A stretch of DNA of 64,000 nt from Hyphomonadaceae bacterium (GTDB taxonomy: Bacteria; Pseudomonadota; Alphaproteobacteria; Caulobacterales; Aquidulcibacteraceae): contig WRPI01000004.1 of the NCBI GenBank assembly GCA_009773395.1, positions 372,001-436,000 on the forward strand, given 5' to 3'. Both the position numbers and the translations under genes were made by a program. Of this stretch, positions 1-64,000 are shown one piece after another (position 1 is the stretch's first letter; every line of letters starts with the position of its first letter). The notes below the pieces were generated by a model that saw only the letters and a program-made list of their open reading frames with translations, did no database searches and was not told the origin of the DNA.

Positions 1-1
1 C

Positions 2-739
2 CCGCGCATTTTATTGACCCATAGTTCTGGCTTTTCTAACTTTGGCTTTTTGGAACCTGATGGCAGGCTGAAATTTCATTTTGACCCGGGTTCGCGTTAT
101 GCTTATTCGGGCGATGGCATAATATTATTGCAATTCGTGCTTGAAAAAGGGCTCGGCCTTGATGTTGGCGCTGAATTGCAAAACCGATTTTTCGCGCCCA
201 ATAATATGCGCAAAACCAGCCTAATTTGGCGGCCCGATTTTAACGAAAACCTTGCCGATGGCTGGGATGATGTTGGCGCAACCGAAGTCCATGATGAGCG
301 TAGCAAAGTTCGCGCGGCTGGCTCAATGGATACAACAATTGCCGATTTTGCCAATTTCACGGCAGCCTTCATAAATGGCAACATAATTTCCACCAGATTA
401 CGCCGTCAAATGACAAGGCCGCAACTAAAAATAACCACCAAAACCCAATTCCCATCATTGCAGGACGAATTACCAATTGCTGAACAACGCCAAGACATTG
501 CCGCTGGCCTTGGCGTAATTGCTTTCAACGGCCCGCAAGGTCCTGGCTTTTACAAAGGCGGCCACAATAATATAACCGCCAACACATGGGTATGCATAGA
601 GCGCCGCCGCAGATGTGTGGTTATTCTTGCCAATGATGTCCGCGCAGAAAAAGGATTTACCGAATTGGTGACATTTATTTTGGGCGATACTGGTGTACCA
701 TTTGACTGGGAATATGGCGATTATGCAGGCAAATCATAG
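2..739 (+). CDS. Serine hydrolase, beta-lactamase/S12 family (5' truncated)
   Basis: The reading frame is open at the left edge, so the N-terminus with the catalytic SxxK motif lies outside the window. The visible part begins with a LLTHSSG motif, which in the class C beta-lactamase/D-Ala-D-Ala carboxypeptidase fold (Pfam Beta-lactamase) follows the SxxK helix. YSG near base 104 stands where this family has the YxN or YSx catalytic motif, and KGGHNN near base 554 stands where KTG/HTG-like motifs occur. The substrate cannot be told: members include peptidases, esterases and lactamases. The VOC gene follows after 9 bases, so the two are probably cotranscribed. Confidence 0.8.
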   Translation, partial: PRILLTHSSGFSNFGFLEPDGRLKFHFDPGSRYAYSGDGIILLQFVLEKGLGLDVGAELQNRFFAPNNMRKTSLIWRPDFNENLADGWDDVGATEVHDERSKVRAAGSMDTTIADFANFTAAFINGNIISTRLRRQMTRPQLKITTKTQFPSLQDELPIAEQRQDIAAGLGVIAFNGPQGPGFYKGGHNNITANTWVCIERRRRCVVILANDVRAEKGFTELVTFILGDTGVPFDWEYGDYAGKS

Positions 740-748
740 GAGGCGAAA

Positions 749-1123
749 ATGGCGGTTTTAGGTTTGGGTGTTTTCATACGGGCGCAAAATCAAGCAGCGC
801 TTGCTAATTGGTATCGCGAATTTTTGGGAATTGATATTGATACGGAATATTTCTTCAAAAATTTCGACGCGGTGGCAATGGCAAAACTGCCAAATTCGGC
901 GCAGGTTCTTTCGATAATGGCAAGTGATACCGATTATTTTGAGCCTTCAAAATCTAGTTTTATGCTCAATTTATGTGTTGATAATATTGACGAGGTGATT
1001 GCAAACCTCGAAGCCAAGGGCGTTGAAATTTTGTGGCGAGATTTGGAAAATGATTATGGCAAATTTGCCCATATTTTGGATTTCGAAAGCAATAAAATAG
1101 AACTTTGGCAGCCGCCTGAATAA
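749..1123 (+). CDS. VOC (glyoxalase/bleomycin-resistance) family protein
   Basis: A 124-residue protein of single-module VOC size. It opens with the beta strand and 'NQAALANWYREFLGI' helix typical of glyoxalase-fold proteins. It ends with 'HILDFESNKIELWQPPE', where the last acidic residue (E in IELW) normally binds the metal. VOC proteins act as metal-dependent lyases, isomerases or dioxygenases, or as drug-binding proteins; the substrate is not readable here. A GGAGG-type ribosome site sits just before the ATG. It lies 9 bases behind the hydrolase. Confidence 0.8.
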   Translation: MAVLGLGVFIRAQNQAALANWYREFLGIDIDTEYFFKNFDAVAMAKLPNSAQVLSIMASDTDYFEPSKSSFMLNLCVDNIDEVIANLEAKGVEILWRDLENDYGKFAHILDFESNKIELWQPPE

Positions 1124-1196
1124 ATTTTGGACATTTGCCCTTTGCAATTTCTTTGGTTTTGTTATAACAATTTGGAACAACTCCCAAGGAATCCCA

Positions 1197-2582
1197 ATGT
1201 CTGAAATTATTTGCACTTCACCCATCGACGGCAGTATTTATCACGCGCGCGAAACATTTGCCGCCGCCAAAATCGATGCCGCAATTGCCGCCGCCCGAAT
1301 TGCGCAAAAACAATGGCGCGAAGTCGATGTTGCCACCCGCGCAAAAATTGTGTTCGAATTCAAAGAAGCAATGCTTGCGATGGCACCGGAAGTCATTCCC
1401 GAAATTGCGTGGCAAATGGGTCGGCCAGTTCGTTATGGAGGCGAATTTGGGCCAATGGTGGCGCGTGTGGATTTCATGTCAAAATATGCGGGTGAATTTT
1501 TGGCACCAATTATTCCGCCCGATGAAATTGCAGGAATTGAAAGATTTATTGAGCGTGAACCATTGGGGATAGTGTTTACAATCGCCCCATGGAATTACCC
1601 ATATTTAACCGCCGTCAATTCTATTATCCCGGCGCTTATTGCCGGCAATGCAGTGATATTAAAACATGCCGCGCAAACGATTTTGGTTGGTGACAGGTTC
1701 CAAGCTGCGTTTGACAAAACTGGCCTGCCAAAAAATCTGTTCCAAACCCTAACCCTTTCGCATGATGATACTTCACGCATTATCGAAAGCAATTTGGTCG
1801 ATTTGGTGTGTTTCACTGGCTCAACTTCTGCGGGGCAAGTGATTGAACGCGCAGGCGCCGGCACTTTCACCAATATCGGGCTTGAACTTGGCGGCAAAGA
1901 CCCAGCTTATGTTCGTGCCGATGCCAACCTTGAACATGCCATTGAAAATCTGGCCGATGGTGCATTTTACAATAGCGGCCAATGTTGTTGCGGAATTGAG
2001 CGTATTTATGTCCATGAAAGCCTATATGATAAGTTCGTGGACGGCATTCAGGCAATTGCAAGCTCATATATTTTGGGCAACCCTCTCGACGAAGCCACAA
2101 CGCTTGGCCCAATGGCGCAAGCCAAAACTGCCGATATTGTGCGCGCGCAAATCTCACACGCAGAGAGCAGCGGCGCGCGGGCATTGGTTGATGTTGCCAG
2201 CTTCAAAGCAGACCTTGGCCACGGCAATTATCTTGCGCCGCAAGTTTTGGTGAATGTGGATCATTCCATGAGCCTCATGCGCGATGAGAGCTTTGGCCCC
2301 GTAGTTGGCATTATGAAAGTTTCGAACGATGACGAGGCAATTCGACTTATGAATGATAGTGATTATGGCCTTACGGCAGCAATTTGGACTTCGGATATTG
2401 ATGCCGCAAAACGCATTGGCAAACAAGTTGAAACTGGCACAGTCTATATGAATCGTTGTGATTATTTGGATCCAGCATTGGCTTGGACTGGTGTCAAAGA
2501 CACTGGCCGTGGCGCAACTTTATCAAGGATTGGTTATGAAATGTTGACACGGCCTAAGAGCTATCACTTGCGGAGACTGTAA
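1197..2582 (+). CDS. NAD(P)-dependent aldehyde dehydrogenase
   Basis: A 461-residue aldehyde dehydrogenase, slightly short of the usual 480-500. The cofactor region includes 'TIAPWNYPY' and the 'FTGSTSAG' loop. The general-base glutamate is in 'LELGGKDP' (about residue 229), and the nucleophilic cysteine is in 'NSGQCCCGIERI' (about residues 262-264), where three cysteines occur in a row. 'ESFGPVVGI' is the late conserved motif. The family oxidises aldehydes to acids. The iron-containing alcohol dehydrogenase starts 6 bases downstream, so the pair could oxidise an alcohol via an aldehyde to an acid; succinate-semialdehyde-type substrates are possible but unproven. Confidence 0.93.
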   Translation: MSEIICTSPIDGSIYHARETFAAAKIDAAIAAARIAQKQWREVDVATRAKIVFEFKEAMLAMAPEVIPEIAWQMGRPVRYGGEFGPMVARVDFMSKYAGEFLAPIIPPDEIAGIERFIEREPLGIVFTIAPWNYPYLTAVNSIIPALIAGNAVILKHAAQTILVGDRFQAAFDKTGLPKNLFQTLTLSHDDTSRIIESNLVDLVCFTGSTSAGQVIERAGAGTFTNIGLELGGKDPAYVRADANLEHAIENLADGAFYNSGQCCCGIERIYVHESLYDKFVDGIQAIASSYILGNPLDEATTLGPMAQAKTADIVRAQISHAESSGARALVDVASFKADLGHGNYLAPQVLVNVDHSMSLMRDESFGPVVGIMKVSNDDEAIRLMNDSDYGLTAAIWTSDIDAAKRIGKQVETGTVYMNRCDYLDPALAWTGVKDTGRGATLSRIGYEMLTRPKSYHLRRL

Positions 2583-2588
2583 TAAAAA

Positions 2589-3746
2589 ATGGCACAAATA
2601 GGAAATTGGAATTACCCGACAACAGTTAAATTTGGCGCAGGGCGCATAAGCGAATTGGCGGCACATTGCACGGCTTTGGGGATGAAAGCGCCACTTATTG
2701 TGACTGATAATGGGCTGGTGAACTTGCCGATGATTGTGAATGCGGTTGCGGCCTTGAAGGCGGTTGGTCTTAATGCCTCAGTATTTTCCAATGTTCGCCC
2801 CAACCCAATTGGCGCAAATGTTGACGAAGGCGTGGCATGTTTTAAGGCTGGCAAGCACGATGGCGTTATCGCATTTGGCGGCGGTTCGGCTTTGGATGTC
2901 GGCAAAGTTATTGCTTTTATGTCGGGGCAAACCAGGCCATTATGGGATTTTGAAGATATTGGCGATTGGTTTTCGCGCGCCGACGTAAATGGCATTGCGC
3001 CAATTATTGCTGTGCCGACAACTTCGGGAACAGGCTCCGAAGTTGGGCGCGCGGGGGTGATTACGGACGAAAGCAATCACACCAAGAAAATCATTTTTCA
3101 CCCCAAAATTATGCCAAGCATAACCCTATGCGACCCCGAACTTACAATTGGCTTGCCGCCTCATATTACTGCGGCAACCGGCATGGACGCGCTTTCGCAT
3201 TCACTTGAAGCCTATTGCGCTCCTGGGTTTCATCCGCAGGCGGACGGTATTGCGATTGAAGGCATAAGGCTGGTTAAGGAAAATCTTGAAGCCGCAACCC
3301 GCGAAGGCACAAATATCAGCGCCCGCGCCAATATGATGGCAGCGGCTTTAATGGGTGCAACCGCTTTCCAAAAAGGCTTGGGCGGTATGCATGCAATGGC
3401 GCACCCAATTGGCGCAGTTTTTGACGCGCATCACGGCCTGATAAATGCTGTTGTTATGCCTTATGTTTTGAAATTTAACCGCGAAGCAATCGAAGTTCGC
3501 ATTGCACGCTTGGCTGATTATTTAGGAATTGAGGGTGGCTTTGACGGCTTTTTGGCTTGGATTTTGGAAATTCGTGCAAGCCTTGGCATCAAGCATTCAT
3601 TGGCCGAAATCGGGGTTGATATTGCCAAAATTGATGAACTTGCGGCAATGGCAGTGGTAGATCCTTCCGCTGGCGGCAATCCAATTGCGCTAACGATTGA
3701 AAACATCACGCCACTATTTCGCGATGCGATTTTGGGGGAATTATAG
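2589..3746 (+). CDS. Iron-containing alcohol dehydrogenase
   Basis: A 385-residue group III (Fe-ADH) enzyme. The NAD-binding 'GGGSALDVGK' lies at about residues 96-105 and 'TTSGTGSEVGR' at about 140. The metal ligands expected for the family are visible as D and H in 'GMDALSHSLEA', H in 'AMAHPIG' and H in 'FDAHHG'. It interconverts primary alcohols (or hydroxy acids such as 4-hydroxybutyrate) and aldehydes. It follows the aldehyde dehydrogenase by 6 bases, suggesting one operon and one pathway. Its last 6 bases overlap the convergent GNAT gene. Confidence 0.93.
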   Translation: MAQIGNWNYPTTVKFGAGRISELAAHCTALGMKAPLIVTDNGLVNLPMIVNAVAALKAVGLNASVFSNVRPNPIGANVDEGVACFKAGKHDGVIAFGGGSALDVGKVIAFMSGQTRPLWDFEDIGDWFSRADVNGIAPIIAVPTTSGTGSEVGRAGVITDESNHTKKIIFHPKIMPSITLCDPELTIGLPPHITAATGMDALSHSLEAYCAPGFHPQADGIAIEGIRLVKENLEAATREGTNISARANMMAAALMGATAFQKGLGGMHAMAHPIGAVFDAHHGLINAVVMPYVLKFNREAIEVRIARLADYLGIEGGFDGFLAWILEIRASLGIKHSLAEIGVDIAKIDELAAMAVVDPSAGGNPIALTIENITPLFRDAILGEL

Positions 3747-4274
3747 GTTTTTACCCATCAAAACTATCGGCAAAGTTTCGCCATTGGGTAATGGTGTATC
3801 AATGCGCTTAATTGGCGTATATCCGTATGCCGAATAAAGCGGGATACCGGTTAGGGTTGAGCCGAGTTCAAAGCGCTTGAACCCTGCATTTGACGCAGCA
3901 TTTTCGCAGGCAAGCAATATTTTTGCGCCTATGCCGCGCCGTGCAAAATCGGGGTGCACGAAAAATGCGCGTATTCGTGCGGCATCGATTGTGGGGTCTA
4001 GGAAACCGCTTTGACTGCTTGCCAAACTATCGGCGCCAAACATTGCTTGGCGCATGGACCAGCCGCCGCAACCAACCATTTGCCCGTTCAATTCGGCAAT
4101 CAAATAAGTGCCGTCACCGATAAGATTAGTATCAATACCAAACACACTCCCCAATGCCGCCGCGCGTTGGGTGGGTGAATAATCGTCCACCTGCAAGCCA
4201 TTAACCGACAGCTCTATCAGCGCCGCAATTTGCGGAATATCGGAAGACGTGGCGGTGCGGAGGGTGGGGGGCAT
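3741..4274 (-). CDS. GNAT family N-acetyltransferase
   Basis: About 177 residues. The acetyl-CoA binding motif A is visible as 'IRAFFVHPDFARRGIGAKIL' (V/I-x-P-x-x-x-x-x-G-I/V-G), followed by the C-terminal 'AYGYTPIKRIDTPLPNG' motif B region. I place the start at the ATG at 4274; a TTG three codons upstream is also open. The acceptor substrate is unknown. The gene is convergent with the alcohol dehydrogenase and divergent from the toxin-antitoxin pair, so it is a single-gene unit. Confidence 0.85.
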   Translation of the reverse strand: MPPTLRTATSSDIPQIAALIELSVNGLQVDDYSPTQRAAALGSVFGIDTNLIGDGTYLIAELNGQMVGCGGWSMRQAMFGADSLASSQSGFLDPTIDAARIRAFFVHPDFARRGIGAKILLACENAASNAGFKRFELGSTLTGIPLYSAYGYTPIKRIDTPLPNGETLPIVLMGKNL

Positions 4275-4304
4275 TGTTTTCAAAAATTTCTTGAATTAAG
4301 TAAG

Positions 4305-4325
4305 AAAGTAAGATATTCCTACTTT
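4305..4325. promoter_or_regulatory. Possible autoregulatory operator of the AbrB/MazF-like pair
   Basis: Inverted repeat AAAGTA - 9 bases - TACTTT ending 12 bases before the antitoxin ATG, over the likely Shine-Dalgarno GGAG. Antitoxins of this type usually bind inverted repeats at their own promoters. The assignment is by position and symmetry only; short arms make it tentative. Confidence 0.35.
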
Positions 4326-4337
4326 TGGAGTCATGTT

Positions 4338-4559
4338 ATGAATGAAAACCTATCAAAACTAACCGTAAAAAGCCAGACAGTAATTCCCAAAAACATTCGT
4401 GAATATTTGGGCCTTAAAACTGGCGATAGAATAAGATATATTACCCGCAATAACCGCGTTGAAATTGAAAAAGTCAAATCCCAAACTGAAGACGACCCCT
4501 TCGCAACTTTCACCGAATGGGCTACGGATAATGACGAAGAAGCATTTGGGAAATTATGA
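4338..4559 (+). CDS. AbrB/MazE-like (SpoVT-AbrB fold) antitoxin
   Basis: A 73-residue protein. 'SKLTVKSQTVIPKNIREYLG' followed by 'LKTGDRIRYITRNNRVEI' is the swapped-hairpin AbrB DNA-binding signature (K-x-Q-x-x-I/L-P-K-x-I-R). The acidic C-terminus probably binds the toxin. The ATG at 4338 is preferred because it is preceded by TTTGGAG; an ATG at 4333 meets a stop after one codon. The toxin start overlaps this stop by 4 bases (ATGA), the usual arrangement for coupled antitoxin-toxin translation. Confidence 0.9.
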   Translation: MNENLSKLTVKSQTVIPKNIREYLGLKTGDRIRYITRNNRVEIEKVKSQTEDDPFATFTEWATDNDEEAFGKL

Positions 4560-4897
4560 CCACGTTTGCTCAATGGGACATTGTGGTAGTTCCGTTTCCA
4601 TATACCGACCGAACCACAACAAAGCGCCGCCCGGCCTTGGTGGTTTCGAACGATGAACTTCGTGAAAATCATGGCCTTGTTTGGGTTGTGATGATTACCA
4701 GCGCCAAAAATGCAAAATGGGACGGTGATATTGAAATAAAAGATTTTGAAGCAGTCGGCCTCCCTGCGCCATCAATCATCCGCCCATGTAAGATTACGAC
4801 AATTGATGCGGGGTTGGTTTTGGGGAAATTGGGGGGAATTAGTATAACCGACTGCGCGATAGTTACGAAACAAGTTTCTAGAATTTTAGCTGCCTGA
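4556..4897 (+). CDS. MazF/PemK-family endoribonuclease toxin
   Basis: 113 residues. The N-terminus 'QWDIVVVPFPYTDRTTTKRRPALVV' carries the family's 'G/W-D-I-V-x-V-x-F-P-Y-T/S-D' strand and the RPALVV motif with the conserved arginine. 'SIIRPCKITTID' matches the later S-x-[IV]-[RK]-x-x-[KR] region. MazF-type toxins cleave mRNA at short sequences. The gene overlaps the AbrB-like antitoxin by 4 bases, so the two form a type II toxin-antitoxin module. The sequence cleaved cannot be inferred. Confidence 0.9.
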   Translation: MTTFAQWDIVVVPFPYTDRTTTKRRPALVVSNDELRENHGLVWVVMITSAKNAKWDGDIEIKDFEAVGLPAPSIIRPCKITTIDAGLVLGKLGGISITDCAIVTKQVSRILAA

Positions 4898-4909
4898 CAA
4901 TTCCACAGA

Positions 4910-5527
4910 TCAGATTGAATACTCAAAACCCTTATCTTTGAATAATTGCATTGCCTCTTTGTAGAACAAGTCAGCGTTGTTTTCATATTCCCATAAGTCT
5001 TCTAATTCCCAATCGATTAAGCGCAAATTCATGGCAATTATTGCGTATCCGGAGATTTCGATTATTAAGGATGTGAGTTCTTCGTATTGCACTCTCTCAA
5101 AAAAAACTGCAAATTTATTTGAAAGTAATTGCGGCGAAGCAGAAGACAGATAGTAAAATCGTTGTTCTTTAACGTTTAGCCACAGACGAGGTAATGTATA
5201 CAAATAGGTTCTTTCGTCACCGATTGTTGTAATTGCAAACGGAAAAAGCCTATCCAGTTCTTCCAGTCCCCAATTTGTTTCGTTCTTGCTTTTAAGTTGA
5301 GCAACCACATCCATGCGATAGGGCGAAGCGTAGATTTTTTCGGGATTTCCCGGTTCCCAAACATAATGAAAATTGGTTTCCTTAAATTTCAAAAGTTCGC
5401 GGCAAACCGAGATTATCTTGTCTTCAACAATTGAAAGCTCGGGCACAATGCCTTTATTGAAAGGTGAAAATTCCGAAAGTTGTTCGCAAACTGATTTGCA
5501 AATTTTACTGCTTGACGATTCTATCAT
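4910..5527 (-). CDS. Protein of unknown function, 205 residues
   Basis: I do not recognise this protein. It has no signal peptide or clear membrane segment and is rich in aromatic and acidic residues, notably in the C-terminal part ('IDWELEDLWEYENN'). Its start overlaps the stop of the upstream exported protein by 4 bases (ATGA), so the two are translationally coupled. Its codon use is more AT-rich than the neighbouring rpoD, and it lies beside a toxin-antitoxin pair, so acquired DNA is possible. It is a soluble cytoplasmic protein by inspection. Confidence 0.6.
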   Translation of the reverse strand: MIESSSSKICKSVCEQLSEFSPFNKGIVPELSIVEDKIISVCRELLKFKETNFHYVWEPGNPEKIYASPYRMDVVAQLKSKNETNWGLEELDRLFPFAITTIGDERTYLYTLPRLWLNVKEQRFYYLSSASPQLLSNKFAVFFERVQYEELTSLIIEISGYAIIAMNLRLIDWELEDLWEYENNADLFYKEAMQLFKDKGFEYSI

Positions 5528-6162
5528 TCCTCAACACCCGAAGAATTAATTCTGGCGGTTTCGTCCTTTTGCTTTGCGTCAGCTATTCTCCCTTGAGAAT
5601 TATTATTAGGCGATTGTTCAAAATGATATCTGCTAAGTTCGATTGCGAATTCCAAAGTGGGAGAGAAATAAAAATTGTTCCCTTTTAATGGCTTCCAACC
5701 TTCGGCCATAGAAAAAACTTCTCGTCGCCCGTTTTTACTAATCCGTTCGTCAGCATCAAATTCTCCACCAAAGGCTGCCCCACAAACAGGTGCGTAGATA
5801 TTCATAGCAAATCCAAAATTTTGGAAGTTCACGAAATATTGTGATGCTCTAGGCTCGCCATTAATTTCAACATTCTCGCGATTGAAAAAACGTTCACCGT
5901 ATATCTTCAATGCATTACTTGGAAACCTTGTGCATCTGTAAGAAACTCTAGCAGTTTGGAACTGTGCGGTTTCGGACGTGAGCGACAATCCATCGCGATA
6001 ATAGATAAGAATTTCGGCCGAAGTCTTAGTTATACTATTTCGGTTAACATGAACCATCGCGTCATCGTAAGATGGCAAAAGCACCCAACGTTGGCTAATT
6101 TGGGCGCTGACCGGCGTGCCTAACAACAATAAGACAGAAAAAATGAAGCCAAATTTTTTCAT
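5524..6162 (-). CDS. Exported protein of unknown function (surface-adhesin-E-like repeat unit)
   Basis: 212 residues beginning with a clear signal peptide (KK, then a leucine-rich core, cleavage after 'TPVSA'). The mature start 'QRWVLLPSYDDAMVHVNRNSI' resembles the W...Y.D..SI pattern of surface-adhesin-protein-E-type domains, which are small periplasmic or surface beta proteins; this match is by eye. It ends in an ATGA overlap with the 205-residue gene and starts 8 bases after the rpoD stop on the same strand, so read-through from rpoD is possible. Confidence 0.6.
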   Translation of the reverse strand: MKKFGFIFSVLLLLGTPVSAQISQRWVLLPSYDDAMVHVNRNSITKTSAEILIYYRDGLSLTSETAQFQTARVSYRCTRFPSNALKIYGERFFNRENVEINGEPRASQYFVNFQNFGFAMNIYAPVCGAAFGGEFDADERISKNGRREVFSMAEGWKPLKGNNFYFSPTLEFAIELSRYHFEQSPNNNSQGRIADAKQKDETARINSSGVEE

Positions 6163-6170
6163 TACGAAAA

Positions 6171-8150
6171 CTAATTATCCAAGAAACTCCGCAACCGTCT
6201 CGACCTGCTCGGATGTTTCAATTTCCGCAATGCCTTCGCCTCAATCTGTCTAATCCGTTCGCGGGTTACGCTGAATTGTTGTCCTACTTCTTCTAGGGTG
6301 TGGTCGGTGTTCATGCCGATGCCGAAGCGCATACGCAATACACGTTCTTCACGCGGAGTGAGCGAGGCCAAAACGCGGGTGGTGGTTTCGCGTAAATTGG
6401 ATTGGATTGCGGCATCAACCGGCAGGATTGCGTTTTTATCCTCAATGAAATCGCCAAGGTGGCTATCGTCTTCATCGCCCACTGGGGTTTCAAGACTGAT
6501 AGGTTCTTTGGCAATTTTCATAACTTTGCGCACTTTTTCAAGAGGCAAAGAAAGCTTGATTGATAGCTCTTCCGGCGTTGGTTCGCGGCCAATTTCATGC
6601 AACATTTGGCGCGATGTGCGCACCAATTTATTGATGGTTTCAATCATATGGACGGGAATACGAATGGTGCGGGCTTGATCGGCAATCGAGCGTGTGATGG
6701 CTTGGCGTATCCACCAGGTCGCATAAGTCGAGAATTTATAGCCGCGACGATATTCAAACTTATCAACCGCTTTCATAAGGCCAATATTGCCTTCTTGAAT
6801 AAGGTCAAGGAACTGCAAGCCGCGATTTGTGTATTTTTTGGCAATTGAAATAACCAAACGAAGATTGGCTTCCACCATTTCTTTTTTGGCAATTCTTGCT
6901 TCACGCTCACCTTTTTGCACGCGCTGCACAATACGGCGGAATTCATCGATTGGGACACCTGATTCTTGCGCCAGTGAGAAAATTTCCTGGCGAATATCAT
7001 CAACTTGAAAGCGGTGTTCAACCGCAAACCGCGCCCAAGATTTGGACTTATCAACAACGCCATCGGTCCAAGAAGGGTTCATTTCATGGCCATGATGTTC
7101 TTTAATGAAATCAACCCGCGAAACACCACATGATTCGGCAAGCCGCATCAAACGCGCTTCCGAGGCAATAAGGCGTTTGTTGATGGTGTAAAGTTGCTCA
7201 ATAAGCGCTTCAATACGCGCATTATTCAGTTTTAAGGCTTTAAGTTCTTCAATAATTTTGTTTTGAAGTTCTTCCATCGAAGCCTGGTCGTCTTGGCCAA
7301 GTTTTTTGCCAACGATTTTCGATTCAACCGAGCGATCTTTTAGTGAACGGAAAAGGTCAAAATGCAGCGCAACTTCATCGAGAATTTTCATAATCCCGTC
7401 GCGCAATTCAGATTCCATAGCCGACATTGAAAGAACGGCTGCTTCGTCTTCCTCTTCTTCGGCTTCGCGTTGACGGCGGCGTTCACGCTCAATTTCATCA
7501 TCAGTATCATCACCTGATGAGCGGATTATCGGCTCGGGCTTATCGTCATCATCGTCGTCTTCTTCGACTGGTGGTGGGGCATTTTCTGCGCCATAAGTGG
7601 CTTCCAAATCGATAATTTCACGAAGCAAAACTCGGCCCGATTGCAATTCATCACGCCAAACCATAATAGCTTCAAACGTAAGTGGGCTTTCGCAAAGCCC
7701 GCGTATCATTGCATCGCGGCCCGCTTCTATGCGTTTGGCAATCGCAATTTCGCCTTCGCGCGACAAAAGCTCAACTGCGCCCATTTCGCGCAAATACATG
7801 CGCACGGGGTCATCGGTTCGGTCTTGGCCTTCTTTGGTGTTGCCAGTTGGGGCAACCACCGCCGAAGTTGTGGCGGCTTTAACAACTAATTCGCTGCTTT
7901 CAGTTTCAACTTCATCATCGGCTTCAATCAAATTGACACCAAGCTCTGATAGCCGGGCCATTATGTCTTCAATTTGCTCAGACGAAAATTCTTCGGAAGG
8001 CAAAATGCGGTTTAATTCGTCAACAGTAACGAAGCCGCGCTTTTTGCCTTCTTTTATGAATTTCTTTACCGCAGCATCATTTAGATCCAATAATGGCGCG
8101 TCCACGGCGTCTTTTTCTTCGATTTGCTCAATTTCGCCTTTTTCGGCCAT
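6171..8150 (-). CDS. rpoD: RNA polymerase sigma factor RpoD (sigma-70)
   Basis: A 659-residue primary sigma factor. Region 1.1 is near residues 25-75, and region 1.2 starts at '[20 protein letters not shown]' (about 114). A non-conserved region with an acidic run (EEDDDDDD) and a basic/acidic helix follows. The core region 2 contains '[13 protein letters not shown]', '[18 protein letters not shown]' and the promoter-melting '[16 protein letters not shown]'. Region 3 and the region 4 helix-turn-helix ('[20 protein letters not shown]') end the protein. It recognises -35/-10 promoters of housekeeping genes. It lies directly downstream of dnaG, as in many alphaproteobacteria. Confidence 0.98.
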
Positions 8151-8260
8151 GAAACCTATGCCTCCGCTTTGCCAACAACCAATATTCCTTATTTGCAGGC
8201 AATTGTGCTATAAATACTTAATATTCCTTATTCAACCCATTAAACTATGGCAATAGCGGT

Positions 8261-10165
8261 TCAATCTTGGCTTTCCTTATTGAGGTTGCGCCTGTCATGA
8301 ACCAATTGCTCCAATTTGCGAAATGCTTCGCTTTCATCGCCTTCCGCCATATGAGTAAACAAATGGGCATCAATTTCCAATGCATGTTTTTCCTGCAGTT
8401 TTTCCATTGCATTCAGCCAGTTTTGCGAAGCAATTTCAACCGCAACCCCTTTTTTTACAAATGGGTTAAAAGGACTTTTTTGCAAGACCTTGAGCAACTT
8501 AGCCGCAGATGTTGAATTATTATTGTTAAGATGGGTGTTAAGGGTCGAAAAATCAATGACTTCACTGGCATAATGCATGTTCAATATTGCATTACGAATT
8601 TCATCAAGTGCCGCATCACTAATTTCAAGTTTTGAAAATGCTTCATCACCGCTTTCCAATATTTCTGGCGATAATATAGTTGCAGCGACCAAATCACACA
8701 AAATCCGGGGCGGGTTTGATAATTTACTTTTTTTGCCAATTTGCGAGCCGGCATTATTCTTTATAATTTCTTTCAATTCATCGCTCGCCACCGCTTCTTT
8801 GAATTTACCAAAGCGTGATCTTGTTTGAGCTTGTAACGGGCTGCCAAAATCGCGACTTGCTTCAGGTGCGGGAAAGCGACCAAAAGCGTGGTTAAGGCGA
8901 TTCTTGATTTCAATTTGCACTTCGGATTTTAAGTCTAGATCTTTAATTTCATTGATTCGCGCACGAAGCCGTGATTTAAGCCCAGCCTTAGCTTGGGCAG
9001 TCTCCAAAGGCTCTTGGGCAAATTCAGTGTCAAAAAGAAACTTGGTAAAGTCTTGCGCGGCTTCTATGATTTGTTTGATTTGGGCAGGGCCAGAGGATTT
9101 TATTATGTCATCAGGATCCTGGCCTTTGGGCAGCAGCGCAATCGCCAAGCCGCGCAGGGCACCAAGCAATGGCAGCGCCCTATCAACCGCCCGTGCGGCG
9201 GCTCTTTGCCCCGCTTCATCGCCATCAAAGCACAAAACTGGCCTTGGGTGGGCGCGCCAAGCCAAATTTAATTGGTCCGCAGTTAAGGCCGTTCCCATTG
9301 GCGCGACAGCTGCAAACCCCGCAAGCTCAAGGGCAATAACGTCCATATAACCTTCAGCGATAATCAAAGGCGATTTTTTGGTTTTTGCACGTGCGCTTTT
9401 ATAGCGATAAAGCGTATAGCTTTTTGAAAATACTGAAGTTTCGGGGCCATTTAGATATTTTGGTTGGACGTCATCATTTAAGGTGCGCGCGCCAAATGAA
9501 ATTGTTTTGCCGGCGCCATCTTCAATTGCGAACATCAAACGACCGCGATACAAATCATATGGCGCACCACCATCTTCGGGCGCACGCAACAGCCCCGCAT
9601 CAAGCAAGTCTTCGACCAAATGCCCAGCAGCAGTTAAGCGATCTTTTAGCCAATTTCGTGAATTTGGTGAAACACCAATCCCAAACTCTGGCCAATGTTT
9701 GGAATCAATGCCGCGTTTTTGCAAATAATTGCGCGCTATTTTTCCTTCGTCTTTAATCAAGGCTTCTTCAAATAATTGACGCGCCGCCGCCAATGCCGCC
9801 ATAATTCGCGTGGTTTTGCCAGCTTTTTCAACCGAATCGCGGCTTAGTTTTGGCATTTCCAAACCCGCCGTTTGCGCCAATTGTTCAACCACTTCGGAAA
9901 AGCCAATATTTTGGGTTTTCATTACGAAATCAAATGCATTGCCATGTTCACCGCAACCAAAACAATGAAATTGCCCTTTGGATTCAACTGCATGGAACGA
10001 TGGCGATTTTTCGGAATGAAACGGGCAGCAAGCCCACATATCGCCGCGCGCGGGTTGTGATTTTCGCTTGTCCCAAGTCACTTTACGCCCGACAACATCA
10101 ATTATCGATGTGCGTTGCAAAACTTGATCTAAAAAGGCGCGGTCAAATTTGGACATTGACCGCAT
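8261..10165 (-). CDS. dnaG: DNA primase DnaG
   Basis: 634 residues. The N-terminal CHC2 zinc-binding domain is seen as 'CPFHSEKSPSF' and 'FHCFGCGEHG' (C-x2-H ... C-x2-C). The primase core has 'YLQKRGI' and 'FPN/GRLMFAI' elements, and the TOPRIM fold has 'IIAEGYMDVIAL' (catalytic Glu) and 'LCFDGDEAGQRAA' (DxD). The C-terminal part should bind the replicative helicase. It makes RNA primers at the replication fork. Start choice is open between the ATG at 10165 and one three codons further in; neither has a strong ribosome site. rpoD follows after 110 bases. Confidence 0.98.
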   Translation of the reverse strand: MRSMSKFDRAFLDQVLQRTSIIDVVGRKVTWDKRKSQPARGDMWACCPFHSEKSPSFHAVESKGQFHCFGCGEHGNAFDFVMKTQNIGFSEVVEQLAQTAGLEMPKLSRDSVEKAGKTTRIMAALAAARQLFEEALIKDEGKIARNYLQKRGIDSKHWPEFGIGVSPNSRNWLKDRLTAAGHLVEDLLDAGLLRAPEDGGAPYDLYRGRLMFAIEDGAGKTISFGARTLNDDVQPKYLNGPETSVFSKSYTLYRYKSARAKTKKSPLIIAEGYMDVIALELAGFAAVAPMGTALTADQLNLAWRAHPRPVLCFDGDEAGQRAAARAVDRALPLLGALRGLAIALLPKGQDPDDIIKSSGPAQIKQIIEAAQDFTKFLFDTEFAQEPLETAQAKAGLKSRLRARINEIKDLDLKSEVQIEIKNRLNHAFGRFPAPEASRDFGSPLQAQTRSRFGKFKEAVASDELKEIIKNNAGSQIGKKSKLSNPPRILCDLVAATILSPEILESGDEAFSKLEISDAALDEIRNAILNMHYASEVIDFSTLNTHLNNNNSTSAAKLLKVLQKSPFNPFVKKGVAVEIASQNWLNAMEKLQEKHALEIDAHLFTHMAEGDESEAFRKLEQLVHDRRNLNKESQD

Positions 10166-10212
10166 TTAATAGCGCAAGCCTAGTGATTGCAAACTTTCTA
10201 CTCATTAAGAGG

Positions 10213-11748
10213 CTATCGCGGCTTTGGCGCGGTGAAAATTGCCCATGCCACCAAAGCGCTGGCCATCAAGAACGGAACGATGGACACAATCGGCTTCCAC
10301 TGAAAAATAATTCCGAAAACGGCCCAACAAAGCGAAAGCGCAATTCCAAACAATATTGCGACAATAGATCTATCGGGGCGTTCCGCCATTTTGGGGCGTT
10401 TGGCGGGTCTTGGCCGATAAAATTCAACGGCAGCGGCACTAATGCAAGCCAAACTTCCGCCCAATATTATTGGTAAAATGGCACTTGGTGCGCGTAGCCC
10501 GACTAAGCCAGCAAATATTACGACTTCAATTATCCCTGGCATAACGGCGGCGAATAATTTAGCGCTTTGAATTGTGAATTGCTTTATCGGGCTTGATTGT
10601 AATAAGTCTGGTGCTTCTTCAACTGATGCCACCATCCACGCCAAACTCATTACCATTTGCGCTGACATAAATATTACCATAGGCGCACCCAAATAGCCTG
10701 CTATTTCGGGGGCTTTGTCCCATGATTTAACAATCGCAAATGCAACTGGAATAAGCCCAACCAAAGGAGCAGCGATTTGCGCGAAAGTTCGTGCATCGCG
10801 AAATATGCCGCGCCATTCTTTGAAAATAATAATTTTGAACAAATTGCCACTAAATACAAATGGCTTTTCCTTGGCATTTGCTCGGGGCGTGTTTTCGCTT
10901 TGCCCACGGATGATGGAAACATCGCGGGCGAAATCGCGGCCAGCGACCAAGTACGTGACTACATAAATTGTGCAGCCGATTGTGAAAATGGTCAATGCGG
11001 GAAGCCAATCACCAACCAATGCCCCGCCCCACCAAGCCAAAATTGGATTGAAAGCGGGCGCAGAATTAATAACTGCATCGGATATGTTTGAAGCAACCCC
11101 GATTTGGTAAAATGTAACGCCGGCGACCATACCGCCAAAACCGATTATTTGGCTTAAATTACGCCCTTTCCTTAGGCCGAATCTGGTCAAAAGTAGCCTT
11201 GCACACCAAAATGTTATCGCGGCTTCGCTTAATGCAATACCAAGTGCGGTTGGTAAATAAGAGAAATAAATTGGTGAAATTTCTATTGCGGCGCGCAAAA
11301 TGAAAATACTGGCAAACATTATATAGATAATGAACGCCCGCCAAACCGAAGTTAATAGCCTTGCAGCGACAATACGGGACGGGGGGATTGGTGCCGACAG
11401 TAATAAATCCAAATCATTCCGTTCGGTAAGTGTGCTATAAGCGGCAATAAGATTGATAAATATTCCAGAAATTGCAACTGTGAGCAATGGCCGAAACGCC
11501 ACGCTTCGTGCCACTCCCGCATCGCCGCTTTCTTGCAAAAGCGCAACCAAAGCTCCGCCACTGACGTAACAAATCGTCGCAAATAGCGCGAGGGCGATTA
11601 TTCGCCCGACAATGCCCCAAAAATTAAGCCCGATTTTTGCGTTGCGCAGCCCACGCCTGATTTGATAAGATGCAAGCCAAATCGCGGATCCGGGTTTGAA
11701 CAATTTGGACTTTGTGCCGCGCGCGAAACTAACTGCCATTTTGCTCAT
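10213..11748 (-). CDS. ABC transporter permease, large membrane subunit
   Basis: 511 residues with about ten to twelve hydrophobic segments from residue 45 onward, including two blocks near residues 45-110 and 400-510. 'LPIILGGSLACISAAAVEFYRPRPAKRPK' marks a basic cytoplasmic loop. The size and the 'LNARNDLDLLLSAPI'-like stretch after the second segment ('TERNDLDLLLSAPIPPSRI') resemble permeases of ABC-2-like exporters, in which this loop interacts with the ATPase. The start overlaps the end of the ATPase gene by 20 bases. The substrate is unknown. Confidence 0.82.
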   Translation of the reverse strand: MSKMAVSFARGTKSKLFKPGSAIWLASYQIRRGLRNAKIGLNFWGIVGRIIALALFATICYVSGGALVALLQESGDAGVARSVAFRPLLTVAISGIFINLIAAYSTLTERNDLDLLLSAPIPPSRIVAARLLTSVWRAFIIYIMFASIFILRAAIEISPIYFSYLPTALGIALSEAAITFWCARLLLTRFGLRKGRNLSQIIGFGGMVAGVTFYQIGVASNISDAVINSAPAFNPILAWWGGALVGDWLPALTIFTIGCTIYVVTYLVAGRDFARDVSIIRGQSENTPRANAKEKPFVFSGNLFKIIIFKEWRGIFRDARTFAQIAAPLVGLIPVAFAIVKSWDKAPEIAGYLGAPMVIFMSAQMVMSLAWMVASVEEAPDLLQSSPIKQFTIQSAKLFAAVMPGIIEVVIFAGLVGLRAPSAILPIILGGSLACISAAAVEFYRPRPAKRPKMAERPDRSIVAILFGIALSLCWAVFGIIFQWKPIVSIVPFLMASALVAWAIFTAPKPR

Positions 11749-12511
11749 CTGCCAATTTCAAAAATATGTCTTCTAAATTGGCATCCGCAGAATTAGTTTG
11801 TGAGCGCAATTGCGCCATATCGCCTTCGGCCAATAATTTGCCATTGTGAATTATGCCAATTCTTTGTGCCAAGCGTTCGGCAATTTCCATAATGTGGGTA
11901 GTTAGAATGATGGTTGCGCCCGCTTTGGCTTTTTGGGTTAATAGGTCTTTGAGGCTTCGCGCAACCGATGCGTCTAGCCCAGAAAAAGGTTCGTCCATCA
12001 ATAATAATCGTGGGTCGTGCAATAAAGCGCCCGCAATCGCGGTTTTTTGCTTCATGCCGCGCGAAAACCCTTCGCACCGCTTGTCTTTTACCGCCCATAA
12101 ATCAAACCAGCGCAATAATTCTTCACCATGCTTGGCTGCAAACATTGGGTCAATTTGCCAAAGCCCAGCGACAAATTCCAAATATTCAAATGGCGTAAGT
12201 TTATCATAGAGCAACGGCTCATCAGGTAGCCACGCCATAATCGCTTTTGCTGATAATGGCTGGGTCTGAATATTATGGCCAAAAATTTTAATTTCGCCAC
12301 TATCTGCCGCCAAAAGCCCAGCAATCATGCGCATTGTCGTGGTTTTACCAGCGCCATTCACCCCCAAAAAGGCATAAAATTCACCAGCTTTGAGTTCGAG
12401 GTTTAGATTGTCAACGGCTTTGATGTCGTTGAATGACTTGGATAAATTTGAAACTAAAAGCGCCGTTTCGTTTATTGGTGTTGATGGTATAATAATCAGA
12501 TTGCCCGCCAT
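11729..12511 (-). CDS. ABC transporter ATP-binding protein
   Basis: 260 residues. Walker A is 'GVNGAGKTTT' (about residues 54-63), the signature motif is the variant 'FSRGMKQK', and Walker B is 'RLLLMDEPFSGLD', followed by the H-loop 'TTHIMEIAE'. The CcmA/NodI-like class pairs with ABC-2-type permeases for export. It overlaps the permease gene by 20 bases and is the first gene of the pair. It hydrolyses ATP on the cytoplasmic face of the inner membrane. What it exports cannot be inferred from the neighbours. Confidence 0.93.
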   Translation of the reverse strand: MAGNLIIIPSTPINETALLVSNLSKSFNDIKAVDNLNLELKAGEFYAFLGVNGAGKTTTMRMIAGLLAADSGEIKIFGHNIQTQPLSAKAIMAWLPDEPLLYDKLTPFEYLEFVAGLWQIDPMFAAKHGEELLRWFDLWAVKDKRCEGFSRGMKQKTAIAGALLHDPRLLLMDEPFSGLDASVARSLKDLLTQKAKAGATIILTTHIMEIAERLAQRIGIIHNGKLLAEGDMAQLRSQTNSADANLEDIFLKLADEQNGS

Positions 12512-12572
12512 ATTGAATGAGATAAATCAATAAGCGGATAATGCTAAAATTAAGTTAGTTAATGGCGCTTGC

Positions 12573-13412
12573 TCAATTGCAAGTTCTTGATTGTTCCGCA
12601 CCATAGGTTGCCGCGCCTTGGGCAGCAGCGGTTCCGCCGCTATAGCCACGTGCCAACATACCAAGTGCCGAGCCAAGTGCTCGACCAGTTGCTTGTGAAC
12701 TTCTTTGTTGCGCGCAAGTTTGGGTTTGAGTGTTGTTTGGCGGCGGTTGGGGCGCATTGGCAGGCGTCGCCGTTGGCAGAGCAGAATTATTGTTGGTTTG
12801 GGTGTTGGTGGTAACTGGGTTACTGCTGCTGGCAGGTGCCGCCTGTGCGACGGCGCGTGGCTCGCCGCGACCCAATGCCGCCCAGCTTGCTTCGCCCATA
12901 CTAACAATTTTAATATAGACACATGGCTGGCCATTCCCGTCTTCGTCATCAATAGTTGCAGTGCAGCCGTAACCACCAGTTCTGTCACTAATTACAATCC
13001 GCTGTTTTGGGTTGCCGTCGCGCGCTAATTCAATTGTCGTCATTGTGGTGCCAGTACGTGAAAGTTCTTCGCGCGGTGGGGCGGCGCTATCGGCAAATCT
13101 TGAAAAATGGGTGACAACCTGGCCGTAATCGGCGCTGCGTGTAAAATACTCAACTGCATAAACTCTCGGGGCTTGGCCTCGGACATTAGCCGAGTAAAAT
13201 GTCGCCATATTCTCAGCTGAAGTGTCAATGCGCAAAGTTGCGCCTGGAAATGGATCCACACCCAATTCAGCTTTTGTTGGTGCGCGACGCCGAAATGCGG
13301 CCTTATATTGCGCTTCAAGGACATCATCAGAAACCGCGTCAGCAAGCGCGTAAGTCGGCAAACTAAGGGCTAAAATGGAAATGAAAATGGCAGTGAATTT
13401 ACGGGCAATCAT
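12573..13412 (-). CDS. Exported protein of unknown function with Asn/Pro/Gln-rich linker
   Basis: 279 residues from the ATG at 13412, which has a GGAGG ribosome site 6 bases upstream. A signal peptide ends near 'LPTYALA'. The first 165 mature residues form a folded domain with two cysteines in 'GGYGCTATIDDEDGNGQPCV'. A low-complexity linker of N, T, P and Q follows, then a Gly/Ala-rich tail ('GSALGMLARGYSGGTAAAQG') that could insert in a membrane. I do not recognise the family. It stands alone between the ABC operon and a methyltransferase. It is probably periplasmic or outer-membrane associated. Confidence 0.65.
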   Translation of the reverse strand: MIARKFTAIFISILALSLPTYALADAVSDDVLEAQYKAAFRRRAPTKAELGVDPFPGATLRIDTSAENMATFYSANVRGQAPRVYAVEYFTRSADYGQVVTHFSRFADSAAPPREELSRTGTTMTTIELARDGNPKQRIVISDRTGGYGCTATIDDEDGNGQPCVYIKIVSMGEASWAALGRGEPRAVAQAAPASSSNPVTTNTQTNNNSALPTATPANAPQPPPNNTQTQTCAQQRSSQATGRALGSALGMLARGYSGGTAAAQGAATYGAEQSRTCN

Positions 13413-13466
13413 GTTGGCCTCCATTAGCATAATACTACTAGAAGATGTCCGAATGGCAACAATAAA

Positions 13467-14093
13467 TTATTGATTTCCTGCTTTTTCAAACCACGCAATA
13501 AAATGCAATTTGGCATCAAAAATCAGGCTGAATGGCATAGGGTAAATTTTCAAATCATCGTCCCAATGGGTTATTTTGAGGCCCGCTTCCAAAATCGCTC
13601 TGTCCCATTGCGCACGATTATAATAATTATAAATAAGGCGCACATTATGGCCCTTATTTCCAACCCAATCCATAAAACCAAGAATTGGTTCGGCCAGAAA
13701 GCCTTGAACCAAATGGTCTTTGATAATAACGCCATGCTTTGCCACGCGGGCGGCTTCTTTCAAAACTGCGGCGGGGTTTGGGGTGTGGTGCAATACGTCG
13801 GCAATGGTGACATAATCAAAATGATTATCGGCAAATGGTATGGTATCGCCATCATATTCAATCATCGGAATAAGGGTATTGGGGCGAATTAAGATGTCCA
13901 CACCAGTTATTTCAAGCTCGGGCCGCAAATCCATAATTCTGCGCGCGATTGTGCCGGAACCAGACCCCAAATCCAAAATCTTCGCGGGGCCAACGGGGAT
14001 TGTATTGATGAAATGCGTAGTCAAAACTTCAACGCGGCGGCCAAATACTGCCTTGTGATGAATTGAATTAAGTGCGGATTTGAAGTTAGACAT
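13467..14093 (-). CDS. SAM-dependent methyltransferase, class I
   Basis: 208 residues. Motif I is 'ILDLGSGSGTIARRI' (about residues 38-52), followed by an acidic strand end 'ITGVDI' and motif 'IPFADNHFDYVTIADVLHH', the pattern of Methyltransf_11. The C-terminal half has no family I recognise. The gene starts 3 bases after the stop of a GtrA-like membrane protein, so they form one unit. GtrA proteins help flip polyprenyl-linked sugars, so the methyltransferase may act on a surface glycan or its lipid carrier; this is inference from neighbours only. Confidence 0.85.
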   Translation of the reverse strand: MSNFKSALNSIHHKAVFGRRVEVLTTHFINTIPVGPAKILDLGSGSGTIARRIMDLRPELEITGVDILIRPNTLIPMIEYDGDTIPFADNHFDYVTIADVLHHTPNPAAVLKEAARVAKHGVIIKDHLVQGFLAEPILGFMDWVGNKGHNVRLIYNYYNRAQWDRAILEAGLKITHWDDDLKIYPMPFSLIFDAKLHFIAWFEKAGNQ

Positions 14094-14096
14094 TTA

Positions 14097-14504
14097 TTAT
14101 TCCCGAAACACCCATAATTTTAGAAAAACAAAACTGGCGATTGACGTTAAAATTATCGCCAAAAATGAGCCATAAAGGTGCGGTAGTTGCCAAATATTAA
14201 ACGCCAATGCCGCAAACCCGAAATTTAGCACCAATGCAATAATTTGGGTCAGCAAATATCGCGGCAAAGCTATTTTGTGGGCAGCTTTGCTGTTGAATGC
14301 GAATTTGCGTTGCAGCCAATAAACTGGAAAAATGAAAAGCGAATAAGTTATTACGCTTACAATTGGTTTTGGCCAAAATTCTAAATAACTTAGCGCCACG
14401 ACATTCACAAATGGGTAAATAATGGCCGCCCCACCGCCAATCGCGCCAAACGCCCAAAGCGGGCGAAAAATTGCAATGATTTTTTGTTTTAAGGTCGATG
14501 GCAT
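14097..14504 (-). CDS. GtrA-like membrane protein
   Basis: 135 residues with four hydrophobic segments (about residues 15-35, 40-58, 80-100, 110-130). The pattern 'FGAIGGGAAIIYPFVNVVALSYL ... FWPKPIVSVITYSLFIFPVYWLQRKFAF' matches the GtrA family, in which the R-K-F-x-F after the second or third helix is conserved. GtrA proteins take part in translocating undecaprenyl-phosphate-linked sugars for cell-surface polysaccharide. It is the first gene of a two-gene unit with the methyltransferase. Confidence 0.8.
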   Translation of the reverse strand: MPSTLKQKIIAIFRPLWAFGAIGGGAAIIYPFVNVVALSYLEFWPKPIVSVITYSLFIFPVYWLQRKFAFNSKAAHKIALPRYLLTQIIALVLNFGFAALAFNIWQLPHLYGSFLAIILTSIASFVFLKLWVFRE

Positions 14505-14544
14505 TGGTGTGGTTCTTTAAGAAAATTGAGGTAATGGGCCAATT

Positions 14545-15027
14545 TCAAATATTTTCCAACATATATTCAGCCGCCGAAACTTTATATTCGCCGCCTTTTT
14601 CCACAAACAAATGGGTGACGATACCATCATCAACCACCATTCCATAGCGTTGTGATCTTATCCCCATGCCAAAAGCCGAGCCATCGAAATCAAGGCCAAT
14701 TGCTTTGGCAAAATTTGCGCTGCCGTCTGCCAACATTATTATTTCGCCCTTTATGCCTTGATCTTTTGCCCATGCGCCCATGACGAAAACGTCATTCACT
14801 GCAGTGCAGGCAATTGCGTCAATGCCTTTTGCTTTAAGTTCTGGCAATTTTTCAATATAGCTCGGCAAATGCCGCGCCGAGCATGTTGGCGTGAAGGCGC
14901 CTGGCAAGGCGAATAGCGCGACTTTTTTGCCACCAAATATTTCTTGGGTTGTTGCTGGCTTGGGGCCATCAATTGTCGGTATCATGAATTTAGAATCAGG
15001 CAATTTATCGCCAATTTTTATAGTCAT
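14545..15027 (-). CDS. Peroxiredoxin, Prx5/type II-like
   Basis: 160 residues of the AhpC/TSA superfamily in the atypical Prx5 group. The peroxidatic cysteine is in 'PGAFTPTCSARHLPSY' (about residue 49), and the catalytic arginine is in 'IRSQRYGMVVDDG'. The enzyme reduces hydrogen peroxide and alkyl peroxides with thiol or glutaredoxin donors. The ribosome site and ATG are ordinary. It is divergent from the yqgE-type gene, with about 150 bases between them that hold both promoters; no operator stands out there. Confidence 0.93.
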   Translation of the reverse strand: MTIKIGDKLPDSKFMIPTIDGPKPATTQEIFGGKKVALFALPGAFTPTCSARHLPSYIEKLPELKAKGIDAIACTAVNDVFVMGAWAKDQGIKGEIIMLADGSANFAKAIGLDFDGSAFGMGIRSQRYGMVVDDGIVTHLFVEKGGEYKVSAAEYMLENI

Positions 15028-15177
15028 CTTTTTTCCTCAATTGCGCGCAACAATATGTTCGGCGGTGTTTTCATAAAGTAATATAGTGTGGTTTGGCCAA
15101 AACTAAACCCATGCTCTTGCCAAATTTACGAAATAGGTGAAGATGCCAAATTGAGGCGCAATTTAAGGACGTGAAAA

Positions 15178-15738
15178 TTGTCTGACTTTTTTACAGGCCG
15201 CATTTTGATTGCTGCACCCAATATGGAGGATCCAAGGTTCAAGCATGCGATTATTTTGGTGTGTGACCATGACGAAGAACATGCATTGGGCATTGTCATA
15301 AATCGAATTATCCCCAATTTAACTTTGCCGCATTTTTTTGAACAAATCGGAATTGAAAACGCGCAATTTGCGCCAAAGCAACCGATTCTTGAAGGTGGGC
15401 CCTGCCAGCAGGAACGCGGCTTTGTTGTGCATTCAGATGAATGGAATGAAAGCAGCACAATAAGCATTGGTTTTGGCCTAGCGCTTACTGTCACCAAGGA
15501 AATATTCAGCGCCGTTGTTGACGGCAAAACACCATGCAAAATGATTGTCGCGCTCGGTTATGCCGGCTGGGGCCCGGGGCAACTGGAAAGCGAAATTGTG
15601 CAAAATGCTTGGATTGTCGGTGATGCTAGTTCTGAGCTCATTTTCAATACCACCGATATTTCGGCAAAATGGCAGCAAAGTTTGCAAGCAATGGGAATTG
15701 ACCCAAGGCGCCTTTCACCTTTTGCCGGCAATGCGTGA
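15178..15738 (+). CDS. YqgE/AlgH family protein
   Basis: 186 residues. 'FFTGRILIAAPNMEDPRFKHAIILVCDHDEEHALGIVIN' contains the family's F-L/I-A-x-P-x-M-x-D-P-x-F motif, and 'GYAGWGPGQLESEI' is the second conserved block. The function is not settled, although members affect alginate and other regulation. The start is a TTG at 15178 with AAGGA 9 bases upstream; an in-frame stop just before it excludes an earlier start, and the next ATG would cut off the conserved N-terminus. It overlaps nothing and lies 15 bases before the N6-methyltransferase. Confidence 0.9.
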   Translation: MSDFFTGRILIAAPNMEDPRFKHAIILVCDHDEEHALGIVINRIIPNLTLPHFFEQIGIENAQFAPKQPILEGGPCQQERGFVVHSDEWNESSTISIGFGLALTVTKEIFSAVVDGKTPCKMIVALGYAGWGPGQLESEIVQNAWIVGDASSELIFNTTDISAKWQQSLQAMGIDPRRLSPFAGNA

Positions 15739-15753
15739 TTTAGCCTAAAGACG

Positions 15754-17370
15754 ATGCGCGACGAAAACATAAGTTACGACGAAATTATCCATGAACTAAA
15801 TATATCCAAGGCGACTTTGCGCAATTGGGTGAAATTAGGCCATCTTAAAACAACCAGTAAAAATAATATTGAGCGCGCGAGTTTTGAAAAATTTCGAGGC
15901 GAAGTCATCGGTAATGGCAAGCTTGTTGCGCGGGCCAATAAAACCCAACAATCACGTTCCTTGGTTTCTCAATTCAAACTGCCCGCATGGGAGGTTTTGA
16001 TTGCGCTGTCTTCGGACGCTCTCACCCAATTGGCACTACAATATGAAGCAGAACTTGCTCATAACCAGCGCAATATTAAAGGCGTTTATTACACACCGCA
16101 GAGCATAGCACGCGAAACGCTGGCGGGGTTAGGCGAACTTGGTGGAAAAACCTTCCTTGATCCTTGTTGCGGCATTGGCAATTTTTTGCTTGCCGCAATT
16201 GATGCTGGGTTTTCGCCAGCCGATATTTATGGCTTTGACATTGATACGGACGCGCTTTTGATTGCAAAAGCACGGGTTTTCAAGAAATCTGGGCTTATTT
16301 TGGAAAATATTCAGTATGTTGATTATTTGCAAAGCTCGCCGCCTATTCCTGCCAATCCCGATTATATTTTCACCAATCCGCCTTGGGGTGTCAAAATGCC
16401 AGCCAAGGAAAAGGCGCGGCTTGCCAAAAAATATGGCCTGCCAAAAAGCGCTGATTCAAGCGCGATTTTTGCGGCTGCGATTTTGGAGCATCTGAATGAA
16501 AATGGCACGGCGGGGCTTTTATTGCCTGAGGCATTTTTCAATATTGCGGCCTATCGCGAAGTGCGAAGGAAGATACTCGGCAATAAAATCGTTGCAATCA
16601 AAGATTATGGACGCGCTTTCGCTGGCCTCCTAACCAAAGCGCAAGCGATTGTTTTTTCCAAACAAGCGCCAGAAAAAGACAACCAAATTACGTGCGATTT
16701 TGACGGCGTAAACTACAGGCGAAACCAAAACGATTTTGCCAATAATCCCAATCAAATTTTTAATTTTTATTGCAATGAAAAAGATGTCAAAATTATCAAG
16801 CATTTATTTGGGCAGCCCCACAAAACTTTGGCCAGCACTGCCAAATGGGCCTTGGGAATTGTTACTGGTGACAATAAAACCCATATTTTGAACGCACCAA
16901 TTGAGGGCGCAGTGCCGATTTATCGTGGTAATGATATTACGCCAAATGGCATCATTGAGCCCTCAAATTGGATTGAGCCGAACTTCGAAAAGCTTCAACA
17001 AACAGCGCCAGTTGCGATTTACAACTCGAACGAAAAAATCGCATACCGCTTCATTTCAAGCAATCTTTGCTTTGGGTATGATGATGCCAAAAGGTTATTT
17101 TTGAACAGCGCGAACATACTTATTCCCGATCCAAAACTTGGAATAAGCACAGCAAATTTAACGAAACTACTAAATACAAAATTACTGGGTTGGATATTTG
17201 CCAAAATCTTCAATACGCCAAAAATCTTGCGCGGCGATTTGGAATCATTGCCTCTGTTTATAGAACAATTTGTGGTGGCAGGATTTGAAGAAAATGAGGC
17301 GTTTTATGATGCTTTGGGGGTGATTATCGATGGGAATGGTGGGTATGAAATAGCTGCAATTTTTAATTAA
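15754..17370 (+). CDS. N6-adenine DNA methyltransferase with N-terminal HTH
   Basis: 538 residues. An N-terminal helix-turn-helix is visible ('YDEIIHELNISKATLRNWVKLGHLK', MerR/excisionase-like, residues 7-30). The N6-MTase core follows: 'GVYYTPQSIARE', motif I 'FLDPCCGIGNFLLAAI' (about residue 130) and catalytic motif IV 'FTNPPWGV' (about 208). The C-terminal region resembles TaqI-like specificity domains. It methylates adenine in DNA. No matching endonuclease is adjacent, so it is either orphan or carries recognition itself. It shares a direction with yqgE and lies next to the cytosine R-M genes, marking an acquired region. Confidence 0.88.
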   Translation: MRDENISYDEIIHELNISKATLRNWVKLGHLKTTSKNNIERASFEKFRGEVIGNGKLVARANKTQQSRSLVSQFKLPAWEVLIALSSDALTQLALQYEAELAHNQRNIKGVYYTPQSIARETLAGLGELGGKTFLDPCCGIGNFLLAAIDAGFSPADIYGFDIDTDALLIAKARVFKKSGLILENIQYVDYLQSSPPIPANPDYIFTNPPWGVKMPAKEKARLAKKYGLPKSADSSAIFAAAILEHLNENGTAGLLLPEAFFNIAAYREVRRKILGNKIVAIKDYGRAFAGLLTKAQAIVFSKQAPEKDNQITCDFDGVNYRRNQNDFANNPNQIFNFYCNEKDVKIIKHLFGQPHKTLASTAKWALGIVTGDNKTHILNAPIEGAVPIYRGNDITPNGIIEPSNWIEPNFEKLQQTAPVAIYNSNEKIAYRFISSNLCFGYDDAKRLFLNSANILIPDPKLGISTANLTKLLNTKLLGWIFAKIFNTPKILRGDLESLPLFIEQFVVAGFEENEAFYDALGVIIDGNGGYEIAAIFN

Positions 17371-17440
17371 AATTATGGACAAAAAATACCTATAATGGTA
17401 GAATCATAACATTGAATTTTCGTATTTTTGGAGCTCTAAA

Positions 17441-17692
17441 ATGTCCATTATTGTTGATATTGCCGACCGAATGTATGACTATACAGATGAAGAAGTCGCC
17501 GCGGAAGCAGTTGAGGCTTTTCAGTATGATTACAACTTAAGTGACAATGAAGTGTTTGAAATTTGGGAAAGTAATAAAGGCTCATTATTTTTGGAACTAC
17601 GAGATCGTATAACCGACGCTGTTGATGCAAATGGCAGCTTCAAGCGTGCGCAAGAAACGGTTCCTTGTGGTGTGAGTTTGGTTGTTAGTTAG
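17441..17692 (+). CDS. Small acidic protein of unknown function
   Basis: 83 residues, strongly acidic in the middle ('DYTDEEVAAEAVEAFQYDYN'), with a GGAG ribosome site 7 bases before the ATG. I do not recognise it. It lies between the N6-methyltransferase and the cytosine methyltransferase, on the same strand and in the AT-rich segment. It could be an accessory to either, or a DNA-mimic-type antirestriction factor given its charge; the latter is speculation from composition. Confidence 0.5.
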   Translation: MSIIVDIADRMYDYTDEEVAAEAVEAFQYDYNLSDNEVFEIWESNKGSLFLELRDRITDAVDANGSFKRAQETVPCGVSLVVS

Positions 17693-17868
17693 CCATTTTG
17701 CGCCATTGCTGTTTTGTTGGTATTGTCAAAAAGGGCGAGTTGCAGTTATGTTCTTGGCAAAGATTGCAATGGAAAAATAAAGGTGGCGGCAAAATCTATT
17801 CGCAAAGAGAAGTAATAAATTGTTTTTCTTTCGATTTTTGTTGCTGCAGTAGTCAGGCCTAGATTAAA

Positions 17869-18777
17869 ATGCTTAAAGTTGCTTCGTTTTTTGCTGGGAT
17901 TGGCGGGTTTGATATTGGCCTTGAACGAGTTGGCATGAAGGTAGTGTTTCAATGCGAAGTAAATAATTTTTGCCAACAAGTACTTAAGCAACATTGGCCT
18001 AACAATATATTGCATGGCGACATAAAAACGTTAGAGTCAAGATTGATTCCAGACGATGTCGATTTGTGGTGTGGAGGTTTCCCATGTCAGGACTTGTCAT
18101 TAGCAAATCAAGGAAAAAGGAAGGGGCTCGAAGGTGAACGCAGCGGCTTATTTAGTAAATATGCAGAGCTCATCGCTCAAAGAAAACCCAGATGGGTCAT
18201 CATTGAAAATGTCCCAGGCCTTCTCAATAGCAATGAAGGAAAAGACTTCCAGTTTCTCGTCCAAACGCTGGATGAACTCGGGTATGGTGTTTCGTGGCGA
18301 GTATTTGACGCAAAATACTTTGGAACACCCCAAAGACGTCGACGTGTGTTTATTGTCGCAAGTTTTGGAACAATCTGCTCCGCTGACGTACTTTTTGAAG
18401 ACGGATCATTTGATGTCGCTCCTCGTGCGGGCATCGGCAAAAAAGACATCTTTGCCCGAGAAACTGGAAAAAGCTATCAAGACCCAAATCTCTACATTAT
18501 TCAACATGCCGCTGTTGGAAGAAAACCCGAAGCTGGCCCTCAGTCAAAAGGATATAGACACGACGGTGAGGCCTTTACACTTGACAGCCGAGGGAGCGCC
18601 GATGTTATTTGTCAGACGACTAATGCCATCAGAGTGCGAGATACTACAAGGGTTTCCAAAAGATTGGACTCAAACAGGTATCGCGCAATAGGTAACGCCG
18701 TATGTGTAAATATTGTTGAATGGATTGGTAAAAGAATTGTTGAAATGGAAAATTCAACCAACGTCCCATCAATATAA
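17869..18777 (+). CDS. C5-cytosine DNA methyltransferase (Dcm family) with compensating frameshifts
   Basis: 302 residues. Motif I is 'ASFFAGIGGFDIGLERVG'; motif IV is 'GGFPCQDLSLANQG' with the catalytic PCQ cysteine (about residue 71); motif VI is 'WVIIENVPGLL'; motif VIII is 'GTPQRRRRVFIVAS'. Motif X, 'RYRAIGNAVCVNIVEWIGKRI', ends it. Between them, frame 1 lacks the conserved motif IX. It occurs instead in frame 2 at 18602-18675 as 'VRRLMPSECEILQGFPKDWT'. One shift near 18605-18612 and a return near 18670-18675 restore the frame. Activity is doubtful unless these are sequence errors. It converges on the NotI-like endonuclease gene (9-base overlap). Confidence 0.9.
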   Translation: MLKVASFFAGIGGFDIGLERVGMKVVFQCEVNNFCQQVLKQHWPNNILHGDIKTLESRLIPDDVDLWCGGFPCQDLSLANQGKRKGLEGERSGLFSKYAELIAQRKPRWVIIENVPGLLNSNEGKDFQFLVQTLDELGYGVSWRVFDAKYFGTPQRRRRVFIVASFGTICSADVLFEDGSFDVAPRAGIGKKDIFARETGKSYQDPNLYIIQHAAVGRKPEAGPQSKGYRHDGEAFTLDSRGSADVICQTTNAIRVRDTTRVSKRLDSNRYRAIGNAVCVNIVEWIGKRIVEMENSTNVPSI

Positions 18778-19722
18778 ATCCACAATATTTCCTTCAAAAT
18801 CCATATATTTTCCAGTGAAAAGTGTTTCACTTGGTTTTGCTTGATTAGTCAAAACTTGGACAAATGAATTGTAGTTTGTGAATATTACTCGAGACGGGTC
18901 GATAGAAAACCTAATTGATCCGTCTTTATTGACAGGCTTCTCCTTGTCTTCATCGAATGCAATTATTGATAATGACCAATTTGTAGTTCTCAAGTCGCGG
19001 GGTATATTATTGATAAATCTCAACATCAAGTAATCATAAAGCAGCCTTCCCACGCAAAATACGATGCGCCCCCCAGTCATTACCGCAATATTACCTTTAA
19101 CAAGGAACTGCTCCTGCTGCCGTCTCCATGCGTTGGTTTCGAGTGTTCCAACAGATTGAATAGGCGTTCGCAACATATTATTATCAATTTTTGAATTTTC
19201 TTCCCAAGCAGTTATGTGTTTAGACAGCGCGCCCGTGTTAGTTGTCTCTCCGCCGCCCTGCATTTCAAGAACAATTGGTTTGTCGGAGTTTGCAAGGCTA
19301 TTTAAGTTTGGATTTAATCGCCACATTACGTAATCCGCTTTGTAATTACTAGCTTCTGTAACTTTCATACTAACTTCGCGTTTTACAATGATATCACTGG
19401 CATTAATATTATTATCAAACACGCACATCGCGACTTGTTGTAAAATATCTTTTTGATGTGAAGTAAGTTTTGAATGCTTTGGTGATGTGGCGCAGAGGCG
19501 ATGTTCACAAACAATCCAAACAACACCCGTAACCGAATCTCTAACTGAACAAACGGGCTTGTCTCCACGTTTGGCTTTATCGCAATGAGAATTTTTGAAT
19601 GGACATTGCAGTTCTGGCTTAAATTGCACTCCAAGACTTTCGTCCTTGCGAATTTTAATAGGGATTATCTCAGTGGCGCAGTCGGTACATATGCCAAGGT
19701 ATTCCGCGACCGAAACAGTCAT
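18769..19722 (-). CDS. NotI-like restriction endonuclease
   Basis: 317 residues. A cysteine cluster ('LQCPFKNSHCDKAKRG', 'CSVRD', 'VWIVCEHRL') matches the iron-binding C-P-F...C...C...C region known from NotI. The catalytic region 'KADYVMWR ... PIVLEMQGGGETTNTGALSKH' keeps the D...E-x-Q pattern of NotI (E-I-Q) rather than a normal E-x-K. These two features make a NotI-family enzyme likely; the recognition sequence cannot be read. The gene starts 4 bases inside the HTH regulator gene and ends 9 bases into the cytosine methyltransferase. Base composition is AT-rich relative to the flanks. Confidence 0.8.
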   Translation of the reverse strand: MTVSVAEYLGICTDCATEIIPIKIRKDESLGVQFKPELQCPFKNSHCDKAKRGDKPVCSVRDSVTGVVWIVCEHRLCATSPKHSKLTSHQKDILQQVAMCVFDNNINASDIIVKREVSMKVTEASNYKADYVMWRLNPNLNSLANSDKPIVLEMQGGGETTNTGALSKHITAWEENSKIDNNMLRTPIQSVGTLETNAWRRQQEQFLVKGNIAVMTGGRIVFCVGRLLYDYLMLRFINNIPRDLRTTNWSLSIIAFDEDKEKPVNKDGSIRFSIDPSRVIFTNYNSFVQVLTNQAKPSETLFTGKYMDFEGNIVDLY

Positions 19723-19973
19723 GCCAGTTCACCATTTTTGAATTTATCAGATAAAACAAATAAATCAGCTATGCTAACTTCTAGCGCTTGTGCGATTTTT
19801 GCAATATTCTTCAGCGATAAATTATGTTCGCCGCGTTCAATTGCTCCGAAATAACTTCTATCAAGTTTCGCTTTGTCTGCCATTTCTTCTTGGGAAGATC
19901 TATTTGTCAATCTCAAATGCCTAATGGCATTTCCTAAATGAGTTAATTCAGATTCGCCAGTTTCTTGCGTCAT
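19719..19973 (-). CDS. XRE-family HTH regulator (restriction-modification controller type)
   Basis: 84 residues of Cro/C1-type helix-turn-helix: 'LGNAIRHLRLTNRSSQEEMADKAKLDRSYFGAIERGEHNLSLKNIAKIAQALEVSIADLF'-like segments cover nearly the whole protein (helix 2 'SSQEEMADKAKL', recognition helix 'DRSYFGAIERG'). The C proteins that time endonuclease expression in R-M systems have this size. It is upstream of the NotI-like gene and overlaps it by 4 bases, fitting a controller role. The endonuclease and controller form one minus-strand operon facing the methyltransferase. Confidence 0.88.
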   Translation of the reverse strand: MTQETGESELTHLGNAIRHLRLTNRSSQEEMADKAKLDRSYFGAIERGEHNLSLKNIAKIAQALEVSIADLFVLSDKFKNGELA

Positions 19974-20046
19974 AATTGAATATTAGCGATTGCAGGATAT
20001 AATTCCACGGCATATAATTCCCAACGAGATACCTATTATCCCTCAT

Positions 20047-21375
20047 CTAACCCACCCCCACCAACGCCTTCGCAAAAGCTTCCGCGCTAAAGGGCCGCAA
20101 ATCGCCTACGCCTTCGCCAACGCCGATAAAGCGAATGGGGAAGCCGAACGCGGTGGATAGCGCCACCAAAACCCCGCCTTTTGCGGTTCCATCGAGCTTG
20201 GTCATAATAAGGCCGGTCACTCCCGCGACTTTAGAAAAAACTTCTGCTTGCGATAGTGCATTTTGGCCGACAGTTGCGTCCAACACAAGCCAAACTTCAT
20301 GCGGGGCGCTCGCGTCTATTTTTCCCAACACCCGCACAATTTTGCCAAGCTCGGCCATAAGTTCGGTTTTGTTTTGCAGGCGCCCGGCGGTATCGACCAA
20401 CAGCACGTCCACGCCTTCGGCCTTGGCGCGGGTGAGGGCGTCAAATGCAAGCCCAGCTGCGTCGGCACCACTGGCAGCGGAAACAACAGGCACGCCCGCC
20501 CGTTGCCCCCAAACAATCAATTGCTCTGATGCTGCCGCACGGAAAGTATCGGCGGCACAGAGCATTATTTTGTGGCCATTATCGACCAAATTCTGAGCGA
20601 TTTTGCCAATGGTCGTGGTTTTGCCGCTGCCATTAACACCAACAAACATGATAACGCGCGGGCTTGTCCCACCCACCCACGGGTCTGTATTGGTTTCAAA
20701 CGGCTGTAAACTCGCGGCGATGGACGCTGCCACTTCTTCCTTGATGCCCACTTCGTCAATGTCCTTGCCAAAGCGATTGGTGGCAAGGCTGGCGCGGATG
20801 CGCGATGCGGCCTCTACACCCATGTCGGACATGATAAGCAATTCTTCCAACTCGTCCAATGTTTCATTATCGAGTTTGGCTTTGGTGAAAATTGATGCCA
20901 CGCCTTCGGCCAATTTGCTTGAAGATTTTGCCAAGCCATCGAGCAGGCCTTGTTGTGCAATAATTGGGTCTTCAATTTGCGGCGGATTGATAGGGTAGGT
21001 CGCAATTATTTCGCCGCCCCGCGCCAAATGCGCGATGGAAACCGCGCCAAGTTCACGCAATTCACCTGCTATGCCAAGCCCCGCAGCCCGTGCCGAATAA
21101 AACACTAATTCAGGGTCTTTGGCGTGGTCACTTTGCGGATCAACCAAGAGTGTGATTGAAATTTCATTGCCATTGGTCTTGGTTTCGATGCTTGCCACGC
21201 CAGTGATATTGCCCGCGCGGGCTTCGGCAATTGCCAAAGCCTCGCCCACCAATGCTGCATCATTGGCAATAATGGTAAAACAACATGCGGGAAAAAATGC
21301 GGCGGACAAGGCTTGCTCGCGCGCAGCTATTTCGGCCTCTTTTTTCTCGCGCGCTTTTTTGCCCCAACCAAACAT
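20047..21375 (-). CDS. ftsY: Signal recognition particle receptor FtsY with unusual N-terminal domain
   Basis: 442 residues from the ATG at 21375 (AAAGGGG 6 bases upstream); a 12-codon longer start lacks a good ribosome site. The NG domain is canonical: N-domain helices from about residue 150, G1 'GVNGSGKTTTIGKIA', 'DTFRAAASEQL', G3 'DTAGRL', G4 'TKLDGTAKGG'. Instead of the usual acidic A domain, residues about 20-130 form a Cys/Ala-rich compact stretch ('AFFPACCFTIIANDAAL', 'EISITLLVDPQ') that looks structured. FtsY docks ribosome-SRP complexes at the inner membrane. It is divergent from the hotdog genes. Confidence 0.96.
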   Translation of the reverse strand: MFGWGKKAREKKEAEIAAREQALSAAFFPACCFTIIANDAALVGEALAIAEARAGNITGVASIETKTNGNEISITLLVDPQSDHAKDPELVFYSARAAGLGIAGELRELGAVSIAHLARGGEIIATYPINPPQIEDPIIAQQGLLDGLAKSSSKLAEGVASIFTKAKLDNETLDELEELLIMSDMGVEAASRIRASLATNRFGKDIDEVGIKEEVAASIAASLQPFETNTDPWVGGTSPRVIMFVGVNGSGKTTTIGKIAQNLVDNGHKIMLCAADTFRAAASEQLIVWGQRAGVPVVSAASGADAAGLAFDALTRAKAEGVDVLLVDTAGRLQNKTELMAELGKIVRVLGKIDASAPHEVWLVLDATVGQNALSQAEVFSKVAGVTGLIMTKLDGTAKGGVLVALSTAFGFPIRFIGVGEGVGDLRPFSAEAFAKALVGVG

Positions 21376-21476
21376 GCCAAACCCCTTTGTGACCCAATCT
21401 ATAGTGGTCAACAGTCACTTCTTCAAGTTTCCCTCGCGGCATATTGCACGATTTGCAAATAAAGCTATGAATAGGC

Positions 21477-21992
21477 ATGATTGAAAACCCAGCCCCCAAA
21501 CCACGTCCCGAAATCTGGCAAATAATGGCACAGCATACTGGCCAAGTAAGCGACGCCACGCCGCAAGCCCGCGCAATTGGCGTCATAATAACCGAAGTCA
21601 CCAAAGCCAATGCCACTGGCACAATGGAATGGCGTGAAGACTTGGTCGGCGATACCCAAAGCGGCACAATGGCCTCGGGCGCAGTAATAACATTTGTGGA
21701 CCAAATATGCGGCGCGGCCTGTATGGCGGCACTAACCGAGCCCGCAGGTTTTGCCACGCTTGATTTGCGGATTGATTATTTACGCCCATCTCGGCGCGGC
21801 CATAATTTACGCACCAAAGCCCATTGTTACCGCATTTCGCGCCACGTCGCTTTTGTTCGCGCCATGGCGTTTGATGGCGACAGTGATGATGATCAAATCG
21901 CCGCAGTGCAGGCAACTTTCATGATAATCAAATCACGCAAAGACATGTTGAAACGCTCGGACCCCAAAGCCAACATGGGGGAAAACACATGA
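21477..21992 (+). CDS. PaaI-like hotdog thioesterase, first of tandem
   Basis: 171 residues with a hotdog-fold thioesterase pattern: 'GTMASGAVITFVDQICGAACMAAL' is the family's H/N-G-G-x-x-x-x-x-x-D helix with S and G in place of the usual HGG (D is present), followed by 'ATLDLRIDYLRPSRRGHNLRTKA'. It probably hydrolyses an acyl-CoA thioester. The missing HGG may change activity. It overlaps the second thioesterase by 4 bases (ATGA), so the pair could form a heteromer. Confidence 0.85.
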   Translation: MIENPAPKPRPEIWQIMAQHTGQVSDATPQARAIGVIITEVTKANATGTMEWREDLVGDTQSGTMASGAVITFVDQICGAACMAALTEPAGFATLDLRIDYLRPSRRGHNLRTKAHCYRISRHVAFVRAMAFDGDSDDDQIAAVQATFMIIKSRKDMLKRSDPKANMGENT

Positions 21993-22399
21993 CCGGCCCC
22001 AAAGAAACCATTGCCCAATTGATTGAAAATGTGCCCTATATTGCGCATCTCGGCCTAGTGTTTAATCTCGAAAGTGGCGAATTCACCACTAGCCTGCCAT
22101 ATAAACCTGACCTTGTGGGCAACCCAATGTTGCCGGCACTGCACGGCGGAGTTATTGCCGCAATGATGGAACTTACTGCGATGGGGCAGGTGATATTGAT
22201 TTCAGGAAGCCCCGAATTACCTAAGACTATTGACGTTTCCATTGATTATCTACGCACAGGCAAACCCGAAGCCACCTTCGCCCGAGCCACAATAACCAAA
22301 CTAGGCCGCCAAATCGCCAATGTCGAAGCAATAGCCTGGCAAAGCGACCCCCTAAAACCAATCGCCAAATTGCATGGGCATTTTTTGATGGTGACGTAG
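21989..22399 (+). CDS. PaaI-like hotdog thioesterase, second of tandem
   Basis: 136 residues. 'MLPALHGGVIAAMMELTAMGQVIL' shows the intact HGG and downstream E/D of PaaI-type thioesterases, followed by 'KTIDVSIDYLRTGKPEATFARATI'. It hydrolyses acyl-CoA thioesters. Unlike its partner it keeps the catalytic HGG, and the two genes overlap by 4 bases, so a catalytic and a modified subunit are possible. The stop is followed by the repeat-bearing intergenic region. Confidence 0.9.
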   Translation: MTGPKETIAQLIENVPYIAHLGLVFNLESGEFTTSLPYKPDLVGNPMLPALHGGVIAAMMELTAMGQVILISGSPELPKTIDVSIDYLRTGKPEATFARATITKLGRQIANVEAIAWQSDPLKPIAKLHGHFLMVT

Positions 22400-22639
22400 C
22401 TCACTTTGCCACCCTCGGCCTTCGGCCTCACGCAGCAAAGTGGGAAATTTGGACATATAAAATCACAAAGCGCGCTGCGTTTTGGACGCGCAGCGAAGCG
22501 AGCGCACGAAAGTGTAAAAATATTTTTTGAAAAATATTTTTATCAATAGGCGTGGTTTTTGCTTTTATTTGACATATTGTGGAATGGCTTCGCCAAAATA
22601 ATTTCAAAAATACGAATTCATAGAAAAGTGGGTAGGGTT

Positions 22640-22732
22640 TGCCGCCCCCCTATTTTTAGGGGGCTGTCGAGTGACCCGTCCGCCAAAGCGCAAAACGCGG
22701 CAGCGGAAGGGAGACTGGGGGGTAATAATGGG
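22640..22732. repeat. Dispersed GC-rich palindromic repeat, copy 1
   Basis: The 369 bases between 22400 and 22768 hold no convincing gene. From 22640 the stretch TGCCGCCCCCCTATTTTTA, GGGGGCTGTCGAGTGAC closely matches 61606-61643, and the CCCCCTATTTTTAGGGGG part folds as a hairpin. A GC-rich tail (CAGCGGAAGGGAGACTGGGG) follows to 22732. Such elements resemble REP-type or MITE-like intergenic repeats. It lies directly upstream of the second restriction-modification gene. Confidence 0.7.
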
Positions 22733-22768
22733 CTTGCAATTATTGGTTGTTAGTCCATAAATCACTGA

Positions 22769-25700
22769 ATGAGCCATAGTCAAAAATACATAGAAGAACT
22801 CGACAAACAATTTCAATCTGGCCACGCCAAAGAACACGCCTATCGCCCCGCATTGAAAACATTTCTGGAAAGCCTGCTTGAAGGCGTGCTGGCAATTAAT
22901 GAACCCAAACAACAAAAATGGGGTTCACCCGATTATGTAGTCACCAAAAAGCGCAAAAGCGAGGCCATTCCAGTTGGCTATATCGAAGCCAAAGACATCG
23001 ACGTAAACCTAGATAAAATCGAAGATACTGAACAGCTAAAAAGATATAATGAGGGCTTTGACAATCTAATCCTCACGAATTACCGCGAATTTCGCTTTTT
23101 CAAATATGGTGAAAAAGTAATTTCGATTTCAATTGCTGAAATCGACGATTTTCATGCCCAGAAGAAATCCATAAAAGCCAATCCCGATAATTTTGGGCAG
23201 TTAGAAGCGCTTCTGCTCAATTTTGTTGGCTTTATGGGGCAAACTCTTAAGTCACCCAAAGAACTTGCTCAAAAAATGGCGAACAAAGCTCAAATGATGC
23301 GCGGCGTTTTCAAAAAGGCACTTGATGATAAGGAAAGCCCTTCGCAATCATTGGCGGAGCAGCATAAAGCATTTCAACAAATCCTTATTCACGACATGGA
23401 CACTGCACAATTTGCAGATGTTTATGCCCAAACCATCGCTTATGGCCTTTTTACCGCAAGGCTGCATGACACAACTTTGGAAGATTTTTCACGCAACGAA
23501 GCCCGCGATTTAATTCCCAAATCAAACCCATTTTTGCGCAAATTATTTGATTATGTTTGCGGTGCTGATCTTGAAGAAGGTGTCAAATGGATTGTCGATG
23601 AATTATGCGAAGTTTACCGAGCCGCCGACATAAAAGCGATTTTGGCAGGCTTTGGCAAACAATCGGGGCGCAATGACCCCATCGTCCATTTTTATGAAAC
23701 CTTCCTTGGTGCATATGATGCCAAATTGCGCAAGGCGCGCGGGGTTTGGTACACGCCCGAACCCGTGGTTAATTTCATTGTGCGCGCGATTGATGAAGTG
23801 CTGCAAACCCATTTTAACCTTCCCGATGGCTTGGCGGACACGTCGAAAGTAAAAATCAAAGTTGAAACCCAAGAAGTAAAAGACGGCAAAAAGGTTTTCA
23901 AAGAACAAGAAGTTCACAAGGTTCAATTGCTTGATGTTGCCGCAGGAACTGGCACGTTCACCGCCGAAGCCATAAAACAAATCCACGCCAAATTTGAGGC
24001 TTTGGGGCAAATGGGCATGTGGAGCCAATATGTAGAGCAAGATTTATTGCCCCGCCTTCATGGTTTTGAAATTCTAATGGCAAGCTATGCCATGTGCCAT
24101 TTGAAAATTGATTTATTGCTGACAGAATTGGGATATAAACCAAGCAACCCAATAAATCCGCCGCGCCTTGGGGTCTATTTGACCAATGCCCTAGAGGAAT
24201 ATCACCCCGATGCCAATACGCTTTTCGGCTCATGGCTTGCGGCAGAAGCAAACGAAGCCAGCCGCATAAAACGCGATATGCCGATAATGGTGGCGTATGG
24301 AAACCCGCCTTATAGCGTAAGTAGTCAGAATAAGGGCGAGTTTATTCAAAATCTTATCAAGGTTTACAAAGAAGGTTTGAACGAGCGCAAAATAAATCTT
24401 GATGATGATTATATCAAATTCATAAGGTATGCCGAACATTATATTGAAAAAACAGGTTATGGGATTGTTGCCATGATTACCAATAATAGTTTTTACGATG
24501 GCATAACCCACCGCCAAATGCGCAAGCATTTAATGGAAACTTTTGACCATATTTATATTTGTGATTTGCACGGTAGCGCGAATAAAAAGGAAACCGCGCC
24601 TGATGGCTCAAAAGATCAAAATGTATTCGACATCATGCAAGGAGTTGGAATTTCGATTTTTGTAAAAGATGGGTCGAGCAGAAATGAACTCGCCGATATT
24701 AAGCACTTAGACTTATTCGGGAATCGAAGTGAAAAATATGATAGTCTTTGGAAAAATAGCTTGGAAAATATGGATTTTGAAACTTTAGACCCACAAAGTC
24801 CAAACCTCTTTTTCACTAAAATTGATAATACGCTCCTGCTTGATTACAATAAATCCGTCTCATCAGTTGACTTATTTTGTCATTACAATTCGGGGATACA
24901 AACGAAAAGAGATGATTTAACACTTTCAATCAGTGCCGACGAAAGAAATGAAAAAATATCCAACTTGTTAAATTTGGATGAACAGCAAATTAGGCAGAAA
25001 TACAATATTGCCGAAGATGGACGAGATTGGACATTAAGTAGTGCCATTATTGATTTGAAGCAGAATAAGTTAGATGAAACTCAAATCAATTACAGACCAT
25101 TTGACAACAGATTTACTGTTTACACTGGGGTTACAAAAGGCTTTCATGCCTACCCAAGACATCAGACCAATATTCACTTTGTAAATAAGAAAAATATAGG
25201 GCTGATTCTGGCAAGGCAAACAAAGGAAAAAGTTGGAGGATTCGTTTCCAGCCTACCCATCGATCAAAAATCATTCAGCGCATATGACATTAACTCACAT
25301 TTCCCCCTCTACCTCTATCCCGATGAAAAGGGGCAAAAAGAGTCGGTGCAGGGGGATTTGCAATTTGCCCCCCCACCGCATTTTGATGGCAAGGCCAACA
25401 GAATTTCGGCTCTCCCCCAAGGGGAGAATGGGCAACACCCATCGGGGCGGCGGCCAAATCTGAATTTGGAAATTGTCGCCCAAATTGCCGCAAAACTTGG
25501 CCTTATATTTGTTCCCGACCATGAAATCGAACAGCCCGAAAATTCATTCAACCCGCTTGATTTACTCGATTATGTTTATGCGGTGCTTCATTCGCCAACT
25601 TATCGCGAAAAATACAAAGAGTTTTTGAAAATTGATTTTCCGCGCATTCCATACCCCGACAATGCCGATATTTTTTGGCAATTGGTGGCTTTGGGGCGGC

Positions 25701-26023
25701 AAATTCGCGGCTTTCATTTGCTTGAACACCCCGCACTTTCGAAATTTATCACCAGTTTTCCCGAAGGTGGCGATTGCATTGTTGAAAAGCCGATTTATGA
25801 AAATGGCAATGTCAAAATCAATGCCAATCAATATTTTGGCAATGTGCCGCAAACCGCTTGGGAATTTTATATTGGTGGTTATCAACCTGCGCAAAAATGG
25901 CTCAAAGACCGCAAAGGGCGCAAACTTTCGCCCGATGACATAAAGCATTATCAAAAAATCATAATCGCGCTTTTGAACACCGATAGGTTGATGAAAGAAA
26001 TCGACGAGGTTTGGAAACCATGA
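22769..26023 (+). CDS. Single-chain restriction-modification enzyme (type IIG/ISP-like, no helicase)
   Basis: 1084 residues. An N-terminal PD-(D/E)xK nuclease is visible: 'GSPDYVVTKKRKS' then 'VGYIEAKD' (D...E-x-K, about residues 53-75). The methyltransferase core has 'VWYTPEPVVNFIVR', motif I 'LLDVAAGTGTFTAEAI' (about 388) and motif IV 'VAYGNPPYS' (about 510). The C-terminal part gives target recognition. Type ISP enzymes add an SF2 helicase between nuclease and methyltransferase; no Walker motifs are seen here. So it cuts and methylates from one polypeptide without translocation. Its C-terminal coding sequence contains an inserted hairpin element (25411-25442). An HTH gene follows with a 4-base overlap. 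Confidence 0.88.
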   Translation: MSHSQKYIEELDKQFQSGHAKEHAYRPALKTFLESLLEGVLAINEPKQQKWGSPDYVVTKKRKSEAIPVGYIEAKDIDVNLDKIEDTEQLKRYNEGFDNLILTNYREFRFFKYGEKVISISIAEIDDFHAQKKSIKANPDNFGQLEALLLNFVGFMGQTLKSPKELAQKMANKAQMMRGVFKKALDDKESPSQSLAEQHKAFQQILIHDMDTAQFADVYAQTIAYGLFTARLHDTTLEDFSRNEARDLIPKSNPFLRKLFDYVCGADLEEGVKWIVDELCEVYRAADIKAILAGFGKQSGRNDPIVHFYETFLGAYDAKLRKARGVWYTPEPVVNFIVRAIDEVLQTHFNLPDGLADTSKVKIKVETQEVKDGKKVFKEQEVHKVQLLDVAAGTGTFTAEAIKQIHAKFEALGQMGMWSQYVEQDLLPRLHGFEILMASYAMCHLKIDLLLTELGYKPSNPINPPRLGVYLTNALEEYHPDANTLFGSWLAAEANEASRIKRDMPIMVAYGNPPYSVSSQNKGEFIQNLIKVYKEGLNERKINLDDDYIKFIRYAEHYIEKTGYGIVAMITNNSFYDGITHRQMRKHLMETFDHIYICDLHGSANKKETAPDGSKDQNVFDIMQGVGISIFVKDGSSRNELADIKHLDLFGNRSEKYDSLWKNSLENMDFETLDPQSPNLFFTKIDNTLLLDYNKSVSSVDLFCHYNSGIQTKRDDLTLSISADERNEKISNLLNLDEQQIRQKYNIAEDGRDWTLSSAIIDLKQNKLDETQINYRPFDNRFTVYTGVTKGFHAYPRHQTNIHFVNKKNIGLILARQTKEKVGGFVSSLPIDQKSFSAYDINSHFPLYLYPDEKGQKESVQGDLQFAPPPHFDGKANRISALPQGENGQHPSGRRPNLNLEIVAQIAAKLGLIFVPDHEIEQPENSFNPLDLLDYVYAVLHSPTYREKYKEFLKIDFPRIPYPDNADIFWQLVALGRQIRGFHLLEHPALSKFITSFPEGGDCIVEKPIYENGNVKINANQYFGNVPQTAWEFYIGGYQPAQKWLKDRKGRKLSPDDIKHYQKIIIALLNTDRLMKEIDEVWKP
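25411..25442. repeat. Hairpin element inside the restriction-modification coding region
   Basis: Two adjoining perfect stems: TCTCCCC-CAA... CCAA-type loop ...GGGGAGA (25411-25427) and ATGGG-CAACA-CCCAT (25428-25442). They encode a low-complexity protein insertion between a Tyr-rich strand ('FPLYLYPDEKG') and 'RRPNLNLEIVAQIAAKLGL', where the family has a short loop. The surrounding bases 25330-25450 look like intergenic repeat DNA that has become coding. Confidence 0.55.
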
Positions 26024-26247
26024 CCAAGGATGAATTCAAAACTTGGCACAAATCTATGGGTTTTACGCAGGAGATGGCGGGTATTGCCTTGGGTTTGGGC
26101 CGCAGCTCCATTGTTCAATATGAACAAGGCTATCGCCGCGATGCTAACAAAACCACAGTGGGAATCCCCCTAACCGTCGCACTTGCGTGCGCGGCATTGT
26201 CGGCGGGGCTTGCCCCTTATCCCACCACTTCCAGTTTCGATATATAA
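26020..26247 (+). CDS. Small HTH protein (XRE-like) coupled to the R-M enzyme
   Basis: 75 residues from the ATG at 26020, overlapping the preceding stop by 4 bases. 'FKTWHKSMGFTQEMAGIALGLGRSSIVQYEQGYRRD' is a helix-turn-helix with the typical 'xxTQxxxAxxLGxxRxxxxxYExG' pattern. The C-terminal half is hydrophobic and Ala-rich ('LTVALACAALSAGLAPYP'). It probably binds DNA and may regulate the R-M gene or help it recognise DNA. Coupled translation suggests dosage control. Confidence 0.75.
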   Translation: MTKDEFKTWHKSMGFTQEMAGIALGLGRSSIVQYEQGYRRDANKTTVGIPLTVALACAALSAGLAPYPTTSSFDI

Positions 26248-26379
26248 TCAAATCTCAACAGGTTTTTGGGGGCGGCGCTTGCTTCAAAACTACTAACAAT
26301 TCATAACATTTTGGGGCTGGTTGTGTCTTTGTCAGTTTTGGGTAGAATGATATTAAATGATATTATTTTGGGGGGTGCA

Positions 26380-26859
26380 ATGACTAATTTTCATGATTTT
26401 ACGGCTGCAAATTTGCGTGGGCAAAATGTTGATATGGCGGCCTATGAGGGCAAAGTGGTTTTGGTTGTTAATGTTGCCAGTAAGTGCGGGCTTACTCCGC
26501 AATATGAAGGGCTTGAGGCACTTTATAAAAAATATCACGATAAGGGGCTCGAGATTTTGGGCTTTCCTTGCAACCAATTTGGCGCGCAAGAACCGGGGTC
26601 CGCCGATGAAATATCGCAATTTTGCGAGCTTAATTATGGCGTCAGCTTCCCGATGTTTGAGAAAATTAACGTCAATGGTTCGCGCGCGCACCCAATTTTC
26701 AAATTCCTAAAAGCCGAAAAAGGCGGGCTTTTGGGTGATGACATAAAATGGAACTTCACCAAATTTCTGATTGGTAAGGACGGTGAGCCAATAAAGCGCT
26801 TTTCGCCAATGCAAGTTCCAGCCGAAATTGAAGGCGCGATTGTTAAGGCTTTGGGCTAG
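26380..26859 (+). CDS. Glutathione peroxidase-family protein
   Basis: 159 residues from the ATG at 26380, which follows GGGGGG; upstream codons in the same frame form hydrophobic nonsense and are unlikely coding. The active site is 'NVASKCGLTPQYEGLE' (cysteine, about residue 37), 'FPCNQFGAQEPG' (Gln) and 'KWNFTKFLI' (Trp), the catalytic triad of the family. It is the Cys type and reduces peroxides with thioredoxin or glutathione. It sits alone between the HTH gene and the convergent MAPEG gene. Confidence 0.93.
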   Translation: MTNFHDFTAANLRGQNVDMAAYEGKVVLVVNVASKCGLTPQYEGLEALYKKYHDKGLEILGFPCNQFGAQEPGSADEISQFCELNYGVSFPMFEKINVNGSRAHPIFKFLKAEKGGLLGDDIKWNFTKFLIGKDGEPIKRFSPMQVPAEIEGAIVKALG

Positions 26860-26897
26860 TCGAAATTTTCGAGTTGGCAGCCAAACCCTGCGATGCC

Positions 26898-27332
26898 TCA
26901 AAAGGCCGCCATGAGTGCTTTAACAGCGAGGAAAAGCAGGCATAAAGTCGAAACCGTAAAAAGCCCAATTCGAACTGGGATTTTATTCACTAGACTTTGC
27001 CAAAAGCTATGTATGATGCGGATACCCACATAGGCCCAAGCGACATATAAATTCATCCCATCGCCGTTGTCACTCAATGCCAAAATGAAGACGACAGCAT
27101 AGAAAATTGTCGGCTGCTCCAATAGGTGTGTATAATTATGGCTCGGCCAATTCGCTGAATTAGGAAGAATTTTCTCCAAATCTTGACCACGAATCCCGCG
27201 CCCAGAAACTGTGCCTAATTTGTCTTTATCCAACCGAGCGAGAGAACCAAAGCGCATCACAGTCGTCCAAATAAGAACAATTAGAGTCCAAATAACCAAA
27301 ACGGCGGCGGGGCCTAATATTTCACTTTTCAT
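26898..27332 (-). CDS. MAPEG-family membrane protein
   Basis: 144 residues with four hydrophobic segments (about 5-25, 78-95, 100-118, 122-142). 'SGRGIRGQDLEKILPNSANWPSHNYTHLLEQPTIFY' is the loop of bacterial MAPEG proteins, with the N-x-x-x-x-x-E-Q/N-P region. The family includes glutathione S-transferase-like and leukotriene-synthase-like enzymes, working in the inner membrane. A detoxification role is possible. It is convergent with the peroxidase gene. Confidence 0.85.
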   Translation of the reverse strand: MKSEILGPAAVLVIWTLIVLIWTTVMRFGSLARLDKDKLGTVSGRGIRGQDLEKILPNSANWPSHNYTHLLEQPTIFYAVVFILALSDNGDGMNLYVAWAYVGIRIIHSFWQSLVNKIPVRIGLFTVSTLCLLFLAVKALMAAF

Positions 27333-27373
27333 CTTCTATTTCCTTGTTGTTTTTAGTTCTCGGGAAGGATATT

Positions 27374-27976
27374 TTAGTCGCAATTTTCGAGTTGACTATC
27401 AAAATTTGCGGCGCGGTTGGCAATGTGCCTTGTTTGGGCGCTGCTGCTGGCTCCGGCTCTTCGATATCCACCTTCGCCCATGCGGTAAGCAAGATATTGA
27501 GCGCCGACATTATCTATTGCAAGCCCCAATCGGGCGTGCATTTTTTTGAAGTGCCAGCCAATAAAATGCGCAGATGCACCAAAATCTTCACGGCTGGCAT
27601 TCGGCATATGTGCATCACGGCGAAACCAATTCCAAGTGCGCGGATTTGATTGGGCATAACCATAATTAACGCCATTTCGGGCGGTCGGACGAAAGCGGCT
27701 TTCCTGATCCATTACGGCCAAAATCGCACCTTTGGCTATGCCCCATCTTTCATGGGCGTCCTCTAAATGTTGCTCCCATGCTGGATGCCGGTCCAACAAC
27801 AAGCATACATTATGGGTTTGGGCACTTGCGGGGGTTGAAAGGAATAGGGCAATGATGGCAAGTGCTACAAGAACCTTGTCATCCCGCACTTGATGCGGGA
27901 TCTTTTTGCGCAAAAGATCCCCGACCAAGTCGGGGATGACAGGCTCATTTTTTTCCGCAAATTTGGCAATTTTCAT
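27374..27976 (-). CDS. Lysozyme-like (SLT) exported protein with repeat-derived N-terminus
   Basis: 200 residues. The catalytic-domain pattern 'ILAVMDQESRFRPTAR ... NYGYAQSNPRTWNWF' is that of soluble lytic transglycosylases (catalytic Glu in QES, then GYAQ). It cuts peptidoglycan in the periplasm. The signal peptide core is 'VLVALAIIALFLSTPASA', ending near residue 52. Before it, residues about 12-34 ('PVIPDLVGDLLRKKIPHQV') are encoded by a palindromic element (27878-27940), which lengthens the N-region in frame. The start ATG lies at 27976 inside the 3' end of the MoeB/ThiF-like gene (32-base overlap). Confidence 0.8.
   Translation of the reverse strand: MKIAKFAEKNEPVIPDLVGDLLRKKIPHQVRDDKVLVALAIIALFLSTPASAQTHNVCLLLDRHPAWEQHLEDAHERWGIAKGAILAVMDQESRFRPTARNGVNYGYAQSNPRTWNWFRRDAHMPNASREDFGASAHFIGWHFKKMHARLGLAIDNVGAQYLAYRMGEGGYRRAGASSSAQTRHIANRAANFDSQLENCD
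27878..27940. repeat. Palindromic repeat inserted in signal-peptide coding sequence
   Basis: Near-perfect inverted repeat: GTCATCCCGCACTTGATGCG then GGATCTTTT, a TGCG turn, and the complementary CAAAAGATCCCCGACC-AAGTCGGGGATGAC. The arms differ by paired changes (CGCACTTGATGCG versus CCGACCAAGTCGG), so each arm also folds alone. This matches the general form of palindromic elements dispersed in alphaproteobacterial genomes. It is in frame in the lysozyme-like gene. Confidence 0.8.
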
Positions 27977-28691
27977 CGTGATTAAGCCTTATGGTGCGCG
28001 AAGTTGCATTTAGGCCATCATATATCAATATTCGCCCAAAAAGCGAACTGCCGGCACCAGTTATGATTTTTATTGCCTCCAATGCCATTATTGTGCCGAT
28101 AACGCCAGCCACAGCGCCCACTACGCCCATTTGCGCGCAAGTTTCGGCATTGGGCGGCATTTGCGGCACGAGGCATTGGTAGCATGGGCCATGGCCTTGC
28201 CGAAAATCAAAGGCGCAAACTTGTCCGTCGAAGCGCCCCAAAGCGCCCGAAATTAGGATTTTTTTTAGGTTAAAGGCGGCGCTATTCACAATGAAGCGAG
28301 TTTCAAAATTATCGGTGCCGTCGATAATTATGTCGGCATCAGCCAATATTTTGGCATGTTTGTCCATGGTCAATCGGATTTGGTGAGTGGTTATTTCAAC
28401 TGTATCATCAAGCGCCAACAGTGCTTTTTTGGCGGCAAAGGTCTTCGCTATCCCCACGTCTTGGGTTTGGTATATTATTTGCCGTTGGAGGTTTGAAATA
28501 TCGACAACATCGTCGTCAATTAAAATGAGTCTGCTAATTCCGGCTGCAACCAAATAAAGTGCACAGGGCGCACCAAGCCCGCCCATGCCAATAATTGCTA
28601 CCGTTGAATTGGCAATCAATTTCTGCCCATGGCCGCCAATTTCCTTCAGCATGATATGGCGCGAGTGGCGTTCAAGATTTGGTTTTTTCAT
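27945..28691 (-). CDS. MoeB/ThiF-type adenylyltransferase
   Basis: 248 residues from the ATG at 28691 (a start 22 codons upstream is open but adds an unrelated stretch). 'RHIMLKEIGGHGQKLIANSTVAIIGMGGLGAPCALYL' is the E1-like nucleotide-binding motif; 'NLQRQI' gives the catalytic arginine. Two C-x2-C pairs (CYQC, CQIC) bind zinc, and a cysteine in 'AETCAQMGVVG' sits in the crossover loop. It adenylates the C-terminus of a ubiquitin-like sulfur carrier (MoaD or ThiS). Its 3' end overlaps the lysozyme-like gene. It is divergent from the MarR-GNAT gene. Confidence 0.9.
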   Translation of the reverse strand: MKKPNLERHSRHIMLKEIGGHGQKLIANSTVAIIGMGGLGAPCALYLVAAGISRLILIDDDVVDISNLQRQIIYQTQDVGIAKTFAAKKALLALDDTVEITTHQIRLTMDKHAKILADADIIIDGTDNFETRFIVNSAAFNLKKILISGALGRFDGQVCAFDFRQGHGPCYQCLVPQMPPNAETCAQMGVVGAVAGVIGTIMALEAIKIITGAGSSLFGRILIYDGLNATSRTIRLNHDENCQICGKK

Positions 28692-28750
28692 TTGGAAACA
28701 ATAGAGCATTTCCAAATTTATGCGCGTATTTTTTGCATTTTGAAAAACAT

Positions 28751-28781
28751 TTGACAAATAAACATAACGCGTTATGTTTAT
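28751..28781 (+). promoter_or_regulatory. Promoter with perfect 24-bp palindrome before the MarR-GNAT gene
   Basis: A -35 TTGACA (28751-28756) and a -10 TATGTT (28773-28778) are spaced by 16 bases. A perfect palindrome, 28758-28781, with core AACATAACGCGTTATGTT, fills the spacer and the -10. MarR-type dimers bind such sites, so the downstream regulator probably represses itself here. The 10 bases to the ATG (GCGGAGTTAAAT) include a GGAG ribosome site. Confidence 0.75.
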
Positions 28782-28796
28782 ATTGCGGAGTTAAAT

Positions 28797-29762
28797 ATGG
28801 ATGTAATAAGCGAAAATGGCCATTTATTTCTTGGCAGTCGTTTGAAACGGCTTTCGGATAGGTTTTTGACCGATGCCACAAAGATTACACACTCAATCGG
28901 TTTTGCCGACCTATACCCAAGCCAAACCGTATTGATTGCTGCACTCGAAAAATCGCCGCCAGTTTCAGTGAGTAATTTGGCCAAAGAATTGGGCCTAAGC
29001 CAGCCAGCAGTTACGCGCAATTTAAGCATATTGGGAAAGCAAAGCTATGTAAAATACGTTTCTGACCCCAGTGACCAAAGGCAAAAACTGATTAGCCTGA
29101 GTGTTAAAGGTCAAAAATTGGCCGGGCAATTGCGGGCAAGATTATGGGGCAAAATTGAAAAAACCGTTGCCCAAATCTGCCAAGAATCGTCACCTGATTT
29201 TGTCGAGCATTTAGAGCATATCGAGAAGGCACTGGGCAAGAAAAGTTTTGAAGAAAGGTTCATGGAAGAAATGCAATGTAAAAAGAATAGCGACGTTGAA
29301 ATTGTAGAATTTTCAGACGATTTGGCACAGGATTTCTACGACATCAACGCAACATGGATTGCGGAAAAATTTGTCCTTGAAGACGTCGATAAGCAAGTTT
29401 TATCCAACCCCAAAACCCAAATAATTGACGGCGGCGGCGCGATTTTGTTTGCCAAACATAAGGACTTTGGAATTGTCGGCACTTGCGCGCTAATGAATTG
29501 TGGAACTGCGTTTGAACTGACTAAAATGGGAGTTCGCGCCGAAGCCCGCGGCCTAAAAATTGGCGAAACGCTGTTGGTAGCAGCATTAGGAAAAGCCAAA
29601 TTGATGGGCATAAAGCGGCTGTTCCTTTTGACCAATGCCCAGCAGGAAGCGGCGATTCATCTTTATGAAAAACTCGGTTTTGTTCACAGCCGCGAAATTA
29701 TGGAAGAATTTGGCCACGAATATGAAAGGTGCAATGTTGCGATGGATTACCCATTGATATAG
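28797..29762 (+). CDS. MarR-family regulator fused to a GNAT acetyltransferase
   Basis: 321 residues. The N-terminal MarR winged helix is seen at about 35-120 ('SNLAKELGLSQPAVTRNLSIL', wing 'YVKYVSDPSDQRQKLISLSVKG'). The C-terminal half is a GNAT domain ('LTKMGVRAEARGLKIGETLL' is motif A; 'NAQQEAAIHLYEKLGF' is motif B). Similar bifunctional regulator-acetyltransferases are known in proteobacteria. It may link regulation to acetyl-CoA or to acetylation of a small molecule or protein. A 24-bp palindrome overlaps its promoter. Confidence 0.9.
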   Translation: MDVISENGHLFLGSRLKRLSDRFLTDATKITHSIGFADLYPSQTVLIAALEKSPPVSVSNLAKELGLSQPAVTRNLSILGKQSYVKYVSDPSDQRQKLISLSVKGQKLAGQLRARLWGKIEKTVAQICQESSPDFVEHLEHIEKALGKKSFEERFMEEMQCKKNSDVEIVEFSDDLAQDFYDINATWIAEKFVLEDVDKQVLSNPKTQIIDGGGAILFAKHKDFGIVGTCALMNCGTAFELTKMGVRAEARGLKIGETLLVAALGKAKLMGIKRLFLLTNAQQEAAIHLYEKLGFVHSREIMEEFGHEYERCNVAMDYPLI

Positions 29763-29768
29763 GGTTTT

Positions 29769-30740
29769 CTATTCCCCCACACCGTCAAACAAAGCGCTCG
29801 AAATATAACGCTCGGCAAAGCTTGGAATTATGACGACAATATTTTTGCCCGCAAATTCTGGGCGTGCGCCAAGTTTCAATGCCGCTGCAACATTTGCACC
29901 CGATGAAATGCCGCCTGGAATGCCTTCGGTTACGCTCAGTTCACGCGCGGTATCAAAAGCTTCGTCATTGGAAATTTGGATTATTTCGTCGATTAGACTG
30001 GTGTCCAATATTTCAGGCACAAAGCCCGCCCCAATACCTTGGATTTTGTGGGGGCCAGGTGCGCCGCCTGATAAAACTGGCGACGCAGATGGTTCAACGG
30101 CGACAATTTTCAATTGCGGCAATCTTGGTTTCAATACTTGCCCAACACCGGTGATGGTCCCGCCGGTGCCAACCCCTGCTACAAAGGCAGCAACTTCGCC
30201 AGCGGTATCTTGCCAAATTTCTTCGGCGGTGGTTTTGCGGTGAATTGCGGGGTTGGCAGGATTGATAAACTGCCCAGGAATTATCGCCAAAGGATTGGCA
30301 TCAACAATTTGTTGGGCGCGGGCAATCGCGCCCTTCATGCCTTCGGGGCCGGGGGTTAGCACAAGCTCAGCACCCAAAAATGCCAACATTTTGCGGCGCT
30401 CAATCGACATGGTTTCGGGCATGACAAGTTTCAATTTATAACCGCGTTGTGCCGCAACAAATGCCAATGCAATGCCAGTATTACCCGAAGTCGGTTCAAC
30501 CAAAATAGTGTTAGATTTTATAATGCCAAGTGCCTCGAGTTCGGAAATCATCGAAACACCAATCCGATCTTTCACCGAAGCAATCGGGTTAAAAAACTCC
30601 AGCTTGGCGAGGATATTGGCTTCAACCCCATATTTTTTGGCAATAGCCGAAAGCCGCACCAAGGGTGTCGCGCCAATTGTTTCGGTGATATCATTATAAA
30701 TTCGGTTATGGGCGCGTGTGGGTTGCGGTTCTATGGGCAT
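29769..30740 (-). CDS. cysK: Cysteine synthase (O-acetylserine sulfhydrylase)
   Basis: 323 residues of fold-type II PLP enzymes. The PLP lysine is in '[12 protein letters not shown]' (about residue 55), '[13 protein letters not shown]' binds the substrate, and '[12 protein letters not shown]' holds the PLP phosphate. 'GGISSGAN' ends the active site. It makes cysteine from O-acetylserine and sulfide. The assignment to CysK rather than CysM or cystathionine beta-synthase rests on length and motif spacing. It converges on the MarR-GNAT gene. Confidence 0.93.
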
Positions 30741-30890
30741 GGAATTTCCTTATTCGCTCTATAATCGCACATCATAGGCTTTTGTGCGAATAGTTGTATT
30801 GTTGATTTCAGTAGGTTTTTCTCAATTTTAGAATAGCCATAGAAAATATTTCTAGCTTGACCTATCCCACAGTTTTCTCAACATGCGATA

Positions 30891-32384
30891 ATGGAAACGA
30901 TAAGACAGATAAAGATTCGCGGCGGCATCGGCAGGCTGGTAAAAAAGGGTGATAACTATGTAGCATTGCTAATTGATGGCGGCGCTGTAGTGGCATCGTT
31001 TGAAAATGAAGTTCCAGAAATAGCTTGGGCATCTCTAATTGCTAGCCATTCAAGTCAAGTAGAAAAAAAGCAAGGCGAAAACTCTGCTGCAATCGACATT
31101 ATCACTTATGAAGGCGTTGGGAAATTTATCGAAACCACAACCAAAAGCATTTATCTTACTGGGCGCGCAGGGACAGGCAAAACCACTTTTTTGAAGAACT
31201 TCCTTGAAACCACCGAATTGAAAGCAATTATTATCGCGCCAACTGGCATAGCAGCTTTGAATGCAGGCGGGCAAACCGCGCATTCATTGTTCAAATTCCC
31301 GCCGAGTCTAATTCGTCCGCAGGATGTGCGTAGGGTTCGTGAGGGGAAGATTTTGCGTAATATTGACTTGCTAGTGATTGACGAAGTTTCAATGGTGCGC
31401 GCAGATTTGATGGACGCAATTGATAGATCTATGCGTCTTCACCGTGGTGTCCCCAAGCCATTTGGCGGTGTGCGGCTTATGTGTGTGGGTGATGCCGCGC
31501 AACTGCCGCCAATTGTTCGTGGCGAGGAAATTGAAACCTTGAACGAATGGTATGGTGGGCCATTTTTCTTTGATGCGCCAAGTGTTAAGCAATTGGATTG
31601 GTCGGTAATTGAACTAACTTACGCGTTTCGGCAAACCGAGCCGCATTTTCTGGCTTTATTAAACCGACTTCGGATTGGCGAAGTGACCCGCCATGACGCA
31701 GAATTATTGGACCAAAGAATAACCCCAACGCCCGAAGACAATGGCGGTGAATCCGTAATTCTCACCACCACCAATGAAAGTGCAAGGCGAATTAATGATA
31801 AGGAAATGGCCGCAATTGCCGCCAAGCCACAAGTATATTTTGGGCAAAGCACTGGCATTTTTGACGATAAATTATTCCCAACCGAAATGGAACTCGAACT
31901 CAAAATCGGTGCCAAAGTAATGCTATTGCGCAATGACATGGACCGACGATGGGTAAACGGCACTTTGGCAATTATTCATGAGCTTCTCAAAGAAAGCGTC
32001 AAAGTAAAAATTGGTCGCCATGTGCATGAAGTCGAAGCAGTGGAGTGGGAGCGTTTTGCTTATGATGTTGACGCCAATGACAAGCCAACCCGCAAAACCA
32101 TTGGCACTTTCAAGCAATTGCCACTCAAACTCGCATGGGCATTGACCATTCATAAAGCCCAGGGGCTAAGTTTCGATAAAGTCCATATCGATTTTGGTCG
32201 CGGTGCGTTTGCACATGGTCATACATATGTTGCGCTTTCGCGTTGTCGTTCTTTGGCGGGTTTGACCCTATCGCGTAACTTAAGGCGGAGCGACTTGATC
32301 ATTGATTCGCGCGCCTCGGCGTTCTTGGAAAAAGCGCAATTTGACGATTTTGAAACCTACCGAATTGGCGAAATCAAGTTATAA
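30891..32384 (+). CDS. Pif1-like DNA helicase/ATPase with N-terminal extension
   Basis: 497 residues. Walker A is 'GRAGTGKTTFLKNFLE' (about residues 90-105), then 'IIAPTGIAALNAGGQTAHSLFKFP' (Pif1/RecD motif Ia), 'LLVIDEVSMVRADL' (Walker B), 'CVGDAAQLPPI' (motif III) and C-terminal 'ALTIHKAQGLSFDKVHIDFG' with 'YVALSRCR' (motifs V and VI). The first about 65 residues form a separate beta-rich stretch not usual in Pif1-like proteins. It should move along DNA 5'-3' in repair or replication. No clear ribosome site precedes the ATG, and a TTGACC box lies about 30 bases upstream, so it may be leaderless. Confidence 0.9.
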   Translation: METIRQIKIRGGIGRLVKKGDNYVALLIDGGAVVASFENEVPEIAWASLIASHSSQVEKKQGENSAAIDIITYEGVGKFIETTTKSIYLTGRAGTGKTTFLKNFLETTELKAIIIAPTGIAALNAGGQTAHSLFKFPPSLIRPQDVRRVREGKILRNIDLLVIDEVSMVRADLMDAIDRSMRLHRGVPKPFGGVRLMCVGDAAQLPPIVRGEEIETLNEWYGGPFFFDAPSVKQLDWSVIELTYAFRQTEPHFLALLNRLRIGEVTRHDAELLDQRITPTPEDNGGESVILTTTNESARRINDKEMAAIAAKPQVYFGQSTGIFDDKLFPTEMELELKIGAKVMLLRNDMDRRWVNGTLAIIHELLKESVKVKIGRHVHEVEAVEWERFAYDVDANDKPTRKTIGTFKQLPLKLAWALTIHKAQGLSFDKVHIDFGRGAFAHGHTYVALSRCRSLAGLTLSRNLRRSDLIIDSRASAFLEKAQFDDFETYRIGEIKL

Positions 32385-32401
32385 AGCCGCCCCCAAGTAT
32401 G

Positions 32402-32986
32402 TTACTTTAAGGCACTTTGGACCGCCGTTCTTAGTTCTGGAATCAATTCTTCGGCAAACCAAGAGTTATCGCTAAACCATTTTGAATTGCGGCTACTGGG
32501 ATGCGGAATTGGAAAAATTTCGCCTCCGAAACTGCGCCACGCCGAGACATTTTTGGTTAAATTGCCGAGACTAGCAGCGCCCAAATGGTAATCTTGGGCA
32601 TATTTTCCGACAAGAATTTTCAGTTTAACATTTTCGAGCAACTCGAAAATCTTATCATGCCAATTATCGCGGCACTCACGGCGCGGCGGTAAATCTCCGT
32701 CTTTCCCATAGCCAGGATAACAAAAGCCCATAGGCACCAAAGCGACTAAGTTTGCGTCATAAAATATTGCTTCGTCGATACCAAGCCAGCTTCTTAGCCT
32801 GCGACCGCTCGAATCATTCCACGGAATACCTTTGTTATAAACGCTTTTAGATGGCGCTTGACCGGCAATCAGTATTTTCGAATTTTGACTGGCAACAACA
32901 AATGGGCGCGGCACAATGCCCGACGCAAATTCACACAATTTACAGTTCCGAATTTCATGTAATAATGTGCTGATTTTTTCAGTCAT
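32402..32986 (-). CDS. Uracil-DNA glycosylase family protein
   Basis: 194 residues. 'ILIAGQAPSKSVYNKGIPWNDSSGRRLRSWLGI' is the GxAPg...G-x-F/P-x-D/N motif A of family 4/5-like UDGs, and 'PIPHPSSRNSKWF' is motif B (HPSxxN). A C-x2-C (NCKLC) at residues about 14-17 is present, but further cysteines of the [4Fe-4S]-binding type are not arranged as in family 4, so a cluster is uncertain. It may remove uracil or related bases, or be a non-catalytic relative. It is downstream and convergent with the helicase gene. Confidence 0.8.
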   Translation of the reverse strand: MTEKISTLLHEIRNCKLCEFASGIVPRPFVVASQNSKILIAGQAPSKSVYNKGIPWNDSSGRRLRSWLGIDEAIFYDANLVALVPMGFCYPGYGKDGDLPPRRECRDNWHDKIFELLENVKLKILVGKYAQDYHLGAASLGNLTKNVSAWRSFGGEIFPIPHPSSRNSKWFSDNSWFAEELIPELRTAVQSALK

Positions 32987-33005
32987 TTGCGCCGCGCAAT
33001 TCTAA

Positions 33006-33632
33006 TTATTTTTGAGCCAAAGCTTTCGCTTCGGCAATGATTTTTTGCAAATCCTCCTCGGGGCTTGGCGTAAGCAAACTCGGTTGAAAACGTAATTCTT
33101 CAATGTCAATAACGCCTGCCTGATTTAGCCAAGCTTTAACATAGGGCGATTGATGATCAATGCCAAATGCGGGCGAAGGCGCTGCTGGCGAATATGCACC
33201 GCTGGTAAACACCAAAGTCGCTTTCTTGTTTTGCAAGAGCCCAAAATATCCAATGGCAGGGTCAAGGCCAAACAGAATCGCTGGTTGATGAATAACGTCA
33301 ATATAGTGTTTCAGTTTGTAGGGAACCGAGCCATTCCACATCGGAATTGCAAATACATAATGGTCCGCGCCAGCAAATCGATTGGCAATTTTTGTAATTT
33401 GATCCCAAGCGCTTTGTTGAACTTCATTATGATCTTGCCCCAACATAACATTAAATTTCGCGGCATTTTTATCACCGTCAAATTGCGGTAATTCTTCTTG
33501 CCAAAGGTCAAGCAAATCTAGTTCAATATTCGAGTCAGATGCCAATTTGGCGTCAATATAAGCCTGCGCAATCATGTTTGAGCTTGATAAACCCTTGCGA
33601 GGCGAGGATTGGATATATAATAATTTTGTCAT
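33006..33632 (-). CDS. azoR: FMN-dependent NADH:quinone/azo oxidoreductase
   Basis: 208 residues of flavodoxin-like fold. 'LLYIQSSPRKGLSSSNMIAQA' binds FMN phosphate, and 'VFAIPMWNGSVPYKLKHYIDVIHQPAILF' is the strongly conserved AzoR motif. It reduces quinones and azo or nitro compounds with NADH. It lies 24 bases downstream of the AhpD-like gene on the same strand, in a unit probably controlled by the TetR protein encoded upstream. This is a typical electrophile/quinone response arrangement. Confidence 0.92.
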   Translation of the reverse strand: MTKLLYIQSSPRKGLSSSNMIAQAYIDAKLASDSNIELDLLDLWQEELPQFDGDKNAAKFNVMLGQDHNEVQQSAWDQITKIANRFAGADHYVFAIPMWNGSVPYKLKHYIDVIHQPAILFGLDPAIGYFGLLQNKKATLVFTSGAYSPAAPSPAFGIDHQSPYVKAWLNQAGVIDIEELRFQPSLLTPSPEEDLQKIIAEAKALAQK

Positions 33633-33656
33633 TGTTCTGTCTTTCTGATGTTGTGT

Positions 33657-34214
33657 TTAAGCAGGTTTTGCCCAAGCTCGTTTTGCAAAGGCGGCTTCTA
33701 AGGGTGTATTGGTGGTATGGTTCATGTAATTGCTCGCGGTTTTTAAGGCGACGCCAAGCACGACTTCTAAAAAGGCTTCTTGGGCGTAGCCAGAAGCAAA
33801 GAAATCTGCTTTCGCTTTTTCACTAGGCCAGCCGCGGGTTTCAACAATTTCTTGGGTGAGAAAGCGCAATGCTTCGAGTTTGGCGTCAGCAATTTTAGTC
33901 CCCGCGCGCAATGCATTTGTGATTTCGGTTTTTACGCCGCTCATGTCGGCAATAGCCGAATGCGCTGCGACGCAATATGTGCAACCATTTGAGGCACTTG
34001 CAGTTATAAGGACAATTTGTTGTTCGGTTGCATCGAAACTGCCTTGCGAAAATATCTCGGCGACACTCAAATAGGCCTTTAATAAATTCGGCGAATTTGC
34101 CATTACGCCAAAAAGGTTTGGAACCATTCCGAACTTGCTTTTGACGGCTTCAAGTAAGAGTTTTGAAGGCTCGGGTGCAGTATCGATGTTATGAACTTCG
34201 AAATTTTCGGTCAT
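33657..34214 (-). CDS. Carboxymuconolactone decarboxylase/AhpD-like protein
   Basis: 185 residues from the ATG at 34214, which has AAGGAG 6 bases upstream (a longer frame lacks this). 'ITASASNGCTYCVAAHSAIAD' carries the AhpD-like E...C-x2-C-x3-H motif (CTYCVAAH). These proteins are alkylhydroperoxidase-like thiol oxidoreductases. The C-terminus 'FLEVVLGVALKTASNYMNHTTNT' is that of AhpD-like proteins (N-Y-x-N-H). It forms a unit with azoR and follows an operator at 34226-34245. Confidence 0.88.
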   Translation of the reverse strand: MTENFEVHNIDTAPEPSKLLLEAVKSKFGMVPNLFGVMANSPNLLKAYLSVAEIFSQGSFDATEQQIVLITASASNGCTYCVAAHSAIADMSGVKTEITNALRAGTKIADAKLEALRFLTQEIVETRGWPSEKAKADFFASGYAQEAFLEVVLGVALKTASNYMNHTTNTPLEAAFAKRAWAKPA

Positions 34215-34225
34215 GTTTTCTCCTT

Positions 34226-34245
34226 TCGACCTACTAATAGGTCGA
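34226..34245. promoter_or_regulatory. TetR-type operator before the AhpD-like/azoR unit
   Basis: Perfect inverted repeat TCGACCTA-CTAA-TAGGTCGA directly upstream of the ribosome site of the AhpD-like gene. A related sequence (CCTACTAGTTGGTAG on the minus strand) lies in the promoter of the TetR gene, which supports regulation of both by the same protein. Confidence 0.7.
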
Positions 34246-34255
34246 TGCATGGGAT

Positions 34256-34281
34256 AAATAAAAGGAACCCGTCACGAGTTC
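34256..34281 (-). terminator. Probable intrinsic terminator of the tetR-type gene
   Basis: On the minus strand, GAACTC-GTGAC-GGGTTC forms a six-pair stem (one G-U) followed by CTTTTATTTA. It ends transcription of the regulator just before the operator of the next gene. A second small hairpin overlaps the regulator's stop at 34308-34325. Confidence 0.5.
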
Positions 34282-34317
34282 TTTGCGGATTTGAGCAATC
34301 GCCCCTTGGTTAAGACC

Positions 34318-34884
34318 TCAGTTAGGTCTTTTTATACTTTCGAGCAACAGCTCTTCGGTATCGGTGAATATCTTGGTTTCATTTCGTGCGCGCGCCAAAA
34401 TTAACGCTCCTTGTAAAGAAGAAATAAATTGGTTTGCGTGTTGTTCTACATTCGCGGTCAAGAAGAATTGTCCTTCCTTTTCGCCCTCCAAAAGCGTCTT
34501 GATTAGCCAATTCCAGTTAAGGTCAAAAAATCGCTCCACTGCGACTAATACTGATGTATCTAGGGTCAAGCTTTCCGCCGCCATCATCCCGCCAACACAA
34601 GCACACTTATTTTCGAGATTGGCAAAATATAATGCGAAATAAGCGCGCAAGCGATCGAGGGGGGAAATGAAATCGCGATCAAAATGAGTAAGCGCATTGG
34701 CCAATTCTTCACAATAATCTTCAATAACCGAAATGCCGAGTTGTGCTTTAGTCGGGAAGTGATGGTGCAGGCTCGACTTGCGAATACCGACTTCTTTTGA
34801 AATATCGGCATAACTATAGGCGTTGTAACCGCGCGTTTGTATCAGGTGCGTGGCGGTTTTAATGATTTTGGTTTTGGTGTCCAT
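34318..34884 (-). CDS. TetR-family transcriptional regulator
   Basis: 188 residues. The N-terminal helix-turn-helix is 'KIIKTATHLIQTRGYNAYSYADISKEVGIRKSSLHHHFPTKAQLGISVI', typical of TetR (T-Y/H-H-H-F). The C-terminal domain has a paired cysteine ('NKCACVGGM') that might sense electrophiles. The upstream genes on the same strand, AhpD-like and azoR, and two matching operator sequences suggest it represses itself and that unit. Ligands may be quinones or other electrophiles (inference). Confidence 0.92.
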   Translation of the reverse strand: MDTKTKIIKTATHLIQTRGYNAYSYADISKEVGIRKSSLHHHFPTKAQLGISVIEDYCEELANALTHFDRDFISPLDRLRAYFALYFANLENKCACVGGMMAAESLTLDTSVLVAVERFFDLNWNWLIKTLLEGEKEGQFFLTANVEQHANQFISSLQGALILARARNETKIFTDTEELLLESIKRPN

Positions 34885-34896
34885 GAGCCTATTTAT

Positions 34897-34918
34897 CTAC
34901 CAACTAGTAGGGTGTCAA
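34897..34918 (-). promoter_or_regulatory. Promoter and operator of the TetR-type gene
   Basis: On the minus strand, a consensus -35 TTGACA (34918-34913) is followed by CCCTACTAGTTGGTAG and an AT-rich -10 (TAAATA-like). The spacer carries CTAC-6-GTAG, a weaker version of the operator at 34226-34245. Its placement between -35 and -10 indicates autorepression. Confidence 0.6.
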
Positions 34919-34992
34919 TCCCCTTGGTGCTAAAATAATTTATCCTATTCTGTAATTTTTGTTGATTTCAACATATAAAGATGTATTTAAGT

Positions 34993-35029
34993 GTTTGCAT
35001 TGTAAACTTCCCATAAATTGGAGCATTAA
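34993..35029 (+). promoter_or_regulatory. Possible structured leader sequestering the metK ribosome site
   Basis: GTTTG-CATTG-TAAAC can form a hairpin (34993-35007), and CTTC (35007-35010) can pair with the GGAG ribosome site (35020-35023), 6 bases before the GTG. The SAM/SAH riboswitch upstream of metK in some alphaproteobacteria works by pairing in this region, and the trailing ATTGGAGCA is alike, but the upstream helix does not clearly match. Kept as a candidate only. Confidence 0.3.
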
Positions 35030-36220
35030 GTGGCGCGTAGCAATTATATTTTCACTTCTGAAAGTGTTTCAGAAGGTCATCCAGACAAAGTTTGTGACCG
35101 TATTTCGGACGAAATTGTCGATCTTTTCTTCGGCCGAACCATCGAAAAAGGGCTCGATCCTTGGGTCACACGCGCTGCTTGCGAAACCTTGGCGACAACA
35201 AACCGCGTTGTAATTGCCGGCGAAACCCGTTGCGAGGCCGATATTTCAGAGGATGAAATCATCGCAACAACCCGCGCCGCCATTAAAGACATTGGCTATG
35301 AGCAGGATGGTTTCCACCACGCGACTGCTGAAATTGAAGTTTTGCTTCATGGCCAATCTGCGCACATTGCCCAAGGCGTTGACAGCTCTGGCAATAAAGA
35401 AGAAGGCGCAGGCGACCAAGGCATCATGTTTGGTTATGCCACCAATGAAACCAAAGAATATATGCCAGCGCCATTATTATATTCGCATAAAATCCTGCAA
35501 AAACTTGCCGAAGTTCGCCACAATGGCAAAGAAGCGTGGCTTGGCCCCGATGCAAAATCCCAAGTGACGGTTCATTATGTCGATGGCCGCCCCGCGGAAG
35601 CCACTTCAATTGTCCTTTCTACGCAACATCTTGATGCAAATATGACATCTGAGGATATTGCAGCGCTTGTCCGCCCTTATATCGAAGGCGTATTGGGCGA
35701 TGATTTGCCAATTTCGGCCAATTGCGCTTGGCACATTAACCCCACTGGCGCTTTCGTAATCGGTGGCCCCGATGGTGACACCGGCCTAACTGGCCGCAAA
35801 ATCATTGTTGACACTTATGGCGGTGCGGCCCCACACGGGGGCGGCGCATTTTCGGGCAAAGACCCAACAAAAGTTGACCGTTCTGCCGCTTATGCTGCGC
35901 GCTATTTGGCCAAAAATGTGGTTGCTGCGGGCCTTGCGGATCGTTGCACCATCCAATTGTCCTACGCGATTGGCGTTGCCGAGCCATTGTCAATTTATGC
36001 CAATTGTGACGGCACTGAAAAATGCGACTTGGACGCGTTGGAAAAGCGCCTTGGCGAAGTTATGCGCCTCACTCCGCGCGGTATCCGCACCCACCTAAAT
36101 CTCAACCGTGCAATTTATGCCCGCACCGCAGCTTATGGTCACTTTGGCCGCGAGCCTGATGCTGATGGTGGTTTCTCATGGGAGAAACTGGATTTGGTCG
36201 AGGCGTTAAAAGGTGTCTAA
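35030..36220 (+). CDS. metK: S-adenosylmethionine synthetase
   Basis: 396 residues. '[24 protein letters not shown]' is the ATP/methionine-binding N-terminus; '[12 protein letters not shown]' and '[21 protein letters not shown]' hold the phosphate and metal sites; '[19 protein letters not shown]' is the third motif. It makes SAM from methionine and ATP and so supplies all methyltransferases in the window. The start is a GTG with GGAG 6 bases upstream. The 3' end overlaps the convergent exported gene by 4 bases. Confidence 0.98.
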
Positions 36221-36639
36221 GGGCAAGTCGCCGAAATACGGGTGGCAGTGAAATTGAACGGGATACGCAAGCCATAAGTTGCGGTTCCGCTTAATGTCAT
36301 TTGGGTTGGCAAAAGCCGGCCATTGGCTCTTACTTTGGTTACGCGATTTTTCCTATCGGTCCAAACTCCGTCAAAGTTCACTGTGCCGTCAGGCTGCATA
36401 ACTTTGGTGGTATAAACGCAAACACTATTGCGTTTACAGGGGTTATTGTAAAACCTATCGACTTCGGCTTGTGATAGGCAATGTTCATCACTATCGCGGA
36501 ACAGCCCAACCGCAGTTGTGCTAAAGCGCCAATAACCTGGCATTGGGCGCGCGCTTCCGTTTTGGGCATTTAATGGCGCCGCCGATAAAATAACGCCCGA
36601 AGCCGCTAAGGCCAAAACAGCAAGTAGTTTTTTATTCAT
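36217..36639 (-). CDS. Exported DUF3617-like protein
   Basis: 140 residues from the ATG at 36639, with a signal peptide ending near 'SAAPLNA'. '[13 protein letters not shown]' is the PGxW start of DUF3617-like periplasmic proteins; four cysteines (C-H, C-K, C-V and a penultimate C) could form disulfides. The function is unknown. Its stop lies in the end of metK. No gene follows on its strand. Confidence 0.75.
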
Positions 36640-36689
36640 TTTATTTTTCACAACTCTCAATTTATCTATGTTTGGGAATATAATCATAG

Positions 36690-37049
36690 CATCTAAATCT
36701 GAACCTTAGATAACGGTCAAGTTACCTTCTGTTAGGTTTGGCAATAAAAACCCAATTTGTGTCAAATCCGCCACCCCAAAAATGTTAGCATTTGTTAGTA
36801 GTTTTTGGCGAAATATTCAATAAAAACAATCGCACTTACCGAAACCTAAAAATGCTTGCAAATGTATGCAAATGAGGTCGTTCGAACCCTGCAATTAACT
36901 GGAAATCGAAATTATAGCATGGGGATAGGGGGGGGGATAGGGCAGCAAGAAAGCAACACCCTTGAAATATACTAACCCCCTTTCGACAATTTATAGTAAA
37001 ATCTTGACTGCCAATTTGGTATCATTTAATACTACAGAGTAAGGAAAAT
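36690..37049. other. Intergenic region before parDE-like genes
   Basis: No gene is seen. It contains a direct repeat of TGCAAATG (near 36857 and 36866), a G-rich run (36920-36945) and, near the end, a possible -35 TTGACT (37003-37008) and an AT-rich -10 (TTTAAT about 15 bases on) feeding the antitoxin gene. The T-loop-like GTTCGAACCC near 36880 lacks the rest of a tRNA. Confidence 0.4.
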
Positions 37050-37304
37050 ATGATGGCAATGGTAAAAAAGAGCATTACGCTGACGACGCAGCAAGATAAT
37101 TGGATTAAAAGCCATATTATTTCAGGTCACTATGGCAATGAGAGCGAAATATTGCGCGAATTAATTCGTGAACGCCAAGCGCGTGAACAAGAAGGCACGA
37201 ATGAAATTGAGTCAATTCGCGCGGCCCTAATCGAAGCGGAAAATTCAGGCTTTGAAAATGTTTCCTTAAAAGAAATTTGGCAACGCGCCCGCAACAAGGC
37301 TTGA
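37050..37304 (+). CDS. ParD/CopG-like antitoxin
   Basis: 84 residues. 'KKSITLTTQQDNWIKSHIISGHYGNESEILRELIRERQAREQE' is the ribbon-helix-helix plus linker of ParD-type antitoxins (Y-G-N-x-S-E-x-x-R-x-x-I/L-R). The C-terminus with 'NVSLKEIWQRARNK' should bind the toxin. AAGGA precedes the tandem ATGs. It is followed after 4 bases by the ParE-like toxin. It probably autoregulates the pair. Confidence 0.92.
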   Translation: MMAMVKKSITLTTQQDNWIKSHIISGHYGNESEILRELIRERQAREQEGTNEIESIRAALIEAENSGFENVSLKEIWQRARNKA

Positions 37305-37308
37305 TGTT

Positions 37309-37593
37309 TTGACAAAATTCAAAATAAACACAAAAGCAGTTCAAGACTTGATTCAAATTGCACAATATGGCGATGAGAAATTTGGGTCAATGCAATCAGA
37401 TAAATATTGCGCTGGGTTAGAAAAACGTTTTGGTCTAATTTGCGAAATGCCAGAAGCATTTACACCAGTGCCACACATAAAAGATGGCTTTCGGCGAAGT
37501 GTTTACGGAAGCCATTCAATTTACTATCGCATTGGAGGCGGTGAAATTGAAATTATGCGAATTATTGGCAAACAAGAATTTATTGTGGAATAA
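37309..37593 (+). CDS. ParE/RelE-superfamily toxin
   Basis: 94 residues. 'INTKAVQDLIQIAQYGDEKFG' and 'FRRSVYGSHSIYYRIGGGEIEIMRIIGKQEF' follow the ParE pattern (beta strand with R, then H/S-x-I/V-Y-Y-R, then I-x-x-I). ParE toxins poison DNA gyrase. The only in-frame start is TTG at 37309; a preceding ATG at 37304 is followed at once by TTT-TGA, so expression is likely low and coupled to the antitoxin. Confidence 0.88.
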   Translation: MTKFKINTKAVQDLIQIAQYGDEKFGSMQSDKYCAGLEKRFGLICEMPEAFTPVPHIKDGFRRSVYGSHSIYYRIGGGEIEIMRIIGKQEFIVE

Positions 37594-37761
37594 TTGGCAA
37601 CTGAACCAAATTGGCATGGGAAGGCAATAATACAATCAATCCCAATCCACACCCCATTGTCCCAAAATAGGGCAATATTTTAACTTTTTGTCTTTATAGA
37701 TACTTCCAATAAGGGGCAAAAGCCTCAAAAGGCCAGTGATTAGGCCATATGGTATGGTAAA

Positions 37762-39246
37762 ATGACAAAGACAGTTTTAATCGTTGATGACGATCCCGCA
37801 CAGCGCCGTTTGCTTCAAGCCGCAGTTGAGCGTCAAGGTTTCGCAACTCGCATTGCCGAAGATGGCGCGCAAGCAATTGCCCAAGCGAGTGACCCCGCTA
37901 TTGATGTTGTGATGCTCGATTTGGTGATGCCAGGGGTTTCGGGCATGGAGGCTTTGGCGGCGATTAGGCAAAAACGCGATGATTTGCCGGTGGTGGTTTT
38001 AACTGCGTCTGGCGGCATTGATACGGTGGTCAAGGCCATGCAAGCGGGCGCGAATGATTTCTTCGTAAAGCCAGCTTCGCCTGAGCGAGTTTTGGTTTCC
38101 ATTCGCAATGCATTGAAAATGGGTGAGCTTACTGGCGAAGTGCGCCGCCTTAAAAAACGCGCGGCAGGCTCGATGAGCTTTGCCGATATGGTGGCGGGTG
38201 CGGCGTCTATGAAACAGCTTATTCGCCTTGGGCAGCGCGCAGCTACGGCCAATATTCCAGTTTTGATTTTGGGCGAATCTGGCGTTGGCAAGGAAGTTAT
38301 CGCGCGCTCAATTCATGGTGAATCGGATAGGGCGCATCGTCATATTGTGACAGTAAATTGCGGCGCAATTCCAGAAAATTTGGTGGAATCAATTTTGTTT
38401 GGGCATGAAAAAGGCTCATTTACAGGTGCATCGGATCGCCATCTTGGTAAGTTCCAAGAAGCCGATGGCGGCACTTTGTTTTTGGACGAAGTCGGCGAAT
38501 TGCCGCTCGAAATGCAGGTCAAATTATTGCGCGCATTGCAAGAAGGCGAAGTCGATCCAATTGGCGCCAAACGCCCCGTCAAAGTTGATGTGCGCATAAT
38601 TGCCGCGACCAATAAGGACTTAACCAAATTGGTTGAAGCGGGTAAATTCCGCGAGGATCTATATTATCGCTTAAATGTTTTCCCAATCGATGCACCGCCA
38701 CTTCGCGGGCGCAAGGAAGATATTCCAGCCTTAGCAAAGCATTTCGTTGCGCGGTTCAATAGCGAAATGGGCAAGAAAATCATTGGTGTTTCGCCTAACA
38801 CAATTGGGCTTTTGCAGGCTTTTGAATGGCCCGGCAATGTGCGTCAATTGGAAAATATGATTTATCGGGCAATGGTGTTGTGTGACGGCGACTTTTTGAC
38901 CAATGAAGATTTTCCGCAATTGGAGGCCCAATTGCCAGAATTCGCGCAAATTGCCGCCAATGCACCAGCCGAATTGGCGATTTGTGAAGCCGCGAATAAT
39001 AATCTTGCTTTGCCGCAAATTTTGGCAAATGGGGAAAGCGCTGGGTCTATCGCGATTTTTGATATTGGTGGCCATTTGCGGCCATTGGAAGAAATTGAGC
39101 GTGACTTAATCGAATATGCAATTGACCTTTATGCTGGCCATATGACAGAAATCGCCCGCCGCCTCGGAATTGGTCGTTCGACACTTTATCGTAAGTTGAA
39201 AGAATATGATTTGGAAGAGCATATTTTGAATATTGCTGCGGGCTAA
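37762..39246 (+). CDS. NtrC-family sigma-54 response regulator
   Basis: 494 residues. The receiver has 'VLIVDDDPAQ', the phospho-acceptor D in 'VVMLDLVMPGVSG' (about 54) and K in 'FFVKPAS'. The AAA+ domain has Walker A 'GESGVGKEVIARSIH', 'FLDEVGEL' (Walker B) and an L1 loop 'EKGSFTGASDRH' with GSFTGA instead of GAFTGA. A Fis-like HTH ends it ('HMTEIARRLGIGRSTLYRKLKEY'). It activates sigma-54 promoters. No histidine kinase is adjacent, so its partner is elsewhere. The 168 bases before it hold no gene. Confidence 0.95.
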   Translation: MTKTVLIVDDDPAQRRLLQAAVERQGFATRIAEDGAQAIAQASDPAIDVVMLDLVMPGVSGMEALAAIRQKRDDLPVVVLTASGGIDTVVKAMQAGANDFFVKPASPERVLVSIRNALKMGELTGEVRRLKKRAAGSMSFADMVAGAASMKQLIRLGQRAATANIPVLILGESGVGKEVIARSIHGESDRAHRHIVTVNCGAIPENLVESILFGHEKGSFTGASDRHLGKFQEADGGTLFLDEVGELPLEMQVKLLRALQEGEVDPIGAKRPVKVDVRIIAATNKDLTKLVEAGKFREDLYYRLNVFPIDAPPLRGRKEDIPALAKHFVARFNSEMGKKIIGVSPNTIGLLQAFEWPGNVRQLENMIYRAMVLCDGDFLTNEDFPQLEAQLPEFAQIAANAPAELAICEAANNNLALPQILANGESAGSIAIFDIGGHLRPLEEIERDLIEYAIDLYAGHMTEIARRLGIGRSTLYRKLKEYDLEEHILNIAAG

Positions 39247-39247
39247 A

Positions 39248-40912
39248 TTACTGTTTTGAATGTGCCACGAGCTTCTTCTTTTTGGGCGGCTCATTGGCTT
39301 GGGCTTCGCTTGAAACTTCACGTTTTGGTGCTGTGATTGGCGCGGTGGGCCGTGGGATAGTTGGTTGTGGCGCGGCTTTTGGTGCGGAAATTGCCGTTGG
39401 CGCAGCTTGGAGAGGCGCTTGGCAATTCGCAATCAAGGCATTGACCCGCGATGCGCCTGGTGAGGCATAGCTTCGGCTTGAGCCTGCGGCACTTAATGTA
39501 ATTTGTCCACTGCTGCGCAATACCCGCAATATTGCATCATTTTGGCCATTGGCACTTATCGAAAAATCATAAGTATTTGCGGCGGCGATATAACGCATAA
39601 TGGCCGACGCGCTCGCCGAAGCCGAGCCAAAACCGACATTGCCATTAGTGCCATTGGCAGGCGCAGGCAGGCCCGATGCGCTGATTGATATGCCGCCACC
39701 TGGGCGACAAGCAAGTGAGAGAATTGCGCCCCCTGCGCCAATTGGTGAGGCAATCCGCGTGGCCGAAACATTGCGCCATGCGCCAGAATTTTGCGCGATT
39801 TGCGGCACGGCTTTTGGCGCAATTGGCGGTGCTATGATTGGCACTCGGTTAAAGCCAACCGCGCCATTTTGTAAGTTGAAATTGGCTTGCAACGAATAAT
39901 TAGCTTGGTCTTTGGTGTCGGTTGCTCCGATTTCACAAAAGCCACTTATGATGAAAGAATTGCGTGCGTTCCTAATATCAAGTTGCGGTGTCAAAAGCAT
40001 ATTGGTTAAAACCAATACTTTATCGCGCGGAACATCAATAATAATAACCCGCGAAGTGCAGGGCGTGCCAGCAAGTTCGCTTTCAATCAAAATTAGGCGG
40101 TTTTGGAAAGTGCCACGGCTTGGCTCAAATCCTGCAACCTGCAAACTATGGGTGGGTGGCGGCGCGGGTTCCTTTTCTTTGCCAATTATCGGCAATGCGA
40201 GGCCGCTTTCTTGCGCCAAAATTGGATAAATTTGTTTGCCATCAATGAATGCAGCGGGCTGATTTTCAGTAGTTCTTATTTCAAATATGCCTTTTGGCGT
40301 TAAATATTGCCCCGAAGCAAGCTCGGGAATTGTGCCGCCATAACCAACCAAATCAATGAATATTTGCCCCGCACCAAGCGCCTTTCCATCTTCGCGCACT
40401 GAGGTTAGGATAATGGAACCGGGTGTTGGACTTGCGCCAAATACCAGAACAATTGCCTTGGGCCCCGAAGTTTTTGTTTGTGGCCCAGTAGCAACTCGGT
40501 TCTTATTTTCAGGTTTGGCGAAACCGAGGCGGGCTTCGACTGTGCCGTTGACGCTCTCAAGTTCTAATGTGCTTTCAAAACCATTTTTCGTGCCTTTGTC
40601 TTGAAATAATGCAATCACTTGTTCGACCGAAAGCCCAGTCGCAATTGGGTCGGTGCCGAGCATGGGAGAAGCCCAAACAGTTTGCGCTTTAATTGAAGTC
40701 ATCAAAGCACTGCGGTTGCTTTCGCTTTCAGATTGGGCGATTTTTGCGTCGTTTTCTTTCGGGTCGAACATCCAATAGGGCGCAATCACCCCACCAATAG
40801 CAAAACCTACAACGAATGTGAAAGCGCCAAACAACGCCAAAACCCGCAGGCCAAATCTTGAACCATGCACCCCTTCTGCCGCCGCCAATATTGTCCCGTC
40901 ATCATTATTCAT
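39248..40912 (-). CDS. Membrane-anchored protein of unknown function, 554 residues
   Basis: A single N-terminal transmembrane segment (about residues 25-48, 'VLALFGAFTFVVGFAIGGVI') anchors a long periplasmic portion. It contains a Pro-rich linker near 390, an Ala/Ser/Gly-rich segment ('GFGSASASASAIMRYIAA') and a basic Pro/Lys-rich tail ('PPKKKKLVAHSKQ'). I do not recognise its domains. It converges on the NtrC-type gene with one base between stops, and follows pheT on the same strand by 42 bases. It may be an envelope protein. Confidence 0.6.
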   Translation of the reverse strand: MNNDDGTILAAAEGVHGSRFGLRVLALFGAFTFVVGFAIGGVIAPYWMFDPKENDAKIAQSESESNRSALMTSIKAQTVWASPMLGTDPIATGLSVEQVIALFQDKGTKNGFESTLELESVNGTVEARLGFAKPENKNRVATGPQTKTSGPKAIVLVFGASPTPGSIILTSVREDGKALGAGQIFIDLVGYGGTIPELASGQYLTPKGIFEIRTTENQPAAFIDGKQIYPILAQESGLALPIIGKEKEPAPPPTHSLQVAGFEPSRGTFQNRLILIESELAGTPCTSRVIIIDVPRDKVLVLTNMLLTPQLDIRNARNSFIISGFCEIGATDTKDQANYSLQANFNLQNGAVGFNRVPIIAPPIAPKAVPQIAQNSGAWRNVSATRIASPIGAGGAILSLACRPGGGISISASGLPAPANGTNGNVGFGSASASASAIMRYIAAANTYDFSISANGQNDAILRVLRSSGQITLSAAGSSRSYASPGASRVNALIANCQAPLQAAPTAISAPKAAPQPTIPRPTAPITAPKREVSSEAQANEPPKKKKLVAHSKQ

Positions 40913-40954
40913 AGGGTTTTAATAGCGTTGCAACGGTTAGGGATTGATTAATTT

Positions 40955-43339
40955 TTAGGTTCTTAAAGTCGCACCGATTTTCGTGGCGGCGCTAATTATC
41001 TTGGTGCTCAAAGCCTCAATTTCAACATCGCTTAGGGTTTGCAATTTTGGTGCGATAGTGACTTCCAATGCCAATGAAGTCATGCTGTCGGGAACTCCGT
41101 GTCCTTGATAATTATCAAAAACCTGCACATTGCTGATAAGGTTCTTATCAACATTCGCAATCACTCTAACCAATTCCGCAGCAGCATTTTCGCGTGGCAA
41201 AAGGAAGGCAAAATCGCGGCTTAGCGGCATGAATGGCGATAGCTCGAGTTTCGCGCGCGCCTTTGTCGGTTTTTGCTTGGCTTGCGGCAGGTTGTCGACG
41301 AAAATTTCAAATCCAAAAACTGCTTGTTTTACACCAAGCTTTTCACAAACCCGTGGATGAATTTGCCCATATTCAGCAGCCAATATTTTTGACCCCATTT
41401 TAAGCGACCCAGCGCGGCCCGGATGCCAATGCGTGCTGGCGCCATTTTGCATCATAAGTCCGCCTGTTGGTATGCCCATTGCCGCCAGAACCGCCATTAA
41501 ATCGGCTTGAACACTATAAATATCGGCTTCTTTTTTGCCGCTAAAATGGCGCTGCGAACCCGTTACAATGCCTGCAATAACGGTTTTTTGGCCATCTGGT
41601 TCGTCGCTTAAATAAATTGGCGCGGCTTCGAACAAAGCAACATTGGTTAAGCCACGATTGATATTGCGGCCCGCTGCCGAAATCAAATTTATCAAACCAG
41701 ATGGCCGCATTATTGCCAATTCATCGGAAATCGGATTGGCGAGCGCGAGGCTATTATCTTGGCTATTGGCACCAAAAAGCACCGCTGCTTCTTTGGAAAC
41801 AAAACTCCAGGTCACTGCTTCATTGTAACCAAGTGATGCCAAAGCGCGGCGTGCAATATTAAACCGCGATTTGTCCGAGCTTATCAATTGCCGATTTTTT
41901 GGCGCGCTAAGTGTGGCAAGCGGCAATTTATCGAAACCATAAATCCGCGCAATATCTTCGACAATATCAGCGGCCAATTTGCAATCACCGCGCCATGAAG
42001 GCACGCCAATATCGAGATTGCCATTGCCCGAATCCTTGGCGGTAAAACCAAGTTTGCCAAGTATTTCGCCTATTTGCGAAGCGTTCAAGTCAATACCAGT
42101 AAGGCGTTTAAGTTCGGTAATCGGAAAAATGATGTTTTGTGGCAAAGACGGTGCTGCACTCGCAATTTCCAAGTTTGATGCCTCACCACCGCATAATTCA
42201 AGCACCATTTGAGTTGCAAATTCAATCCCGCCAATTACAAAGTCAGGGTCAACGCCGCGCTCAAAACGGTATTTAGCATCAGATTGAATGCCAGTCGCCC
42301 GTCCAGTTTGGAAAATTCCCAAAGCCTCGAAAAATGCGCATTCAATGAAAACATCGGTTGTGGCTTCGTCGCAACCAGTTGAAGCGCCACCCAAAACTCC
42401 GCCCAAGCCAATTGCGCCGCTATCGTCGGTTATGGCGCACATGCTGGTTGAAACTTCGTGGACATTGCCGTCCAAACCTTCGAATGTTTCGCCCACTTTG
42501 CCATAACGCACGCAAATATTGCCTTGCAGTTTCTTGGCATCATAAACGTGAAGTGGGCGCGCTCTATCATATGAAATGAAATTTGTAATATCGACTAATG
42601 CATTGATTGGGCGAAGGCCAATTGCCAATAATCTGTTCTGCAACCATTTGGGCGATGGGCCATTTTTGACACCGCGAACCAAGCGCCCCGCAAATTGCGG
42701 GCAGGCATCCTTGGCCTCAATTGTCACTTTAATCGGGCAATCAAATGCGCCTTTATGCGTAATAATATTTCTATCTTGAAATTCACCGAGACTGCTTGCT
42801 GCCAATTCACGCGCTATCGAATTCACGCCAAGCCAATCGGGGCGGTTGGGGGTTACTTCAAAATCAATGACAGCGTCATTCAGGCCTAGTGCTTCTGCGG
42901 CAGGCGTGCCAATTTCAAGCTCATTTGGCAATTCAATTATGCCCGAACTATCGCCCTCAATGCAAAGCTCCTCATACGAACACATCATGCCGTTGGAAAC
43001 CACGCCGCGCACTGGTTTTGCCACCAATTCCATACCATTAGACGGGATACAAGTGCCAAGCGGCGCGAAAATCGTGGTGAGACCAGCGCGGGCATTTGGC
43101 GCACCGCAGACAATTTCAAGTTTGCCAAGATTGGTTTCCACTTGGCAAACCCGCAATTTATCGGCATTGGGATGCTGTTCGGCTTTTATGATTTTGGCAA
43201 CTGAAAACGCGCCAAGTTTTGCCGCTGGGTCAATAACTTCTTCAACCTCAAGGCCAGCCATAGTCATGGCTTCGACAATTTGCGCAAGGCTCGCATCGGT
43301 TTTGAGATAATCTTTAAGCCAATTTATTGTGAATTTCAT
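40955..43339 (-). CDS. pheT: Phenylalanyl-tRNA synthetase beta subunit
   Basis: 794 residues with the expected domain order: N-terminal tRNA-binding fold ('[21 protein letters not shown]'), B3/B4 domain ('[21 protein letters not shown]'), B5 ('[21 protein letters not shown]'), class II-like B6-B7 core and the C-terminal anticodon-binding FDX-ACB ('[17 protein letters not shown]'). With PheS it charges tRNA-Phe and its B3/B4 domain edits mischarged Tyr. It overlaps pheS by 4 bases (ATGA). Confidence 0.98.
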
Positions 43340-44415
43340 CGGCTTAATCCTGTTGCTAGATTCGGCGATACAAACGGTTCAAACCCAAAATGTTCAAGCC
43401 AGCGCACATCAGAATTAAACATATCGCGCAAATCTGGTATGCCATATTTCAACATTGCTAACCTATCAATCCCCAATCCAAATGCGAAACCTTGATGAAT
43501 TTCAGGGTCAATCCCACATTGGCGCAGAACATTGGGGTGAACCATGCCGCAACCCAAAATCTCGAGCCAATCATCGCCAGTGCCGATTTTCAACTCGCGC
43601 CCCGAACGATCACAGCGCACATCGACTTCGGCACTTGGCTCTGTGAACGGAAAATGATGCGGGCGAAAACGAACTGCGGCGGTCTCCACTTCAAAAAAGC
43701 GCGCCAAAAATTCCATTAACACGCCTTTCAAATGCCCCATATGCACGCCTTCTTCAATCACTAAACCTTCGATTTGGTGGAACATTGGCGTATGGGTTTG
43801 ATCGCTATCACAACGATATGTCCGCCCCGGCGCAACAATCCGAATTGGCGGCTTTTCATTCAACATAGTGCGGATTTGCACCGGCGAAGTATGAGTGCGC
43901 AGCAGCTTTGCCACGCCGTCCGAATTTTTTTCAAAAAAGAAAGTATCATGCATATCACGCGCGGGGTGTTTTTCGGGGAAGTTTAGCGCGGTGAAATTGT
44001 GAAAATCGTCCTCAATATCGGGGCCTTCCTTGACGGTGAAACCCATATCGGCGAAAATCACTGCAACTTCTTCAAACACTTGCATGATGGGGTGAATTTT
44101 TCCCATAAAACGCGGGAAAGCGGGCAGGGTGGCATCAATGCGTTCAGCCAAGAGCCGCGCATCAAGCGCCGCATCGGCTAAAATCACCTTTTTGGCATTA
44201 ATCGCATCATTCAAAGCATTTTTAAGGCCATTGATTTTGGGGCCAAAAACCTGCCTATCCTCAGGCGACATTGCACCCATGCCTTTTAGAAGCTCAGAGA
44301 CCGAACCTTTTTTTCCAAGCGCGGATACCCGCAATTCTTCCAACGCCGCTTCGGTTTGTGCGTCGGCGAGTTGGGCAAAAAGAGCGGCTTCTAATTTATC
44401 TATATCAATTGTCAT
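43336..44415 (-). CDS. pheS: Phenylalanyl-tRNA synthetase alpha subunit
   Basis: 359 residues. The coiled-coil N-terminus (residues 1-85) is followed by the catalytic core: motif 2 ('[10 protein letters not shown] ... [21 protein letters not shown]') and motif 3 ('[15 protein letters not shown]'). It activates phenylalanine; the active enzyme is alpha2beta2 with PheT. It is preceded by rplT, with the terminator of rplT between them, so pheST has its own promoter. Confidence 0.98.
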
Positions 44416-44480
44416 GTTTTTTCCATTTTGCGTGAGTGGCTATGGCGGATTTCACGAAAATTTTCAATGGCGCATAAAGC

Positions 44481-44512
44481 AAAAAGGCCCGAAACTTTCG
44501 TTTCAGGCCTTT
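44481..44512 (-). terminator. Intrinsic terminator after rplT
   Basis: On the minus strand, AAAGGCCTGAAAC-GAAA-GTTTCGGGCCTTTTT is a strong stem with a GAAA loop and T-run, ending the rpmI-rplT transcript before pheS. Confidence 0.85.
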
Positions 44513-44534
44513 GAAAACTTATGTAGCAAATAAT

Positions 44535-44894
44535 TTATGCTGCAAGGGCTTTTTTGGCCTTATCAACCAGAGCGCTAAACGCTGCGGTTTCAAAATATGC
44601 CAAGTCTGACATTACTTTTCTATCAACTTCAATACCAGCTTTGGTTAGGCCGTTGATGAAGCTTGAATAAGTCATATCAAATTCGCGCACTGCTGCGTTA
44701 ATGCGCTGAATCCAAAGCGAACGGAAATTGCGCTTGCGAACTTTACGGTCACGATATGCATATTGGCCAGCGCGCCAAACGGCGGCGGTAGCGGTGCGGA
44801 TTGTGTTTTTACGGCGCCCTTGATAGCCTTTGGCTCTTTCAAGGATGTTGTTGCGACGTGCTTTGGTGGTAACGCCACCTTTAACTCTTGCCAT
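44535..44894 (-). CDS. rplT: Ribosomal protein L20
   Basis: 119 residues, very basic. '[30 protein letters not shown]' is the long L20 N-terminal tail, and '[20 protein letters not shown]' starts the globular domain. It binds 23S rRNA and is needed for early 50S assembly. It follows rpmI by 12 bases and a terminator follows it. Confidence 0.98.
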
Positions 44895-44906
44895 ATCTCA
44901 AATCCC

Positions 44907-45110
44907 CTATGCTATGCCGTATGGCGCCCAAAGTTTAATCCGCGTTGCTTCAACATCGGAAATAACCGAATTGCCGCGATTTTGGCGAATATACTTTGAA
45001 TTATGGGAAAGAAGACGGTGGCGCTTACCAGCAGGGCCAGCAAGGACTTTACCAGTCGCAGTGATTTTAAAGCGCTTTTTGACACCGCTTTTAGTCTTTA
45101 GTTTAGGCAT
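44907..45110 (-). CDS. rpmI: Ribosomal protein L35
   Basis: 67 residues from the ATG at 45110. 'PKLKTKSGVKKRFKITATGK' is the L35 signature, followed by the 'RHRLLSHNSKYIRQNRG' region. The frame stays open 42 codons upstream but that part is not ribosomal. It is small, basic and 50S-bound. It forms an operon with rplT. Confidence 0.97.
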   Translation of the reverse strand: MPKLKTKSGVKKRFKITATGKVLAGPAGKRHRLLSHNSKYIRQNRGNSVISDVEATRIKLWAPYGIA

Positions 45111-45274
45111 TTTCATACTCCATATGGATAGAAGCAAAGTTTCGAAAAACAATGCGGAAAAACCACCAAGGCATGCCATTTTAGCCCGATGATCGATTGG
45201 AGGTGGGTCTTTAAGGGAAAGGGGTGGCAAATGCAAGTGGGCGGAGTGTTGTAAATCGGCTACCTACTCTCCAA

Positions 45275-45634
45275 TTACGCTTTGACTTCAACAATATTTT
45301 CAAAACCACCCCATATCATGCGTTGGCCGGACATAATTTGATTCATATTATTGTTCGCCATACGTGGATCCGCCATTAATTTGCCCCAAGCTGCATCGCG
45401 GGTGGCTTTGTCGGGCCATTCAATCCAGGAAAATGCAATGGTCTCACCTTTTTCGGCTAAGGTCGCAGTATAAAAATCGTTTATCTTGCCTCTTGAAATG
45501 TCATTCGCCCAGTTTTCCATGACGCGAATAGCCCCAAATTCAACAAATAACTTCGCCATAGCCGAAGCCTTTTCGACATAAGCTGCTTTATTTCCTGCCG
45601 GAATTGGAATGATAGTTCCATCAATATAAGCCAT
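45275..45634 (-). CDS. DUF1428 family protein
   Basis: 119 residues from the ATG at 45634 with AAGGGG upstream. 'YIDGTIIPIPAGNKAAYVEKA' and 'GETIAFSWIEWPDKATRDAAW' match DUF1428 (dimeric alpha-beta barrel fold, substrate unknown). It is a lone gene between rpmI and the LuxR-type gene. Confidence 0.88.
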   Translation of the reverse strand: MAYIDGTIIPIPAGNKAAYVEKASAMAKLFVEFGAIRVMENWANDISRGKINDFYTATLAEKGETIAFSWIEWPDKATRDAAWGKLMADPRMANNNMNQIMSGQRMIWGGFENIVEVKA

Positions 45635-45777
45635 TATTTGCCCCTTTTTCAAGGAAAACATTGTGGCAGCAAAATCGTTTTTTGTCCAATGTTTATTGCA
45701 AATAATTATCATTACCTACCAAGGTAAGGAGGAGCGGAAAAACAAAAATGTCCAAGTTTTCTTAAACATCCTTTGCG

Positions 45778-46506
45778 CTAAATTATCCGCATATTCACAA
45801 GTTTCGCCACCGCCTGGGTACGGTTGGTTGCGCCGAGTTTGCGCCTCGCATTATCAATATGAAAGCGTGCGGTTTCGCTTGAAATGCCAAGTATAACCGA
45901 AATTTCCCAATCAGTTTTCCCTTCCGCTACAAACGCCATGCAATCACGTTCGCGTGAAGTGAGGAATACGGCGTTGGGCGTGGGAAGTTCACCCATGCCC
46001 ATTAATTTTTCGGTTAAAATCAGACCAGCCATTTGAAACGCAAAAACTTCGTCACACGAAAATTCGTTTCGTTCAAACCCAAGGTGAATAGATGCAATGG
46101 CATTGCGGGCGCCATAAGAAGTCGCGCAAATGGCATCGCCAATTTTTGCTTGTGAAAAAGCTTCCCAATAATTGCCATATTTCTTTTCTTTGTGGGGTGC
46201 GAAATCACTAAATAAATATCTTGTGCGCCCTTCTTTTATTGGTTTGAGCAACGGGTTTTGCTCAAAACAAACATAGTTGAAGGCGTCTGATTGTGGCCAT
46301 TGTGGCGATATTGCAATTCTGGCTATAACCCCGCCAGCCGCAAAATGGCTTTGCGAAGTCAGAGTGGTAGCGGGTCTTAAATAATGCCGAGTTTGCAAAT
46401 AAGTTGCACCATATGGTTGCAAATTTGTGAAAAAATCATTGCTAGCTTGGTTCGCGCTATTAGCAGCGAGGGCAGGTTCGGCAAGTTGCATTATCCGCGA
46501 CAGCAT
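45778..46506 (-). CDS. LuxR-family regulator with autoinducer-binding-like domain
   Basis: 242 residues from the ATG at 46506 with AAGGG 7 bases upstream; the frame continues to a TTG, 5 codons earlier. The C-terminal GerE-type HTH is clear ('LTSRERDCMAFVAEGKTDWEISVILGISSETARFHIDNARRKLGA'). The N-terminal about 165 residues fit an autoinducer-binding domain in size and in the 'YGNYWEAFSQA' region. No luxI synthase is in the window, so it is a solo. It stands divergent from the four-gene envelope operon and could control it. Confidence 0.88.
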   Translation of the reverse strand: MLSRIMQLAEPALAANSANQASNDFFTNLQPYGATYLQTRHYLRPATTLTSQSHFAAGGVIARIAISPQWPQSDAFNYVCFEQNPLLKPIKEGRTRYLFSDFAPHKEKKYGNYWEAFSQAKIGDAICATSYGARNAIASIHLGFERNEFSCDEVFAFQMAGLILTEKLMGMGELPTPNAVFLTSRERDCMAFVAEGKTDWEISVILGISSETARFHIDNARRKLGATNRTQAVAKLVNMRII

Positions 46507-46683
46507 CGAATTTCCCTTCAAACATTGACCAACAATATACTAAACCCGCCGAACTTCAAGTTTTTCCGATAAATAAATTCGAAAATGTCAAGCTCACCTT
46601 TTCGGGAGTTATGATTTGGCCGCAAATTAGATAAAAATAATCAGGTGTTCGTATAGATTTCGCAATGGACTGAGGCTTTAACA

Positions 46684-47577
46684 ATGCTGTATTTTCAAAA
46701 ACTTGACTTCTGGCTAATTGTGATATTGTGCGGGTTTGGGCTGATAATTTCTTCGCCCATTATGGCTAGGGAAAACGCGGCAATTGCTTCGCAAAGCTCA
46801 CAAAGCGAAGCGCAAAGTCACCGAAGAATGCTTAAAATGGCCGCTGGTGAATCCCTAAGTGCTTTTGGTGTTGAAATTCACGCGCAAACGCCAACAATTG
46901 CGATTTTGTCGCTTTCTACCGAAATGGTTACGATTGCCGTGGTTTCGGGGCAATTGGCAGTTGGTGCTACGCGTGCGCGCGCAGGTGAGGCATTGGTCAC
47001 GCCAATTGATGGAAGCCAAACCCATTTATTCGGCTATGACGCTGAAAGGCTTGCAGCTTCACTGCCACCTGCTTGGGCACAAGAAATGACCGCGCCACTT
47101 CAACAATTGGCTCTGCGGCAAAAGAGATTGAAATTTTGGGGTTTAATTGAGCCAGTAAGAATTAATGCTGCCTCGCCGTCGGCTCCAAATGTCGAAATCG
47201 TCCGCCAATCTTATTTGGGCAATGACACTATAATCGGGTTACGCCGCGCCGCACATGGTAGGCCCCAAGCCTTGGCTGGACTTACTGTCAAAAAATTCGC
47301 CGAAAGCCTGGCTGCGGGCGATGCCATAAGTGTCGCACATTTGTTGGATCCAAAACCATTTACCGATAGTGGCGCGGACGAAGCAAGCTGGCAAGACGCG
47401 CGGCTTGGCTTTGCACAAAATTTGGTCAAGGACACTGGGTTAAGGCGCGCTATGGCTGCATTACCCGACGCAAACGCGACTTCGGGAAACAGTTTTGAAG
47501 CAGGGGGCGCGTATCGGATTCAATTGGTTATGCGCGACCGCGCTATGTTTGTAAGCGCAGTGGAGCCAATTCAATGA
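46684..47577 (+). CDS. Envelope operon gene 1: exported protein, FecR-like segment
   Basis: 297 residues. A hydrophobic N-terminus (about residues 10-27) acts as signal or anchor. 'MVTIAVVSGQLAVGATRARAGEALVTP' resembles the beta-rich repeat of FecR-type proteins (V-x-V-x-x-G-x-V...A-G-E). The C-terminal half is not recognised. It is first in a four-gene unit with 4-base (ATGA) overlaps, and lies divergent from the LuxR gene. Function unknown; periplasmic by inference. Confidence 0.65.
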   Translation: MLYFQKLDFWLIVILCGFGLIISSPIMARENAAIASQSSQSEAQSHRRMLKMAAGESLSAFGVEIHAQTPTIAILSLSTEMVTIAVVSGQLAVGATRARAGEALVTPIDGSQTHLFGYDAERLAASLPPAWAQEMTAPLQQLALRQKRLKFWGLIEPVRINAASPSAPNVEIVRQSYLGNDTIIGLRRAAHGRPQALAGLTVKKFAESLAAGDAISVAHLLDPKPFTDSGADEASWQDARLGFAQNLVKDTGLRRAMAALPDANATSGNSFEAGGAYRIQLVMRDRAMFVSAVEPIQ

Positions 47578-48443
47578 AAAAGTTCATATTAATCGGCTTG
47601 CTCGCCGTTGCAAATCCAGCGCTCGCAACGCCAGCCGCCACAGGTGGTTTCACAGCTGGCGACCTTGCCACCGCCGCGCAATCCTTACCCAATGCCGATT
47701 TGCAACAAGCGCGAATTCTTATGGAAGAAACCGAAAGCCTGCGCCTGGCAATTGCTTATGATGCCGGAGCAGGTGTTGGAATACGTGGGCCAATTGAACA
47801 AATATTATTGGCAGATGCTTTGGGTATGAGCGATGCTGCAACCGATTTGCGCGCCAAATGGTTTATGGCTGGTGCGATTGCCCAGACGCCGATTGGCACA
47901 AATACCATGCTCTACAACCCACTTGCGCGCGGAACTTTGGTTTTAGGTTGGAGCAAATCGCCCGAAGGAAACTGGCAAGTTGCTTCAGCCAATTTGCTTT
48001 CCAACCCGCCTTCGCAATGGCAGCAAGAGGCCGAAAAGCCGTATCTTGCGGCGCTGGTTGCTGACTATGCCACTAATATCGCAACTATCGGCACCCAATC
48101 TGGCGGCTATGCGGCAATGGAAGCAAATCGATATATTGCTGGCATGGCGGTTTGGCTGCGTGACCCATCACATAGGCAGGTCACGACAGAAGTTCGTGAA
48201 ATTATTGTTGCCGGCCGTGCAGCAAATTATGGCGCAAATGCAATTGATATGATGCCGACCAATGCCCGCGCAACTTATTGGCCAATTGCGACATTTGAGC
48301 GGAGTGAAGGTGGCCATTCCTTGATTTACGGCTCGGCGCTTTATCCGCAAATACTAATCGCCGCCGATTTTGATGCCAGCGCCCGACCGAAACTCGCGCG
48401 ATTGACCTTGGTAAATCTAGGCAATGCAGGAGCAGCCCAATGA
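47574..48443 (+). CDS. Envelope operon gene 2: exported protein of unknown function
   Basis: 289 residues with a signal peptide ending near 'ANPALATPAA'. It is Ala-rich and mostly helical in pattern. I do not recognise it. It overlaps gene 1 and gene 3 by 4 bases each, so translation is coupled. The C-terminus 'LIYGSALYPQILIAADFDASARPKLARL' has a beta-rich appearance. Confidence 0.6.
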   Translation: MKKFILIGLLAVANPALATPAATGGFTAGDLATAAQSLPNADLQQARILMEETESLRLAIAYDAGAGVGIRGPIEQILLADALGMSDAATDLRAKWFMAGAIAQTPIGTNTMLYNPLARGTLVLGWSKSPEGNWQVASANLLSNPPSQWQQEAEKPYLAALVADYATNIATIGTQSGGYAAMEANRYIAGMAVWLRDPSHRQVTTEVREIIVAGRAANYGANAIDMMPTNARATYWPIATFERSEGGHSLIYGSALYPQILIAADFDASARPKLARLTLVNLGNAGAAQ

Positions 48444-50893
48444 AAAAGCAAATTTTAGCCAGCGTTGCGGTTTTTGCGTTAGTGCAAGTTTTCACCAATT
48501 CCGCGTTGGCGCAACCTACGCCACAACCGCCAAGCCGTCAGGAGGTTTTGGATCAACTCGCTGCCCGTGGGCGGGAAGCGCAAGCTGCCGGTGAACGTCA
48601 GCAAGCACAGAGGCAAAGTCAGCTAGATGCGCAAGAGGCACAAGGGCGCGCTATGTTTGAGCGTGATATTCAAGTCGGTAATATGACGAGGGAGCAACAG
48701 GCCGAATTAAGGCAATATGCCAATGAGCGCATGGGCGAGGCTATGCAAGGTCGCGGTGACGTTTTGCGAGATGCGGCACGCCGTAACGCCGAAAGATTTG
48801 TCGAGCGTGCTGGTCAACATGTAGACAGTGGTCGCGATGCCCTTAATCCCGCCAATGCCGATAATGTGTCAAATCGTGATTTCGCTGAGGCCACGGCACG
48901 GGGCGCAGTAAATCTTGGTTCTGATGCGATTCAAGCCCACCGCGATATGCTGCGTGACTTGCGGCCTACGATTGAAGCCACTGCACCAGTAATGGCAGAT
49001 ATCATGCGCGAACGCGAACGAATAATTAACAGCAATCCTAATGTTTCGCAGGCTGAACGCGCAAATGTGAGACGCGATACTGAACGCGCAACCAGGTCGA
49101 TTTCCCATGTTGGGCAACGGCTTGATGAAGCTGATTTCCGAATGCGCACCGATGAACAAAGATTTCGTGAGCGGGAAGAACAAATTGCGCGCGATGTCGA
49201 AAGAATGAGTGCAGGCCAACCCACTGGCCCCACAAGAACAACTGTTCGGCCAAGATCGCCAGTGCCGCCACGCACACCAAGCGCACCGCCACCGCCAACC
49301 ATTTCACCACCGCCGCCGCCGCCAAGCCAAAGCGCAGCAGCACCAAGAGCGCCAGTTCGTCGTGGCACAATCCCGGGGCAGGGTAATAGCAATGCTGGCT
49401 TGCTTGTCCCGAGGTCGCAGGGCGGGACTGGGCCCGAAACCGCGCAATCTACGGCGCAAGCAAGCGCCAATTCCCAGTCACGCGCTCGCGCAGAAGCGCA
49501 AGCGCAAGCCGAACGCAATGCCGCAAGATTGGAACGCAATCGCCAAGCCGCGCAAGACCGCGCAGATCGCGATAATGCACCAAATGGTGGCGCGACCAAT
49601 GCCGCCTTGAGCGCCAGCTCTTCGGTGTCCTCTGCGGCGGCTGAAGCGAATGATCGTTACGAATTTTTGAGGCGAATGAATAGAATGGGTCGGGTTGGCG
49701 CCAGTCAAACTGGCGGGTCTGGTGAAGGTTCAGGCGGCGATCTTGGTGGCTTGCCGTCACTTGTGGCGTGGCAAGAATTACCCGAAGTGCTTACAGACGA
49801 TGATATTCAAAATATTTTGGATACGCTCGAATACCAGCGCATCCTTAATGAACAAAGGCGCCTAACCAATGCCGCTCAAACCCGCGCTGCCCAAGACGAT
49901 CGTTGGAACGCGAATGTCCGCGAGAGGTTTGCCAGCAACGAAGTGTTTGATTTAATGCACGACCATGGGCCATTGCAGGTGCTTGAATTAGAGCCGATTT
50001 ACCGCAATTATAATCCGCTCAATACAATACCACCTGCGCAATCCTTATCGTCGGCAGGCAATTCGCTTTCAACTTTTGGCTTTCCATATCCCGATACGAG
50101 GACGGGCATTTTGTATGGATTTCATGATTACCGCGACCCTGCGGTTCAATCTTTGAATGATGTTTTATACGGACGATTTTCGATCAACAGCCCGTTTAAT
50201 GGTCGCGATCGCCGAACCATAGCGCAAATCGCAAATGATAGTTACAATGCGGGAGGATTTGACGTTCAGCGCGACCAAAATGGGCGTTGGGGTGATGAAA
50301 CTGGTGGTTATCTCGCGGCATCATTATTTTCCCAAGGCGGTTATTTGCATGACACAAAGGTCAACGGCCTTGGTGGGCTTGATGCGCTTTTGGCGCAACC
50401 ATTCAATGTGATTTTGACTTGGGGCGCAAATTCCTATGACCTTGATTTACATATGACTGGGCCGTTGGGAGAAGCAACCAGCGATCGCTTTCATATTTAT
50501 TATGCGGCGGTGGGGAACCTTGCCTCGCAACCTTTTGCGCAACTGATTAAGGATTGTATTTGCAATTCGGGCAGCGAAGTTATCTTAACCTCCGCGCTTA
50601 ATCGTGGCGGCGTATATCGGGTTTCGGTGTTCAATTTTGGCGACCAAGCCGAAAATAGCAATAATCTCTCCAATGCTTCCGAAGCGAGAATTCAAATTGT
50701 CCGTGGCGGCACGACCCAAAGCGTCGGCAATGGCACAACAATTATTGGGGGCAGGGTCATTTTAACCACCACTGTTCCAAATGGCCAAAATGGTAATACT
50801 TGGGTGGCAGTCGAAATTAACCCCAAAAATGGCCGCATCACCGTGCCACGAGCCATAATGCAAAGCGCGGGAGGTTCAAGTGGTGTTCGCTAA
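48440..50893 (+). CDS. Envelope operon gene 3: 817-residue exported coiled-coil protein with beta domain
   Basis: Signal peptide to about residue 24, then an Arg/Gln/Ala/Glu-rich coiled coil (to about 260), a Pro-rich linker ('PPPPTISPPPPPPSQ'), a Ser/Ala low-complexity helix (about 320-400), and a folded C-terminal region. The latter includes 'ILTWGANSYDLDLHMTGP', a DxDLH-type motif known in some bacterial surface beta-sandwich domains, and a CIC pair. It probably spans or leaves the envelope. Codon overlaps couple it to genes 2 and 4. Confidence 0.65.
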   Translation: MKKQILASVAVFALVQVFTNSALAQPTPQPPSRQEVLDQLAARGREAQAAGERQQAQRQSQLDAQEAQGRAMFERDIQVGNMTREQQAELRQYANERMGEAMQGRGDVLRDAARRNAERFVERAGQHVDSGRDALNPANADNVSNRDFAEATARGAVNLGSDAIQAHRDMLRDLRPTIEATAPVMADIMRERERIINSNPNVSQAERANVRRDTERATRSISHVGQRLDEADFRMRTDEQRFREREEQIARDVERMSAGQPTGPTRTTVRPRSPVPPRTPSAPPPPTISPPPPPPSQSAAAPRAPVRRGTIPGQGNSNAGLLVPRSQGGTGPETAQSTAQASANSQSRARAEAQAQAERNAARLERNRQAAQDRADRDNAPNGGATNAALSASSSVSSAAAEANDRYEFLRRMNRMGRVGASQTGGSGEGSGGDLGGLPSLVAWQELPEVLTDDDIQNILDTLEYQRILNEQRRLTNAAQTRAAQDDRWNANVRERFASNEVFDLMHDHGPLQVLELEPIYRNYNPLNTIPPAQSLSSAGNSLSTFGFPYPDTRTGILYGFHDYRDPAVQSLNDVLYGRFSINSPFNGRDRRTIAQIANDSYNAGGFDVQRDQNGRWGDETGGYLAASLFSQGGYLHDTKVNGLGGLDALLAQPFNVILTWGANSYDLDLHMTGPLGEATSDRFHIYYAAVGNLASQPFAQLIKDCICNSGSEVILTSALNRGGVYRVSVFNFGDQAENSNNLSNASEARIQIVRGGTTQSVGNGTTIIGGRVILTTTVPNGQNGNTWVAVEINPKNGRITVPRAIMQSAGGSSGVR

Positions 50894-51794
50894 AGCGTTT
50901 TCAATTTTCATTTTGCTTAGCTTAGGCCTTGCCGGCAATGCGTTAGCGCAAGCCGCGCCTGGAAATAATATTGATGACAGGGTGCGGCAGCAATCACGAA
51001 TATTGAGTGAGCGTGAACGCGAAGAAGCAATGATGACTGGTGATACTGATATTTTACTTACAAGGCGAACGAAACTGTTTAACCTTCACGGATTATTCAG
51101 CGCTGATAATACATCAAATGCTTTCCTAACGCCTTTTGACGCAAGAACTGATGTTTTCGGCCAGGCCCAAATCGGGCTGAGTTTTGGCACCAAAATAGCA
51201 AATAAAATTGATTTGTTCGCAGATTTAAGCGCCAATACAGTGCATTATTCAAATTATGCCGAACTTGATTATAGTGCTTTAACTGGCGTGATTGGCGCAA
51301 GAACCAACGTCGGGCCAGTTTCACTAAATGCGACTTATCAACCCGCAGTGGTTTTTGATCGTGAATTTCGCAAACGGCAATTAACTTCGCACCGCACCCG
51401 CATTAGCGCGGCACTTCCTTTTAATATCAAAAGACTAAATATTGAGCCATCAATAAGCATTGAGCGCACGCTATCCAACCCGACAGATTATCGGGCATGG
51501 TCAGGTGGCGCAGGCGTTACATTTAGCGCGCCAATTTCACGAAAAATCCCATTATTTGCGTTTGCAAGCGTCAATTATGAGAAACGCGATTTTGACAGCT
51601 ATTTTCCAGATTTAGTCGGTGTTCGCCGCATTGATGATAATTGGTCAGGAAATGTCGGCCTAGTTTGGCAATTGCGCAACGGCGGAGAAGTCCGCGCCAG
51701 CTATAATTACGGGCGCAACTCATCAACCTCGGATGTAAATATTTACCGCGCAAAAACCGGCACGATTGGGATAAGCGCGGCGTTTAGGTTTTAA
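50880..51794 (+). CDS. Envelope operon gene 4: outer-membrane beta-barrel
   Basis: 304 residues. GTG start (50880 or 50883) within the end of gene 3. A signal peptide ends near 'GNALAQ'; a polar helix with 'DRVRQQSRILSEREREE' follows. The rest is a run of alternating amphipathic strands from about residue 65 to the end, with the C-terminal residue F typical of BAM-inserted barrels. It is the likely outer-membrane component of the four-gene unit, for export or anchoring of gene 3 product (inference). Confidence 0.75.
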   Translation: MVFAKAFSIFILLSLGLAGNALAQAAPGNNIDDRVRQQSRILSEREREEAMMTGDTDILLTRRTKLFNLHGLFSADNTSNAFLTPFDARTDVFGQAQIGLSFGTKIANKIDLFADLSANTVHYSNYAELDYSALTGVIGARTNVGPVSLNATYQPAVVFDREFRKRQLTSHRTRISAALPFNIKRLNIEPSISIERTLSNPTDYRAWSGGAGVTFSAPISRKIPLFAFASVNYEKRDFDSYFPDLVGVRRIDDNWSGNVGLVWQLRNGGEVRASYNYGRNSSTSDVNIYRAKTGTIGISAAFRF

Positions 51795-52066
51795 GCCCGC
51801 TTAAACAAGCTCAAACCACTCGCACCAAATGCTGCCACTGCGACATAGCACCAGCCGCAATGGCCGAAGGCGAACATGGAATGGACATTGGTTCCGCTCG
51901 GTGAGAATAGGCTGCACCAAGCTTGACCGCTAATTTGGGCTTCGGGGGAGATGGTGGTTAAATAAGTTGCGATTATGCCAGATAAAAACCACACGGCAGC
52001 AACAAACAAATTATCGACGTTTAATTGAACTTTATATTGTGCGATTGCTTTTGACATGTTCGACAT
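51791..52066 (-). CDS. Small membrane protein, two segments, cysteine-rich loop
   Basis: 91 residues from the ATG at 52066. Two hydrophobic segments are visible ('LFVAAVWFLSGIIATYLTTI' and 'CYVAVAAFGASGLSLF'). Between them are CSLF and GHCGWC. I do not recognise the family. It is divergent from ccoN and overlaps the end of the barrel gene by 4 bases. The C-x2-C (CGWC) could bind metal or undergo redox. Confidence 0.55.
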   Translation of the reverse strand: MSNMSKAIAQYKVQLNVDNLFVAAVWFLSGIIATYLTTISPEAQISGQAWCSLFSPSGTNVHSMFAFGHCGWCYVAVAAFGASGLSLFKRA

Positions 52067-52358
52067 AGACGATACCCCTACACAGTGAATAGGATATTTA
52101 TTGCAATATGGTTTGGCTTGTAAAGCGCCCTGTGCGCTAAACTCGCGAGTTTTGCCGCGACATTTGCGCGCGCTCTTTATTGACTTAGCGGCAGTACGGC
52201 ATTTGCCGCATTTCGTTGCTACACCGTGCGACATTAAGTCATGTCCACAATGGTGTGCAAACGTGGCAAAGAATCTTTACAAACTGTAATGTTTGGTATG
52301 AAGTCAGTAACAAAATCGGCAATGAGTCGATTGGTGACATTAATTGAGGGGTGCTTCG
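52067..52358. other. Region between the small membrane protein and ccoN
   Basis: About 290 bases with the ccoN promoter. No TTGAT-N4-ATCAA box (FNR/FixK type) is visible, although AAAC-TGTAAT-GTTT (near 52281) is a short inverted repeat. GAGGGG at 52346-52351 is the ccoN ribosome site. Confidence 0.35.
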
Positions 52359-54023
52359 ATGAGCGATGCGACACTAGCCGTTCCACTGCGGCTTAATGGA
52401 CTTGGCAAGCCAGGGCAGAGAATTGACGTTTTGATTGTAAGCGTTATCTGCGTTTTAGGTTTGTTGTGGGGAATAAGTGCCACAGCACTTGCACATGACT
52501 TAGGTATGCGGGTGATTGCGGCGATATTTACTATTGCGTTTGCCGGTGGCCTTTTTGCGATTTCCTTCGCGGGTAGCAAGGGCAATTTGGCAATTGATGA
52601 GGCGGTTTATTTGGACGGTGTTATCAAAGCTGGCGTTATTGCGGCCAGTTTTTGGGGCATTGTTGGTATGTTGGTTGGGGTGATAATTGCCTCACAACTT
52701 GCCTTCCCAGACTTTCTCTATTTCAAGGAATTCGGATTTCTAAACTTCGGCAGGCTTCGTCCGATACATACATCGGGCGTTATTTTCGCGTTTGGCGGAA
52801 ACGTATTGATTGCCACTAGTTTTTATGTTGTCCAACGCACTAGCCGCGCAAGATTGTTTGGCGGACTATTAGGCTCGTTCGTATTTTGGGGTTATAATTT
52901 AGTAATTGTGACCGCAGCAACTGGCTATATTTTGGGCGTAACTTCGGGTCAAGAATATGCCGAACCAAATTGGGTAGTCGATATTTGGCTAACTATTGTT
53001 TGGGTTGCTTATTTGGTCGTGTTTTTAGGCACATTATGGAAACGCAAAGAGCCGCATATTTATGTTGCCAACTGGTTTTACCTTGCCTTTATCGTGACAA
53101 TTGCGATTTTGCACCTTGTCAATAATTTGGCGGTTCCAACTTCACCTTGGTCATCAAAAGCCTATTCATTGTTCTCGGGCGTGCAGAATGCCATGACACA
53201 ATGGTGGTATGGTCATAATGCGGTTGGCTTTTTCCTAACAGCGGGCTTTTTGGGCATAATGTATTATTTTGTTCCAAAACGTGCTGAACGCCCAGTTTAT
53301 TCGTATCAATTATCCATCATTCACTTTTGGGCTTTGATATTCACTTATATGTGGGCAGGCCCGCACCATTTGCACTACACTGCTTTGCCGCAATGGGTGC
53401 AGACTTTGGGTATGACTTTCTCAATTATCCTTTGGATGCCTTCATGGGGTGGTATGATTAACGGCCTTATGACGCTTTCGGGCGCTTGGGATAAATTGCG
53501 CACAGATCCTGTTTTGCGGATGTTGGTGGCTTCTATTGCATTCTATGGCATGTCAACTTTCGAAGGGCCAGCAATGTCAATTCGTGCAGTGAACTCTTTG
53601 TCTCACTATACTGATTGGACCATTGGTCACGTGCATTCGGGCGCTTTGGGTTGGGTTGGTATGGTTAGCTTCGGCGCACTATATTGCTTGACCCCATGGT
53701 TGTGGAAACGCAAACGCTTATATTCCGAAAAATTGGTGGAAGCACATTTCTGGCTCTCAACAATTGGTATCTTGTTCTACATCACTTCGATGTGGGTATC
53801 AGGGATTATGCAAGGCCTTATGTGGCGCGCATATAATGAATTTGGTTTCTTACAATATAGCTTCGTTGAATCTGTGAAAGCGATGAAACCTTATTACATA
53901 ATTCGGGCAACTGGCGGATTGATGTTCATGGCTGGTGCCTGTGTGATGGCTTATAATTTGTGGCGCACTGCTAAAGGTGATGTCGCAGCTTCCGAGCCAA
54001 TAACTGAAGCCCAAGAAGCATAG
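52359..54023 (+). CDS. ccoN: Cytochrome cbb3 oxidase subunit I (CcoN)
   Basis: 554 residues from the ATG at 52359 (AGGGG upstream; a TTG five codons earlier is less likely). About twelve helices. Heme and copper histidines are visible in '[15 protein letters not shown]', '[15 protein letters not shown]', '[12 protein letters not shown]' and '[18 protein letters not shown]'. It reduces oxygen to water at low oxygen and pumps protons. It is the first gene of ccoNOQP. Confidence 0.98.
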
Positions 54024-54036
54024 AGGGGGACGTAAA

Positions 54037-54774
54037 ATGTTACTAAAAAATCACGGTATTTTTGAACGTCACTCACTTATTTTGACGCTCGGAATTGTTC
54101 TAGTTGTTAGTATTGGCGGGTTGATTGAAATTGCGCCAATGTTCAAAATCGAATCGACCATTGAAGAAGTTGATGGGGTTCGCCCTTATACACCTTTGGA
54201 ATTGGTTGGTCGCAACGTCTATGTTCGTGAAGGTTGCTATACTTGCCACTCACAAATGATACGTTCTTTGCGTGATGAAGTTGAGCGCTATGGCCATTAT
54301 TCATTGGCCGCAGAGTCAATGTATGATCACCCATTCCAATGGGGTTCAAAACGCACGGGGCCAGATTTGGCGCGGGTTGGCGGCAAATATTCTGATGCTT
54401 GGCAAGTTGACCATTTGGCAGATCCACGTTCGGTTGTGCCAGAATCCGTAATGCCTCCATACGAATTTTTGAAACATAAAGTCGTGAGTGCCGACCATAT
54501 TGGCGATCACTTAATGGCAAATGTTCGGGTTGGTGTTCCTTATACTCAAGGCGCAATTGATAGTGCGGCTGCGGATTTGATGGCACAAGCGGATCCAATG
54601 GCGGATTCAAGCGGGCTGCAATCGCGTTATGGCGGCAAAGTCAATGCGCGTGATTTCGATGGTGATGCCGCCAAAGTTACAGAAATGGACGCTTTGGTAG
54701 CCTATCTTCAAGTTTTGGGGACAATGGTTGATTTCACAACCTATAAACCCGAAACCGCCGATAATTTAAGATAG
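54037..54774 (+). CDS. ccoO: Cytochrome cbb3 oxidase subunit II (CcoO)
   Basis: 245 residues. One N-terminal transmembrane segment anchors a periplasmic monoheme c domain with '[14 protein letters not shown]' (C-x2-C-H) and 'MPPYEFL' as the likely axial Met. It passes electrons from CcoP to CcoN. It is 13 bases behind ccoN. Confidence 0.97.
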
Positions 54775-54783
54775 GGGCCAAGC

Positions 54784-54960
54784 ATGACATATGAAAGCCT
54801 CGCTACATTTGCCCAGCAAGGCGGAAGTGCATATTTTGCGTTGATGTTCGCAATAGTCTGCATTTACGCCTTGTGGCCGAAAAATAAGAAAAAATTTGAT
54901 GATGCCGCTTTGATGCCTCTTGTCACTGACAATGATGCACCGCTAATTGTGGAGAAATAA
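54784..54960 (+). CDS. ccoQ: Cytochrome cbb3 oxidase subunit CcoQ/FixQ
   Basis: 58 residues. One transmembrane helix ('YFALMFAIVCIYALWP') then a basic, acidic tail ('KNKKKFDDAALMPLV'), as in CcoQ, which stabilises the complex. It fits between ccoO and ccoP in order, spacing 9 and 2 bases. Coding is supported by its place and hydropathy. Confidence 0.93.
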   Translation: MTYESLATFAQQGGSAYFALMFAIVCIYALWPKNKKKFDDAALMPLVTDNDAPLIVEK

Positions 54961-54962
54961 TA

Positions 54963-55832
54963 ATGTCTAAGCGCGAAATTGACGATCATTCTGGGGTTGA
55001 AACAACTGGTCACGAATGGGACGGTATAAAGGAACTTAATCATCCACTACCAAAATGGTGGCTCTATATTTTATATGGATCGATTATTTGGTCATTTGGC
55101 TATTGGGTTGCGTATCCTGCGTGGCCGACGCTAAATTCCTACACACATGGCATTCTCAAAAACTCAGATAGGGCGCGTGTCACTACTGAAGTTGCGGCAT
55201 TGAAAAGTGCGCGCGCACCGATGTTTGCGAAAATGCAAGCAACACCAATTGAGCAAGTAAAGAGCAATGAAGAACTTTTCCAGTTTGCGCAAGAAGCTGG
55301 CAAATCAACTTTCAACGACAATTGCGCGACTTGCCACGGCGCAGGTGGCCAAGGCAATAAGGGATTCCCAAGCCTTGTAGATGATGTTTGGATTTGGGAC
55401 GGCACATATGAAGGCATTCGCCAAACCATCAATTTTGGTATTCGCTCAGGTCATGACCAAGCCCGCATAAGCGCTATGCCAGCTTTTGGTCGTGATGGCA
55501 TGCTCGATGCAGGGCAGGCAGGTGATGTGACAGAATATGTAATGTCACTATCCAAAATGGCTGACGCCAATGCTGGTAAAGCCGCGCGCGGCGCTGCTGT
55601 TTATGCGGCCAATTGCGTTGTTTGCCATGGTGCAACTGGCGCTGGTGATGCAGCGCAAGGCGCGCCAAATCTCACTGATGCTGAATGGCTATATGGTGGA
55701 AGCCGCGCCGATATTGCGGCACAAATCCACAATGGTCGCGGTGGCGTGATGCCAGCCTGGTCCGCCAAGCTTGACGCAGAAACTGTCACTGCTTTGACTG
55801 TTTATGTCCACTCATTGGGTGGTGGAAAATAA
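54963..55832 (+). CDS. ccoP: Cytochrome cbb3 oxidase subunit III (CcoP), diheme
   Basis: 289 residues. An N-terminal signature 'GHEWDGIKELNHPLPKWW' and one helix are followed by two heme c sites: 'NCATCHGAGGQGNKG' and 'NCVVCHGATGAGD'. It takes electrons from cytochrome c or bc1 and passes them to CcoO. It is last in the operon; a terminator follows. Confidence 0.98.
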   Translation: MSKREIDDHSGVETTGHEWDGIKELNHPLPKWWLYILYGSIIWSFGYWVAYPAWPTLNSYTHGILKNSDRARVTTEVAALKSARAPMFAKMQATPIEQVKSNEELFQFAQEAGKSTFNDNCATCHGAGGQGNKGFPSLVDDVWIWDGTYEGIRQTINFGIRSGHDQARISAMPAFGRDGMLDAGQAGDVTEYVMSLSKMADANAGKAARGAAVYAANCVVCHGATGAGDAAQGAPNLTDAEWLYGGSRADIAAQIHNGRGGVMPAWSAKLDAETVTALTVYVHSLGGGK

Positions 55833-55854
55833 GCACTCTCGCATTTTGAAAAAG

Positions 55855-55885
55855 GGCGGCTCAGTTACACTGGGCCGCTTTTTTT
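55855..55885 (+). terminator. Intrinsic terminator of ccoNOQP
   Basis: GCGGCTCAGT-TAC-ACTGGGCCGC (one G-U) followed by seven T's. It overlaps the end of the convergent oxygenase-like gene. Confidence 0.9.
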
Positions 55886-56822
55886 ATCGCGCTGGTGGAA
55901 CAACACCCGCATCAAAATGAATAACCCCAAGGTTAGTCTCATCTAGGCTAAAACAAGGTTGGCGAATGCTGCGGTGGCCTTTGAAGCCGCCCATTAGTTT
56001 TACGATGCGCGCATAAATAATTTTCAAAGGCTCAAATATTTTCCAGGATTTTTCAAGGCTTGGTTGCAAACCAAAATATCTGCGTAAACAACCATTGGCA
56101 TAAAGCAAATTCGCGCGCCAAACCGATTGTGCTGTCATAAACTCAATTGAAAATGAGACATTCATGCAATCATGGTTCACAATGCGGTGCGGGCCATTTT
56201 GCCGCCAGCTTGCAAACTCGCCGGGTTTTAAGTCGTGGACAAAAGCATCTTTTTCCCATTCGGGCTTATATTCCAATTGCTCATCATGTTCTTTTATCGC
56301 AATCGCTTCTTTGTCGATATTGCTGATATAGGGCTCGGTGGGCGGGAATAAATAGACTTTTTTGATGCCCTTTATTTGCAGCAATAAAACTGGCGGCATA
56401 TCGGCATGATAATAAACATGGGCATTGGGTGACGAAATTAGTAATCCCATATCATGCTTGAATGTTGAAATTCCAGTTTTCTCTTTGATTTCATTAAATA
56501 ATTTATCACATTCAGCTTTCACTGGCGGATTATAGTCGCAGCATTGGCGCAAATTAAGCCAAATACGGCCATTCTTAACGGCTTCTAACAATTGACGCCC
56601 ATCAAGATTGCCGCGCCGCCCTAAATACCAGTCGCCCCAACCCCTTTCATCATAACCCATAGTGAAAACTTCGAGGCGGTCTTTGGGATAATTATCAATT
56701 ATCTTAATTAGCCCCTCGTCGGAAAACAGGGGATTATTATGCAAATTATGATTTACGATTTGATCTTTAAAAGTGAAATCACTCAAAGCGCCTTCTTTCC
56801 AAACAATTTGTGTTTCGCTCAC
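55884..56822 (-). CDS. JmjC/cupin_8-like 2-oxoglutarate oxygenase-type protein
   Basis: 312 residues. 'VYYHADMPPVLLLQIKGIKKVYLFPP' gives the H-x-D iron ligands and the Lys/Arg strand of JmjC/cupin_8 enzymes; the second His is in 'NGPHRIVNHD'. These are Fe(II)/2OG hydroxylases of proteins or small molecules. The start is a GTG with GGAGAG upstream. It follows the CelD-like acyltransferase by 17 bases, so the two probably act in one pathway. Confidence 0.75.
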   Translation of the reverse strand: MSETQIVWKEGALSDFTFKDQIVNHNLHNNPLFSDEGLIKIIDNYPKDRLEVFTMGYDERGWGDWYLGRRGNLDGRQLLEAVKNGRIWLNLRQCCDYNPPVKAECDKLFNEIKEKTGISTFKHDMGLLISSPNAHVYYHADMPPVLLLQIKGIKKVYLFPPTEPYISNIDKEAIAIKEHDEQLEYKPEWEKDAFVHDLKPGEFASWRQNGPHRIVNHDCMNVSFSIEFMTAQSVWRANLLYANGCLRRYFGLQPSLEKSWKIFEPLKIIYARIVKLMGGFKGHRSIRQPCFSLDETNLGVIHFDAGVVPPAR

Positions 56823-56839
56823 TGCTGCTCTCCACTAAT

Positions 56840-57940
56840 TTATGATGCAATACGCTTAGTAATATTGGCGGCTGCGTGAATTATTCCTTTGGCACGCCCT
56901 GCAAAATCAAGCTCCAAGCACGCAATTTGATCCAGCCTGCGACTTAGCCTTGTCACGGCATCATTGCGGTTCGACGTACTCGGTATTCGCACTTTTTCGT
57001 CGCCTTTAATCAGGACGTGACGCACAGGGAAACTGCTATTAGTGAAAGTATTTTTATAGTGCTGCGCCCCAGTTGAAAGGTCGTAATAAGTAATTCCAGC
57101 GTCCATTAGCGGTTGTTTGCAATCCATCAAGAAAATCTGCCCAGGGGAATATTTGAAATATTCGGGATCAAAAGTCGCGACCCATGGGTGCATTCGCTCG
57201 CCCAATCTAAGTCCAAAATGCGCCGCAATTTGCGTGCCATCGACAATCAAACTCAGCATACAACCATGAAGGCCAGATCTATCGGCATTGAAAAGAATTT
57301 CCATCATTTTTGCGACCCAAGGAGGCCCTAAAAAATCATGTATTCCTGTCTGTTTGGCCTGTGCGCGTTTCAGTCCAATCATTTTTTTGAAATTATCAGG
57401 GGATCTATCATCAAAAACAAAAGAGATTTTGCTAAAATCAGTTTCCAAATTTCTGCGTAACCGCCGGACGTTTTTACGCTGTTTTGCTCCTGCATTATTC
57501 TCACCATCATTGATAGTTAAATCTAGGCCAAATGCTTCGTCTTCAATTCCACCAATGTCCACGCAAACGCCATATGGATCGACCAGTCCAATGGTTTGGA
57601 ACTTGGTTATTTTCGCCAGATGGAGCGCTGTACGAATGTCGATTTGCGGATTTGGCGGAGTAATTAATGCTGTATAATCCGAAAACGGCGCACCAATTGG
57701 TCGAGCAAATCCATTTGGCCTGCGGTGATGGCCAAGAAAGCCAATTATTTCGTCATTCTTTTCGTAAATCGCAACATGTGCGTCATCGCGGACTTGCGAC
57801 ACAATTCGAAAAAATTCTGGCCCAAGAATTGGCGATTTGAGCAAGGGATTTTGGTCACACATATTGCGCCAAAGCTGCTCTTCGGCTTTAGAAAACGCAT
57901 CCGCTTTCACCAAACGTGCGGTAATCGTATTTTTCACCAA
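56840..57940 (-). CDS. GNAT/FemAB-like acyltransferase (CelD-type)
   Basis: 366 residues. 'GRNERRFR'-like middle ('KNVRRLRRNLETDFSKISFV') and 'GLHGCMLSLIVDGTQIAAHFGLRLG...FDPEYFKYSPGQIFLMDCKQPL' match the GNAT-type domain of CelD/BcsL-like proteins linked with extracellular polysaccharide or peptide acylation. The start is a TTG (57940) or the adjacent GTG. It is upstream of the oxygenase-like gene. Confidence 0.8.
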   Translation of the reverse strand: MVKNTITARLVKADAFSKAEEQLWRNMCDQNPLLKSPILGPEFFRIVSQVRDDAHVAIYEKNDEIIGFLGHHRRPNGFARPIGAPFSDYTALITPPNPQIDIRTALHLAKITKFQTIGLVDPYGVCVDIGGIEDEAFGLDLTINDGENNAGAKQRKNVRRLRRNLETDFSKISFVFDDRSPDNFKKMIGLKRAQAKQTGIHDFLGPPWVAKMMEILFNADRSGLHGCMLSLIVDGTQIAAHFGLRLGERMHPWVATFDPEYFKYSPGQIFLMDCKQPLMDAGITYYDLSTGAQHYKNTFTNSSFPVRHVLIKGDEKVRIPSTSNRNDAVTRLSRRLDQIACLELDFAGRAKGIIHAAANITKRIAS

Positions 57941-58040
57941 AACCTAACCCTCTTTTCGAAAGCTAAGCTACTCGCAAAAAGTAAAATTGGTCATAATGAA
58001 AGGTGCTTTTATGCAATTCGAACTTAGCCTAAGCGCGCAA

Positions 58041-59642
58041 TTAAGCCGCCGCAATCATATCCGCAGCCTTTTCGGCAATCATGATGGTGGGTGCATTGGT
58101 GTTGCCGCCGATAAGGGTCGGCATAATGCTTGCATCAATTACCCGCAAACCTGCAACGCCGCGAACTTTTAGTTCAGCATCCACCACGCTGGCTTCATCT
58201 GCTCCCATACGACATGTTCCAATCGGGTGATAAAGGGTTTCAGAACATTCAGCGATATATTTGTCGATGTCGGCATCGCTTTTCACATGTGCACCAGGCA
58301 TAAATTCGGCTCCACGATATTCGTCAAACGGCGCTGCCGCCAATATTTTACGCGCCATTTTAAGGCCCTCACGCAATGCGCGTTTATCTTCTTCGGTCGC
58401 CAAATAATTTGCGTCAATTTTTGGATAATCAAATGGGTTAGTGCTTTTCAGAGTGATTTCACCGCGTGATTCAGGACGTAATTGGCACACGTGCAAAGTA
58501 TAGCCGTCGCGGTCTTGCGCGCGGTTGCCGTGGTTCCACATCACGGCGTTTACAAAATGATATTGCAAATCTGGCATTTCCAACCCTTCGCGGGACTTTA
58601 GAAACCCACCTGATTCAAGGAAATTTTCACGCCCTAAACCTTGTTTGGTGAAAAGATATTTAAGCCCAGTCATCATTTGCCGAAAACCTTTATTGAGCGA
58701 AAATGCCGTAATTGGTTTTGTGCATTCGTTGATGACCGAAATATCCAAATGGTCCTGCAAATTTTTGCCCACACTTGGGCTGTCGGCCTTAACTTCAATC
58801 CCCAAAGCCTGTAGTTCTGTGGCAGGGCCAACGCCAGATAGGAGCAATATTTGCGGCGATTGAACTGCGCCCGCACACAGCAGCACTTCTTTATTGCAGC
58901 GCACTTGTTTGGCAGCAGTGCCAGCGCCAGCAGAATATTCAACGCCAATTGCTTTGCCATTTTCAATCAAAATCCTATGCGTGAATGCGCCAGTTTCGCA
59001 TTTCAAATTTGGGCGCGAAAGGGCAGGGCGCAAAAATGCTGCCGCAGTGCTCCAACGCTCGCCATCATTGATTGTCATTTGGTAAGGGCCAACGCCCTCT
59101 TGAGATTTGCCGTTGAAATCGTCAGTATAAGGATAACCTGCTGCAACGCCTGCATCAATAAACACTTTGAAAAGCTCGGCTTTTGAATGGCCATTGGAAA
59201 CTTGAAGTGGGCCACCACTGCCATGGAACTCATCACCGCCGCTTTCGTTATTTTCGGATTTTTTGAAATAGGGCAAAACGCTTGCATAATCCCAACCCTT
59301 GAGGCCCATCTGCGCCCAATGGTCATAATCACCAGCATGGCCACGCACATAAAGCATGGCATTGATTGAACTCGAACCACCCAATCCTTTACCGCGGGGC
59401 CAAAACATTTTGCGATTATTACAGTTTTTTTGCGGCTCGGTTTCAAAGCCCCAATTATGGACATTTTGGTTCTTAATCAGCTCACCGACGCCCGCTGGCA
59501 TTTTTACCAAAAGCCCATCGGCTTTACCGCCAGCTTCGAGCAAAAGGACAGTGTTTTCCCCGCTTTCAGTAAGCCGCGCCGCCAAAGTGCAGCCCGCAGA
59601 ACCACCGCCAATTATGATATAGTCAAAACCCGAATTTTCCAT
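58041..59642 (-). CDS. GMC-family FAD oxidoreductase (choline-dehydrogenase-like)
   Basis: 533 residues. FAD binding is '[18 protein letters not shown]' and 'LLLEAGG'; GMC signature 1 is '[22 protein letters not shown]' and signature 2 '[18 protein letters not shown]'. The active-site His/Asn region is 'HPIGTCRMG...' and '[16 protein letters not shown]'. It oxidises an alcohol such as choline or another polyol. The true substrate is not certain. It is divergent from no close gene; the next minus-strand gene is 100 bases on. Confidence 0.92.
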
Positions 59643-59722
59643 TTTGCGCCCTCAATCTTTATTTTGCGAGATTAGCCAATAATGCGGTTCGGTCAATGCT
59701 TTCGTTAGGTCAAGCGGCTGTA

Positions 59723-60250
59723 TTAAACCTGTGAAAGCGTAGATTTATAGCGTTTCCAATTTTCGACATAATGCAATGCTGACATGGTCAAAAACTGGAT
59801 TTGTTGCGGCTCTAATTGCCGAATAACCCGCCCCGGCGCACCGACAACAAGACTGTTATCGGGGATAATTTTCCCCTCGCCAATCAGGGCTTTGGCGCCG
59901 ATAATGCAATTTTTCCCGATTTTGGCGTGATTAAGCACCACTGCACCAATGCCGACCAGTGAATTATCGCCAATTTCACAACCATGAAGCATCGCCAAAT
60001 GGCCAATAGTCACGTTTTTGCCAATCGTAAGCGGGATACCCAAATCTGTATGCAAAACCGAGCCATCTTGCACATTACTATTCTCACCAATGGTAATCGG
60101 TTCATTATCGCCGCGCAAAATCGCGTTGAACCACACGCTGGCATTTTCATGCAAAATGCATTTGCCGATTAAAGTGGCATTGGGTGCAACCCAATAATTG
60201 CCCGATGAGGGGAAGGTTGGGGCATCTTTGCCCAAATTATAGACGGTCAT
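59723..60250 (-). CDS. Gamma-class carbonic anhydrase family protein
   Basis: 175 residues from the ATG at 60250. Left-handed beta-helix hexapeptide repeats run from about 15 to 145. The three zinc histidines are in 'VLHTDLG', '[13 protein letters not shown]' and the H in it. Members hydrate CO2, or are inactive or acetyltransferase-like. It is single and ends before the 370-base region before phoH. Confidence 0.88.
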
Positions 60251-60622
60251 GTATTCAATTCTCACTTTTAAACAATCTTTTGTGACGTTAGTAAACCATT
60301 AACCAGTTTATCTGCAATTTCTATTTGCGTCATGGCGAGAGTCAAAAACAGATAGCCAAAAGACGAAGGGTCCATTTTGACATTAAAAGAAAGGAGCAAA
60401 CATATAGAGCGTCGGACGTTCAAATTGCACCGATTTGCCGCGCCCTTTTGCACCAGTTTTAGCAACAAATATTTGGCTAATACTCCAGTATTAACCGCAT
60501 ATTTGTCACCAAAACTGGCACAAAATTGCTGCAGCAAATTCGATTCAATTTGAACGCCCAACGCTCTAATAAAATCGATAAGTTCCGCATTCCTTCATAA
60601 ATAACCGAACGAGGTGATAAAT
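60251..60622. other. Intergenic region before phoH
   Basis: About 370 bases. A 97-codon minus-strand frame (60268-60561) has no family or ribosome site and looks like chance. No other structure is clear; GAGGTG at 60611-60616 is the phoH ribosome site. Confidence 0.4.
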
Positions 60623-61372
60623 ATGGCAAAACGTATCAATAACCGCAGAACAAGAGACATCAATACCAACGAAATTGGCGCCGAAAATAATGTTCGCTCT
60701 CTTTTTAATTGGTCGCCGCTTGGGATAGATGAAGAACGTCGGGATCAAAGGTTTTTACGCCATGTCAAAGCGCGCTCCGAAGGGCAAGAGGCTCTGATGG
60801 AAGCAATTGATGGCTCGCCCTTGGTTATTGCAATTGGCCCCGCCGGAACCGGTAAAACTTATTTGGCAATTTCAAAAGCGGTTGAAGCGCTTGAAGCCGG
60901 CCAAGTTTCGCGCATTATTTTGTCGCGCCCCGCCGTTGAAGCGGGCGAAAACCTTGGCTTTTTACCCGGCCATTTGGAAGATAAACTCGGCCCATATTTG
61001 CGCCCGCTTTTGGACGCTTTATCCGACAGATTGTCACCAAAACGCCTAAAAATGCTGTTGGCCGAAGGCATTATCGAAATCGCGCCAGTCGGCTTTATGC
61101 GCGGCCGCACCCTAAACAATGCATTTGTTGTGATAGATGAAGCGCAAAACTGCACTTATGGGCAATTAAAAATGCTGCTTACCCGCCTTGGCTGGAACTC
61201 CACAATGATTGTAACTGGCGACCCCAACCAAACCGACTTATTGCCAAATATGTCGGGCCTTGGACAAATTGCCGATAATTTGGAACAAGTTGAAAATGTC
61301 GCGGTAGTAAGGCTTCAACAAGAAGATATTGTCAGACACCCACTTGTGGCGGAGATGTTGAAGTTTTTGTAG
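60623..61372 (+). CDS. PhoH family ATPase
   Basis: 249 residues from the ATG at 60623. Walker A is 'AIGPAGTGKTYLAISKAVEA', Walker B 'NAFVVIDEAQNCTYGQLKML', and 'TRLGWNSTMIVTGDPNQTDL' completes the helicase-like core. It is short compared with the usual 320-350 residues, lacking the N-terminal KH domain, so it is the PhoH2-core type. A NotI site (GCGGCCGC, 61101-61108) lies in it. It may be involved in RNA or nucleotide metabolism; the role is not settled. It converges on the DUF3126 gene. Confidence 0.88.
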   Translation: MAKRINNRRTRDINTNEIGAENNVRSLFNWSPLGIDEERRDQRFLRHVKARSEGQEALMEAIDGSPLVIAIGPAGTGKTYLAISKAVEALEAGQVSRIILSRPAVEAGENLGFLPGHLEDKLGPYLRPLLDALSDRLSPKRLKMLLAEGIIEIAPVGFMRGRTLNNAFVVIDEAQNCTYGQLKMLLTRLGWNSTMIVTGDPNQTDLLPNMSGLGQIADNLEQVENVAVVRLQQEDIVRHPLVAEMLKFL

Positions 61373-61373
61373 C

Positions 61374-61583
61374 TTAACCCAAATCAATATCCAAAATTGC
61401 CATTTCGAACATGTATGAAACTTCGCCTTCGTCTTCGTCGAAATAGACGAGGCCTAAGAAGTCTTCGCCTTTATAGACTTCCATTGAATCTGGCGCGCCA
61501 TTGCGTTTTTTACACTTTAGGTCTGTGGTAGCAAAGGTTTTGTTTAAGTGCGCTTCAACGCGCGTCCAATCGGGGGTTGCCAT
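61374..61583 (-). CDS. DUF3126 family protein
   Basis: 69 residues. 'VEAHLNKTFATTDLKCKKRNGAPDSMEVYKGEDFLGLVYFDEDEGEVSYMFEMAILDIDL' covers the whole of DUF3126, a small protein typical of alphaproteobacteria. Function unknown. It is convergent with phoH by 1 base, and the next feature upstream is repeat DNA. Confidence 0.9.
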   Translation of the reverse strand: MATPDWTRVEAHLNKTFATTDLKCKKRNGAPDSMEVYKGEDFLGLVYFDEDEGEVSYMFEMAILDIDLG

Positions 61584-61605
61584 TTAATTCTCCAATAATA
61601 ATGCT

Positions 61606-61740
61606 TGCCGCCCGCCTTATTTTTAGGGGGGCTGTCGAGTGACACGAGACTCGGGGTAATTGGAAACCAGCTAAAAAATCGCTGACAATACCCCCCGCCT
61701 TCGCTGTCGCTTGGCACCCCCCCTAATATTTAGGGGGGAG
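61606..61740. repeat. Dispersed GC-rich palindromic repeat, copy 2
   Basis: 61606-61643 matches copy 1 at 22640-22675 (TGCCGCCCGCCTTATTTTTA then GGGGGGCTGTCGAGTGAC). At the far end, CCCCCCTAA-TAT-TTAGGGGGG (61718-61738) forms a hairpin with the same loop region reversed, so the unit looks like an inverted pair. It lies between DUF3126 and the terminator of the repeat-protein gene. Confidence 0.7.
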
Positions 61741-61783
61741 GCTTTTATTTAAGTTAGCCCATAAATTGTTTTGCTACATAAGG

Positions 61784-61813
61784 AAAGGGCGGTCAGTGAT
61801 GTGACCGCCCTTC
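61784..61813 (-). terminator. Intrinsic terminator of the repeat-protein gene
   Basis: On the minus strand, AAGGGCGGTCA-CATCAC-TGACCGCCCTT is followed by TCCTTATG; a strong 11-pair stem. It ends transcription of the gene at 61858-63111. Confidence 0.8.
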
Positions 61814-61857
61814 GAGCGCTTGGCGCTCTATTTCATCAAGGAGTTATTTGACGAAAA

Positions 61858-63111
61858 CTAATTGCCGCGTGCAATAAATGTTGCGCTATTGCCAACTGCG
61901 GTGGCGGAAGCTGAAATCATGCCTGCAGTGCCAACCCCGACTTGGGTGTGGGCGACAACGTTGGAAGCGTTATATTGCGAAGTATTGGAGTTCATTGAAA
62001 CCCCACCTTGGCCGCAACCAGCGCAAGTGAAGCCAGTTATGGCATTGCCAATTGCGCTTGAAGATGCGACGCCAACGCCATTATGCGAAGATGATCCAAA
62101 TAAACCAGCATATGCAGTTACTGGTGCGCCGCTATAATTGGCTTGGTCAAGATACATCCCAGCGTCGGATCCAATATTAGTAATCAAAGCTGAATTGCCC
62201 ATTGCATTGGCCGATGAAACCGCTTGGCCTGACCAGTCACCATTTAATACAACCGAGCGCGCATGAACATCACCCCAATTTTCCTGATTGCCAGCAAGTT
62301 CGGCATAGCCCCGTTGGTTAGTTACAGTGGCATTATTGGCAACTGCAGTGGCCGCAGCTGTATTATCGGTGGCAGAATTATTGTGAATGATGGCGCTAGC
62401 ACCCGCATTGCCATAATTTTTTTGATTTACTGACGAATAAAGGGTTGAACCATCGCCATACATTGAGTTTGTATTGGCAACTGCCACCGCATTTGAAGCA
62501 ACTACACCATTATTGCAGCAAGCATCAACATGCGAATCCGCCCAAACATTTGCAGCATTATATTGGCCAACATGTTGCGCCACTGTGCCGTGATATGATG
62601 AAGTGGCCCAATTATTGGCGGTGGCTTGCGCCGAAGACAATACATTATCAGAAGACCCAACTTGGACATAAGAACTAGCAACAATATTATTGCCATATTG
62701 CGAAATTTGCTCACCGTGCACGTCAAGGTTTGAACAACAACCCACCACTTGGGCCGCATTGCCTTGCGCCGAAGCTACAGAAACCGTGTTGCCACGCGCT
62801 TGGCCAATTATCGCAACATTTGAAGCATTAACATTGCCGTCCAAATATTGGGTGGAAGAAACATTCATTGGCGTCAGCGTTGAACTTGCGCTCATGCTGT
62901 TGCCAGCAGCAGCGCCGGTGATTGCCGCGCCATTTGACGAACCAACAACAACATTATTAAACGCAATTGCATCGCCCAATTGAATTTGGCCATTAATAAC
63001 TTGCATAGGCACAGGGGTGCAGGCTTGGTTGCAATTGCCACTTGCAAATGCAAGGGCGGGGGCAAATGCCAAAGTGATAAGGCTGGCGGCAATATATAGT
63101 GATTTACGCAT
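61858..63111 (-). CDS. Exported repeat protein with eight beta-type units (possible adhesin)
   Basis: 417 residues with a signal peptide ending near 'ALAFAS'. Eight units begin at Q44, Q88, Q138, Q183, Q230, Q276, Q323 and Q379, each about 45-55 long, with the form Q-[YN]-x-x-x-[VA]-x-A-x-x-x-V ... S-A-x-A-x-G-N-[SA]. Cysteine pairs occur (CCSN, CCNN, CAGC). It is Ala/Ser/Asn/Gly-rich with few charges, typical of secreted beta-stacked or amyloid-like proteins. Resemblance to holdfast-anchor proteins is faint. Neighbours give no help. Confidence 0.75.
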   Translation of the reverse strand: MRKSLYIAASLITLAFAPALAFASGNCNQACTPVPMQVINGQIQLGDAIAFNNVVVGSSNGAAITGAAAGNSMSASSTLTPMNVSSTQYLDGNVNASNVAIIGQARGNTVSVASAQGNAAQVVGCCSNLDVHGEQISQYGNNIVASSYVQVGSSDNVLSSAQATANNWATSSYHGTVAQHVGQYNAANVWADSHVDACCNNGVVASNAVAVANTNSMYGDGSTLYSSVNQKNYGNAGASAIIHNNSATDNTAAATAVANNATVTNQRGYAELAGNQENWGDVHARSVVLNGDWSGQAVSSANAMGNSALITNIGSDAGMYLDQANYSGAPVTAYAGLFGSSSHNGVGVASSSAIGNAITGFTCAGCGQGGVSMNSNTSQYNASNVVAHTQVGVGTAGMISASATAVGNSATFIARGN

Positions 63112-63255
63112 TTTCTAACTCCTGATGTTTCATTCTGGGACATTGCACATGTGTTGATCAGAAGGTCGCTAATTGCGTGCCACATTCGCGCTAAAGGGGA
63201 AATCGTCGGCCCAGATGCGACAATTTGCGCGTTTCCTTGAAATTGCCTTGCTGTT

Positions 63256-63271
63256 ATACCCCATAGGGTAT
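63256..63271. promoter_or_regulatory. CsoR operator-like palindrome
   Basis: ATACCC-CATA-GGGTAT, a perfect inverted repeat in the promoter of the csoR-type gene. CsoR sites are GC-rich TACCC...GGGTA palindromes, so copper-dependent derepression of the csoR-copA unit is expected. Confidence 0.75.
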
Positions 63272-63306
63272 GTTGTTGTTTAGAATAAATAGTTTCAGAG
63301 AGTTTT

Positions 63307-63579
63307 ATGGCCAGTCATCCTTCACACACAAAAAAAATCCCAAATATTAACCGCGCTATTGGGCAATTAGAGGCGGTAAAGCGCATGATTGAAGGTGAAA
63401 AATATTGCTTAGAAATATTGACGCAACTTCGCGCTTCACGAAACGCCATAAAATCAATCGAATTGGCGGTTTTAGAAACCCACATGCAGGAGTGTCTGAA
63501 GCGATCACTGACAGATACCCCAGAGGAACAACAAATGAAAATTGGCGAAATCGTTAATCTTCTCAAGAAATATGAATAG
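63307..63579 (+). CDS. csoR: CsoR/RcnR-family metal-sensing repressor
   Basis: 90 residues of the all-helical DUF156 fold. 'INRAIGQLEAVKRMIEGEKYCLEILTQLRASRNAIKSIELAVLETHMQEC' shows the C...H-x3-C ligand set of copper-sensing CsoR (YCLEIL; ETHMQEC). It has no HTH. It should bind the palindrome upstream and release it with Cu(I). The copper ATPase starts 8 bases downstream. Confidence 0.9.
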   Translation: MASHPSHTKKIPNINRAIGQLEAVKRMIEGEKYCLEILTQLRASRNAIKSIELAVLETHMQECLKRSLTDTPEEQQMKIGEIVNLLKKYE

Positions 63580-63587
63580 AATATCAA

Positions 63588-64000
63588 ATGGACAATCCAC
63601 ATTCATGCCATGAAATAAAAACTGAAACGCCGCATCAACCTGGAAATGCGAAAGTGTTGGTCGATGAAGGCGATACCGAAATTTACACTTGCCCAATGCA
63701 CCCGCAAATTCGGCAAATTGGCCCAGGAAGCTGCCCAATATGCGGTATGGCATTAGAGCCGGTTGAATTGGCGTTATCTGACAAGCCAGATCCCGAATTG
63801 ATTGATATGTCAAAGCGGTTTTGGGTTTCTTTGGCTCTATCAATTCCGCTTTTGGCAAAAGTAATGGGGGAGCATTTTATACCGTGGATACACCAGAACC
63901 TCAACAATGATTTGACCCGTTTTGCGCAACTCGCGCTCGCGACGCCAGTTGTAATTTGGGGCGGCTTGCCGTTTTTTGTGCGCGGTGTGCAGTCAATAAA
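63588..64000 (+). CDS. copA: Copper-translocating P-type ATPase, CopA-like (3' truncated)
   Basis: About 137 residues to the right edge. The N-terminus is 'DTEIYTCPMHPQIRQIGPGSCPICGMALEPVE', the heavy-metal-binding (YHS-like) domain of some CopA-type ATPases, with Met and Cys ligands, in place of GMTCxxC. The first transmembrane helix ('FWVSLALSIPLLAKVMG') and 'LATPVVIWGGLPFFVRGV' follow. It exports copper, or could supply copper for the cbb3 oxidase 8 kb away. CPx motif lies beyond the window. Confidence 0.9.
   Translation, partial: MDNPHSCHEIKTETPHQPGNAKVLVDEGDTEIYTCPMHPQIRQIGPGSCPICGMALEPVELALSDKPDPELIDMSKRFWVSLALSIPLLAKVMGEHFIPWIHQNLNNDLTRFAQLALATPVVIWGGLPFFVRGVQSI

Follow-up and report, generated by a model that had tools for sequence, protein, structure and literature searches.

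In type V secretion a passenger is fused to a barrel, or a TPS domain operates with a POTRA barrel, while type I and type II secretion are marked by ABC/MFP or secretin parts. On the regulatory side, sigma factors of the ECF43 type are defined by a threonine, the residue that is phosphorylated, in a QTTA-type motif of sigma2.2, according to the portion of the source consulted (PMC13147305). They are paired with Hanks-type kinases, as in EcfP-PknT of Vibrio parahaemolyticus and EcfK-PknS of Xanthomonas citri, and the outputs given for these pairs in the consulted portions of the two reports are a T6SS and polymyxin resistance (PMC13147305, PMC8999054).

The window analysed here, a stretch of 64,000 nucleotides from a Hyphomonadaceae bacterium, carries four genes that our results support as an operon for exported proteins, so far undescribed, whose last gene encodes an outer-membrane barrel. 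Genes 1 to 4 are co-conserved as a set that is rare, recurs in a few alphaproteobacteria and is variable in its large middle protein. A rare, recurring set with a changing large component may represent an undescribed surface-display module. We tentatively favour, with a little less than even confidence, the reading that the operon is an outer-membrane display module whose barrel and small exported partner serve variable passengers.

The operon and its protein products

The operon spans positions 46684-51794 of the forward strand, and its four ORFs have successive overlaps of 4, 4 and 14 bases, as the earlier note had described. The features of the locus, with their positions in the window, are listed below; the six module loci are the window locus and five others introduced in the next section.

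45778..46521, reverse strand: LuxR-type regulator gene with GerE HTH (ORF and Pfam), divergent from the operon
46522..46683, no strand: intergenic region common to the LuxR gene and the operon (sequence scan)
46684..47577, forward strand: gene 1, exported protein of 297 aa, no known family, homologue in all six module loci
47574..48443, forward strand: gene 2, exported protein of 289 aa, no known family, present in the three same-type loci
48440..50893, forward strand: gene 3, large exported passenger-like protein of 817 aa, with a divergent charged/Ala-rich and Pro-rich N-terminal part
50372..50890, forward strand: gene 3 C-terminal domain, 'LTWG..DLDLHMTGP', residues 645-817, 62-73% identical to two same-type relatives
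50880..51794, forward strand: gene 4, predicted outer-membrane beta-barrel of 304 aa (model), weakly EpsL-like, homologue in all six module loci

A signal-peptide-like N-terminal stretch, judged by eye, begins each of the four proteins, in line with the earlier description of an operon encoding only exported products, and the Sec route would carry all four across the inner membrane. The GC3 of genes 1-4 (0.40-0.46) lies inside the range of the neighbouring genes (0.38-0.48); composition thus gave no case for a recent foreign origin, and the raised GC that gene 3 shows does not count as evidence for recent transfer.

The earlier note also held gene 1 to be FecR-like. This identity was rejected as unsupported: Pfam gave no match to the FecR domain (PF04773) in the four of six gene-1 proteins that were scanned (those of the window, L008, L009, which equals L005, and L034; L035 and L036 were left out), and hhalign of gene 1 against FecR domains from relatives returned 0.2%, with shallow profiles on which to judge. 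Genes 1 and 2 may encode periplasmic partners of an assembly formed by the products of genes 3 and 4.

The 817-residue product of gene 3 has the Pro-rich linker previously ascribed to it and a separate C-terminal domain. The residues A, E, Q, R and K account for 51% of positions 27-255 and Pro for 24% of positions 256-345, with the distinct domain following at 645-817. The DCIC cysteines of this domain are invariant across the three same-type loci. It belongs to no NCBIfam family and to none in Pfam convincingly, and its profile, searched against solved structures, gave a best E of 0.1 to a CBM35-like chain named esterase D, which was not taken as a sign of identity. A structure model of the C-terminal half failed (pLDDT 32) and was set aside. 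Gene 3 would be the passenger, with a long charged and proline-rich stalk bearing the conserved C-terminal domain at its end.

Modelling of gene 4 produced 12 long strands and one of 3 residues with a moderate mean pLDDT of 66, consistent with the outer-membrane barrel that the earlier note placed at the operon's end; the protein probably folds as a 12-strand outer-membrane barrel. Foldseek comparison of the model with the PDB returned generic barrels, autotransporter barrels among them, at TM-scores of about 0.2-0.6. Pfam scans of barrel proteins listed no family of the Slam type (type XI secretion). Against the EpsL model TIGR03014, gene 4 scores 34.6 bits and the barrels of L009 and L034 score 24.2 and 35.6. 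This weak similarity raises the prospect that gene 4 exports a polysaccharide, with the remaining proteins as accessories, and at L036 glycosyltransferase-like and sugar-nucleotide-like ORFs (recognized by eye, at 1-4388) lie a few kb from the operon, which is at 9813. Such a role is nevertheless very unlikely, as the scores fall far under the 275-bit cut-off and synthesis genes were not seen inside any of the six operons by ORF inspection and protein scans, flanking ones being noticed at L036 only.

Recurrence and variation of the gene set

A first contig scan with a single protein query found no loci, and a second, with an alignment query, recovered L008 (a Novosphingobium MAG) and L009 (a Hyphomonadaceae MAG). 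Both share the gene order of the window, which answers the earlier call for a check on conserved order in other genomes. Each has 4-base overlaps at the 1/2 and 2/3 junctions; at the 3/4 junction one has an 11-base overlap and the other a 15-base gap. Gene 2 is duplicated in L009. The recurring gene order is more than chance. Three further loci (L034, L035 and L036) have a gene 1 homologous to the window type (hhalign 99.3%) and a barrel homologous to gene 4 (hhalign 98.7%), around a middle gene for which no relation to gene 3 or gene 2 was detected (hhalign 0.1% and 0.2%, respectively). The hhalign profiles contain 2-4 rows, and a verdict of non-homology for the middle genes is weak on account of this shallowness. 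Within each type, the C-terminal 170-220 residues of the middle proteins are 62-85% identical and the N-terminal parts 19-33%.

The set is sparsely distributed. The gene 1 profile matches 5 of 398 genomes of the order, the window genome included. Searches of four sampled congeners recovered neither genes 1, 3 and 4 nor a full-length LuxR homologue; the gene 4 search used a single sequence against 61 genomes, and distant barrels would escape it. The sole congener in which both flanks of the site could be compared (G001) has an empty site, with neither the operon nor the LuxR gene. Plasmid carriage found no support, the C-terminal half of gene 3 and gene 4 having no match among 72,556 plasmid records. 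A phage origin was rejected (PHROG matches weak, best E 0.089), as was membership in a defence system (with a threshold of E 0.01, PADLOC matched neither the four proteins of the window operon nor two L034 proteins). The L009 kinase matches many PADLOC kinase models, which we read as generic.

The C-terminal domain of gene 3 has a wider range than the operon. It was found at or near the C-terminus of six alphaproteobacterial proteins (window, L008, L009, L014, L015 and L016), and in five of these cases the gene adjoins a barrel gene, recognized by eye or by model; at L015 no barrel was recognized downstream, and upstream the contig ends within the flank. Some of these genes stand beside a TPR-barrel family, which compared with gene 4 gives an hhalign value of 0.6%. 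In other classes the domain occurs mid-protein, with trypsin-like and Ig-like parts (read by eye). Given its presence beside an unrelated TPR-barrel and within proteins of other classes, the domain does not necessarily serve to dock the protein onto gene 4.

Association with more than one barrel family, together with the long A/E/Q/R/K-rich stretch and Pro-rich linker, would suit gene 3 and its partners to serve as a structural tether across the periplasm, from cell wall to porin-like barrel, without a role in export. We regard this as unlikely. Pfam matched no peptidoglycan-binding family, no lipobox was seen by eye, the swapping of the middle protein among relatives is unusual for a plain tether, and the trypsin-like and Ig-like company of the domain in other classes also speaks against it. 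In the display-module reading, gene 1 and the barrel, which the relatives retain, would form the apparatus, and the middle protein, which they exchange, would be its variable load. The 'coupled export or surface-anchoring complex' proposed in the earlier note would fit this retention of barrel and gene 1 alongside exchanged passengers. The gene 3 product may be held at the outer membrane, or passed through it, together with gene 4; display and export are putative functions of the module.

Regulators beside the operon

The LuxR-type gene starts at ATG 46506 or TTG 46521 and ends at 45778 on the minus strand, and the GerE domain of its product (Pfam, E 8.8e-17) corroborates the divergent LuxR gene reported earlier. 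Pfam detected no autoinducer-binding domain in this protein. Within 46522-46683, a sigma70-type site was looked for and not found, and a search for a LuxR operator gave a single 9-nt dyad (46580-46604) that was equalled in 241 of 1000 shuffles and is not above chance.

The claim that LuxR is the nearest regulator stood for the window, where it is the divergent neighbour, and did not extend to the five other loci, where the neighbouring regulators are an ECF sigma factor and a Ser/Thr kinase. The sigma gene scores above the TIGR02999 cut-off in all five (147 to 172 bits against 126), a Ser/Thr kinase gene adjoins it in each (in L035 by translation alone), and both lie no more than one gene away from the operon. 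The window genome has no TIGR02999 sigma factor above the cut-off (best 33.1 bits against 126), and a search within the window gave no match to four kinases from the other loci. By eye, the sigma2.2 motif has the Thr in L008 (QPTE) and L009 (QPTD), and reads STGD in L034, L035 and L036, with Gly in place of the expected Thr. Of four kinases, three have their 19-residue hydrophobicity peak after the kinase domain, where a TM segment could lie, and the fourth has it inside that domain.

This arrangement could mean that the module is a sensor, loosely Fec-like, in which barrel, gene 1 and large protein detect envelope damage or a ligand and, in the relatives, pass the signal to the kinase and sigma factor. 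The proximity of the sigma and kinase genes at all five loci and the possible TM segment in three of four kinases favour such a scheme. We consider it improbable, since the window proteins include no TonB-dependent receptor or FecR domain above cut-off (PF00593 reaches 19 bits against a gathering score of 27) and the window genome keeps the operon without a qualifying sigma factor (33 against 126 bits). Under the display-module reading, the position of the genes suggests that an ECF sigma factor responsive to the envelope, together with its Ser/Thr kinase, probably switches the set on in the relatives. The window locus has neither of the two; there the LuxR-type gene of the same insert would be the likeliest replacement, and its position hints that it may control the operon. 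The fuller proposal, that this is an undescribed display or secretion system in which a conserved 12-strand barrel and a conserved small partner bracket interchangeable passengers that vary outside their conserved C-terminal domain, usually under a kinase-activated sigma factor changed in the window to a LuxR-type regulator, is somewhat doubtful.

If the reading is true, it provides a testable barrel-passenger pair without an assigned secretion type, and the different regulators of the window and of the other five loci would be a natural case of rewiring. The operon would also be a candidate output of kinase-linked ECF sigma factors; the consulted portions of the sources name few such outputs (PMC13147305, PMC8999054). 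If co-conservation alone holds, a set of unnamed families (gene 1, gene 2 and the gene 3 C-terminal domain) is available for annotation.

Comparison with known systems

The FecR-domain fusions of L014 and L016 have the C-terminal domain of gene 3 in common with the operon (41-44% identity), and they too adjoin a barrel-like gene. They differ in having a true FecR domain, a one-gene fusion, a divergent gene order and a TPR-barrel as neighbour, and this barrel is not detectably related to gene 4 (hhalign 0.6%). No ECF sigma or kinase gene was recognized at these loci by eye in the ORF list. FecA-FecR-FecI signalling likewise brings to mind the barrel, exported partner and ECF sigma gene found close together in the relatives, but the module has no FecR or TonB-receptor match above cut-off, has a kinase instead and carries a passenger gene in addition. 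With ECF43/Hanks-type kinase loci, the five other loci share a TIGR02999 sigma gene and an adjoining Ser/Thr kinase gene near the operon; the window locus has neither regulator, three of the five sigma factors have Gly at the phospho-Thr position (by eye), and the known outputs, so far as the consulted portions of the sources extend, are a T6SS and polymyxin resistance rather than a four-gene operon.

The EpsL/BBP2 barrels (TIGR03014, PF10082) match weakly over the C-terminal barrel part of gene 4, which scores below the cut-offs and belongs to an operon without exosortase or polysaccharide genes. A match to a named secretion system, which the earlier note had set against its own proposal, did not emerge: Pfam and NCBIfam revealed no type I, II or V parts in the four proteins, with no ABC/MFP or secretin family on the one hand and no autotransporter, TPS or POTRA family on the other. 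The operon further differs from type V secretion in that its barrel is a separate 304-aa gene.

Gene order across loci

The operon belongs to a rare co-conserved gene set in which gene 1 and the barrel are fixed and the large middle protein is of two types. In the window the set and its divergent neighbour are laid out as follows.

45778-46521, minus strand, LuxR-type gene (ATG at 46506; GerE domain, Pfam E 8.8e-17)
46684-47577, plus strand, gene 1 ORF
47574-48443, plus strand, gene 2 ORF
48440-50893, plus strand, gene 3 ORF (large passenger-like protein)
50880-51794, plus strand, gene 4 ORF (outer-membrane barrel)

The earlier note had described a four-gene operon with overlaps of 4 to 14 bases, and the successive overlaps of 4, 4 and 14 bases bear it out. 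It had also proposed looking for conserved gene order elsewhere, and genes 1-4 do recur in like order at two further loci. Querying with the gene 3 C-terminal half matched two of 398 genomes of the order, the window genome included; the second, G257, carries the whole operon plus an extra copy of gene 2, with overlaps of 4, 4, 4 and 11 bases, and its stretch is letter-identical to locus L009 (Hyphomonadaceae bacterium). Locus L008, from a Novosphingobium metagenome-assembled genome, has genes 1-4 in the window's order, 15 bases separating genes 3 and 4. Identities between the window and L008 or L009 are 49% and 35% for gene 1, 49% and 33% for gene 4, and 43% and 28% for gene 2 (20% for the second L009 copy).

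A gene 1 profile matched 5 of 398 genomes, and a six-row version found the identical five among 343 (the two samples overlap; the window genome is counted in the first), adding three variant loci, L034, L035 and L036, each combining gene 1 and a barrel with a middle gene 828-1186 residues long. By hhalign, the variant gene 1 is a homologue of window gene 1 (99.3%) and the variant barrel of window gene 4 (98.7%). No relationship was detected between the variant middle gene and gene 3 (0.1%) or gene 2 (0.2%) with shallow profiles of 3-4 rows, a depth common to all the profiles in these comparisons, because of which this negative is weaker than the gene 1 and barrel positives.

The large proteins and the barrel

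Both types of large protein are most conserved at the C-terminus: identity is 62-73% over the last 172 residues of the gene 3 type, against 24-33% over the remainder, and 65-85% over the last 220 residues of the variant type, against 19-29% over its remainder. Ten members of the gene 3 C-terminal domain gave no NCBIfam match at E 1 and four Pfam matches, each in a single member (best E 0.038, PPC). In profile searches the domain turned up in 4 of 385 genomes at class level and in 5 of 398 at phylum level, own genome included each time, the phylum matches covering it only partly. At three loci (L014, L015 and L016) it forms the C-terminus of a protein bearing a true FecR domain. Beside this fusion, in L014 and L016, a divergent gene reads by eye as a TPR-barrel, with TPR matches below cut-off in both and no detected relationship to gene 4 (hhalign 0.6%); in L015 no barrel was recognised downstream, and the upstream flank ends at the contig end. 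The L016 TPR-barrel (L016:673-2118) lies above the Pfam DUF2860 cut-off (26.6 versus 22.9 bits). In other classes of the phylum (L017-L020) part of the domain sits inside large proteins, which by eye have Ig-like or trypsin-like parts.

Within the operon, genes 1 and 2 gave no match in a Pfam scan at E 1, the single match of gene 3 is below cut-off (13 versus 27 bits), and gene 4 has a sub-threshold TonB-barrel match (19 versus 27 bits) and a weak EpsL match (34.6 bits, cut-off 275). The gene 4 model, built from three sequences, has 12 long strands from residue 67 onward (mean pLDDT 66), and Foldseek returned generic barrels (autotransporter domains, CymA, OmpG and others) at TM-scores of about 0.2-0.6, matches that support a barrel without narrowing its type; for the C-terminal half of gene 3 the model was unusable (pLDDT 32). 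Signal peptides of the operon proteins were assigned by eye. We suggest as the leading reading, at a little under even odds, that the large protein is displayed or exported together with the barrel, and genes 1 and 2 would have periplasmic roles. A polysaccharide role for the operon, to which glycosyltransferase- and sugar-nucleotide-like ORFs recognised by eye a few kb upstream of the L036 operon (L036:1-4388) might point, seems improbable.

The accessory block

Searches of four congeners found none of gene 1, the gene 3 C-terminal half or gene 4. In the congener G001, rpmI, rplT and pheS adjoin a homologue of the ORF at 51791, followed by one ORF and then ccoN, and the 12 kb around the site held no match to DUF1428, LuxR or genes 1-4. 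This empty site rests on one genome, because the stretches compared from G002 and G004 do not reach the pheS side and that from G003 showed no ccoN. The LuxR protein, which beyond GerE has no Pfam family above its cut-off, matches congener proteins over its C-terminal half only (best 32-34% identical); given these partial matches and the empty G001 site, its gene is probably part of the accessory block that holds the operon. It may control the operon, of which block membership is no proof. A DUF1428 protein gene (45275-45712) adjoins it.

In two distant variant loci, L034 (14347-19843) and L035 (14387-18987), gene 1 likewise has pheT-pheS as a neighbour, about 4-5 kb away and on the pheT side; in the window (40955-44415) gene 1 is instead on the rpmI side. 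This might reflect a common neighbourhood on the chromosome or a hotspot for insertion.

Sigma factor and kinase genes

Sigma and kinase genes lie near the module in every other locus found, and the pair is absent from the window. In 5/5 other module loci the gene for an ECF sigma factor adjoins one for a Ser/Thr kinase, both at most one gene from the operon; four kinases were scanned with Pfam and that of L035 was judged from its translation only. The window has no match to four of these five kinases, nor to any of the five sigma factors, and the best TIGR02999 score in its genome, 33 bits, is below cut-off. Beyond the sigma gene of L008, usher-, chaperone- and pilin-like ORFs (L008:14478-18528) look by eye like chaperone-usher pilus genes. 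Among the papers listed in literature searches on the sigma/kinase pair in an outer-membrane or FecR context, no title pointed to the operon.

All five sigma proteins score 147 to 172 bits against TIGR02999, whose cut-off is 126. PMC13147305 and PMC8999054 link ECF43 sigma factors to kinases of this sort and describe their activation through phosphorylation, which in the studied case falls on a Thr in sigma2.2. By eye this Thr is present in two of the five module sigma factors and replaced by Gly in three, and we therefore term them ECF43-like, not proven ECF43.
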